A stretch of 64,000 nt of DNA, taken from NCBI RefSeq assembly GCF_036785885.1, contig NC_092312.1:13658001-13722000 (forward strand), read 5' to 3'. This stretch comes from Coffea arabica (lineage: Eukaryota; Streptophyta; Magnoliopsida; Gentianales; Rubiaceae). Both the position numbers and the translations under genes were made by a program. Positions 1 to 64,000 of the stretch are shown in pieces (position 1 is the first letter of the stretch; every line of letters begins with the position of its first letter). The notes beneath the pieces are model-generated. The model worked only from the letters and a program-made list of their open reading frames with translations. It did no database searches and was not told the origin of the DNA.

Positions 1-249
1 TTGAGGAGCAGGCGGCAGCAGGCGTAAAGGTGCCGTTGTTTTCTCGGCCAATGAGCGAGGCCGCGTGGGTCGTGTGGGGATATTCATCTCCAAACGGAAC
101 GGCGTGGTGGGCCGACCGTTCAACTTTGTCCGTTTAGGCAATGTTCTTCTTGATCGAGCCCAATACACGTTAAATAATGGAAACAGGCAGTTTTTGTCCT
201 TTTTTTTTTCCCCTGCTTTCGCCCTTTCGGCGTTGGGTTCTTAAATATT

Positions 250-545
250 TATTTTAGCCCTGTTCGTAATCTAATTCAGTACTTAAATTTAATCGATTCA
301 GATCTGAACATATTCGATCACGTTTGATAACTAAAAATTAAATATTTAAATTAATTAAGTGGTATTGAATTTTGTAGACAAAATTTTTTTTAAAGAATAA
401 GTGATAATTTATTCACTTATCATTTAATATGGTATGCACTCAAACATATTAGATTTAGTACTTAATAATCCATTAATTTAATAAATTTAGATTTCAGATT
501 TCAGACTTAAATTTTTAGATTTCACTTTTATGAAATGCACCCTCA
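250..545 (+). mobile_element. MITE, TTTGATAA family, copy 1
   Basis: The stretch aligns by eye with stretches at 3081-3365, 40208-40484 and 58660-58880. Shared features in order are a start near TTTGATAAC, a TTAATTAAGTGGCATTGAA-like block, an ATTCACTTATCA block, then TTCAGATTTCAG and an end near TCAAATGCACCCT. Size is about 290 bp, with no coding capacity. The ends (CCTGTTTGATAA and, reversed, GGGTGCATTTGATAA) look like imperfect inverted repeats, as in hAT-type MITEs. Superfamily is inferred; I could not fix a target duplication. Confidence 0.55.
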
Positions 546-639
546 ATTTTTTCTTGGGTGCTCAAAACTTCGTATAAGAAATTCAGGCAATCTACAAGTT
601 TATGTTAATAAAAGAAATATATACACATATCTTTTGGAA

Positions 640-1495
640 AAACAACTATTCTAGTCCTTAGAAAAAAAAATATTCCAATCCTTATTTTAGGGTCTTGGCC
701 AATTTATTACCTCATATATCACTACTTACCAATTTACAAGATAAAGACAATGTTTGACCTCTATCGAAAAATTAGAAAATCCTAACGAAGTTAACCTATA
801 CACGGCATATGCACGGTTAAAAATTACTATTTTAGTTCCTTATCTTCAAGGTCATGTCCAATTTTGTCTCTTACATGTTGCCTCCTGCCAATTTAAGTCC
901 TCATTTCTACAAAATAAAGCTAATATAGGAGTATAATAGGAAATTAGGAAAACCCAATGAAATTCGTCCAAACAAGAAGGGGCAGAATATAAGAAAAAAT
1001 ATCACTGGCCCAAGAGCAATTATATCAATAGAATTAAAGGCTCTATTAATGTTTCGAAAAAATTAGAAGAGGAAAATTGGCACGTTTGTGACAAGGGTCT
1101 ATAGGATTTTTTTTTTTTAAAATTTTGTTTCTTTCTATTTTAATGGTACACATGTCATGCATATGGGACTGACTCTATTAGGATTTTCTAATTCCATTAA
1201 ATGTCCTACATGAACATTATTTTGTGAAACTAAGGGCTTAAATTGATAGATGGTGACATACAAGGGATTAAATGAAACATGATCCTGAAAAAAAGACATC
1301 AAAATAGTTGTTTTCAACGTTGCGCTTGTCATGCGCTTGAGTAATTTCGATGGGATTTTCTAATTTTCTATTATAGGTCCTACATTGACTGTATTTCATA
1401 ATGACGTGGGACTAAATCAGCAGATGATAACGAATGAAAGACCAAATTAGCTAAGATTCTAAAGTTGAAGGACTAAAATAGTCATTTTGTTTTTT
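640..1495. repeat. Foldback element with duplicated arms
   Basis: The left arm (about 640-960) reads 'tagtcctta...ccaattta...tagaaaatccta' twice. The right side (about 1140-1490) carries the same two units in inverted orientation, for example 'ctaaaatagtcatttt' near 1474-1487 against 'aactattctagtcctta' near 645. The whole can fold back on itself. No protein is encoded. It resembles non-autonomous Mutator-like or foldback elements; that placement is an inference. Confidence 0.5.
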
Positions 1496-2971
1496 TTGTT
1501 TAAAGAGTGTAGGAATAATGGAAGAAATTCAAGGGGGTGAAGATCAACTCTTCCTTTTAAAATGAGCAATAAAAGCTCTTAATTATTAAAACAATTTTAT
1601 GTCACATTGCCTAGAGAGGAAAAAAAAAAAAAGAAAAGAAACCTTTTTCCTTTGTTATTGGTTTCTCTTTTCCTTGTCATTGCTATCTCTCTCTCTCTCT
1701 CTCTTTGTCCCTCGCCTCCTGCTCATCCTTCTTCTTCCTTTTTTCCATCTTCCTACTCTTGCATGGCCCTTTCACCATCCTCTCCCACCCTCCTTCCCTA
1801 ACCAAATGAGGATCAAAGCTTTTGGATAATTGTTATAGAAGAATGAATAATTTTTCAAGCTATGAATTAAAATAAAAGATAACAAATATACTTCATGGTA
1901 TTTTGCTGGTGGCACCACTTTGTTATGCCCTTGTGGTACCATTTGCATTACTTGATTAATTACTTTCGACTAACAGTCAAGGTCCAAGGACCATGGTGAT
2001 GGTAAAGCCAGTCCTTGATAACAAATATGGCCCTCTCAAGCTCTTCATCTCTAAATTCTCCCTTTTGAAGCTCTTGATAACAAATTTCGGTTTTCAAAAT
2101 GAAAGATAGAAGGGTATTTAATTAACTAGAGAAAATTGTATGAATAGTCCCTACCATAAGCTAAATCGTCACTCACTCTTTGATATTTTGATCGGAGAAA
2201 CTCAGTCCTTGATTTCTTGAATTTATGAGACGGACATGGATTTGGCCTCATATTTAGTTGATAGCTTTTCTGGCACAAAACACACCAAACTGAGATACCA
2301 AGTTATTGAAGGCTTGAACCGATGATCATTCCACTATTGAAGGATGAGGCATGTGCAGTTCAACAAAGTTGGTTGTTCGCCTAGTTTGGGTGCAAACGGA
2401 CACATTGATGGCTTCCAAAATTGCATGCATATCATTCTATCAAATGCATGTGATGATTAGAGGTTTGTTTTGATTTTATACTTCTTTTCTTAGATTAGCA
2501 AACATGTTAGATGAGCATATATTTTCCGAGTTAGAAAAATGTCTAATATATCAACGAGTACATGCAACAATTAAGTTCAAGACATTGAGGACTACATCAA
2601 TTATTTTTTGAATTTTTAGGGACTAAAGTGAAACTTATGAATGCTTTAAGGTCAAATCTTGCAATGTGACGTTGTAACTTCCAACATCTTTTCCAACAAC
2701 AGAAAAAAGAGGAAAAGAAAAAGAATGAAAGAACAAATATGTCCGGCCTGTCATCCTTAACCTATGTCCATCAAATGAACAATGTGTAGTTGCGTACACG
2801 TACTTGTTATGCATCTGCATTACTTACCGAAATGCAGAAAATATTCTGAATCTGCATTAATCATGCGTGTATATATCACTCTCACGTATTTGATCAATAT
2901 CAGCAATTTAAGTGCCTCAAAATCACATAAAACTAAAAGTAGTATGATTGCATATGGAAACAAAAAACCTA

Positions 2972-3557
2972 AGGTGCGTCTGGTTTGATAAAACTGAAGT
3001 CTCAAAATTGAAATATGAAATGTGAAATCTGAAATTTGAAGTCTCCATCCGTTAAGTTACTGAACTGTGAAACACTAAGGCCCTGTTTGATAACCCAATT
3101 CAGCATTTAAATTTAATGGATTCAAATCTTAATATATGCAGCCGTTTGATAACAAAAAATTGAACATCTCAATTAATTAAGTGGCATTGAATTTCCTAGG
3201 CAAAACTTGCTCCCAAAATTAAGTGATAAGCTATTCACTTATCACTGAATGTGATACGCACTCAAACGTATTAGATTTAATACTTAACAATTCAATAACT
3301 TAATGGATTCAGACTTTGGATTTCAGATTTCAGTGTTCAGGCTTCATTTTTATCAAATGCACCCTAAATCTGATACATTTAAATGTATATCACATTAAGT
3401 GATAAGTAAATAGTTTATCGCTTATTTTTTAAAACAAGTTTTATCTAGAAAATTCAGTGTCGTTTAATTAATTCAGATGTTTTATTTTTTTTGTTATCAA
3501 ACGCATATGAACCCATTAAGTTTAAGTACTGAATTGGATTATCAAACAGGACTTAGA
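2972..3557. mobile_element. Self-nested MITE (TTTGATAA family)
   Basis: A reverse-oriented copy (about 2972-3080 and 3366-3557) is split by a forward copy of the same family (about 3081-3365). The outer ends are 'aaggtgcgtctggtttgata' and 'attatcaaacagga'. The inner copy runs from 'ccctgtttgataacc' to 'atcaaatgcaccct'. Removing the inner copy lets the outer halves join in the family order. No coding capacity is present. Confidence 0.55.
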
Positions 3558-4392
3558 TTTGAAAAAAAAAAAAATGAAATAAAGCTCCATAAAGGCTGGG
3601 TGTGGTGAACTTTTAAGCATGTTTATTCCATATGGACATCATATTTGCACATCCATGTATGTATAAATGGGCAAGAAACATGAATGATGAAGAAAGCCAA
3701 GCATGAGATTGGATATACAATGGAAATTCAGGTTAAAACCGTGAATAATCAGTCCCATAATCCCATAATATTTCACAGTCTGTATTCCATATAGCGGGTA
3801 GCTAGTCAACTAATGCGGATAAGATAAGGGGAAGAAAAGCAGAAATCCATCAGCATCATGACCAAATCTTCCTATTATTGGTGTTATCCGAATGGTCACT
3901 CCATGTGATTCGTACCCAATCTCAGTCCAACAGATCTGTTGAAATTGAGATCAAACAATTATATTTGCTTCATGGAGCTGCAGAACCCTACAAAGTGGCA
4001 TGGCTTCCAAATTTTGATTTGTCATTCGCTCATCACATGATTTCCGTCCTCTCAAACGTAGCTCATATGCATATCTTTAACTGTCCAAATCTCTAATAAT
4101 CTGTCCAACAACAAGTGTAAAAGGATTGTCTAAATTAATTTTCAGGTGGTAGTCCACTTCAAAGTCGTGAATTTGAAGTTGAAAAGGTTTCATAAATACA
4201 ATTAGCTCATATTTTTTGAATTTAAGGACGTATTGATTTGCAAAAGATTTTGCCTACCAATGTCTCAGAAGATTTATTAATATTGTACTTGAAATTTATT
4301 GTTCTTCAATTTTTGTAACAAATTAGAATTAATGATTATGTACCTTATGGTTGGTTGGTGCTGCTTGAATTGTCCAATTTATTTAGGTCCAC

Positions 4393-4395
<3 letters not shown>

Positions 4396-4425
<30 letters not shown>
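4396..4425. repeat. Poly-C tract (30 C)
   Basis: An uninterrupted homopolymer of 30 C on the plus strand lies in AT-rich DNA. Its length is probably unstable and may be inaccurate in the assembly. Confidence 0.85.
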
Positions 4426-4427
<2 letters not shown>

Positions 4428-7333
4428 AACCCCAAGGATTCTTTCTCATGTCATCATTATTGATAACAATAATGCCTAATGCTCCTTCAAATCAAAATTC
4501 CAGATAAATAAACAAATAAAGAAATAATGAAACAGTGGATTAGTTAAGTAAATTAATGCATTAATCTTGTGCTCTTCAAAAAATTTTTAATGAACAGGTC
4601 GGAATCTACGTCTAATCCCCCACCGTTTTTCGGTGATTTCTTTAAAAAAAAAAATCTTATTTTCTACTCATACTTTGATAATACATAACTTTTTTTTTTA
4701 ATGCCAAGCCATACATGGCTACGTTTAGAACAAGCATATATGAATTCAGTCATTTTACCTATGACAAGTTCTTGAAGCCTCAACTTCTTTTTCCCCCTAA
4801 TAAAGAGGTTGGCAGAAAAAAGTATTTAATTTGTGCCCCCCTCCACAATTAACACACTGCTACGTTTCAATATGACTCGAGGGCAACATATGCAGGGATT
4901 AAATTTTGTGTTCCTCAGTAGAAGTGGTATTCATTGGAAAGAAAAAGTAGTCGGAGCTATTCAAAGACTAACTAATAAAAAGGCACATAAATCCACACAA
5001 AAGAAGATGAAACTATGAAAGGCACCATGGCAAAAGGTGAAGACAATGACCTTTAGAAGTCACAACAAGAAGACACCTACGTAGAATGTAGAGGAAGAAG
5101 AACTCATCAAAAAGGCAAAAAAAAAAAAAATTGTAAAGAATTAGAGAAGCACCACCGGTTATATTTTCTCTTTGTGAATGTCTTTTTCCTTTTTTTTTTT
5201 TTTGGTCAAATTCATTTTCTGGATGGTTTTAAAGTAGAAGTAGCTCTTTCTGAACCCATAATTATAACAAGGAACCAACCCCTACCCCTTTCCACTAAAA
5301 AGCAACCACATAATAGAGACGAAAAGTCAAGAAAGTGGGATTCAATTGCAATTTGAGTCGTGTGGTCACTTATAGGTATAACAATTGTGGTGATTTAGCC
5401 CTAGATTTATTTTTTCCCCCTTTCCCCACCACCCCTCAAAAGAAGGGGAAGCAAAATGAACCAGATCTTATGGCCAAGGTTTTATGGTGAGCTAATATAT
5501 TAGGCTTTACTCTTTGAATTCTCAAAGGATGGGGACTGATCTTTTGAACTTGTGTTGTTAAATTATGTACTAATTAATAGATGTGGAATCCTTAAATCAC
5601 ATAGTTGAAGTCATAATCTTGTCTTTGTCAAGCATCTAATTACACATCCCACCAATAAGCTATTGGATTGTCAAAATCCAACCAGAAAAGTTGAACATAA
5701 ATATATTGATAGCTACATGAAGTGAAATGGTGAGCTGCTAAGATTTTAGTACTTTTTTCTTTCCTCAAAAAAAAAAAAGGAGATAGATGAATATATTATC
5801 GGAAAATACATGCATCCCCTTATAACATCTCCTGCACTTCCTCTTTTTCTTTTTTCTTTTTTTTTTGAAAAATATTTTCTCAAAAAAAAAAAAAAAAAAA
5901 AAAACTAGCCGTGCTCTAACTAGTGCTGCCATAAACACAATATATATATATATAACTTTCAGATTAGATATCAATGATTGTGGTGGCACCTTTTCACTGG
6001 CCCCCGGTGGTGGGAGTATCAGAAATTGCATTGGATCAGACCATTCCTGAGTTCCAGATGCTGGTCTAATAACCTTTCTAGGATGCTATTGGCATCAAAC
6101 AATAACATGCAACACAACAAAATGCTTAAAGAATTATGCCCACTTGCTAGGAAAGGCTTATTCTATTCTTGAAAGCATACTTGGGACAATTATTCCATCA
6201 ACCCCTCAAAGTATCCTTTACAATTAATCCACAACTCATGAGCTTTCCACAAAAGGGCTTCCTTTTCCTTTTTAATGAATAGAAAAAAGTTCACCATTGT
6301 TTATAACCTGGGAGGTGATAGGCTTTTTTAATCTATAACAAAAATTTACTATGTTATCAGCTTGAGCTTTGATCCGCATAAAGAAATATTATAGTAGGAT
6401 TAAAGTGCCTTTTACACGATCATTATCTTTGTATAGTATTCCACAGACAACAGATTTTAGAAAATGACTTCGTGTTTGATGTAATCTTTAGCCTGGGTCA
6501 CACACAAAAAGCCAAGAAGCACTAATTGTGCTGTGACAGATTTTTGCAAAATACTTGAAATTGACATAAACAATGCTTCGAGTCAATGCCGACACCTGAA
6601 CTAACTAAACTTCGAGACAATAAATTTTTTTTTTACTTCCTTTTCTCCCTAGTTTTGTTAATAATCAAGAGCCAACTACATAATTAATTAACCAAAAAAC
6701 AAGGGAGTTGATCATCTAGGTCTTTCTCTTTTTTTTTTCTTTCTTTCTCGAATTTCCTCAACAATCATGATTTTCAAAATTTAATTATCGATCATTTACA
6801 AAGTAGTGCTCCCATTTACCAAGATAGGCTAGAGATGTTTTGATGAACACATATATATATATATATCATCAAGAAACTAAAATACGTAGAAAATTTAAAA
6901 AAAAAAAAAAAAAACTTGAGTAGAGCAGGTCTGCTAATTGATCTCTTTATAGAACTCTAAAACTCCACAGCTCTTGTATCCATCCACATCACAAGATTAC
7001 ATAATCTCTAGATTACCGGAATTTGGAAAGCTGTAGTAAAGATTGAACAACATTACATTCCCAGAGCCTGGCCTATTTTATGAGAATTTTCTAGTGCTAC
7101 CAAGATCCTAAAAAACAAAAACAAAAGCTCTTCGGTCCAATTCTCAAACATGAACAACACAAATTTGGCAAACGGGATCCTATTTTTTACTCTTTTTACT
7201 TTTTCATATTCTTATATCCTTATATACAAAATATGCAGAAGAAATAAAAGTGAGTTCAAGATTGAGAACCCTAATAATCTTATACCGGAAAATTTGGAAA
7301 CAAAAATAAAAGGAAAAAATAACCGGTGATTAC

Positions 7334-7882
7334 TCATGCTTCACTTGATGTCTCACAAATGCTCTCTAAGTGTGGTCTCCAAATGCCAGCACGGCCTCTC
7401 CTTCGATCCCTTTGAGTTGATATCTTTTCTGATAAAATCTCGCTCAAATACCGATCAGAAAGGAGAAGATTTGTCATGGAAATACTGCTATTGTTATTAC
7501 TATTCGCATTATTTTGATCAGCAGCCTCTCTCTTTTTCCTCCTTGATGATGATGAGGATGATGATGATGAAGATCTTGAACGCGAACTCTTCTGATTCTT
7601 CTGAGGAGCTGAAGGAGGAACTGGCATGAGAAAGTAAATCTTCCCACGTTGGAGTTCTGCATCAGGAGGAACTATAACAATCTTAGGACAACAACCTTGC
7701 TCTTCTGATGATGATGAAGAAGGCTTCTTCAGAACATGTTTTGGATGCAATTTCATGATTTCTGATGCTTTGATGCTTCCACTAATCACTTCAACTCGGC
7801 CATTAGTGTGAACTATTCGAATCACGTCTAGCGCTCCGCATGGAAGAATGCAAGATATGCAGCATCTGATGGTGTTCTTCAT
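7334..7882 (-). CDS. DUF4228/PADRE domain protein
   Basis: The single exon encodes 182 residues. Its function is not known precisely; the DUF4228 (PADRE) family is plant-specific, small, and often induced by pathogens or abiotic stress. The N terminus has the family signature: a short Met-Lys-Asn start, two Cys pairs, then 'VIRIVHTNGRVEVISGSIKA' (about residues 20-39), followed by a 'MKLHPKHVL' block. A 'LQRGKIYFLMPVP' motif (about 78-90) follows, then a Ser/Lys/Arg-rich low-complexity stretch (about 98-118), and the family C-terminal motif 'GIWRPHLESI' near residue 170. Length is normal. The ATG at 7882 is the first in frame and directly precedes the conserved start. Upstream DNA is purine-rich on the plus strand, so the 5' leader would be CU-rich. 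Family call is confident; the role is not. Confidence 0.88.
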   Translation of the reverse strand: MKNTIRCCISCILPCGALDVIRIVHTNGRVEVISGSIKASEIMKLHPKHVLKKPSSSSSEEQGCCPKIVIVPPDAELQRGKIYFLMPVPPSAPQKNQKSSRSRSSSSSSSSSSRRKKREAADQNNANSNNNSSISMTNLLLSDRYLSEILSEKISTQRDRRRGRAGIWRPHLESICETSSEA

Positions 7883-10800
7883 GGCTAGATAATAAGCTAG
7901 CAGCTCCTTCTCTTGTCTCTTTTTCTTCCCTTCCTCTGCAGTATTTCTCTCATGAGAGAGAAGGAGAAGAAGAAGAAGAAGAGAGAAGAAAAAGAAATGG
8001 AGGAAAGAGGAAAGAAATATAAGGGATGAAGAAGAAAGATAAAGAAAAAGAGAAGTTTCTTTTCTTAATTTTATCTACAATGACACCACAAAGGAGGAGG
8101 AGAAGGAAGCGTGGGGAGTCAATTAGCCACAAGGGATGTTTTTTAAGGGGGAGGTTTACAGTTTGTTGTCTTCCTGAAATTTTGTTTATGCTTTTTTTTT
8201 TTCTTACTCACTTGGGGGTGAAATCCATGGGATGAATCATTGCACCTTATTCTGTACTTTGCCTTTTGGATCCATCATTCATTCAGGGCCCCGATAACCA
8301 GCCCCCCTGCTCTTGCCAAGGTCTTCACCGAGTTCAATAATTTGAGTCTGGCTATGAAAGGTTGGAGGTTTATGGTCACACATGTTTCTCCATGATTGAA
8401 ATTTGCCAAGTCAGCTTGGTGGGATCATTTTGCCAGACAAGTGCAATTAAGGACAAGTGTTTAAATCAAGAATTGACACCTGTCAAAACACAGTTGATTT
8501 GGCGGGGTTTGAGTAGGTGAGGAGGCTATGTTTGTAGGGTCATTTTGGTTGAGAATGGGATAGACTACAGAATTAGACTGGAGGAGGGCTCCTCCTTAGG
8601 AAGAGGCAGGAAGAAGAAGGTGAAGAAGATGGAGAGAAAGTATTGGCAGATGGGGATTAGGAATGGAAATGGAGATGAAATGGGGCACATTGAGAGGGAG
8701 AGAGATCTTCTTGTAGTAGGAGCTAACAATCTTTCAATATCTCCAAGCAAGCAAGCAAGATCATGTGGATTTGTGGCTTTCATTGGAAAGTGAGGTGTGA
8801 TGGACTACTTTTACTTTTTCTCAAGTGGATTTAGGTTTGTGAAGTGCTTTGACTTGTGTGAAGGTATTTGTCCTATTGACCTATATAAGATGAATTTCAA
8901 GCCAACGTTCTTTGTGCAAGTGCTATTTCAATAGTGGTAATACTAGTTCAAGGATCAAGGTCCGAATCCTAATCACTGTTGCCATGAGGGGCTTGCGTTT
9001 ATTGAGTGTCTTGTGAGTATCAGAAATGAACTACACATTTTCCTGAATTTTTCTTTTGTTTAATTTGGGACAAGCATTTTGAGACCGCAATGTTAATCCA
9101 CATTTGTTTTCAAGGCTTCTTTCTTATCCTAGAGATATGAACTAGTTTTCTTTTTTTTTTTTTTTCCAAAAGGAATGATCAATCTAAACTTTTGCCGCAT
9201 GTGACCATCTAGACAACTAGGAGGAGTTGTAATTTTCAAGATCAAAAGGGACAATGCCATGCCACACTTACGTAAACCTTTGCAATTTGATCATATGAAG
9301 CATATGATTGGGGAATGAGCTTTCAAGATTGATAATAGGACTCGCATTTTTAATGGACTTGCAATTTTTTTTTTTTAATTTTAATTTTGAAGCTAAAGAG
9401 TAAGGAATTCAAATGTGCGATGATGACAGAAAGAAAATTGTTTGTCCTGATCATTTCAAAGTGAAATTGCTAAACAAACAACTGATTTGACATCTATTGC
9501 ATCGTCTTATGGACCGTATGCTAAGTGGGCCAGAAATTAATGAGACTTGCTAGCAAGGGAAAACAAGTTAATTAGTTAAAACAGTAGATAAATGGATGGG
9601 GATTTGCTTGTTAATTTCAGTAGTGTCCCATCCAATAGCTGGCCCAGTCATTAAATGGTTGAGATGTAGATGTTAGTGGGCATCATGTGAGAAGTATGGG
9701 AAGGAGGGTCCATGAAGGAAGAAGGATCTTCTTGCCCTCTTAGGGTGATATCAATAATATCAAAACAAGAACTTCAAGATCAAAATGAAAATCCAAGATT
9801 TGATTAGATAGATTGTGGTAGCATACATGATTATGTTTACAAAGTCATGCAGGATAAAGATTCTGAGCTCAAATGGCTCTAATGTGGAAATTGTAGTTTA
9901 AATATATGCTAATTTATCATGTCATCATGTATGCATCATAGTTTATCACCATTGAAAGTTTTGTAGGAAAAATTGAATATTGTAGCATTAATTTTCATTT
10001 TAAGAAATGGGATACTGGTGGATTATGGGCAGTCTGCTGTTTCAATTATTAAAGGCATATATATATACATAATATATATATATGAGGTTCTTTGGCACTT
10101 CTTAATCACCTCCCATTGAAGAAGTAACAAAAACTAGGGAATTAACTGACACCCTTTTTTATCTTCTCCTGCCCATCTCAGACTGGTCTTTTCATCCTTT
10201 TCTCAGAAAATTCTCTCTGTTTCTGTGATGTGTATTCCCCCTCCTCATTTTGTTCTTCTTCCTCCACCTCTCTGAACATAATAATAAAATATTTCCCCAA
10301 CATTCTCAGAGTAACCACTACGATGTTGTATCAGATAAGGCGCAATCATTTCATGCAGGAATAGTATTTCCCTTGCATCATTTCATGCAGGAATAACCAC
10401 TGTAATGAGGTTTTGGATTTTGGATTTTGGATTTTTTTTCATTGCTAAATATATGGTCAACAACAGCTTTTCTTCATATGCTTTTCTAAATAAATATGTT
10501 GGATGATGCGTAGGGAGAGGATCTTCCTTGTATTTTGGGTAGATGAAGTTGATGTAAAACACAAACAATAATGATGGTCATTTTCTCAAGAAGATGAAAC
10601 AGCAATTGCAGCAGACATGGTTATCAAATTGAGGAATGGGAAAGGGATCGCAAAAAATTTTTGTGCTTCTTTTTGACTTCGGCTTCTGCTCCTGATCCTA
10701 CTTTCAAGCATCCCTTGATTGAGGTAACGCAAAATTTATTATGTGCATAAAATCTGGTAAAATTGATTTTTTTTTAAATATTAAAGAGACTATACAGACG

Positions 10801-13266
10801 ACAAATTCCTTGATTGAAAAATCATGTGACAACAACAAATTCCGAAGGTCACATTGCATAGAATTAAAGGCCATCACAATCAGTCAACAACATTATTCTT
10901 AAAGAAATTCATAGTATTAGTTTGTTTGGAGACCAGCATTTTTATACATTTTCGTTTTAGTTCTATAACTTTTATAGTATAATTCCAGTTTTTTTTTTTT
11001 AATTTCTAAACTAGTAGATTTGTTATTCTGCAGTTCACCCACTTGTCTCCTTTTTTTTTTTTTTTTCTTTTAATAGAGGAAGCGTGGAATTTAAGAAGCA
11101 GGGAGGAGACAGAGAAATATGAATCCAAAATTTCTAATTTTTGAGATCTTAATTTGAGCCACCAATTTTGACAACCTAATGCGTGCAAAATTCAGTTTTA
11201 GCACGAGTGCTTTTAACCTTGTCAAATAAAAACGGAATCTAGAAATGTAGACAACATAAATGAGTAGTAAAAATCTACGTCAGGACGAGGGAAAAAAAAT
11301 GCCAAATGACCAATTAGGTAGGTTGGATTTGCAAGATTCAACTTTTTTAGTTCGCCAGTTTATGCGGAACACAGTTCAGTCTTAATCAGAAGCCATATAT
11401 AACATATAACGCATTTCTAATGCTCCAATTGTTCGTTTACACCAATAAAGGAGTGTATTATTGTGAGTTCATGCGACAAAAGTAAATTTAGGTAACTCTT
11501 TTCCGTGGACAAGGCAAATTAACATGTGTATGAGTTTTCAATGAAAATTTTTCTAAGGTACAATAGCAAATAAATATTGCTCTCTTCCTGACGGTAGGAA
11601 GTAGGGTACAAACGAGTCGAGTTCAATTTAATCAAGTTGAGTTTTAATATAATTTTACAAAACTTGAACTCGAACTCTAGGTCGACGAGATCAAAATGTG
11701 AAACTCGAGTTCGACGAGCTCAAAATGTCAAGTTCGAACTCGAGCTTAAAAAAATAATTATTTTATTTTTTAAAAATAAATAAAATAATAATTTTTCTTA
11801 ACAAATAATAAAATATTAGAAATATATGTATAATTTTATTATTAAAATAAAAAAATAATATGTGTGTATAATCGAGTTCGATCCAACTCCCGAACTAACG
11901 AATTTAGTATTTTTTAACTTGAGTTTGAGCTCAAGTCGGAGCCGTTCGCGAGCGGCTCGATTTGTTTGCAACCCTAGCTAGAAGAACACAATAGAAATTT
12001 CCAGTTCAACTGATACATGATTAGAATTGCAATTACTTACTTCACTTATAATGAAGTTAAGCAGCAATTTAATTTGAACTCATCAGATACAGTTGAAAAA
12101 GCCCAACTCAGTGAAAGTGCTAAAAAACAGATGATGACAAATATTTCGGCAAAGTTTTCTCCCACTTGGGTGAGGACAATCAAGGTGGACTGTCGGGGAC
12201 TATCACAAACTTGGAACATCAAATGTCATGAAAGACATTTACCCCATTTTCTGATTTTCACCCTTCCTCCAGCCAAGCCTAGGTGAATAGACAATTCTTG
12301 AAAAGACTAAAGAAGGTGCTACAGCAACAAATGTTGTGTCCTTTTATTTTATTTTAGGCAAAACTATATAGCTTGTCATTGATAGGGAAATGAAATAGTG
12401 TATATCACAACTGCAGATGCTACTCATTATTGTTCCCCTCTAAAGATTCTACTGTCCCTAACTCTGCAAAGCTGGATTTTTCCCCCAAACAGCTGCAGAA
12501 GATGGACAACTAACGCTACAATAGGTGTCTCCAAATAGCTCACAATTTAGGCTGTGTTCTTACTTAGTTTTTTAGAGGTATATCACATTTGCGTTCAGTG
12601 GCAGAGCTAGGATCTTTCCTTAGAAGTGCAATAACTTATAGCCTGAATTTACATTATGTGGTTTATGGATTTTTGGTGCAGCAAAGTGTTTGTTATAAGT
12701 TAATAGACACGAGTCAACTCTTGCTGCTACAATGCTTCAGAGAAGAGATCAGCTGCAAGAATTCTTCTAGTCTAAGAGCATTCAACAGTACATGACCAAG
12801 AGTATAAGAAAGGGCTACTGATACATTGACATCAATATAATCCTCCTGTTCAGTTTATCCCGTTTGTTATTATCAATATACTGTATTAATCATTTGGTAA
12901 ACTGCTGCTCCTGCTTACCGTATCTCAGAAATTGTCCACCCAAAGTACATCAAATAAGAGCCTTTTTAATGGAAAGGGTGCTAAAAGGGTCTCTTCTCCT
13001 ATGGTCAAGATAACCAAATAGTACCTTACTGAACCCACATGCATTGCCACCAAAAGAGTTGAGCAAATGATATGACTTTTGAAAGTAGACAAAAACATAT
13101 GCAGGAACCTGAGTACATTCACATCCATTATTGTCTTTCTTTCTTTCTTTCTTTCTTTTCTGGATAAAACCAATGCTTTTCCATATTATGTTGCAAATAG
13201 TTCAATGTATATCATCAGAATTAGCTCCAGTTGCTAATTCATGAGCAATTGCAACCTGCTGCCTTG
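7883..13266. other. Intergenic, no clear gene
   Basis: I see no supported gene. The first 230 bases are a GA/CT-rich presumptive leader and promoter of the divergent DUF4228 gene, with a possible TATA-like 'cttatattt' (minus strand) near 8017-8026. Further on are poly-T runs, an AT microsatellite at about 10058-10083, an inverted-repeat element at 11603-11975, and a CTTT repeat at about 13137-13157. Open frames at 12017-12286 and 12589-12795 have no recognisable motif. Confidence 0.5.
11603..11975. mobile_element. Small inverted-repeat element
   Basis: The ends are 'agggtacaaacgagtcgag' on the left and, reading the other strand from the right, 'agggttgcaaacaaatcgag', an imperfect inverted repeat of about 20 bp. 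The interior is AT-rich and has repeated 'gaactcgagtt/gacgagctc' motifs. No protein is encoded. A TA dinucleotide touches both ends and may be the target duplication. It is probably a non-autonomous DNA transposon; the superfamily is unassigned. Confidence 0.5.
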
Positions 13267-13647
13267 CTACTTTTCAAAAGACATAGTAGAAGTTGACACA
13301 GTATCTACCAAGGCAGACCATGCATCTGGAGGAGCCCTTCCCAAGTCTTCCAAACAGCTCAAGAGCTCTATAGATCTATCTGTCTTGGCAAGGATCAATG
13401 GGTCCTGAACTTGTGATATATCCTTCAAACAAGAGCTTGTTCCTGCCAATATTACACTAATGCCGACAAAATAATTAGCTAATTTTATCCATTGGTTAAA
13501 CCAATCCCAGAAATTAAAATTAAATGCCAATGGAAGATTGTCTACTGTTTCATTTTCTGCATCCATTGTCAAGTCATTGGCATCCAAACATATCAAAGCC
13601 ATTATCGACAATATGGGCAAATTTTCAGTGATAGCGTATTCAAACAT
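13267..13647 (-). CDS. Unrecognised 126-residue frame
   Basis: This open frame contains no low-complexity sequence and ends '...PPDAWSALVDTVSTSTMSFE' before its stop. It could be the last exon of a larger gene or a gene remnant. I do not recognise the family. A TGA lies two codons upstream of the first ATG, and I found no convincing upstream exon. No signal peptide or repeat is visible. It lies in transposon-rich DNA, so it could also be chance. Confidence 0.25.
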   Translation of the reverse strand: MFEYAITENLPILSIMALICLDANDLTMDAENETVDNLPLAFNFNFWDWFNQWIKLANYFVGISVILAGTSSCLKDISQVQDPLILAKTDRSIELLSCLEDLGRAPPDAWSALVDTVSTSTMSFEK

Positions 13648-13926
13648 GCTGCTTCATCAACTTATTAGCCAAAAATTCTGAGTACCAGAAAGAAATTATA
13701 GTATAATACTGCCATTTTTTATCTGGTCTAAAAGCTAACTTTATGGTTCGCTATGACAAAATCAATAACTAAGTTGTGTATGCAGGTGAATTACAGTATA
13801 CATGGATGCAGCAACAACAGATGCGCAAGAATATATGCTGATCAGAAACTTTCAAACAAATGACTTCCCTTATTTCTATTTCTATGGAAAACAGCAAATC
13901 ATGAGTTATTGACACTTTAATTTTAA

Positions 13927-14556
13927 CTGTTAATTATAGGGTTAAATGCACTAAATCCCCTTGAACTTTACCCTTAGTTGCATTTTGCCCCGAACTAATT
14001 AATAAGCACTTCTTCCACCTCTCCCCATTTGATATTTTAAAATAAAAGTGCCCTTACTATTTTATTTTATTTCTTTTTTGTTTATTCATCCCCTTGTTTT
14101 TTCTTTTAGTTAGATTGCTAGTAATGTGCATTTTTTTTTATTATAACAGGAATATATCATTTTTTTTACGCTATACAATTTGTCTTGAATTTTTTAATAG
14201 TGTAAATAAACAAAAAAAGAATGAAATTATAAGTAAAAGATAATTATAATATTATAATAAGCATATACATTATTAATATTAATAGGAAAGTAAGACAAGA
14301 CACTAACATAAGAGAAATAAAAAATAGTAAAATATAAAAATATAAAAAAAAAAGACAATAGTGAAAAGAAAAAAAAAGGGAATGAATAAACAAAAAAGAA
14401 ATAAAATAAAATAGTAAGGGCACTTGTATTTTAAAATATCAAATGGGGAGAGGTGGAAGAAGTGCTTATTAATTAGTTCGGGGGCAAAATGTAACTAAGG
14501 GTAAAGTGCAAGGGGATTTAGTGCATTTAACCCTATAATTAACCGTTAAAATTAAG
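13927..14556. mobile_element. Foldback/MULE-like MITE, long arms
   Basis: The left arm (about 13927-14095) includes 'gggttaaatgcactaaatcc', 'acttcttccacctctcccca' and 'agtgcccttactattttatt'. The right arm (about 14380-14556) has the same words in reverse complement and in mirrored order, at roughly 95% identity by eye. The arms are about 170 bp and the AT-rich interior about 280 bp. No protein is encoded. The target duplication is not resolvable because the outermost bases are themselves palindromic AT sequence. A decayed relative of one arm lies near 38308-38455. Confidence 0.7.
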
Positions 14557-15643
14557 GATTAATCACATTTTATCCCCTTAAAGAATACTCAATTTCTCAG
14601 TTTACCTCCTAACCTTAAATTTTGCTCACTTAACCCCCTTTAGGACAAAATTGTCCTTGCATTATTTTGACTTTTCATTTACCTTGTTTTTTTTTTCTTT
14701 TATTTCTTTTTAACTTTTTTCTTTATTTAATTCTTCCTCTTTCCCACAAAAATTTTCACCTTAATGATTGAAATTAAAAAAAAGAAATTGCAGAGATCTA
14801 TCTTCTCCTTAAATGATTAAAAAAATATTCAAATCACTTTCCTAAAATAAATTTTTTTAGCCTTTCAATTCTTTTAATTTTGAATTTTCCTCTTTCCTTT
14901 CTAGTTTCTCATTTTATTCTCAAGAAAATATCATAAGATGAAATTGTTTTCCTTTCTTTTATTTCTTTTTCTCTATCTTCTCTCTTTCATCCTTCCCAAT
15001 AGAAATTCCATTTAAACGAAAATTTTTATTTTGAGTTTTTAATTGTATATTTTTGGGTGAATGTTTAAAAGGCATCAAAAACTAATTTTAATTTTCTGTA
15101 TGATGCCACGTGTCACAAATTTCAATTGATGATTATTAATTAGGTCACAATTTCATCTCAAACTATTTAAAAAGATATTAGCATACTAGAAATTTAATTT
15201 ACTTTATATTTAGTAGTATATCCCAAAAAAAATAAAGTAACTAATTTTTTATTTATTTTTTATGAATTGTTAATTAGTCAATATGTTATTACAATCTAAA
15301 TTTGTTACTATTGTTATTAAAAATTATTTTATTCTAAACACAAAGTATATTGGTTTAAGTAATATATGAAATAATTATGTGCGTAGATAATATATACTTT
15401 GTTATAGTATAGATTCGAAAATTTTAAAAAATACAAAGAAAATGGACAAGTAGATAAAAGTTGGAAAAGGAGAAAAAAATGAAATAATAATTAAAAAAAA
15501 CTTATAATTATATCCTTTGAGAATTATCTTCTAAAGGTTTACACAATTAACCAAAATTTTTTCTCTAAATAAAAATTAGGCATTTGCTCCACCTAAAAAT
15601 TTGTGGATAAACCCCTAAATCGAAGCTGTAGTACTGTAGAATA

Positions 15644-15652
15644 AAAAATTTA
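15644..15652. repeat. Pack-MULE target duplication, left
   Basis: AAAAATTTA directly precedes the left inverted repeat. It is identical to the bases at 17326-17334 directly after the right inverted repeat. Confidence 0.88.
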
Positions 15653-15877
15653 GGGCAAATTATCCAATTGGCCCTTGAACTCTTTGTCTAGATAAAAATA
15701 AGCCCCTCATCTATTTTTTGCTGACTTTAAGCCCTCAAACTTGTAAAATTGAACACCTGTGACTCTTTTAGCCAGTTTCTCCGGTTTTACAACCGGAAGG
15801 CCAATTCACACGAATGACAGTGTGCTTTAAAGAAGGGCATTTTTGTCCACATATTCTAAGCAAAAAGTAAACAACTC
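15653..15877 (+). repeat. Pack-MULE terminal inverted repeat, left
   Basis: The 225-bp arm begins GGGCAAATTATCC. Its reverse complement matches 17101-17325 with about a dozen substitutions and no obvious indels. Confidence 0.88.
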
Positions 15878-15879
15878 CA

Positions 15880-16161
15880 TCGTCTTCGTTTTCCCTAACC
15901 CAACCAAACGGGCATAGATTTCCAGAGTTCTTAAGCTTCTGCAAATCGGGGATAACTGAGTCCAACTCAGTGCATTCGATTGAATTCAGTAGTAAGTCTG
16001 AGAGACAGGAATCGGATTCCGTAGAAAAGTCCAACTCATTCGTGGAGACGAAGGAATACGTGGCTCTCGAGATTTTAACGGGAAAGGTCGCAATTTCACG
16101 GTGGATTGTTGGTGCTTGGGCTTCATGTTGCATGAGATGCTCTACGGGATGATGCCGTTTA
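15880..16161 (+). pseudogene. Captured AGC protein kinase fragment
   Basis: Plus-strand translation shows plant AGC-kinase activation-loop text: 'SNSFVETKEYVALEI' (normally SNSFVGTEEYVAPEI) near 16041-16075. After a one-base frame slip near 16086 it continues as 'GRNFTVDCWCLGFMLHEMLY' and 'GMMPFK' (normally VDWWCLG...EMLYGTTPFKG). The Gly and Pro of the T-loop and one Trp are changed and the frame is broken, so no working kinase can be made. It covers only the T-loop to subdomain X region. It abuts the SEC15 piece, which is in the opposite orientation. Confidence 0.75.
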
Positions 16162-16162
16162 A

Positions 16163-17062
16163 GTGGTCATTGAAGATACCTGAAAATCCGAAGTTAATTG
16201 AAGCTTTCGGTTTTCAAAATAATACTGCCTGAAACGATCCTCCAGCCTAAGAGTCTGGTGAATATGATGGGCTTGGTACAAGGGCATCAAATCAAATCCC
16301 AAAGCCCCTGCCCCGCCGTTAGCATAGCCTTCCCTGTTATTCTCGCTGAATCCATCTAGCCCTTCATCATCTTCTTCCTCAAGCGCGTAAACGCAGTCTC
16401 GAAGACTGAGACGACTCTGCTCCTCGGCTTGCCTCTGCTTGATCTTGAGCTCCTCCTCTCTTTGCCTAGCAGCTGAGGCTTGCCCAATCTCGAGTTGACC
16501 TAGATTCCGACTCACTATTCGACTCTCCACCAGCCAGTCCCCAAACTCCTTGCTTACCTTCCTCTTTATATGAGCTCGAATCTCGAGGATCTACTTCTCC
16601 AGCATGCGCCGAAGAGTAGACGACGGCATCTTTTTTAGAAACTCACGCTCAATCGAGTCCATGCACTTGAGGGCCATGTAGAAGTTGTTGTTGGAGAGAT
16701 GAAAATTGGCTCGGGGGCAGAGTTCAACTAATTGAGCACAGGTCCAAAAAGATTCAATGGCAAGTGATGTTCTTGCATTTGTTGCGGGCCTCGACGAAGG
16801 AATCCAGTGAGATGAGCAAGGGGAGGGCGATGGACTGAAGCTAGGAGTTGGAAATGAAGAAAGAGGATTTGAGAGAATCGACATCGGAGAGGAGAGAGCG
16901 GAAGTCGTCGACTGCCATGATGAAGTCTTGGTAGTGGGCCCTACAGACGTCCTCAATTTCAGACTCTTTGGATCGGGAGAAGTGTTGGAGGTGGTGAAGA
17001 AGGGTCTCGAGTTCACCGGAGGTGAAGGCCTTGCAGATGAAGGGGCTTAAGTCCTCACCATT
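16163..17062 (-). pseudogene. Captured SEC15 (exocyst) fragment
   Basis: On the minus strand the sequence opens with 'NGEDLSPFICKAF', 'SEIEDVCRAHYQDFIMAVDD' and 'LLSDVDSLKSSL'. It continues in other frames with 'NNFYMALKCMDSIEREFLKK', 'SRNLGQLEIGQASAARQREE', 'RQAEEQSRLSLRDCVYALEE' and 'FDLMPLYQAHHIHQTL', ending near 'QLTSDFQVSSM'. These are N-terminal to mid-region segments of plant SEC15, an exocyst subunit that tethers secretory vesicles at the plasma membrane. At least two frame changes and in-frame stops break it; open pieces are at 16591-17016 and 16159-16530. It has no introns across about 300 residues. Plant SEC15 genes, as I recall, have few or none here, so this does not prove an RNA intermediate. 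Confidence 0.85.
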
Positions 17063-17100
17063 ACAGATTGCAGATTAGGTCAGGGAAAAGGAAGAAAATA

Positions 17101-17325
17101 GAGTTGTTCACTCTTTGCTTAGAAAATGCGGACAAAAATGCCCTTTTTTAAAGTACACTGTCATTTGTGTGAATTGGCCTTCCGGTTGCAAAATCGGAGA
17201 AACTGGCTAAAAGGGTTACAGGTGTTCAATTTTACAAGTTTGAAGGCTTAAAGTTAGCAAAAAATAGATGAGGGGCTTATTTTTATCTAGACAAAGAGTT
17301 CAAGGGCCAATTGGATAATTTGCCC
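17101..17325 (-). repeat. Pack-MULE terminal inverted repeat, right
   Basis: The 225-bp arm ends GGATAATTTGCCC. It probably contributes DNA to the distal PEX7 promoter, because it ends 137 bp before that start codon. Confidence 0.88.
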
Positions 17326-17334
17326 AAAAATTTA
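17326..17334. repeat. Pack-MULE target duplication, right
   Basis: AAAAATTTA directly follows the right inverted repeat and matches 15644-15652 exactly. Confidence 0.88.
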
Positions 17335-17461
17335 CAGATAAACCCCCTAAACCAAATTTGTATACATTCCGAAGAAAAAATCGACTTTTTATTTTTTAAG
17401 ACTACTGTTACAGAATTCTCAACCGAACCACCACCTTCCGCCTCCTTCGGCCACCACCACC

Positions 17462-20400
17462 ATGCCAGTCTTCAAGGTCCCATTTAACGGCTACTCCGTG
17501 AAATTCAGCCCATTTTACGAATCCCAACTTGCTGTCGCCACCGCCCAGAACTTCGGCATCCTCGGAAACGGCCGTCTCCACGTCCTCCAACTCTCCCCAA
17601 GTCCAGCAAACCCCGGTCAACCCATCATTGAGCTATCCTCCTTCGACACTGCCGACGGGGTCTACGATTGCTGCTGGTCAGAGTCCCACGATTCCCTCAT
17701 CGTCGCCGCCGTAGCTGACGGTTCCGTCAAGCTATACGACCTCTCCTTGCCCCCAACTGCCAATCCTATTAGGTCCCTTCAAGAACACACCAGAGAAGTC
17801 CACTCGGTGGATTACAATGTTGTGAGGAAAGATTCTTTTCTGTCGAGTTCTTGGGATGACACGGTTAAGCTTTGGACGGTTGATCGGCCGTCCAGTGTTA
17901 GGACTTTCAAGGAACATGCTTATTGTGTTTATTCTACTGCTTGGAATCCTAGACATGCTGATGTTTTTGCTTCGGCTTCAGGGGATTGTACTGCTCGCAT
18001 TTGGGATGTCAGGGAACCAGGTTAGAGTTTGAATTTACTTCGACGTTATAATTTTACTCACGATTATGGAATAAAATTTGCTTGACTTTTCTTCGTTCAA
18101 ATTGAATCGAATGTTTTGTTTATAGCATTTGGGATGTTCGAAACCAGGTCAAATAGGAAGCTTGAGCGTGGTCTTAATGCTTGTAACTTGTAAGGACTTC
18201 AGTTTGAGCGTAGTCTTGACTTTGTGCAAGTGCATTATATATTGAATGTTTCAACTTAAGGCATTTGTGATGTTTGGAAGCTGGTTAGAGCCAGAATTTT
18301 GAGCCGTTTTTTGGTCTTTTTATCCTTATATGGAATTGATATGTTCTTTTGCTGTAAAGTTGAGAAATGAGTGGTGACTTGTTTTGAGTAGATTGCATGT
18401 TTTCGTTTAAAACCTTTGGTGCCTGGGAACCTGATTATTAGAAGAATTTTGTAACACATTTGATCGTATTTTGATGGATGCAAGGACTGTATGTTGTTTT
18501 TATGCTGTTGTTTTGCTCTGAAGTTGAGAATATGATGCTGTATTTTGACTTTTTCGATTACATTATGTTTTGTTTGAAGAATTTGGGAAGTTTGGGAATC
18601 ATGTTAGACTTGGAATTTATAGCCTTTTTGTGGTACTTCTATTCTGGTAAGAATTTGATGTTATTGTGCCATGAAGCGTTAAATGTTGGAGTTGATTGTT
18701 TTGTTCGAATTTACTTTCACTCATGAAGTTTCTGGCTGAAACGTTTCATTGTGCGTAATGCAAGAAATAATTGGCACAAATAGTAGGTTATGGAATAAAA
18801 ATTTTGATTGTTTGACGGAGGTAAAAAAATTGGCATGGATTTGTCCTGTGAGTTAAGGGTGATTTCAGTTTGTATTAGTTTTCAAAGTCATGAGTTGAGA
18901 GCAGTGATTGGTTGGTCTATGCTAAATGCAGAATGCTGCTAAAGTGTTAAAGGTTTTATTGAACAAATAGACTGGGTAAGATTAGGTGTCTTACCACATA
19001 TAGGAAGGCAGAAATTATTCTAATGTTGGAAGTGAGGTTTGAGTTTTGGGGAAATTGTTCTAGTAAAAGCATAATGAGACTAAGGTAATTGTGCATGAAT
19101 GAGAGTTTGGATTGATTAAAAGCTTTGCTCGGGGAAAAAAAGAAGTTACAAACTTAAAAATGACTTTGGATTATACCATGTCAGTATCTTTTGTTTTCCT
19201 TTTCTCATTTTAGCATCTGTAAGTTTCACTTCTGCTACATAAGGTCAAATTATGGTGTTGAAGAAACAATAACTCAAAAAGGAAGGTAACAATACTTGTG
19301 GCTGATAATGAAAATTGAATGTAGATGCCGTGCAAGGATTATGAACTAAAACTTGTTATAAGGGAAGAAGTCTTAAGCAACCCAAAACTTGATGAAGGAG
19401 CACATTTTAGGCATGTGTTGGACATGTATGCTTCCCTAAGACAATTGAATGCTGATAATTTACTTGTTCCCTAAATTGTGAAGGTCACAGTTGTAGTGTG
19501 CAATTGTTCATATTTCATTCTGTTGACTCTCACAACCAGGTTATCATAATAAAATACTGCTTTAAAGTTAGGGAAGGACTTTAGCTGAATAAGGGGTGTA
19601 AATACCGTAGAATAAGAGGGGGAAGAGAGTTATTTCGTGTTGAGCCTCCAGTTGGCTTCCAAGATCAACAGATCAGAATGTGATCGGCAATAATGAATCT
19701 TCCAATACTCCCGCATTTGGAGAGGAGGAGTTTTTTTTTTTTTTTTTTAAAACATGATTTTCAATTGTGGTCTTACTATCAATAGACTGGATCATAACAA
19801 TGAGACATGGAAGATAATCAAGATAATGGAGATCTAGGCGTTATTTTTTCATACTAAATCACAGAGGCTCCAGCAGCATGTGAAATAAAGCACTCAAACA
19901 ATTTTTAATATGTTCTGTCTTTCACAATACTCACATTGCTTGGATTGCCTTTTTTTTTTCTTTTCGAAATTGTGAAAAATGCCTCAAATGGAAATGCCAT
20001 CCAGCCTCACTATTAAGCTATTCAGCATATAGGAGATATAGAAATTACGGAAATCTGAATTCTATTATTTCTACATTGCTTGAAAGTCACTATTATGGGT
20101 AAGGTACGTCACTGCTCACTCATCCAATTAGGCTCCCCTTTCTTTCAGAATTAAATGCTTGTGAATTCCTAAAAGGTTTGGAGGGCAAAATATTAAATTT
20201 CTTCATTGAATATTGCATTGAGGAAGAGTGCAGAAATCTAAGTAATCCAAGAATCATGCTATTTGTTAGCTGCTTACCGAGCAAGCCTTTGCTTAAACCA
20301 TATGTGACCTAACATTCTGCAGTCAAAGTCACCAGTATCTGAATTTCTGAATCTTGATTTTTGCAGCATCGACCATGATTTTACCCGCACATGAGTTTGA

Positions 20401-20773
20401 AATTCTTTCTTGTGACTGGAATAAGTATGACGATTGTGTCATTGCTACTGCATCAGTTGATAAGTCAATTAAAGTTTGGGATGTGAGGAGCTTTAGGGTT
20501 CCTGTGGCAGTTCTAAATGGACATGGCTATGCAGTAAGGAAAGTGAAGTTCTCACCGCATAGAGGAAGTGTGATTGCTTCTTGTTCATATGATATGACTG
20601 TATGTTTGTGGGATTACATGGTCGAGGATGCACTTATAGGGAGGTACGATCATCATACTGAGTTCACAGTTGGGGTAGACATGAGCGTACATGTGGAAGG
20701 GCTTTTAGCAAGCACTGGATGGGATGAGCTTGTTTATGTTTGGCAACATGGGATGGACCCTAGAGCGCCTTGA
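17462..20773 (+). CDS. PEX7, peroxisomal PTS2 receptor
   Basis: PEX7 is a WD40 receptor that binds PTS2 signals in the cytosol and, with PEX5, delivers cargo such as thiolase to peroxisomes. Exon 1 is 17462-18020 (donor GTTAGA) and exon 2 is 20367-20773 (acceptor TTTTTGCAG). The join is in phase 1 and yields 321 residues, close to the roughly 317 of Arabidopsis PEX7. The N terminus 'MPVFKVPFNGYSVKFSPFYE' is typical. WD units end in 'GSVKLYDL', 'DTVKLWTV', 'CTARIWDV', 'KSIKVWDV', 'MTVCLWDY' and 'ELVYVWQH'. The first ATG is used, just after a CACCACCAC-rich leader. An AATAAA lies at 20906-20911. The gene looks intact. The Pack-MULE ends 137 bp upstream, so the core promoter is short or shared with its right arm. 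Confidence 0.95.
18021..20366 (+). other. PEX7 intron
   Basis: This single 2,346-bp intron has GT at its start and a pyrimidine-rich 'gatttttgcag' end. It holds no recognisable gene. A poly-T run lies near 19732-19748. Confidence 0.85.
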
Positions 20774-23006
20774 AAAAGGGAAGTTTCTTTTCTTTATTTT
20801 TTTTAATTTTTATTTTGTTCTTACATGAGACAACTTGCATTTGCTGAAAAATGAGAAAATTGTACAACTTTCCATTGGGATCTTTTGTTGTACATGTTGT
20901 GAAGTAATAAAATTTTTCTTTGTTGACTGTATGATTAGGAATGCAATGTATCACATGATACTGACACTTCTGATGTCTGTTTAAGAATTGGATATCTATT
21001 GTCTTCTTTCACTAGTGGTTCAGAGCAGTTGAGAAACATACAAAATGTGAAGAATTCTTTTTTTTTTTTTTTATTTCCTTTTGTTTGAGCATACACTCTT
21101 CTTTCCCCTTTCAATAATGAGAAACAAAAGTATTTATGCGTGCAACTCCATCTGCCAATCAACTGTATACTTTGAGTTACCCGTGTTGTGAGCATTGGAT
21201 ATCAGGCCTTTACTTTGTGCTTCTGTAGATTGGCCTTCTGACGCATATTATGGAGTCATGGAAGTTTACTGGTTTTACAATGCTCAAATTAAATCATTTG
21301 GTGGACATTTTGTTTGGCTGGTTTCAATAGCACAATCATGGATTCCAATTGGGGCATTTTATGATTGGTGGAAAATTGGGCATGCTGCTGTGTGGTTCAA
21401 TGTGGTCTTTTAGATGACTAGGGTGTAAAAGTTTGACAGGTGAGATTATCATCAAGGCTTTAGTATCTTGTGGAAAAGATGAAAATGGGATACTCTGCAA
21501 AATTTCCTCTTTCCCCCTTTGTTGATAAGTGTAATATCCTCGATACATAAAGCAAACAAGTGCTCTCTTTAGTTCTCTTTTCTGATTTTCTTGATGTTTT
21601 TTAGCTTCAGTATTTTTGGTCGTTTGAGCAGAGATATGGATGTTTTGACATCTTTTCTTGCTATCTTAGTTGCTCACAGGATTTACTGTGGGGATGGCGT
21701 AGTAGATGATGTATGCTTAGTTATTCTTTGCTAATGACTTTTGGAATACAAACATAAAAACTCCTAAAAACTCTGGAGAGTGCGGATGTATGGTAATAGG
21801 TAACGTATGTATGGATGTCTGGATCTAGAGTCTGAATGGTGGTCAATAGTTTGCAGAAGGTAATGCCTATTGTAAAGTGATAAACTTTAAATCATAACAA
21901 ATTAATTTTGAAAATGGTCTGACGTTTCTTTTTGACGTTTAAATCTTGAAGCATCTCCTTTTTGTTAATTATTTCTTCCGGACATTAGGGTAAAAACAAG
22001 AGATCCATTCAGTATTCAAACAAAACTCCAGTTACACCGCAATGCATAATGAAATATCGGGTGGTAGCAGCAATCATATCATAGTGCGTAACTATGTCGA
22101 TTTTCTCACGAGTCACGGCTTTGGGAGTTTCATATAGCTTCCTACAATCATCTTTTGGTAGGGATGACTTTCCCAAGTGCCTACCAAAAATTTGAGCTAA
22201 ATTATTTCCTTGACAATAACATCCTGGAAAACCAAAACTGGACTAGCTGAAACCTCAATAACAAAAGTATACAGAGAAAAGGTCCATATAGGGAGAGTTG
22301 AACACAACTTATTAACATGTACAGCACATAAGCATAAGAGAAAATGAGTTCAAAAAGCATAAATAAGTATCAGATCTAATTTCTGCTATGACAGTTGTCT
22401 ATTTTGGCCTCTGCAAAACTTTCCACAGAATCTAGTTTGATTGCTGGAGCTGTTGACACCTTCAAAACTGAGTAGGACCGAAGGTCTGAAATAACCTGAG
22501 ACATTTTAAACACAAATTGGGACATATAATATTGAAAAGGAAGTTGATATGCACACTAGCTCAGACTTGCTGTTTTTGACAACTGAGTTGCATGGCAACT
22601 CTGGCGGTCAATGATGTGCCTGGAGTATAAGCTCTAACTGTGGCTTCTGCAACAGAACTCAGTATGTGGGAAAAGTTTTGATAAAAATGACAGTCTGAAT
22701 CTTTGTCAGGTTAGCTTTAGATACCCAACCGTGCCAATTTGCGCTCTAGCATTGGTTATTACTAGAGCAATTTTGTGATAATTCTAAACTCAAACATAAA
22801 AAATGGTGGATATATCTTCTAGTTTTCTCAAATTTGTGGTAACTGATCGAAGGCATAAATGTGATTTCCTTAGAATTAAGAGAAGCCATAAGCAGGCAAC
22901 TAAACAGAAATCAATAGCACTTAAGTCAATACCTGATTCACAGTATCGCAAATGCACATCCTGCCATTTCATTGAGATTTCCAAAAAAGAAATGGAAACG
23001 TAACAA
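20774..23006. other. Intergenic between converging genes
   Basis: The stretch holds the PEX7 3' UTR with its polyadenylation signal, then AT-rich DNA leading into the 3' end of the Raf-like kinase on the other strand. Open frames at 20935-21548 show no recognised motif. Confidence 0.55.
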
Positions 23007-26000
23007 TTAGCACAATGTGGACTCATAGTCAAGTAAGCGCGAAAGAATATCCTGACAGCTAGGCCGTTCATCTGGCTCACCCCAACAATCTGGAAAGGGA
23101 AATATGTCAAACATGAGTACCAAAAAAAAAATGACAGCCTCACAAGTGTTTAATTACTATGATAGACCTAAAATAAGCTTCCCCAAGGGACCATCAGGAA
23201 CATCCAGCCTCTTCCCATCATTTGCAACAGCATCAACCACCTTAACAAATACAAATGGAAACATGATATGTGAACTTCAAAAGAAAAGGGTAGAGATTAG
23301 AGACCATGTTTGTATTCCTTCTCTTCTATTTTTTAACGGCTAGAATAATTCAAAATGTATATCACTTACTTGGACAGATGGAACACCATGCCATGGCTTG
23401 TTGAGTGTGCATAGCTCCCATATTATCACACCAAAGCTAAAAATGTCACATTTTTCTGTGAAGGGCTCGTTTCGTATGAGCTCCGGAGCCATCCACTCTG
23501 GAGTCCCAGCAGATGAATAATCTTTCATAGGGGTGGTCATCAGTACCCGAGAAAGCCCAAAATCACAAATTTTCACTGTCCAGTGCTTATTCACAAGGCA
23601 GTTTGCACTTTTTAGATCCCGATGTACTATCTTCATCCGGTGCAAACATGATAGGCCCCTTAAAATTGCACAGATGAATGTATGCATGAAAATCCCAGGA
23701 CATGCATATAAGTTTGATGTCATGAAAGAAGAACAAAGGCCTAGACTGACTGCCCCGCACATTAAAGTTAACAACCAGCATTCTAATTAGTGATTATTGG
23801 CACCATAATATTTGTCTCATATTCCACGTTTAAAGAAATTTGATAGAACTTTTAACAATGTACGAGAAAACTGCACCAGATTATCATTCATGTACTGACT
23901 CTGAGATCGAATCTTAGCCTCTTTCCAGTGTCATCTAACTAATCAAGTCTGAATTATATCCAAATTAAACAATCTGACATCTCTATCCAAATTAAACAAT
24001 CTTCAGGGTTCACTTAACTGGAAATGCAATGTACTTTGCATGGACAAATTCTGTTACATTAGGGTTTAGATTGAAAAAGTATTATAACTGCAATGAAATA
24101 AAATCCACTATAAACACGACACTTCATTCCAATTTGCTATATTCCTCTTCCTCCAAGTTGGTCACCTTGGACCAATTGGTCTTCACATATCACATGTCAC
24201 AAAGGCCAACTGCAGAGATGCAGCATATAGCTTTGGAATTTGGAATTCACTCCAAAAAGATTCTACTGCAAATATGTTACAGTACGAATTTAAATTAGCA
24301 TTTTAAATTTAAACATTAAAATACAAATATTCATCTCCAACCTCACTACTCTTTGGCAATACCACACAATTTCCTGGTCACACTTTTTAGTAGACATAGC
24401 ATATCTCAGGTCCTAGTTTCGTTTAGTTTTTATTGAGCTCAGAAATAAAATTTTAACTGTCCAACATCGTTTAAGCTCTATATAGTTTCCAAGAGATGAG
24501 TCTAACAGACATTAAAAAATGTGTGACTTGCTTATGAAATAATATGAAACAAATAAAATGCCAGCATGTTGGTTTGTTGCCAACTTTTATATGTTGTCAA
24601 AACTTAAAGAAAAAGAGAAAAGCCATAGTTTTGAATAGTCAATTTTCAGGATAAAAGAGAAAAGGTCAAAAAGATTTAAAAACACAGCTTGGTATACCTG
24701 CATATATCACATAGCATTTTCAGTCTCCTTCGCCAACTGAGTTTCTTTTTTTGCCCACTCCCATGGATGAGATAATACAGAGATCCCATTTCCATGTATT
24801 CAGTAACCATAGACAAGCGTGGAGGATTTGTGCAAGCACCAAGAAATAGAATAACTGCAAATAGAAGTATCACCAACAGATACACTCTTGATCAATCAGA
24901 ATATGCAATTATAAAAATTGTAGAATTACATATCATCCTGGGTTCTTTGACATTTTGATGCATATTAATGCATATAGAATGCTGATGCAAAACATGAGAG
25001 CATAAACAAATACAAAAAGAATCGCATATACTGATATGCTAGTATAATCAAATATAATCAGAAGTGTTAACATAGTGTTTGAGTGAAGATTTATGAGGCT
25101 CTCCAAGGGGTATACAAAGGGTTTGAATACAAAATAATAAGTTTATGTATGTAAAGCAAGAGGAATATCATTTCAATTGTAAATCAGAAAACTGCCTTGC
25201 AACTACATTCAATGAAATAAAGATCATTTGTCTTGATAAAAGCCAGAAGAAACTGTTTCATAGAAGTGCTATACTGTTTCATAAAGATCTGTTGAAAAGC
25301 TCTGAGAATTTGAAACCATAGCTGATGTATCCCGTAATATCAACCTCTTTGCTATTGAAAAATTAAGAAACATACACTGGAAGGAGTACAACATTAAAAA
25401 GTTAACAAGAAAAGGCCTTTAATTTTCAAATTAAATGGAAATGTAGAATAAGAGGTCATACAAATATAAAGCTGACCATGAATTGGAAGCCAATCAAATA
25501 GTCAATCAAGAAAGATGCAGGTAATTCAGTGTAAACTTTGAAACTGATTATTAAAACTGATCGAAACTACAAGTTCTTTGACATGGAGACTAGGACAATA
25601 TGAATGGTCTATGAGGGGCCCAAATGCATCTATAGTTTACTTGAATAACCATGTTCAGAAAGTGAAGACGAAAGGCAACAGAAATTGTGCCTCTGTGGCA
25701 GAGAAGGTTGGACTAGTGAGCCAGGTGGGACATGGAGTGGGACAAGTGACAGTCCAAAAAGGACATCGATGAGAAAATCACATCAGGAGATGTGAAGAAT
25801 CACAAAATTAAGGATTTTAAGTTCTTTAGTTGGAACTTGCAATCATCCAAAAGGCAAATGACAAATATAAGAAGAAAGATTACCATTTGGGTGGCGAACA
25901 CGGCTGTAAAACAAAAAGTTATATGTTAGCCAGACAAATAAATTGCTATGTGGGGTAGAAATGGATTCAGAAAGAAAATGGACAGTTAGCAATAGCCAAA

Positions 26001-29000
26001 GTTTTTTCTTTGGATTCAAAAACACTATTAAACAGTAAAATACCTCAGGATAGATATTTCAGTACAAAAGTCTTCAATGTTCTCTAAAGTTAAATCTTGT
26101 TCTAGAAAAACTTTAACTGCAACCTGTATACCATTCCAAATCCCATGAAAAACTTCCCCAAAGAACCCTGCAGATGGTAACAGAAACCTAATCTTAATGA
26201 TGAAGAAAACCGAAGACTGCTGCAAAAATTTACACGCACAGTTCCAAGAGAAAAATTTGCAGTAGAAATCATCAAATGTCCATATGAGGTCAAATATCCA
26301 AGGCGATGAGCAAAGTACATAGTATTCTAATTGAACATAAATCAAAGTCCATGAATGCATACTATTTTCTAAACCAAAAAGATCATAATGTACTTCAAAA
26401 TATTCACTACAACTCATCCCCTAATGACTTGTATCATAAATCTAATAGTACAAGATCAAACAAGTTAAAGAGCACCTGATGCAGATTTCTAAAAGCATGA
26501 AATGTAATTGAGCAAACTTCAGAAAGTAAGTTCTACTTTGCTCTTGTTCTATTTGACGTTAGAAATGAACATACAGGAGAAGCACTATTGGCAGTTACAC
26601 TTTTTAGGTAATATAATAACCAAAAAAAGATAAAGCAGAAATTAATCTATATAGATTGGAATGTAATAGAAAAATCAGTGAGACTTTACCTCTTGTTCTA
26701 TTTTCTGTTAAGGGCCAAAGTGTTTTAGTTATCTACTCTAATCTACAGATAAAAAATGTCAACAGTAAAACTCACATGCCCTTAACAGAAAATAATAAAT
26801 GCGGCAGCTTAAGAACAAGCAGGGGCACAAATGGAATGACTGTGCTGTACTGATCAAATTACCCTCCGTATAAATTATGTGATATCTGAATTTATTGACC
26901 ATGCACTATGGAAATTATACAATTACTAAAATGTGATTTAAATGTATGCACTTTTATTTGTCAAATAGTTTATTCATGGCAAATCATGTCCTAAATTATG
27001 TTTTACCAAACAAGGCATACCAATTCCAATGCGTGTTTGAATAGTTAATTCAGAAAACTCAATATTCCACTCTTCAAACGGAAACAGCTTCTTGTTGAGT
27101 ATCTTTGGTATTTCAAGCATCTTATTCATTGTTGAGATCATATCAGGACCTCTGATGCTTTCTTTTGCCTCACACCTCCCAGAAGCATGATGTGTAAAAT
27201 AACGAGGAGATGAAGGTAACGAGATTGCCTTCTGAGAATTCATTTGCTTCTCATGAAAATTATATCCCATCACTCTTTCACCACGATGATCTGGATGCAA
27301 TTTTGAGACCTGAAAATTTATACTCACAAAAATGAGGACAGATGAATAATTTATGCTTCGATCAGATCTAGCACATAGATCACAAGAATGAATGTAGAAT
27401 GGATGAAAAACAAGCAACCACACAAAACAATTTACCTTTATTTTTAGACGCAATTACTTAACTGACTATATTGCGAAAAAAGTTTAGCTGTCTACTTTCA
27501 ATATCACAAACACTCTAATTAAAAGATAATATGAACACAAACAATTCTACTTACTACGAATAACCAAATATAATGATGAAAACTCTACAGAAAATGAAAT
27601 CTAATGGAAATCCCATTGCATCACTAAAGAAACAAAAGGTTTGCACAAAAAATTGGAAAAGAAGAGCATACAGTTTCTTCAAGATCTGAATTATCATCCT
27701 TTTCCCTTCTAGAACAGCTACTACTTGCATATAGATTCTCCTTCGGAAAGCGATTCCTTTTTAGTGCTTCATTCATTGCTCGAACAGCCCTAATTCCAAG
27801 TTGACTAATAAAGTAAGGCAAACTTTTTTATTTGACAACAAAAAGGACATAATATTAAATAGATACTAATGCATACTGATATGGGCTATAAAAGGCCAAT
27901 TTTCATTCCTATCTACTCTTCCAAAAGAAGATGGCAATAAAAGCCGCTTTTTGGTGCCATTTGTAGCCCATTATTGCTGAAATACCTGTGAATTACTGTC
28001 CAAGATGCCAAATATATGCAGGAAAAAAAATTAAAGTAGCCTGTTGAGTAAGGATATTCTTGTATTTACTCCTATTAATACATTTTTGTAAATAATAGGT
28101 TGTATTAGGTTTTACTCCTATAAATACTAGTAGGTCACACATAATATAGTGACTAAATGTTTCTCCCATAGTAGCTTTCATACCCTGACATCATGGTTTC
28201 TAGGAAAAAACATCTAGTCACTGTATTACAAGTGATAGGAGTAGTACAAACCTAATACAACCTATTATTTACAATAATACCCTTCCAATGACTGACTGGT
28301 GCGAGGGGTCTCAAGAAATTGACTTACTACACTCGCTGTAAATGAAATCTCAGGACTCAATCATAAGGACAAAATTTGGCTTGCCTACAGGATAGGTTGT
28401 AGTGCTGTTTGTGTTATGGCTAAAGGTTCGTCAAAGTGCCGTGACATCTACTAATGTCACGACAATAATGACAACTCAAACCAAAAATTGGAAATTTAAT
28501 GATACCAATCAACAGTGGTCAAAAGCCGTTAAGAATCATCTGACATTTTTATGAAAGCAACTTCATCTCACTGATGACCCTCCTACTAAAGATAAGAAGA
28601 AAGTAGTGTGGATCCCAGAGAACACCCAAATCCTTGGAGCACTAGTGAACTCTATGGAGCCGCGAATTGCTTACATGTGTTCCTATCATGGGACAACAAA
28701 AGTAGTTTGCAATTATACTCTAGTAATCTTTCTCAGATGTATGATGTTTCATTGGAGTACGTTCAGTTGCAACAGGATAGCAAGATGGTAACTAAATACT
28801 TTCCTCATCTCAAACGAATATCTGAAAAGTTAAATGCGGCATTGACTCTTTCGAGTGACATTAGAGGGAACAGATGCTGGTGCTTAAATTGTTGGCTCAC
28901 CTCAAGCCAGAATTTGAGACAGTCAAATCCCAAATCCCAGCAGGTGAAAAATACCTTCCTTTGCAGATTCATATGCTCGTGTGCAGCATACTAAGGAGAA

Positions 29001-32000
29001 TGCACAGGGAGATGGTACTTTACTTAATAGTCTGCTTTTGTTGCTAACCACAATCAGATTGAACAACTTGGTCTTGGATGTGGCTCTTGTGGTTGAAGAA
29101 GTAGAGGAGGTAACGGGGATTGTGGAGGTCGAGGTACTCCCAACTGCTCCCATTGTAATTTAAAGAATCACACTCATGAAACTTGTTGAGATTTAGTTTA
29201 AAAATCACTTTCATGATTTGCTAATGCTGCCACTATTGACCAAGCTGAATAAGGCTCTTCACCACAATGGACCCAGAAAACTTTTAGCGTCTCTGAGAAA
29301 GACTATGCTAAATTCTTGCACTACCAAGCTACAAATCAAGCATCTCTTCTTCTTCTATGGCACAAAAAGGTAGTTCTATGGCTTGTCTCTTCCACATCCC
29401 TAATCCTGACCCGTAAGTTATTGATCTTCTACTATGCCAGGTTCTCTTCTAGAAGTTTTGCTAGTATTCAAGGGTGTACTTCCTTTCCCATGTCACTTTA
29501 GCTGATGGGTCTACAACTAAGTTGGATAGGCACTGTTGAACTAAATCCATTGCTTTTATCTTCTGTACTTTACATACCTAATTTACATTTTAATCAAATG
29601 TCTGTTAGTAAACTTCTACAGTGTTTAGCTACCTTTCCTCCTGTTTTTGTTTTCATTTAGGATTTGAAGACAAAGAGGAACATTGGAGGGCATGAGCACA
29701 ATGCTCTTTACTTTCTTAATTCCACTGGTTTGGTTGCATTTCCTGCTACTTTCTCGTCGTTAAATACATTGCAGCTTGAGTCAATCGTCTCTATAAAATT
29801 TAAAGAAGTTGGTTCCTAGTTTCAGTCATTTGTCCTCTTTAGAGTGTGAGTCTTGTCAGTTACCAAAGCATCATCATGTTTCTTTTGTTCGAGTCAATAA
29901 ATGGATATCTGAACCCTTTATGTTAATTCATTGCTTGGGGTTCTAATTGTGCCACCTCAAAGTTAGGCTTTAAGTATTTTGTAATCTTTGTTGATGATTT
30001 TCGAGTGTTACATGGCTTTACTTAATGAAACATCATTCTGAATTATATTCTGTTAATTGTGCCTTTGTTTAAGAAATAAAGGCTCAATTTGGTATACCTA
30101 TATGTATACTATGTAGTGCTATTGCAAAATATTACCCTTACTCTCTTAACAGATTTTGTTAGTGGTTTACGTAGGTGATATTGTAATTACAAGAACACCA
30201 TTTCTCTCTTAACATAACTTTCCAAACAAATGAACAGATAACCAAATTATGCAAAGGAAGATGCTAATCAAGTGATGATCACACGAGAAAACTTTCTGGC
30301 AGAGAAATCAACAGTGGCTTACAACTAAAAAAAATTAGCACCAGTTACAAATAGTCAAATTTCAATTGATACATGGGATAAATTATTGTGCTCATTAAGG
30401 CTATAGATCCCAAGAAACAATACTGAAAATCAATCAATTTCAGTTGATGATCAGTTGATGATAATGGGTGCACTATGCTTATTGAGGAGACTAATGAAGA
30501 TATATCCAGAGAAAAAACAAAGAAGATCGTCATTTTACATAGACTTATAGATATAGCGATCCCTCTATTTTAGGAGTATTATTATGTGGAAGATTTTGCA
30601 AAAAGACAGAAAGAGAAAAACACAAAATTGACACAATTTTACTACAGTGATGGCAGAACAAAATCAAATCAGTTTCTGATAACTTTATACCATGGTTCAA
30701 AATTAAGCTTTTTCAGGTCCAGGATGATGCAATTTCGGCTACTAGCGATGGCATTGCTTGGTATGTGTTGTTTGCAGGTGATGTACTTAAGTTGTGAAGC
30801 TAGAGCAGAAAATAGTTGTGAGTTGAGAAATGAAAATGTGAACAGACAGAGAGCTTCTAATAAGAAGAAGAACAGAAGTATAAACGTGTCACACAGTACA
30901 AAGATGACTACAAACAATCTCAGGCAAGATATACACAAAATGGAATTGCTTTGGCATTTTGGTCAATAATTCAGAAGGCAGAAAAGTTAAACCAGAAGGT
31001 ATTACGTAAAGCATTTTGGTGCAATATAGGTTCAATAATTCATACAGTGGAAAAGTTATAGTAGAAGGTGTTACCTTCTAGGCAAATGCATTCTGAATGA
31101 AATGGAGAATTTAATTGCATTTTTCCATATACAGTGGAAGTTTTTACAGGACAGTAATAAGACCAGCTATTCATAAGATATGAGATGTTGGGCAAGGAAA
31201 ATGCAGCAATTGAAAAAATAAATGTATTCAAAGTGATGCAACAGTTGGAATGTCTCCTTTTGTAATGTGACATTGATGGTCAATGGATGTGCGTGAAAAG
31301 GTCAGTAGTGGCTGTACATGCTGAGTAGTTGAGGCAACAAAATTTCTGCCCTGCTTGCAACAACTTGGTATATCTAAGGTACTTACGAACATTATGTTTC
31401 CCAGCTAACTCAATTTCTCATTAAAAGTTGATTGCTGTTTGATAACTAGCAAATCAAATCAATCAAACTCTTCTTCAATGGATCAACCTGAAGAACTAAC
31501 ACTTGCAGTAGTTACATAAAATTGTTCCTTTCCATGAGGAATGATATTACACTACCATCTGAATAGCTGAATTTTCTTGTCGTGAAAATCCAAATTAATG
31601 GGGCATGTCTTACAGTACCAAAAAGTTCAGTAGATTTTAGCTGATTGTTTTTTCTCCCTTTTCTTTTGTTGCTGCTGGTAACCAGCTCTTGTTTCCTAGT
31701 CAGATGAAACAAATAAAAAGTACATAATTTGACTAATTCAGGCTGTTCAGCACATTTCTTGTTTCTTAGGTCCATATGTCTCCTTCTAAAATTCCTAGGA
31801 CAAAATTCCCACCCATATATCTTTGTAACACAGTATATTCAGAGCCACGAATTCATAATCCTTAAGCCAGAGGAACAGTGAAAATTAAACTGCTACAGAC
31901 ATTAGCAAGGATAAAGGGTGGCATCTATCTTGGAATCATGAAAAAGATATAGTTTAGCGCTAAAATATTGCATTTGGCTAGTGAAGGTTTACAAATTAAG

Positions 32001-32665
32001 ACTTGACACTCTGATGAAAACTGTGAGAAACAAATCAATATAACTAACAAGAATAAACGCAAAATGCCAATAAAAATTCTAAATCTAATCCAAATGGGAA
32101 TAAAAATACTAACCTAACAATGTCATCACCAATCTCAGGAACCATACTAATACATTGCCGCCTTCTTCTACGAGCTTCTGTTGGTGATGCCCCAGCTGAC
32201 CTGAGTATACACTTTGGGCTTATGTAATTTTGTTCAAATATCACAATCTGAAGAGTTACTTCAGCTAAAGAAAAACCAGACTATTTATAACACATTTAAC
32301 TAAATTTCAGAGAATCAAGAAAAGTGAGGTAAAACAAGCAAGTAGGAGAAGGGATATGTATAGCTAAGTCTTGCAGCAAAGCACAGTAGTTAAGGTTGTA
32401 ATTTTGGTCCTGGATATTTTGATGTTACATTTATTGTGAATTTGAAAATATTATTTTGCACCATAATTCATGCAAAGCTCATTCCAACCTCTTTTTTGTT
32501 GGAGAATTTCACCACTTTTCAGAACAGAATACTTTTATTAGATCTATTGGACAGAAAAATAAGTTCCAAAATCCAATAAATGTACCAACTTAGTGTGGAT
32601 TCCCTTAGACCCCTTAAACCCCTTAAAATTTGGAGACTCAAATTTCAGAAGTTTCCTATTTGTCC

Positions 32666-32709
<44 letters not shown>

Positions 32710-35700
32710 AAGAAACAGGACAAGAGAAAAGCTTATAAACAGATATGCTTGCTATAAATGTACTGGAACAGACACTCTTTCTTCTCTTCCTTCACTCCCC
32801 AAGTCTAATCAGGTAATGTAACTGTCTGTATCTAACAAAGTAATGTAAACATAAACAACCAGGTAGTCTTAGAACATGAAAACAAAACTTTCACCTTGAT
32901 GTTGCCACATCATTGCTGTAGTCTCTAAAAGAATATCTGCGACCTCCAAGAATGGATCTCCCAGGTCCTTGGAAGGAGTAAGGATCTGGACTGTGATAGA
33001 AGTTGTATATTCAGAAATAACTTTAAAACAAAAGCAAATATCGTGTTTTCTTATTATGGGAAGAAAGCATAATGTCTATGACAATGTTAATTATCTGCCA
33101 AAAATGAGGAAATTATTAGCTGTAGTTTTGCCTAACTTATGCGATTCCATTTGGACAAACACATTGACTTCCAGGCATAATGACAGAAAAGAGGCTTAAG
33201 TAGGAATATCTAGTTTAAGCTCAACTAACATACTACTTTTATTTCCCTTCCTTTCTTGATATATTTGTTTCTCATTCATGAGAGAGAATATAGCACTCCA
33301 GTATGTTAACCTATCTGATTCATCAACATGTAAATAAACTATAACTTCGATTCAAATAGTCATCCATCACAAGTAAAATGGTCACAAAAGAAGAATCTAA
33401 ATTCATCAACAGTTGAAAAGACATATTATAGTTCCTCAAGAACAGAAGGATCTCAGAAATGCCTCCTCATCAATTTTACCATAATATCATATAAGAAACA
33501 CATCAAAAGTTTATAAAGCATAGAAAGAAAAGCTGAAACTATAAACAAGTATAAATTGGTTCCACATAAAGTAAGCGACATAATAATTTCTCAATCATCT
33601 ATTTGTAAACAAGTCTGCGTATGGTTACTTGAGAACCTTGAAGTTGCTGTATTCAAAGTTGCTGTCTTCGGTTCAACAATCATATTCTTCTGGTTCAACC
33701 ACCAAAATGAATTTGTCACATTTGGATCGCTATGTGACAAGCTGACAACAGCACCAGAAAGAACATTATAAGCACATTAAGGTCTTCAAATGGCATACTA
33801 AATACATTTTCGATGAACAATAAAAAATAACTTTTACATCAAATACTACAGACCAATTACCAAGAACATATTATCATCTGCTTTTAATTTCACAAGGTAA
33901 TAAAGGACTACTTCAACCTTCGCTCAGCTATAGCCTTTGATTGTGCTAATACACCCCTCATAGAAGGCCCAGAAAAACTTGTAGATGCTTCCAGCTTACT
34001 CTGATATGAGGGCTGAAGAAATTCTTCAAGTTCAGTGCTGAAAAGCATGTGACAAAGGAAACAAAACATGAAATTTGACATACATGAACTGAAATCTAAC
34101 ACATAGTAGGCAAAAACAAACAAAAGGTCTTTGCATTTCAATCCTCAACCAAAAATAAAAAATAAAAAAAAAAAACAAAGGCAAACTTTATGCTCTTACC
34201 ATTCAAGGTCTACTTGTCCTCTGTAGCCACAAATTGGACTGCATGGTTCCATAGGTGAATCATATGAATTTAAAGCTGATTCACTTTCACGGGAAGCAAT
34301 CATATGAGAGAAAAAGATAGCTTCTGATGTACAAGGTGTCAGTTTACCAGGAACACGTACAAGATCTACCAGAAATTCCACAGAATCCAGAAACACTGTG
34401 ACAGACATGTGCTTATATGAGTCTGTTCGCTCCATTACTCCTTCCCTTGGTAAACCCTAATCACAGGGAGAAGGAAGACAATGACTAAAACAAAAAAGAA
34501 GAGAAGGGCATCAGGGGGGGGGGGGGCAATGTCATGTCTTATTGTTGTCTAATGTCAACCAAGAAAAGATTTCAGGCAACATAGCACTAAAAGCACCTGT
34601 GGAATTTATACACAATGGGAGAAACTTACCACCACGAGTTTACTATCTATACCTACAGAATCAGCCAGAACTTTGAACAAGATTGCCCTGGATTGGCACG
34701 AACCATGCTTTATTTGGCACAACATTTGAATTCCATGATTCTCCAATTGGCGACAGACTTCCTCAAGGCCACCTTTTGCATTATGTGGTTCCAAATTTGG
34801 GGATTTATAAAAATCGAAAACCTATATATGTTAAAATCTCCTCAGATACCAAAATTAACAAACAAACAACCATTAACACCATTTTTGGCTAACCACTATG
34901 CTTTATGAAGTTAAGTATACTTTTCTTGATATTTTCAAATTGTTGTCCTAAGTTCGACTTCAACTTGTACTGATACTTTTTTTAGGTGCTAAGTTTAGCA
35001 TAAAACCATAAAATCAGTCCTCCATTTCAGTTCCATGAAAAGCCTACGTGTGAAAGAACCTCCACATGTTTCAATTATATTATGTCCGAAATTAAATAGT
35101 TAGTGTTGCCTAGGCTTTTCTTCTTTATTGGGTTTCATTCCGTACATATGTTGTCAATTGACCTTATTCTATTAGCTTTCTTGTTCAGTCTTTGCAGTTA
35201 GTCATACATCTCAGTTTATTCAGCATTTTGAACTGCATATGCTGCTGTGTTCCAATTTTAGATGACCACAACCAAGACCAACTATGCCTTTTTGTCATAT
35301 CAATTCAATTAGAAATTAAACAAAGAAGGAAGAAGAAGAAGAAGAAGAAGCTAAGATGTTACAAAAGCCTATCAGTTGCTAAATAGCCTGAAGCAGCAAA
35401 TGAATAAATGATCAAGTGAAAACTTGCATAATGAAGACATACCAGTCCTGCAATCTTTTTTATCATAGCAGTTGGACTTGAACTCAGTCCTTTTACCAAT
35501 GTGAGAGCTAGCTGCTTCATCATTGACAGCTTCTTATCTTTATTTGTATCAACTAGAATAACGTTGGGTGCGAAGCCTTCAGAATCCAAATACTGAAGTT
35601 CACCTAAAGAGGGAATAGAATCATAAAACTCTGTGAATCTTCTTTCCTACAAAACGCAACAAGTGTATTGTTAGGATGGTCAAAATTCAAAGGCAGATTA

Positions 35701-38080
35701 CTATCCATTTGCAAGGAATTCTTTATCAATGTTATCTTGACAAAATAATAGAAAAAATTGCAAAGCTGCAAAAGATTCTTTCATCTATTCACTTATTTCT
35801 TATAAAAATGTAACATATAGGGAGATAGTGCTGTCAAAGGTAAATATTTATACAGTATTACAATGTGATTAGCCACAATAGACTGAAAAGACAAAAAATG
35901 TGGGCACAAAGAATAAGATGTGCCATCAGATGTAAATAGTTAGACAGCCTAACAATGTGCTTAGCCACAAGAGACTTAAAAGGAAAGAAGATGCGGGTAA
36001 AAAGAATAAAGAAAAGGGAGAGAGAAGGGGCTGGGGGGGGGGGAGAGGAACAGAGAAAGAGTAATGAAACGAGCAGAAAAGGGGGGAGGGGAAGAGGAAA
36101 ACAGGACATTTTGGAGAACAAAAATCCAACGATGACAATTTAAAAAATAAAATAAGTCTTCACGACAACCAGATACAAAAAAAAAAAAGAGAAAAAAAAA
36201 GAACTATGTCTGTTACCACAATAGCTCCTTACAGAGTCTATTATGTGATACATGTAGGGAAAGCACAATCACATCTGCAAGCAATTATCAATGTTTTTGG
36301 CAAAATAAAGGTCACTACTGATATTCCAAAATTATGAACAACTACCACGTGCTATGGAAATTCTGAATTGTTGGATAAACTACATTACCGGAGTGATAAA
36401 GTAGAAACCATCAGGTATTGGTTCAGCAAGCTTTCCAGTGGCCCATAAAGACTGTGATTCTCGCTGAATTGCACCTTCTAGCTCAAGCATTGTTGGTGAT
36501 ACCCTAATATTTGAAGTTACTTCTGGAGAGACAAGAGAATTCAGGTGCACCTTTTCCATAAGATGTGGAAGCCTCTGAGAGATGTTCAATGGCAGCGTGC
36601 CATATAGGCATCTCTCCTCCTATTTCTGTACCAGGTCATAGAAGCTTCAAGATGATTTTGGACCAACCTGAGGTGGCTCTGAAACAGGGTTCACAAGAAT
36701 TACTACATTGACTGAACAACAGCAACTGTATGAAACTAAAAAAAATGGCTAGAATATGGAGAGAATCCAGAAATGAATAGATGTTATTTAGTAGGTTCAA
36801 ACAAGTAACCTCTTTTCTAAATAAGATTTGCAATGCCCAGAAAATCAGCAAATAAGAAAGAATTGTGCATAATAAATGAGCTCGTAATCAAAGAAACTAT
36901 GTGATAATAGGTCCAAGATGTAGGACAAGACAGAACAGTATCTAAGGTGCACTCCGTACCAAGGATTGAAGAATCAGCAATATGGTGGCGATACACGCAG
37001 CATTGTGGCAGAGAATTGAATTCTACATGGAAGATAAAGAATGTCCTAATTACATTGACCAATGGGCATAGAATCCTTCTGTAAACAAGCCCCCTAAATA
37101 TGAAAAGAAATTAAATCATGAAAGATCCTATCGACATCTAAAACTTATCCTACTTATATCATTAATTACTAGGAAGTGGCTATTCTTCAGAAATTGTGTT
37201 TTTCCTTGCTTCCTAGCTATCTGTACTTCAAGAATTGCTTGAAAACTTAAAACTGTTGTCTTGAATGACGGAGTCTTCAAAATAGCAGATTGACCAACCT
37301 TATAAAAATAACATCTTTGCATCAGCAACAAATGCAGTTGCTCCTAATTTATCGAGAACTTGCAAGATTCATGACTTTGGAATGATAATTTCATCTACTT
37401 ATGGATTAAAAATATTCTGCCCAATCAATCCAATGTTCTCTGCATCTATATAAAGGCTCAATAACCATTACTAAAACTGAATTAAAAAGGCCTTAGAGAG
37501 AGAGAAATAGAAGCAGAAATTCAATGATCCAAAATCTTCATTAACAAAGACAAAGATTCAGTACGATTACACAAAGAATAGGTAATAGAGGATCAAGGTT
37601 CTATCCTCCAATAAATCAAGATTGACTACATTCACCTGAAAAACATATAGATAAGATTTTACATCAATGGTCAATCAATTTCTTCTTTTCCTTTATTGGG
37701 CATTTAGATATTGTTGAATGTCTGGTTTCAAAAGAATAATGTGGCATGTACATTGAACAAGAAACAGCCAAACCAAATTCTGGGATTCCAAAAATGACAA
37801 GCAAGAACACGAAATCTCCTGCTTGTTCAAATATTGACGGAGGGAAAAAACCAAGACATTACAAATTAAGTGTAAGTACCAGATTCTTGATCCTTTAAAG
37901 GGTTCTTCGAATCACAAACGTTTGAATCCGAGACATCTGACTCTTTGATCTTGTCATTCTCTGCATGTAATAACTGCAATATGTATGGGAAGGTGGTGTT
38001 GGAGGAGAAGTGAAGAGAGTAGCAATGGTAATTGGTAACTACTAAGAGTACTTACAAACAAAACTGGGTTCAGTTGGCAT
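23007..38080 (-). CDS. Raf-like MAPKKK with EDR1 domain
   Basis: A Raf-like kinase of plant group B (CTR1/EDR1-related), probably in stress signalling. Exons that join in one frame, 5' to 3': 37973-37880, 36522-36389, 35646-35443, 34821-34630, 34456-34200, 34037-33918, 32990-32895, 32200-32114, 27789-27672, 27309-27021, 26167-26044, 25903-25884, 24854-24698, 23658-23370, 23240-23168, 23089-23007. All have GT and AG borders and give 778 residues. Numbering from 37973: EDR1-type domain about 45-300 ('LWATGKLAEPIPDGFYF', 'HGSCQSRAILFKVLADSVGI'); Arg/Ser-rich linker; kinase from about 528 with 'GIGFFGEV', Lys549, 'HRDLKSAN' (Asp645), 'DFG' (Asp663) and 'GTPEWMAPE'. It ends 'LLDYESTLC'. Catalytic residues are intact. 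Exon 2 has no in-frame ATG, so a first exon is missing. The best ATG is at 38080 ('MPTEPSF'), but its phase-0 join needs a weak donor (GTTTGT). Confidence 0.88.
25884..25903 (-). other. 20-nt microexon of the Raf-like kinase
   Basis: The exon encodes 'RVRHPN' plus the split codons either side. It lies between acceptor TTTTACAG and donor GTAATC. It keeps phase between '...EISILS' (exon ending 26044) and 'VILFLGAC' (exon starting 24854). Its residues (the conserved Arg-His-Pro-Asn before kinase strand beta4) are expected at this point in all Raf-like kinases, so the exon is required. Confidence 0.85.
28040..28280. repeat. Inverted LTR-like arms in Raf-kinase intron
   Basis: The left arm (about 28095-28150) and right arm (about 28210-28275) share 'aacctaatacaacctattat' in opposite orientation, with further similarity around 'tagtcac'. 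The left copy begins TGTTGAGTAAGG near 28043, like a copia LTR. They lie just upstream of the copia remnant and are probably broken LTR pieces. Confidence 0.5.
28470..30195 (+). mobile_element. Decayed Ty1/copia retrotransposon
   Basis: Plus-strand translation in shifting frames recovers copia polyprotein segments in order. They are a gag UBN2-like stretch ('NWKFNDTNQQWSKAVKNHL', 'NKSSLQLYSSNLSQMYD'), a pre-integrase stretch ('NALYFLNSTGLVAFPA', 'LECESCQLPKHHHVSF'), an integrase-like 'VTWLYLMKHHSEL', and near 30152-30190 a reverse-transcriptase catalytic block 'LLVVYVGDIVIT', where YVDD has become YVGD. Many stops and frameshifts are present, and most of the integrase-to-RT part is deleted. 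It sits in the 4.3-kb kinase intron (27790-32113), in the opposite orientation to the gene. Confidence 0.8.
32669..32705. repeat. GA microsatellite
   Basis: About 18 GA/AG units lie in a Raf-like kinase intron. Confidence 0.85.
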
Positions 38081-38307
38081 TGTCAAACGTGGAAAGTGAT
38101 GATTCAGTTTTGATTGGTTCTCAGTTGTCCTTGCAACTTGCAAGATGCACGGAATATGGGATCCCGCTTCCCAAGTCAAAATCCCTTTAGTCAAAACTCA
38201 AAATTCCCTTTGGGCTTTCACCTGTTCTGCTCTTCGAATTGTTCAGTCTTGCTATTTATTTATTTGCCCTGTTGGTTTAGCAAACAGCAATAACGCTACC
38301 GTTTATA

Positions 38308-38455
38308 TTAGGATTAAACCCCTGGATTTTATTACCAGTTGCACTTTACCGCCCTTAACTCAACAAATAGACACTTTGCCTCCCCGCTTTATGTTTTAAA
38401 ACAAGGGTGCCCTTTTTATATTATTTTATTTTATTTTTTTGCCCTTTTTCTATTT
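38308..38455 (+). mobile_element. Decayed MULE-like MITE arm
   Basis: Text such as 'ggattaaacccctggatttt', 'gttgcactttaccgccctta' and 'acaagggtgccctttttata' follows the same order as the left arm of the foldback at 13927-14095. The opposite arm is not evident here. It lies about 230 bp upstream of the probable Raf-like kinase start codon. Confidence 0.5.
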
Positions 38456-39544
38456 GGCCATTTTCTTTATATTTTTAAAATTTTCTTTCTTGTCTCATGT
38501 AATCAACTACTTTCTTCTCTTTACTATTGTTATCTATGTATTAATTTTAATCTTCTTAAACTCGCAAGATTGAGATATTAGAACTAAACTTGGAAAGGTT
38601 TAAAACTCTTATAGATCACTACTAGTACATTATTATTGTATTTGAATGAGGAAGCCACAACTAGGACCAAGATTTTAATCTTTTGGCAATGGGATAAACT
38701 CTGACAGCTTTCCCTTAATTATTGGGCCAACATCGGTGATTCTTTTAGTTACCCAATTATGCCTAGCAAGAGCAAAATGTCTTAATAAAAACCAATAAAA
38801 TCATGAAGCAAAACACAACATTAATGCTTTGAAAACCCTTAATCACCTTTGCATATCACATAGAAAGAATTTTAAACTCAGAGAAATTAAAAAATACAAG
38901 ATTAATTTCTATATCATATATACTTTATGGTCTATTTGACGTGTGTTTTTTTTTTTTTAATTTGTCTAAAACTGTACCGTAACTTATTGTAATCATCTTA
39001 GAAAAATTTATATTTGTCCAAAATCCCAAAAAATTCTCGTGGAAGGGGAAACATGTGCATTTTTTTTTTGGGTATTTGGGTTTTTTTTTAAATTTTTATA
39101 AAATTTAAGGTGTTTTAACAAGTTATGGTAAATTATAACAAAATAGTGTCTTCCTAGGGTTGATCTAAAACTCACCATCCAAACAAACCTTGGTTTTTCG
39201 TCACATTTGGTAATATACTGTGTACCAAAACTTGAAAAGTTTACCTTAGCTCACCACGAGGTAGACTTAGGACATTGTTGTGTAGCTTTGCGGCAAACAA
39301 TATGAATATGATGGAGGAATGAAGATTCCAACGGATTCTGTTTAGTCTTGGTAAAAATTACCTTTCAGATTCTAAATCATTCCTCGAGGCTCGGCCCAGA
39401 GAAGTAACATGATGGTTCAAGACCGACTCTAATGTTTAACTATTTCTCAATGGGAAGATAGAGGTTGATTGTTAAAAGGAGGACTACGACAAATGGCAAT
39501 ACAAAAAAAAAAAAATTTCTATTAATACTTTAGTACGGGCATTC

Positions 39545-40207
39545 TCCATATTATTTACCCGATATCCAGTCAGTGAACTACAAATACATTAGTGAAGGCT
39601 GAAGAGGTGATTTTTGGTGGATAGCTGAATCGACCTAAATCAGTCCTCTCTTAGGTGAAGTGCGAGGGATCTGCTTATCCGAAGTAAATGGCGGGGCTTC
39701 TCCTCTAAGATCACTCCGACGATCAAATTAGTATATTGAAAGGATAAACAGTAATGAACAGTGAAAAGGCAATAACCTGCTTACTTGTTGGGAGTGAATG
39801 GGGGGGGTATTTATAGGGCAGGAATGAAGAACAGGACAGTGGGCTGATGTTAGCGGGACCCACGTCCTGGCTATTACGGCTCTGACCCATATCAGGGGGT
39901 CTAACTTTGACACTATAGCAGCCTAGACATGCTGACGGGAGGTTCTGTACAATAGTCATTTAAGGGTTTCAGGTGCTTTTCAGATAAAGCACTGATCCCG
40001 TATTGTATCAGGTAAACTGGCCTCATCGGCGTGCAGGCGAAGTGAAAGGCCTAAGGTGCGGAAATCATCCATGCCGTAGACCAGAGATGCAGGCCGAACC
40101 CAGGGGGATGTCCAAGGGACATCACTTCGGCCTGTATGACGAACGAGGTGGAGAGGACCTCGGCCATGGCTGTGGCCGAGGTGAGCATCTTCAAAGGCGT
40201 TGAAGAG
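39545..40207 (-). mobile_element. Gypsy-type LTR fragment or solo LTR
   Basis: On the minus strand the stretch has promoter-like text 'CCTATAAATACCCCCC' near 39805-39820, then about 100 bp later 'TTTGATCGTCGGAGTGATCT' and 'CTTCACCTAAGAGAGGACTG', a layout common in plant Ty3/gypsy LTRs. It is clearly more GC-rich than its neighbours. No gag-pol is next to it. The outer ends were not fixed, so solo LTR versus fragment is unresolved. The small frame at 40003-40203 falls inside and is not a gene. Confidence 0.5.
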
Positions 40208-40484
40208 TTAGGTGTTGTTTGATAACTAAATTCAATACTTAAATTTAATAGATTTAAATCTTAATAGTTTAATAATTAAAAATTGAACATCTGAGTTAAT
40301 TAAGTAACGTTGAATTTTTTAGACAAAACTTGTTCCAAAAAATAGGCGATAAACTATTCATTTATTATTGAATGTGATATATACTCAAATGTATTAGATT
40401 TAACACTTAACAATTCAATAATTTAATGAATTCAGATTTTCAGATTTCAATTTTCAAACTTCAGTTTTATCAAACGTACCCTTA
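40208..40484 (+). mobile_element. MITE, TTTGATAA family, copy 3
   Basis: It starts 'gttgtttgataacta' and ends 'tatcaaacgtaccctt'. Internal blocks match the copies at 250, 3081 and 58660. It directly follows the LTR fragment. Confidence 0.55.
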
Positions 40485-43446
40485 TTTTAAATGGAAATCA
40501 TTCAAAACATTTTTTATATTTTATCAAATGAAATTTTTTATTATTTATTTTTAAAATGTTAACTTTACATCCTTTACATATTTAAATGAGCAAAGTTTAG
40601 TCTCAATTTAAGTTTTCTATCACTATTTAGTTTCAAATCACTATGTGACCCACATGCAATTATTTTTTATGTATAAAAAGGTCAAATCTTACTTTTTTTA
40701 ATGGCAAAAATGAATATAGATTGAATTAGATTTCACTTTTTTTTACAGGAAAAAATGAATATGATTCAGATTAGATCTTACTTTTTAAGGACAAAATGAA
40801 TATGAATAGGACCATTTGTTTAACTACAAGTGGGATTTAACCTTTTTACCCCAAAAAACGATCATGTGCGTGTCACGTAATAAATTCAAGGTAAATTTTG
40901 GTCAAAAACATAAATTAGAACCAAAACTTACCAACTTGATTTTGTAAAAAATAAAAAGTTATTATTTTAAAAGTGAATGATGAAAAAATTCATTTGTCAA
41001 AATGTGAAAGATATTTTGAATAAATTTTCTTAGTTTAAATTAAGCCTCGGACATTTACCCATTGAGGCCTTTCACCATAATTGTCTTGAGTTAATCTAAA
41101 TCTGCATAATTAGTGCATTTGGTAATCTAATCTAATCTAAAAGAAAAAAATAGAAAAAAAACGACAACAAACAAATTTTTTAAAATGAAATTGAAAATGA
41201 AAAAACAGAAGAATGAACCAAACCCAAGCCCCTCTCCTAACCTCACAAATAAAAAAGGAAAATGTGAAAATGTGCTGTAAAGAGTGATTTGGGCAAATTA
41301 CATATACCTTTCTCACGTGATCCTTATTTGTGGGTCCACGTGATCTTGGCCTTCATTAAAGAGCCGCGCAGCCAAATTAGGGGTACGGACAAGAAATATG
41401 GCGATCCTTGCTTGGCAACATCACGGACCCTTTTATAAATATCTGCGCCCTTTTAGCCACGTGGAGGAAGCCTCCACTTGCCCACTTGGGCCACTTGGCC
41501 TTCGCTTTTGTATAGTTTAAAGGGCATGCTTGGAATTTGGATGGGGTATTTTTTTGGACATTTAACCAAAATTTTATTATATTATTTTTTTAAAAATATA
41601 TTGATATTTTATTCAAAATACCTTGTGAAGTTTTTTAAAATATCAATATATATTCTGTATCCAACTTGTGAAGGTATATATATTTTTATTCAAAAATATA
41701 TTGATATTTTATTAGTACAACTTGTGAAGTTTTTACGGTGTCACTGTAAATGATGGCGATTTATCAAAGCTTTATATTTCTAAGACACCGAGTGCCTAAC
41801 TGACCGAAAGATGTGCCTAAAAAATTTTGTCAAGTGAAATAATGAATGTAGATTTATTATTTGACAACAAAATCTAGAAATAGTAAATAAAAAAGCTAAT
41901 TCAAAAAAATCAAACAAAAATGTTAAATCAAACAACTATCCATAAGCAGTTATGTTTAAGTAATAAATATATATATATTTTTTATTGGTTTTGTGATGTT
42001 AGTAGTTGAGTTGAAGGGATTAGTGGTGAGAAGTTGTTTGAAAAGTAAAAAAAGAATTTTAAAAAGTGATAACAGATTATTTACACTAAATCACCTGCTC
42101 TTGCTTTGTTATTGTAGAGATATTTCATTTAAACGCTTTCTCTACTTAATTAGTGGGGATTGACATTATTTGAATTGAAATAGCAGAAACAAAATTAGTG
42201 GGGATTGTATCAGGGGATAAAAGAAAATTAAAGTTAATTTATAGTTTTTATGGTATGACAAGAGTATTTAATTTGGTTTTCTTAACATGGAAGTAAGGCT
42301 ATTTTTTGTTCTTTTTTTTTTTTATTTTGAGGCTTTATGGTTGAAAGCATAACAGTTATCCATTTGTGTCCTTTGATAAAAAAAAAAAAAAAAATCTAAT
42401 CTCGTCCAAGTTGAGATTTTAAAATCCTTAAGAATGTCAGGTGAAGTTTTCCAAATTATCCCTAACTTCGAAAAAGAAATCGGGGACTTTAGGTTTATTT
42501 ACCGTTCTTGCTTTCCGTCAAGAAAATGTTAGATAAAAAAAAATCGAAAAAGAAAGAGGATCTTAGGAGAAAAGAGGCCAAATGTAGGATCCACGCCAGT
42601 CACAGGTTTCCTTTACTTGGTCCAAAAAGTGACACTTCTATTCGCCACGTTAACTAAGGCAGAACCGCTACCCTTCTGTTTCTTTTGTTTTGTTTGGTGG
42701 CAACAATTTGTATACTCTTACAACATAGGAGGAGGAGGAGGAGCGAAGCAACAAAGAACCCTCCTTTCAAATCCAACAGTTGAATTACTGTATTCTCCGA
42801 ATTTTTTAAAAAATGAGAAGCACAATGCTCTCATTTACACGAAGTGGGATTTAAACTCTGATCTCTCTATTGGGAATTATAATGGATTAGAAATTTGGTA
42901 ACATAAATATCTATGAGAGAGTATAAAGAGTTTAAGTTTGTACGATTCACAAGTATGTATATTGTGTACGTACCAAGAATCATGCTTGCAATTGTATATT
43001 ATAGTTGCACCTTTGGTAAAATTCAACAAAAGAAACAACACATTATGAGAAAAAAGTTATGCAAAAGCTTAAATATATAGACAAGATTTTCATCTTTGTA
43101 CCAAACATTTGATTCTCAAATGGTCGCCTGCAGTCCAAAGAGGTAATTTTGCAGTTGTGCATGCATGTTTTGATAAAAAAAAAAAAAAAACATAAAGTTG
43201 AATTTCTTTTGCGTGATCAAATTTCTATTTTTTTTTTTGGATTAATTGGTTTTTGGGCTTTGTTTACTGAAAAAGTAAAATACAATCCTAGCCTAAAAGT
43301 TTTAAAAAAGATACTTCTGTGAACTGAAATTTATATATGTACTTGCTGTCGTATTTGGACAGCAAGAGTTGTGGCGTTTTAGGTTCATGAACAACAAAAA
43401 AAAAAAAGGGTTGAAGAAAAGCATTTTAGTCCAGTGCAATATTAGA

Positions 43447-43755
43447 GCAAATTACCCGAATAGCTATCCAACTTTTCGAAGAGTATAGTTTTAATCACTC
43501 AACTTTGAATTGAAGAGTAAGTATTTATTCACTGAATTATCAAAAGTATAAAAATTTAACCTATTTCACTGTTTCTACCATTAAATCTGTCATATTTGGT
43601 CTTGTCAGGTGACTTGTGCAGCCCTTAGATTTAATAGACTCAATGATGGAAATAGATGAAACGATTCAAAATTTATATTTTTGATAGTTTAGTGAATAAA
43701 TATGTATTTTTAAAAGTTAAACGATTAAAACTCTGTTATTCAAAAAGTTTACCCC
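43447..43755. mobile_element. Foldback MITE of about 300 bp
   Basis: The left arm (about 43480-43570, 'gttttaatcactcaacttt', 'tatttattcactgaattatc') pairs with the right arm (about 43655-43740, 'gatagtttagtgaataaata', 'taaacgattaaaac'). Identity is moderate, so it is old. No coding capacity is present. Confidence 0.55.
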
Positions 43756-45026
43756 CACAATTATTACCATATGCTATTAGGTTTCGTATACGAAATAAAC
43801 TTTGTTAAGTATTTAGGGCATCAAATTCAGCAATTTCCACACATAACAGCTTATACGTCATCAACTAAAGTGGGAAAACATTCCGACAAATTTCCCCGCC
43901 TTCAAGCTAGGCTTTTTGCTATCAAGAGTTTGTCCAAAAGCATAAGCCGAAGACGTTTGATATGGAGATTCATGAACAGAACAAAGCACTAAAGCCAATA
44001 AAGCATAGCTGCCGGATGGTGCGTAGTGCACCCGTCTTGTTCGATGGTGATTCTGTCTCCATCGATTCTTCGTAGGCTCAATTGGATCTCTTCCTAGTCA
44101 GAGTAAGAGTAGGAATAGAGATGACAATTGACAAAAAAAAAAAAAAAAAACAATAAATCCCAGCTGAAAAAAGCCAAAAAAATTGTTACTAATAAAAAAA
44201 TAACAAACCTCCAAAGATAGCCACAAATTCAAGTTCAAAATCACTTCCTTTAGCATATTTTTGTCTTGTTACACAATACATTAAATATTATCAACTTTTG
44301 TGGTCGATACTCAAAGGTACATAATTCCAAAATAGGACATTGTTTCTTTCTTCTTTTTTTCTTAATTTTTTTTCTTGATAATGGCGAAGTTTTTTAGGCG
44401 ATCAATTCTTCTAAATTGCAAGTTGTATGTTCGTGTTCCTTAATTATGCCGGTGATCATCAAGACGCCCAGCAGTAAAATTTGAGAATAAAAACCTTATA
44501 ATTTGATAGCAACGTTTTGTTAACGGATCTGATCTAACAGTCAAGTAGGTGCTAGCTAGTAGGAGAACATGAACAATATGATCTATATGGAGTCTGGCCT
44601 TTAACGGACTCCCTCATAATCCACTAGAAAAAAGTTGTACATCATTCATTGTTAGATAAATTATGCTTTACCGTCTTGTCTTGTGATTTAATGCTTTTCT
44701 TTATAACCTTCGCTAATTTTAAAAGTTATACTTTGAGGAGCCGAATTTCATATACGTACTCTATGGTTAATTTAAATATTTTTTAAATTTTCAAGGAGGT
44801 AAAAATTTTGTTTATAAAGAATATTATTGAAAACTTTCAAACGATTATTGGACAAGAACATATTTTGTAAAACTTAGGGCGATGCCCCCTCTCTATCCCG
44901 TTATGTCTGTTTTTGGTTTGGACTAAAGCGTTCAAAGCGACAGAAAATGTTCTTTATAATGGAGTTGTCTAAAATGCAAAAAAAAAAAAAAAATGCTAGT
45001 TTAGAAGCTAAAATTATCTGAAATGA

Positions 45027-45029
<3 letters not shown>

Positions 45030-45098
<69 letters not shown>
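45030..45098. repeat. AT microsatellite
   Basis: About 34 uninterrupted AT units start roughly 385 bp upstream of the PYL receptor start codon. Its length is likely variable between individuals. Confidence 0.9.
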
Positions 45099-45101
<3 letters not shown>

Positions 45102-45414
45102 GTATTCCTATGATTTAATACTTTTTCACATAACCCTTACAATCTATACATAGCTCCCTTTGTGGTTAACAAATAATTTTTGTCTTGACATTTAGTTATT
45201 TTTGATACTTTAGTTAGCTCCATTGCGGAGGACAAGTTCGGTCTGTTTGATACTTTAGTTTGAATAATGAGAGAGAAGATTACGAGACTACAATTTCTAT
45301 TTTTACATAGCTACCCATCATTCATGTCCCCTGTATAAATTTGGTCTTGGCTGCCCCAAAAGTTCATGTCACGCCCCAAGAAATCGAATTTGAAATTAGA
45401 CCTCCAAATCAATA

Positions 45415-45999
45415 ATGCATCACAATCCCTTTCCAAGTCATCAAGAAAGTAACCAAAACTCCAAAGCACTGCTAAAGATGATGAACCAATATCACGCCCA
45501 CGATGATCTCTTCCCAAACCGGTGCACTTCAAGCCTAGTCCAAGAAATAGACGCACCGCTTTCTCTGGTCTGGTCTTTGGTCCGTCAATTCGACAACCCA
45601 CAAGCCTACAAGCGGTTCATCAAGAACTGCACCATGATAGCCGGTGACGGCGGCATCGGAAGCGTCCGGGAGGTCATGGTCGTGTCAGGTTTGCCGGCTG
45701 AAACAAGCAGGGAAAGACTAGATAAACTGGATGATGACTTGCATGTTATGGAGTTCAGCATAATTGGCGGCGATCACAGGCTCGTGAATTATCAGTCCAC
45801 AACTACGTTGCATGAGGATGATGGGGGAAGGAGCGATCAGACGGTGGTGATTGAATCTTACGTTGTGGATATTCCACCGGACAGTAGTGAGATGGATACG
45901 TGCTTGTTTGCTGACACCATAGTTGCCTGTAACCTGAGGTCTTTGGCTAAAATCAGTGAGAAAATGGCACGGAAAGTTCAAGTTCCTCCAGCTGCATGA
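45415..45999 (+). CDS. PYR/PYL/RCAR abscisic-acid receptor
   Basis: This is a soluble START-domain receptor; on binding ABA it inhibits clade A PP2C phosphatases and so releases SnRK2 kinases. The single exon encodes 194 residues, as usual for the intronless PYL4-6 and PYL11-13 groups. The gate loop 'SGLPA' is at 91-95, the latch 'GGDHRLVNY' at 118-126, and the ABA-carboxylate lysine should be Lys70 ('RFIKNC'). 'ESYVVDIPP' (147-155) and the C-terminal helix '[18 protein letters not shown]' (165-182) are intact. It shares '[19 protein letters not shown]' with subfamily II receptors. In-frame ATGs at 45478 and 45481 are alternative starts; residues before about 35 are outside the fold. No introns or damage are seen. 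It is probably a working, mostly monomeric receptor. Confidence 0.94.
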
Positions 46000-46640
46000 C
46001 TCTTCAAGCTTTTGAATTTTCCTATTTCTCCTTTTCTATTTTGTTGGCTGGACTTTTTCTAGTCATTTGGATTCCAGTGTTTTCTTTTTTTTGGGTTTTT
46101 TGTGCTTGTTTTAATTAGATCTCGTAAGAATTAATTAACGCAACTCAAAGTTACTTTTTCATTTAGTTTTTTTTTTTTTGGTTTATTGAATGTTTGGTAG
46201 AGATTTTGCAGATATTAGTGATCAACATTTAGCTTGCTTACAAAATCTTGGGTTGGGCATTTGGCAAAAAAAAAAAAAAAAAATTGATGCATTTAGCCAA
46301 AGGAAAATGATGATCCCGCGGAATCTCACATTAAAAATTGATTCACTTCTTATTTTTTAATTATTGCTATGTTTTTGTTTATCGCATTTTTTAGGTGAAC
46401 TGATAATGAAATGGGCAGCAGAAGCAGGGAATATTCCGCATGACGTGTCCAAGATGGAGGCGGATGATAGATTCGGTCTACAGCGCCCAAGTTTTTTTTT
46501 TTTTTTCTTTAAATGGAAGGTTTTGAACTCAGACCTCTTGCTTAGAATTCTTTCTAGGATCCAAGGTTATAAAATTGTATTCTTGATTTTTTGGCTTTTT
46601 ATCTTAATTTTTTTAGTTATTAGTAGGACTACAGCAAAAG
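46000..46640. other. Intergenic
   Basis: The stretch holds the PYL 3' UTR and poly-T and poly-A runs. The small frame at 46364-46660 contains a poly-Phe run and is not credible. Confidence 0.55.
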
Positions 46641-46649
46641 GAGAAAAAA

Positions 46650-48325
46650 AAATAATATAATTTTATTTTTCTCAACAATAATATAACCAAAGTTATGGCA
46701 ATAGTTGTTGAGGCAACCCCCAAGACGATGAATACAAGTTGGAGTACTTTTCTTCTACTTGAGTTGTGATTTGTAATTGTATGACATGGTGGAAGATCCA
46801 ACCTTTGTGCACCACAAAGTGCCTCATTGAACATGAAGGATTCACCTGTGAAATTGGTGAAAGGACCATTTGAAGGAACTTCACCACTCAAACCATTAAA
46901 GGAAACATTCCAGTACTTGAGAGTCTGAAGTGCCTCCAAAGACTTGGGAATCAAGAGTAAATTTTTAAATAGTTATGAAAAAAAATTGTTCTACAAGAGA
47001 GGTTGTTTTTAGGGCTGATTCTAGAAGTAGAATCTTGCATTTGTCAAATGTGAGTTTAAGAACTTCGCATTTGATAAATGCGAGGTTCATGTTCCTGAAA
47101 AAAATGATAAAAATTTTTTGTTTTTTTAAAAAAGAAGTGCACAAAGCTCGCATTTAACAAATGCAAGCTTGGTTAACTACTTTCCCAACTAAGCCGCCCA
47201 TCTTCGAAACAAAGGAGCAGGTTCTAACCCCCAAAAAAACCTAAGGTAATTTGGATTTGGGAATACCAAAATTATTCCCGTTTTTTAGGCCAATACCAAA
47301 ATTCAAACCGCTACAAACATAGCATCCATCATCAGGTTTCAAACATCCGAGGAAGTTCTAGATTTGTTTCCAAAAGCTGCAAAAACTCACTCCGTCTCCA
47401 TAAAAGTATGTTGTCGCCGGAAAGCTTCAAAAAGTCGGCGGAAAGCTTCAAAGCCGGAAAAGTAGCTGGAGGGTGAGTTTAGGGACTATCTTGCTATGTC
47501 CTTTTGTTTAGGGTGAGTTTAAATTTTAATAAACCAGTAAAAAAAAATGAACCGTCAATTTGCATTGTCTATATCAATTGTGAGGTGCCAGACTGTCCTC
47601 GCATCTGGTTTTCTTTTTTTTTTTTTGGATTTTGTGGGCCGAAAATTTAAAGTGACTTCCCATTCAGCAAATGCGAGCTCTTGACCCTTGGACGGAATTC
47701 TATACTCAAAACGGCCCCTTTGCAGAGACTTTTTAAAGTTCATCGTCATTTTGGAAATTTCTCTGGGAATCAAACCAGAGAGAAGGTTATGATATAGATC
47801 TAAAAGTTCTAAGCGTAACACTTTACCAACTGACTCGGGAATAGGTCCTGTCAGCTGATTATGTGCCAAAGAAAGATTGAACAAGTTTTGTAAATCTCCA
47901 ATTGAACCTGGAATATTATTTGACAATTGATTGACTGATAAATCTAGAACAGCAGTACCTTTGAGATTTCCAATAGCTGGAGGTACAAAACCATGCAAGG
48001 AATTTGAGGAAAGGTTAAGGACAAAGAGATCTTTCAATTTCCACGAGCTTGTAGGTATATTGGAAGACAATGCATTGGATAAATCTCTCGTAGGGACGTG
48101 ACATTGCCTAAGCAATTTGGAACTGAACCCCGTAATTGCTGCTCAACTCCATGATTCCCAAGTTTCTGTAATTTACAGAGACTGATGGGGACGGACACTC
48201 CCGTTCTCTTTGTATTGTACGTGGCTCAAAGATAATCGTTGAAGCTTCTGCAAATTGTCGAATGAGCTTGGAAGAAATCCAGTCAACTCATTCTGAGACA
48301 ATTTGCCAATGAATTTAGTCATTTA
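46650..48325 (-). pseudogene. Broken LRR receptor kinase (subfamily XII type)
   Basis: On the minus strand the remains of an LRR receptor kinase run 5' to 3'. LRRs 'LTGFLPSSFDNLQKLQRLSL' come first (near 48280-48220). After a frameshift come more LRRs at 48115-47740 ('LFVLNLSSNSLHGFVPPAIG', 'NLFNLSLAHNQLTGPIPESV', 'LELLDLYHNLLSGLIPREIS'). After a gap come the last LRR and the pre-membrane region ('LEALQTLKYWNVSFNGLSGE', 'NEALCGAQRLDLPPC') and a transmembrane helix ('VLQLVFIVLGVASTTIAITL') near 46954-46680. Frame then stops, and no kinase domain follows. The family has about 1,000 residues, with LRRs for ligand sensing (FLS2/EFR/Xa21-like). About 730 bp of foreign DNA, 46962-47690, splits the LRRs. 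It is clearly non-functional. Confidence 0.85.
46962..47690. repeat. Insertion with repeated short palindromes
   Basis: The DNA that interrupts the LRR pseudogene has near-palindromes around 'gcatttgNNaaatgcga': 'gcatttgtcaaatgtga' (about 47037), 'cgcatttgataaatgcgag' (about 47065), 'cgcatttaacaaatgca' (about 47149) and a half site 'cagcaaatgcgagct' (about 47665). No protein is encoded and I do not recognise the element. Confidence 0.45.
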
Positions 48326-50009
48326 GTACACATCACATACAATGAAAATTATGAAATCCAACCAATGGTTAAAAGTAAGATGTTATGATGTAGCACTAGT
48401 TGAATATAACACGATCCAGTATCATACCATTCCGGAAAAATCATTCAAAGTTAGACTGATTTTCAAAATTAATGGTCCTTTCCATTCAGTGAAATTTATT
48501 CCATTCTGCTGAAATATCAAGAATCCATTCTTTTCAGAGTGCCTTCATCCTCATCCCTCCCGCAGTGTATGAAAAGTTGAAAACCTCAGTACAAAAATTA
48601 GGTCAAAATTCGGATAGACCAGCTATTAAAAAAATTTAATAGTTCAGATTGTGCCACGTCACTTGATGAAATGACGTGACATAATCTCAAACGCGATCCC
48701 AAAAATTTTCCGATTTTACATAAAGTGCTTCCTAGTTGGGGTAGGAAGACTAAAAAGGCTCTGTTTTGAAACTCGGACTGAACCGGCCCGTCGAACCGGG
48801 AACTGGCCAGGTAGCTGGTCCGAGTCGTATTAAAAAACCGAAAATTTAAAACTCGGTCAAAGCCGGTCAAAAACCGGGTTTGACCGGAAAAAATCGGTTT
48901 TTCCGGTTCAACAGTAATTTTTTTTTTAAAAAAATTCAAACTTTATAATATTATGTTTTGACCCCCTAAATTGTTAAAACTTATCGATATACCTCAAATA
49001 TTTGATACTTTATAAATATTGTCCTAAAATTTGATGTTATTTTTCAATTAAACTCATAATTTTAATTCTAAACTTGTTAATATTTATTAAATAATATAAA
49101 TTGCTACTTAATTGTTCTAATTTCTTTATATTTTCTTGTTAAATATATTTGAAACATCAAATATATATGAATATACCTTTATTAATATCAATATATTATT
49201 AGATATTATAAATATAATATTTTAATTTTTAAATAATTTTTATTTATGACGTCATCCGGTTCGATCCCTATCGACCTCCGGTCGAACCTATTGACCCCTG
49301 ACCCCTGACCTTGGCCGAGTCGCTATCCGGTCCGATTCTGAAAACACAGTAAAAAGGCCCACATAACGGTCAAAGGTGATGAGAAAGTTGTTCACATTGA
49401 TATGGGATTATGGAACAAACGGTCACCGTGGACTTGCAACCAAACAGTTTTAATTCGTTCGGATTGGTAGGTATGCCCCATAAGGGAGCTACCATTACTA
49501 TGCTGTTTGGTCAGGAGATTATTTGAGAAAAATTATCCAAAATAATATGATAGTACTTTTTATATTTCTCTTAATATGATGTATATTCAATAAAAATATT
49601 ATTGATAATATAAAATGTTGATTGAAAAATATATTTATGATACAAATTAAATAATATTTAAAAAAAAAAGTTATATTTGAACAAACCAAAGGTGGGGCAA
49701 AAGATTTTTGACAGATTTATGGAATTGGAACTAATCCGTATACTGTATATTTCTGGGGGCAAAAGATAAAAAAATAATATTAATATTAAGCCATGGTTCA
49801 AAGACTTTTTTCTTCTGAAAGGCTATGAACATACAAGCCAAAATTATTTCTTCTTTAATAAGATTATCAAGACAATCATCCCACCAGAAAAGGAAGCTAT
49901 ACGCTTGAATTGGGGTTTCAACAAACACACGTGCACGAGCAGAGCGGACTTGTGGAGTTTAATATTTCTGACTGGTGGGTGAAGTATATTACTTCATCCT
50001 TGCACAATA
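48326..50009. other. Intergenic with one DNA transposon
   Basis: Apart from the inverted-repeat element at 48760-49349 I see only AT-rich DNA. The frame at 48598-48939 overlaps that element and is not a gene. Confidence 0.55.
48760..49349. mobile_element. MULE-like MITE with 9-bp target duplication
   Basis: The element of 590 bp starts 'tctgttttgaaactcggac' and, on the other strand, starts 'ctgtgttttcagaatcggac', giving an imperfect inverted repeat of about 20 bp. The direct repeat TAAAAAGGC flanks it exactly at 48751-48759 and 49350-49358. The terminal zones are rich in CCGGTT/AACCGG words and the centre is AT-rich. No protein is encoded. The 9-bp duplication fits a Mutator-like origin. Confidence 0.75.
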
Positions 50010-56549
<6,540 letters not shown>

Positions 56550-57273
56550 GCTGTCTTTGTTTATAACATGTTAGCTTGAATGTCTAAGTACCTATTTTGG
56601 CTCAATTGTCGGTTTGATTTTCCCCTGTAAAATAGGATAAAGAGATTAGACTGTCCTTGTTTTTCTGCATCTTTAAAGTACTTCAATAATAACAATCTCT
56701 TTGCAATAGTCCTTCCTATTAGAAGCTAAGCAGTGTCAGTCATCTGCAATTTTTATCTTATTCAATACAGCCCTCTCTTCCACAGTGCACTTTCTGCTGT
56801 TTTTGCATAGCATTACAAAATTGATGCCTTTCATGGTCGGAGAAGTCACGATTAATACAGAACAATAAGCCTACAAGCAGATGATCCTCCAACTAGTGTC
56901 CATCATGGTGACTGATAAAAGCCCTTTTCAGAAAACTACCAGGATGCCCAATGACCCAACACTTCTTGTTACTAGTGACTCTTTCCTCCACTTTGCCTGC
57001 CCTGCAGTGGCCTTTCACCATGTACAGTGGCATATCCAGCGGAAAAATCAGCAATAATGAAACTGATGCAAAGCGCCCTTGAAAAAAGCATTATACATTA
57101 GCATAGTTTCACTTAAAATTTGTTGTGTAAATACTTCTTCTTTCCAACATAATTTTCTGAGCTGAGAAAGAATCCTGTAAAGCTGCAAAAGCCCAAGTGA
57201 AAATTATTATTTCCAAAGCAAACAAATAACATCAGAAACACAATTTACAATCAAAAGCAAGCAGTGGAAACGA

Positions 57274-57507
57274 TTAATTAAAAGGCAATAAAAAGACAAG
57301 TGATTGCGTAAATGCATGATGCTGGGCGATCGAATGCTTGCAGTTTTGAGGCATGCAACGAATCCCCTCATTGACGAAGAATCCGGGAACTTTGATGGAG
57401 ATTTTCTTAACGCGCTCATAATCCAATTCTTGAATGCAGACCAAATATTCGAGAAACTGCCTGTAAGAAATTACCCCGTGAGAGACTGAGAGCTGAAGCA
57501 GTTTCAT
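57274..57507 (-). CDS. Unrecognised 77-residue frame
   Basis: The frame reads 'MKLLQLSVSHGVISYRQFLE...' and has normal amino-acid composition, unlike its low-complexity neighbours. The opposite strand is also open across most of it. I know no family for either reading. It may be a gene fragment or chance. Confidence 0.2.
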   Translation of the reverse strand: MKLLQLSVSHGVISYRQFLEYLVCIQELDYERVKKISIKVPGFFVNEGIRCMPQNCKHSIAQHHAFTQSLVFLLPFN

Positions 57508-58659
57508 GATTCATGAGTTTTCAGGAACACGTGGCTCAAATTATAGAAGGCTAGCAGCTAGGTGGCTGAGGCGAAAGACATAAAATGGAAAGTGGAGCTG
57601 CTGAAGTTTTACTGTTTTACCTTCCTATACCTACACTATTTAGAAATTACAGTCTCCTAAGTCCTCAAAGATTTCTTTTGAAACATATTAGCCCTCAATA
57701 TCTCTTCTACAACAATCTAATACCCCGCATTTTCATTGGAAGTAATGATCGGAGGTGATATATAAATATGAATAACACAATTATATACATTAATAGAGTG
57801 TATTTGTGTGTGTGTCTATGTATATATGTATATGTATATGTGTTATCTAATAATCATTTTAACTATGAGAAAATTGGTTGTTTGGATTGCAAATTTTCAA
57901 GTGTTTTTCGGAAAAAATTACTGTGATATTTTTATAGAATGCAATGTATGTGAGGTAAAAAAGTAATTGAAAATGTGTAAAAGAAATATTCATGAAAAAT
58001 GTAAAACTCAAACAGGTTTTGTTCAAGAATTTTCTGAAAAATAACATTAAAAATTTTTTAAGTAATATGGCCATGTAAAATCTAATTGTTCTCATCCAAT
58101 AATTTTCTTTTCATTTTGGGAAAGTCTACAGCACTCTGATTGTTCAAAGTTTATACTTGAATTTTGTTCATAGCCTAAGACTTAGACTCAAAAACTATAA
58201 AAAAAAAATTTATAAATAATTTAAGGAATTTTTAAAGATACTAGTAGCATCACGAATACTGCAACTTTGAAACATGTATAATACTCTTGGTTTTCCATCA
58301 ATGTATACTGTCAATTGGACAAATAAAATAGAAAAAATCGTGAAAAGATGTTCCAACAACCCAAAACCCATAGGCTGTAAGCCAAAATAAAAGGAACTTT
58401 GACAAAGAAATGCGCCTTCTATATTACTCGTTGTTATTAAAATTCATTATTGAAGCATCCACTAACTAAATCTAGTTCTTCGTATTGGCATTTATTTCTA
58501 ACTTTGCAAATGGAAGCGAAAGGGAAAAAGGAGAAGAACGAGAGTAAGGGAGTAGATAAGATTGGAGATGGGTTTAAGAATATCTTTTTTGTTTTAAATT
58601 TAAAAGTACAAATTCTTTTTCCATCTTAAATAGAGACAACGTTGGTGTAATGTTATTTA

Positions 58660-58880
58660 GAGTCTATTTAATAACCTAATTTAGTATTTGAATTTAATGA
58701 ATTCATAGTTTAATATGTTCAAATGCATTTGATAATAAAAAAATGAACATCTGAATTAATTAAATGACACTGAATTTTTTGGGCAAAATTTGCTTCTAAA
58801 AATAATCGATAAACTATTTACTTATCACTTAATGTGATATATTAAAATTTTCAAATTTCAGTTTTATCAAATGCACCCTA
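58660..58880 (+). mobile_element. MITE, TTTGATAA family, copy 4
   Basis: The copy starts 'agtctatttaataaccta' and ends 'atcaaatgcaccctag'. Its middle is shortened by about 60 bp after 'acttaatgtgatat' relative to the other copies. Confidence 0.5.
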
Positions 58881-59303
58881 GTTTAGATAATTAAATATGC
58901 CAATGGAAGTTAGTATAAAATTTTAATTTAGGAGAAAACTAGGTAAATTATCAGTAACATCAGGCAAGGTTTCTAAAATACTCCCCTTTTTTCCCTACAT
59001 TTTTGGGCAGGCTATAATATTATTCGGCTATAAATCTCACCAATTGTAAATCTCACCATTGTGAGTTCCTTTTAATCATATAACAAAAAAAAAATTCTCA
59101 GCAAAAAAAGTTGTAATGGACAATAACCCAAGGAAGTTTTAAAATGATGTCTTACAAATTTAGTTCATTCTCAGCAAAGGGGCCAAAAAAAACGGAGTGC
59201 AGAATATGAGTACAAAAAGGGAAGTACGGACTGTATGAAAGACGTTCACAAACTTAATTTGTTTTCGCAGAAATCTGCAATTCACTGCAAGAACAACTAA
59301 AAT

Positions 59304-62153
59304 TCATCCACAAATTCTTGGAACCGTCCAAGTTTGTGGTGTCACAGTCTTTTCTTCATTTGGCAATGCCATGTATTTTTTCCAATCCTCAATTATCATC
59401 CTAAGATCGTGAATTTTATTGTCTAGACCAATACAACAATTCGCATGCATGGTGCAAACAAGATTGAGATCTTTACTAGGCTCACAAAATCCACCGTAGA
59501 AAGCTGTGTCCAAGAACCTAATCTTGAGCCCAATCTCATTGATGGAGGGATCAAACTTGATCCCATTAAGCACATCTTGATCATGTTGACCGGGAAATCT
59601 GTCCTTTGATGTGTACCAAAACTTGTAAAATTGGACTGTTCGGTTATTTGATTTCACATAGTTAAATCCTCCATTTGGAGAGTTGTTCAGGTCAGTAGAG
59701 GCGTACCAATAATGATCGCATGCAATTTGAAAATCTGCGTCTGAATAAAAATGTGAGAGTGGATCTCGAAACCACATGACATCGGCATCCTGGTTGTATA
59801 ATTGAGCAACGAGTTAAATACTGATACAAACGCCGACCGATAGTTCAAGAATTAATTCTCCTGCTAGAAAAACACAGAGTAAAATGAATAAATAGTAAAA
59901 GTAAAGACAAAAGATATTACCGTGAAAATGAAGTTGTATCCCATCTTAAGAACGGTGTGCAGAAAATCAATCCTTCTCCACATCATCTTCAAATAGTCTT
60001 GGCTCATAAAATGTGCCTCACCAGAAAAATCCACGCCTTCAGTGGTAACTGAATAGCAATGAGGGTGTACTTCCATGCAGTGAGAGTACGCCTTCTGGTC
60101 CAAAGCCAGAACTACTACGTGATTCAACAGCCATTGCGTTCCATTTCCAATTTTGAAGCTCTCAAGAAAGAGATCAAATATTGAATTTGGTGCTGTCCAA
60201 GCTGCATTTAGTGTTGTTAGGATAACGGTTTTGTCCTCCATGGCTGCTTTACTCAGTACTTTCTCCAACTTGGTTGCTTCATTTTCTACGCTATCCTAAA
60301 TTAATGAATAACAAATTTGGAAAAACGAGGTTACCACTCACATGGGATTGAGAATATTAATGAGGTTAAATTGGAAAAACATAGGAAGAGGAATGGAGAA
60401 AGAAAGGAAAAAGAAAATTAGTTAACAAAAATTTTATCTTTTTTATTTGTCATAATTTATCCTAACCAAAAATTTTTAGATCGAAAAGTCGACGAAATTA
60501 ATTTTATTTCTTTAGCTTTTATTGGTCCATTCTCTAACTATGATTTAAGATTGATTGAGAAAAGTAAGACGAGAAAAGAAAAATAAAAACTGATCATAAT
60601 AGAGGTGTAGTTTTGTTTCCTAAGGTCAAGTGAGAAAAATTTAAAGGATTTTTTTTCCTTGGGGGAGTTTTTGTGATTTATCCTTTAATAGGAATGGAAG
60701 CTTCCATGAAAATGAAGTACAAAGACTGCAGCCCAAATTTGCAAAAGTCATAAAAAGTTTGGCCTATTCCATATGAGATGTCAAGATCAATGTTTAATTC
60801 CAGCTTCTCATATTTCCATTCCCACGTTCTCAAACTTTGCAACTAAATGGGCTGGTTTCGAAGACTATTTACGTGGCCTTGATCTTCACGTTAGCGCAAG
60901 ATCCTTTATTCCTACGAAGGTTTTTTCAGGGCCCCCCCGCCCCCCGGGGGTGGGGGCGTGGGGCTTGTGCGTGTTGATTGGTTGATTGGTTTGAAGAAAC
61001 ATAAAATTGTATTATGTGGTACACAAAACTCCTATCAAGCTAGCTAAATTAAGTTAGGTCTGCTTCGTACGCAAAACTCCAATCAAAGCTAAGCTAGGCT
61101 AATTCAGTTAGGTCTGCTGGTTTATACAGTAGTGGGACAGCCCGTGGGTGCTGGTTTTTTGCTTCGATTAGATTAATGCACTTGATTCTTTAACTTATTT
61201 GAACTGTCCACTTGATTGCTAAATGGTGGAAAAAAAAATTAATGCATGGAAAGATAATCTAACAGAAGCCAAAAAAAAAAAAAAAGTGTCTTTCATTGAA
61301 AAGTATAGGATTATTTTCTTCATCTGCGAATCAGTCCAAAGTATTGAAACCCAAAGACGAAAGGGAAAAAAACGACCAAAAACTCAAATTCTGGCCTAAT
61401 ATGTTGTTATGTACTTTTTTTTGGCTTTTAAGTGCAAATGTGTAATGTTAAGGGTGTAAACGCGTCAAGCTTAATCATAAATTACACCCAACTCAAGTGA
61501 AATGATCAAGGATCATATAGGAGATTAAGTTAATTGGTAAACCCAAATACCAAAATCAAACCCAAAAAATCCACCACATTGATTGTATAGCTAAAAAAGA
61601 ATACTCAATCGCACAAGTCATCATCGGACATACTTATAGATACAATAATAAAAAAAAAAATGGAATTACTCTCCTTCATGCATGCATGCATCGCAGATAA
61701 AAGATAACTTACCGGCGAAGGTAGGTTTTCTTGAACAGTATTGTTTGTCGTCATCGGAGGAGATAAATTTGCCTGACTAGTCGAGTCATTGTTAGCAGTT
61801 GCAGGTACATTTCCTTGCAAGATGTCAGTCGGTGGAGGTGACAAATTTCCGGCATCGGAAGATTTTCCTTGATCAGAAGAAGGCAACGAAGATTGGTTTG
61901 CTTTTGTAGATTCCTGAGATGCACTGCTACTGGGAAATGGATTGTAGGAAGCGGGCAAGAGATACTGTACGTGATAAGGGGAATGATAAAGGACGAGGCA
62001 CGCTACAAGGGCCGCAATGGTTAAAAGGGCTATCTTGATGATGCTTTTAGTAGAGAAATTGCGGTGGTTCTGGTGGTGAAGGAGGTGGTAGCCGCCAGGT
62101 TCTGATGGTTTCTGATCATTTTCACCGGTGATCCCGCCATCTTCCACATCCAT
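59304..62153 (-). CDS. GT77-type nucleotide-sugar transferase
   Basis: This is a type II Golgi membrane glycosyltransferase of the plant DUF271/GT77 group (relatives act on cell-wall or glycoprotein arabinose/xylose/galactose). The acceptor here is unknown. Exons 62153-61713, 60295-59921 and 59789-59304 join in phase 0 and give 433 residues. A cytosolic tail precedes a transmembrane helix at about 38-57 ('SIIKIALLTIAALVACLVLY'), then a Ser/Pro/Asn-rich stem to about 147. The catalytic domain starts 'NEATKLEKVLSKAAMEDKTV' with 'VILTTLNAAW' and 'FLHTVLKMGYNFIFT'. The metal-binding DxD is Asp273-Ala-Asp275 ('DADVMWFRDP'), formed at the exon 2/3 junction. 'GGFNYVKSN' and 'FPGQHDQDVLN' are also family motifs. 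Length is typical. A TATA-like 'CTATATAGAT' lies at 62221-62230, about 70 bp upstream. Confidence 0.92.
59790..59920 (-). other. GT77 intron 2
   Basis: This 131-bp intron begins GTAATA and ends 'ACAACCAG'. It separates the Thr before the DxD from the DxD itself. Confidence 0.85.
60296..61712 (-). other. GT77 intron 1
   Basis: This 1,417-bp intron begins GTAAGT and ends 'TAATTTAG'. A GC-rich 'gggccccccc...ggggg' patch at about 60930-60960 stands out. Open frames inside, such as 60773-60985, have no motif. Confidence 0.8.
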
Positions 62154-64000
62154 CGGAATTATTCAACTCAAATTTGATGTGTGTGATGATGGGGGGTCAC
62201 GTAAATTAAATCATCTCTCAATCTATATAGACTAATCAGATAACGAAAAGTCAACAATAATTTTCCAAAACCAATTGAAAGTCGTCGGTTGAAATTCTAA
62301 CAGCTATAACAACTAGTCATTAAAGAATAGGCTTAAGTAAAATAGTAAGTTCTTGTACAATTTATATGTTTGGCTAATAAACCAAATCAAATTAACGACT
62401 ATTTGGAGAGTTTGATAACTTGGAGATAGCCATATTTTTATGTGCATTTTCCCTTGATCGTTAACCCGGGGGAAAAATTAAAAAACAAAAGTTTTATCAT
62501 TGACCAACACAAATTGTATATATATGTATAAAAAAAAAAAAATCTCTTGATTAAGACTAATGATGAGTTCACTCCCATAACCACCAATTTCATTTTAATT
62601 GAGCGAATAGAAGAAACCAAAATGGTGTGTTATCAAGTGGTCAAAATTGGAGTAGAATTTATTGGGCATTAGCAAAGAATTAGACCCAAAAAAAAATGTT
62701 TCAATGTCTACAAAATTAAATAAGAGAAGAAGTCCACTTTTTTTTTTTTTTTTTTTTGCATTAGAAAAACAAGCAAATAATTGCCTCCAGTTTAATTCCC
62801 AATTATTATGCATGACTACCAAACTTATCAAAGACTCTTATAAATAATCAAGAGGCCTATTTAACAGAACCCGCGAAAGAATATAAAGAAAAAACAAAAC
62901 TTTATATCTTTAAATAATTCACTCAAGTTGTTGGCTCCACGTATAGAAAACAAATCCTGGGGAAGACTTTCCAGAGACTCCAAAACTGCTGACAAGTTTT
63001 TTTTTTTTTTTTTTTGAACTTTATTATTAATACGGAAATTTCTTGCAGGCAATAACTGGCCATGCATGTTTTATTAAGCCAATGACTAGAAGTTTCTATT
63101 ATCTTAACGCATTGAAAACGTACGCCTGCATGCGATGCCAACTTCTATGGCCAACGCCACGCTTTCTTCACAAGGAGCGACGACTTAAATTCTAGCACTC
63201 GCAGGTCACATAACTCAAAACAAGGGTGATTTATATGCTCTTCATATTCGATTCATGCACTTTTGTTGGTAATTGATCCAATTGACCGAACCAACTTCGA
63301 TCCCTCTAATATATATAGAAATGCATCATCTGGTTTAGAGCTGAATGCTCCTCTAGACATTTTCTATGTACGGATTTTTTGGTCTTCTTGGGGATGTAGC
63401 TTTTATCCCTTTGCCATGCTATCTTCCCATCTAGTTTGATTTCATTGATAACATTACTGACTAGTTTAGCCAAACCGTAACTACAAAGATTGATAACATT
63501 ACTGTTCTTTTAGAAAGGCAAGTGCTGACATTGACATACAACTAGTGCCTTGTCAACCGGAATTGATTTCCAGTTCTCCTCCATTGCTTTCACGAGAGCT
63601 GTCCTAGGATCACCCGAAAGCAGTCTTGGTTGTTGGAACTTGGAAGCTTGCCCATGTTTACCGACAACAGCATCAGTAGTGTAGATGAAAGTTTGAGTGT
63701 TGAGTCTGCAAAGTAAAGGATACGAATGTCCTCTCCAGTCTTCTCATCATGACTAATATTCATCTGGCTTCCTTAAACTCATGCCACAGCTTTCTTGGAA
63801 ATTAGGCTCCCTTCATCTTGTTTCTGATCATTGGTTTAAAAACAGTTTTCTGATAGTTGATTTCATTTCTTCCTTAGTCTTGATCGAATAGTTATAAAAC
63901 TCATAACGATTAACTTTTTATACACTGTTGATCTAAGAATAAATGGCTTTCATGAAAACAAAAAAGCAAAAATAACAAGGAATCATCATTAGTCTAATAA
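62154..64000. other. Upstream of GT77 and window end
   Basis: After the promoter-proximal 80 bp I see only AT-rich DNA with poly-T runs. A possible coding remnant lies near 63527-63720 (-). Confidence 0.5.
63527..63720 (-). pseudogene. Possible coding remnant, family unknown
   Basis: The minus strand has an open stretch containing 'TTDAVVGKHGQASKFQQPRL' and 'DPRTALVKAMEENWKSI', which ends 'VVCQCQHLPF' and a stop at about 63527. Composition looks like real protein and not AT-rich noise. I do not recognise the family, it has no start codon nearby, and upstream DNA carries stops in all frames unless spliced. It may be a last exon or a fragment. Confidence 0.25.

Follow-up and report, generated by a model that had tools for sequence, protein, structure and literature searches.

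A Pack-MULE carrying a kinase-SEC15 chimaera, with its donor genes, sibling copies, empty sites and transposase-bearing relatives in one genome

Introduction

Pack-MULEs are Mutator-like elements that carry pieces of host genes; transcripts or small RNAs from their cargo are reported in some cases, without being a requirement for membership. They have been described from several eudicots. Published counts give 220 of them in tomato and 46 in Arabidopsis (PMC3310237) as well as 1,447 in sacred lotus (PMC4053705), and the MULEs of grapevine are reported to have captured genes (PMC2528002). A preliminary description of the locus studied here had regarded eudicot examples as less often shown; going by these reports, they are not scarce in print. 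Models of capture are treated in PMC8277862 and PMC8903248: FoSTeST or gap filling is offered as explanation for multicopy Pack-TIR elements of animals (PMC8277862), and the Pack-TYPE fusion model has been published for several superfamilies (PMC8903248). A literature search combining Pack-MULE with Camellia or exocyst returned nothing on the arm family described below, and we make no claim as to its unpublished status; in one exocyst paper found in this way, exocyst appears as a gene on a sequenced sugarcane BAC.

Here, we describe an element found in a stretch of 64,000 nucleotides (the window, i.e., the whole stretch of DNA analysed) and compare it with its donor genes, its sibling copies and its transposase-bearing relatives in the same genome.

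Results

Structure of the element

Positions 15653-17325 of the window (G000:C3:13673653-13675325 in the genome) almost certainly represent a complete non-autonomous Mutator-like element of the Pack-MULE type. The features of the locus are:

15644..15652, no strand: left target-site duplication AAAAATTTA, present as a single copy at the C4 empty site
15653..15905, plus strand: left terminal inverted repeat, 251 columns of which align to the right arm; followed from 15906 by the kinase match
15906..16168, plus strand: captured protein-kinase fragment of 263 bp in sense orientation, 91% identical to genes on C2 and C1
16161..16168, no strand: chimaera junction with 8-bp microhomology, from the comparison of donors and element copies
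16161..17073, minus strand: captured coding fragment of SEC15 (exocyst EXOC6/Sec15) in antisense orientation (Pfam PF20651), 93% identical to two open-frame genes
17075..17325, minus strand: right terminal inverted repeat of 251 bp, from the inverted-repeat search and BLAST
17326..17334, no strand: right target-site duplication AAAAATTTA, an exact match, compared with the C4 empty site
17462..18025, plus strand: first open frame (187 codons) of a WD40 gene with a near-identical C4 gene that lacks the element

The element starts with GGGCAAATTATCC and ends with the reverse complement of GGGCAAATTATCC. Its arms align in BLAST over 251 columns with 92.4% identity (the preliminary description had named a value well below 80% as speaking against its reading) and thus form the long terminal inverted repeats of high identity that are typical of Pack-MULEs. 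The arms had been put at 225 bp with few differences. Indeed, the first 225 bp are 94.2% identical, but the repeat continues further: counted from the ends inward, 50/50, 98/100, 212/225 and 231/250 positions match before the agreement drops to 236/270, and the true arm length is about 251-253 bp. An inverted-repeat search of the window returned a 259-nt inverted pair (92%) that extends a few bases into the flanks. The proposed perfect target duplication was found as well, with AAAAATTTA standing exactly on either side, i.e., in the size of about 9 bp expected for such elements. The 22-nt arm tip (up to three mismatches allowed) occurs within the window only at the two element ends, and it was not found in 100 shuffles. 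Furthermore, the six read-through frames of the interior contain no transposase family in Pfam at E≤0.1, in agreement with the transposase absence originally noted.

The end of the element lies 136 bp before the ATG of the WD40 gene, which we take to be PEX7 or PEX7-like (the database matches are WD40-type only). This gene has one other DNA match in the genome, the near-identical copy on C4. The gene with the element and its uninterrupted partner provide a natural test of promoter effects.

At another place in the window (54132-56549, plus strand) there is an uninterrupted gene of 805 codons, presumably CDC48. Its C4 partner and the 87% identical copies on C11/C12 are likewise uninterrupted. 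Since other relatives (C11/C12, C1/C2, C7/C8) match in several exon-like pieces, this gene may be an old, conserved retrogene.

Captured fragments and their donors

The preliminary description had noted host-gene sequence inside the element, and this sequence can now be named. Pfam detects the N-terminal domain of Sec15 in two interior frames (E 9e-18 and 2e-13); the kinase match is weak (E 0.058, under the Pfam cut-off), and its assignment was later borne out by DNA matches. We take the kinase to be AGC/UNICORN-like, Pfam itself giving protein kinase. The interior is wholly assigned: element positions 254-516 match the kinase (91%) and 509-1421 match SEC15 in antisense (93%), the remainder being arm. 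The cargo therefore has a protein-kinase part of 263 bp and a SEC15 part of 913 bp, fused to each other in opposite coding orientations. The kinase piece lies inside one open frame of its donor, and the SEC15 piece corresponds to about codons 31-336 of the donor. Introns are absent from both pieces, so that an RNA intermediate may have served as template. The GC content of the cargo is 48.5%, versus 35.4% for the window. One cargo frame was also compared with the PDB, without a match at E 0.001.

At the junction, both pieces overlap in AAGGGGTC, which is present in the two donor copies compared (L043 for the kinase, L041 for SEC15) and in four of the five element copies; the window copy has AAGTGGTC instead. 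Microhomology of at least 8 bp occurred in 1.1e-4 of 1,000,000 random junctions between the two genes.

The donor genes are found elsewhere in the same genome: SEC15 in two copies on C2, the kinase on C1 and C2. Both SEC15 donors have uninterrupted frames (828 codons stop to stop), and at the two kinase loci the captured part lies within an open frame. One of the kinase loci (L044) has two exon-sized open frames; at the other (L043), only the frame with the captured part passes the 150-codon listing. Between the kinase and SEC15 donors there are several Mb if the C2 kinase locus is taken; otherwise, they are on separate chromosomes (C1 and C2). No arms were detected near the donors by whole-element BLAST, which covered 8 kb at each of the four loci. 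The majority sequence of the cargo differs from the first SEC15 donor at 44/913 sites (codon positions 15/7/22), and the two SEC15 donors differ from each other at 9/915 sites over the captured region. An attempt to pick one of them as the donor was not decisive, as the cargo majority matches one gene at six of the differing sites and the other at three.

The two SEC15 copies (L041 at C2:54.8 Mb and L042 at C2:56.5 Mb) are in opposite orientation and 94% identical over 5.3 kb. Both are on C2, unlike the kinase and other genes, which are distributed over the two partner chromosomes; the pair may have arisen by segmental duplication or may reflect a misplaced haplotype.

We regard the cargo as a passenger in decay and not as a coding gene. 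A 2-bp deletion in SEC15 (at about 16764, reckoned via donor coordinates) breaks the frame and is common to all five copies, so the SEC15 frame was already broken before the spread; the window copy has, in addition, lost 1 bp of the kinase piece relative to its four siblings. A coding function was rejected for these reasons.

Sibling copies and age of the insertion

The genome search suggested in the preliminary description revealed four further full copies of the cargo. These are all on C4, the window copy being on C3 (all 20 search candidates were scored). Each of the five has its own flanks and its own target duplication (that of L013 sits in a TAA repeat), i.e., the element moved after capture. 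In the five-copy alignment (1632 gap-free columns), the window copy has 37 private changes, and the others have 22, 16, 10 and 9. Relative to the other copies, 34 of the 37 window-private changes are C-to-T or G-to-A, as would be expected of methylated DNA. A sixth relative (L045, 84% alike) retains the left arm, the kinase piece minus 12 bases and the first 10 SEC15 bases beyond the junction. It was considered as a kinase-only precursor, but this was rejected, as the same kinase-SEC15 junction is present and the copy is thus a truncated relative.

The preliminary description had concluded from the arm identity that the insertion is not old. The arms turned out to be a poor clock, and dating by them was rejected: among the 13 positions at which the arms mismatch within their first 225 bp, only 7 are private to the window copy, the other 6 being common to at least one sibling, so that the arms were already diverging before the window insertion. 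Better bounds are given by the absence from the partner chromosome and by the 37 private changes per 1632 gap-free columns. As the flanks are 95-97% identical and the private change of the element is 2.3%, the insertion would be younger than the C3/C4 split and probably not very recent.

Empty sites on the partner chromosome

The hits of one protein search were paired on C1/C2, C3/C4, C7/C8, C11/C12, C19/C20 and others, as would be seen in either a phased diploid or a polyploid of recent origin. An empty site had been suggested as a check in relatives; here, the same genome provided it, on the partner chromosome, in place of a related species. At this C4 site (L068), the flanks of the window copy meet with one AAAAATTTA: window 15158-15652 corresponds to L068 4254-4753 (95.0%) and window 17326-22110 to L068 4745-9519 (96.9%), and these two L068 intervals have exactly 9 bp in common. 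Flank alignments likewise overlap by 9 bp at the C3 partner sites of L012, L010 and L011, the L010 partner site being rearranged nearby (an inverted piece), with one flank aligning at 74.5%. The partner of L013 has no element, and a TAA repeat there blocks exact reading of the duplication. In total, the element is absent from the partner chromosome for all five copies, and the single target copy is readable at four.

The arm family and its cargo

A 27-base arm tip (up to two mismatches) occurs genome-wide at 354 ends (179 forward, 175 reverse), compared with 0 for a control pattern. We read 39 paired elements, chosen from the best arm matches and the first listed tips, as well as L076; L019 was left out, with only one arm found. 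Note that this choice favours good matches and is a non-random sample. Exact duplications of at least 9 bp flank 36 of the 40 paired elements (16/19, 19/20 and 1/1), two of these duplications (L013, L055) being in simple repeats. Of the remainder, L024 and L059 have one mismatch in nine, L025 has 7 bp with a shift, and L023 has none.

The 37 elements without transposase fall into 17 cargo groups, nine of them multi-copy. Pfam names the cargo in at least ten of the 17 groups (SEC15, cytidine deaminase, purine permease, P450, dynamin, PRA1, thaumatin, HhH-GPD, raffinose synthase and leucine-rich repeats); seven had no Pfam match in the one or two frames scanned per group. The cargo groups of L016, L062, L063, L065 and L014 have common blocks in differing combinations (leucine-rich repeat matches in L016 and L065, raffinose synthase in L062, deaminase in L014), which suggests exchange between elements of the arm family.

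L024 (C4:31261569-31265569), with purine-permease cargo, is situated about 630 bp from another arm (C4:31259989-31260963) that is 82% like the window arm, and a degenerate transposase piece is located about 1.1 kb beyond. Such adjacent insertions would correspond to the arrangement from which new captures are proposed to arise.

Transposase-bearing relatives

The search for an autonomous MULE, also suggested at the outset, led to three relatives of 6.0-6.2 kb with a MuDR-type transposase (L046, L047, L076) that have 9-bp duplications and share the termini of the window element, their tips being identical or one base off. Their arms are 81-84% like the window arms. Above the Pfam cut-offs, L047 contains the MuDR DNA-binding, MULE and SWIM domains; L046 has MULE and SWIM only, its DNA-binding domain being under the cut-off and its frame interrupted by a stop. 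The transposase frame of L076 is 99% like that of L047. A search with the L047 transposase frame, in which 89 of 2297 candidates were scored, gave at least 17 places (the query included) at ≥92% over ≥94% of the query, six of them without a stop, and at least three shorter pieces at 95-97%. Among the four transposase loci read (L046, L047, L076, L077), none has arms ≥90% like those of the window element. The three relatives are plausible candidate helpers, and such a transposase may move the window element in trans.

L077 (C15:38625001-38632500; transposase 60% identical) was rejected as a relative of the arm family, as these arms are absent. Of the arm sequence it has only an 18-base stretch (arm positions 180-197), present in mirrored orientation at 1594-1611 and 6910-6927. 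This stretch is perhaps a conserved binding site of the transposase.

Discussion

The claim of a complete Pack-MULE made in the preliminary description was borne out by the arms, the target duplication, the missing transposase, the captured gene pieces, the further copies, the transposase-bearing relatives and the empty site. We propose that the interior of an ancestral element of the arm family would have been rebuilt by copying, with a template switch from the kinase gene to the SEC15 gene at AAGGGGTC. The chimaera would then have been moved by a MuDR-type transposase supplied in trans, with a 9-bp duplication per move, and one such move would have placed it in front of the WD40 (PEX7-like) gene, 136 bp from the ATG.

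Copying with template switching is favoured over the carrying off of a flanked segment, because the donors have no flanking arms in the 8 kb read for each and the junction has 8-bp microhomology. The fusion model, according to which host DNA between two adjacent family insertions was mobilised together with them, is in print for several superfamilies (PMC8903248). L013 and L024 do have other family arms nearby, the one next to L024 being followed by a transposase piece, and some cargo groups have modules in common. For the present chimaera it appears unlikely, since the two source genes are distinct and are either separated by several Mb on C2 or located on C2 and C1, since their pieces are joined at the microhomology in opposite coding orientation, and since no arm was found in the 8 kb read per donor locus. 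Some observations go against the overall explanation proposed here. The arms of the transposase-bearing relatives are only 81-84% like those of the window element, the captured pieces have no introns, and the L010 partner site is rearranged nearby. Moreover, the cargo majority is about 5% off its donors, versus 6/225 differences between the majority-rule arms of the five copies, so that homogenisation of the arms or faster decay of the cargo must be assumed.

That the structure is a gene-derived inverted repeat or a segmental duplication and not a transposon would fit an interior that is gene sequence end to end, but is next to impossible: the same tip recurs 354 times genome-wide (control pattern 0), with differing interiors and, in most cases, with own 9-bp duplications. 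An inverted gene duplication was rejected on this ground. Clean loss from the partner chromosome, with the empty sites as excision products, is very improbable. The partner lacks every one of the five copies, whichever chromosome carries the element (C4 but not C3 for four copies, C3 but not C4 for one), the four readable sites each have a single target copy, and footprints usually remain after excision of a MULE. All five full copies and the truncated older relative L045 are on C3/C4, a pair that makes up 12.9% of the genome; the chance of five on one pair, the first being given, is 0.129^4 (about 3e-4), a value uncorrected for the nine multi-copy groups. We nevertheless consider it doubtful that linked moves within this pair were the main route by which the chimaera spread. 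Each of the other eight multi-copy groups is distributed over more than one pair among the elements read, and unlinked moves are expected of Mutator elements. The clustering on C3/C4 may be chance, given that nine multi-copy groups were looked at.

The finding is real, well preserved and of a long-known kind, and it leaves the picture of Pack-MULEs unchanged. It is an unusually complete worked example, with donors, junction, siblings, empty sites and transposase relatives in one genome, and the arm family (17 cargo groups in 37 elements) would let template switching versus neighbour fusion be tested on many junctions.

As described in the respective sources, the Pack-MULEs of rice, tomato and Arabidopsis (PMC3310237) and of sacred lotus (PMC4053705) resemble the window element in their long inverted repeats, gene fragments and missing transposase, and in the presence of several copies of one chimaera of 1-2 kb. 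The GC-richer cargo is likewise in line with reports for rice and maize. Unlike those plant elements as they are presented there, the window element has its own arm sequence and its own cargo, two donors in opposite orientation, and five copies on one chromosome pair. The grapevine transduplicating MULEs (PMC2528002) also carry off and amplify pieces of cellular genes, but belong to other families with other cargo. With the animal Pack-TIR elements (PMC8277862), the window element shares microhomology at breakpoints, donors on other chromosomes and several copies after capture; its microhomology is 8 bp, versus a reported median of 2 bp (range 1-36), and lies between two cargo pieces, unlike that described for the animal elements.
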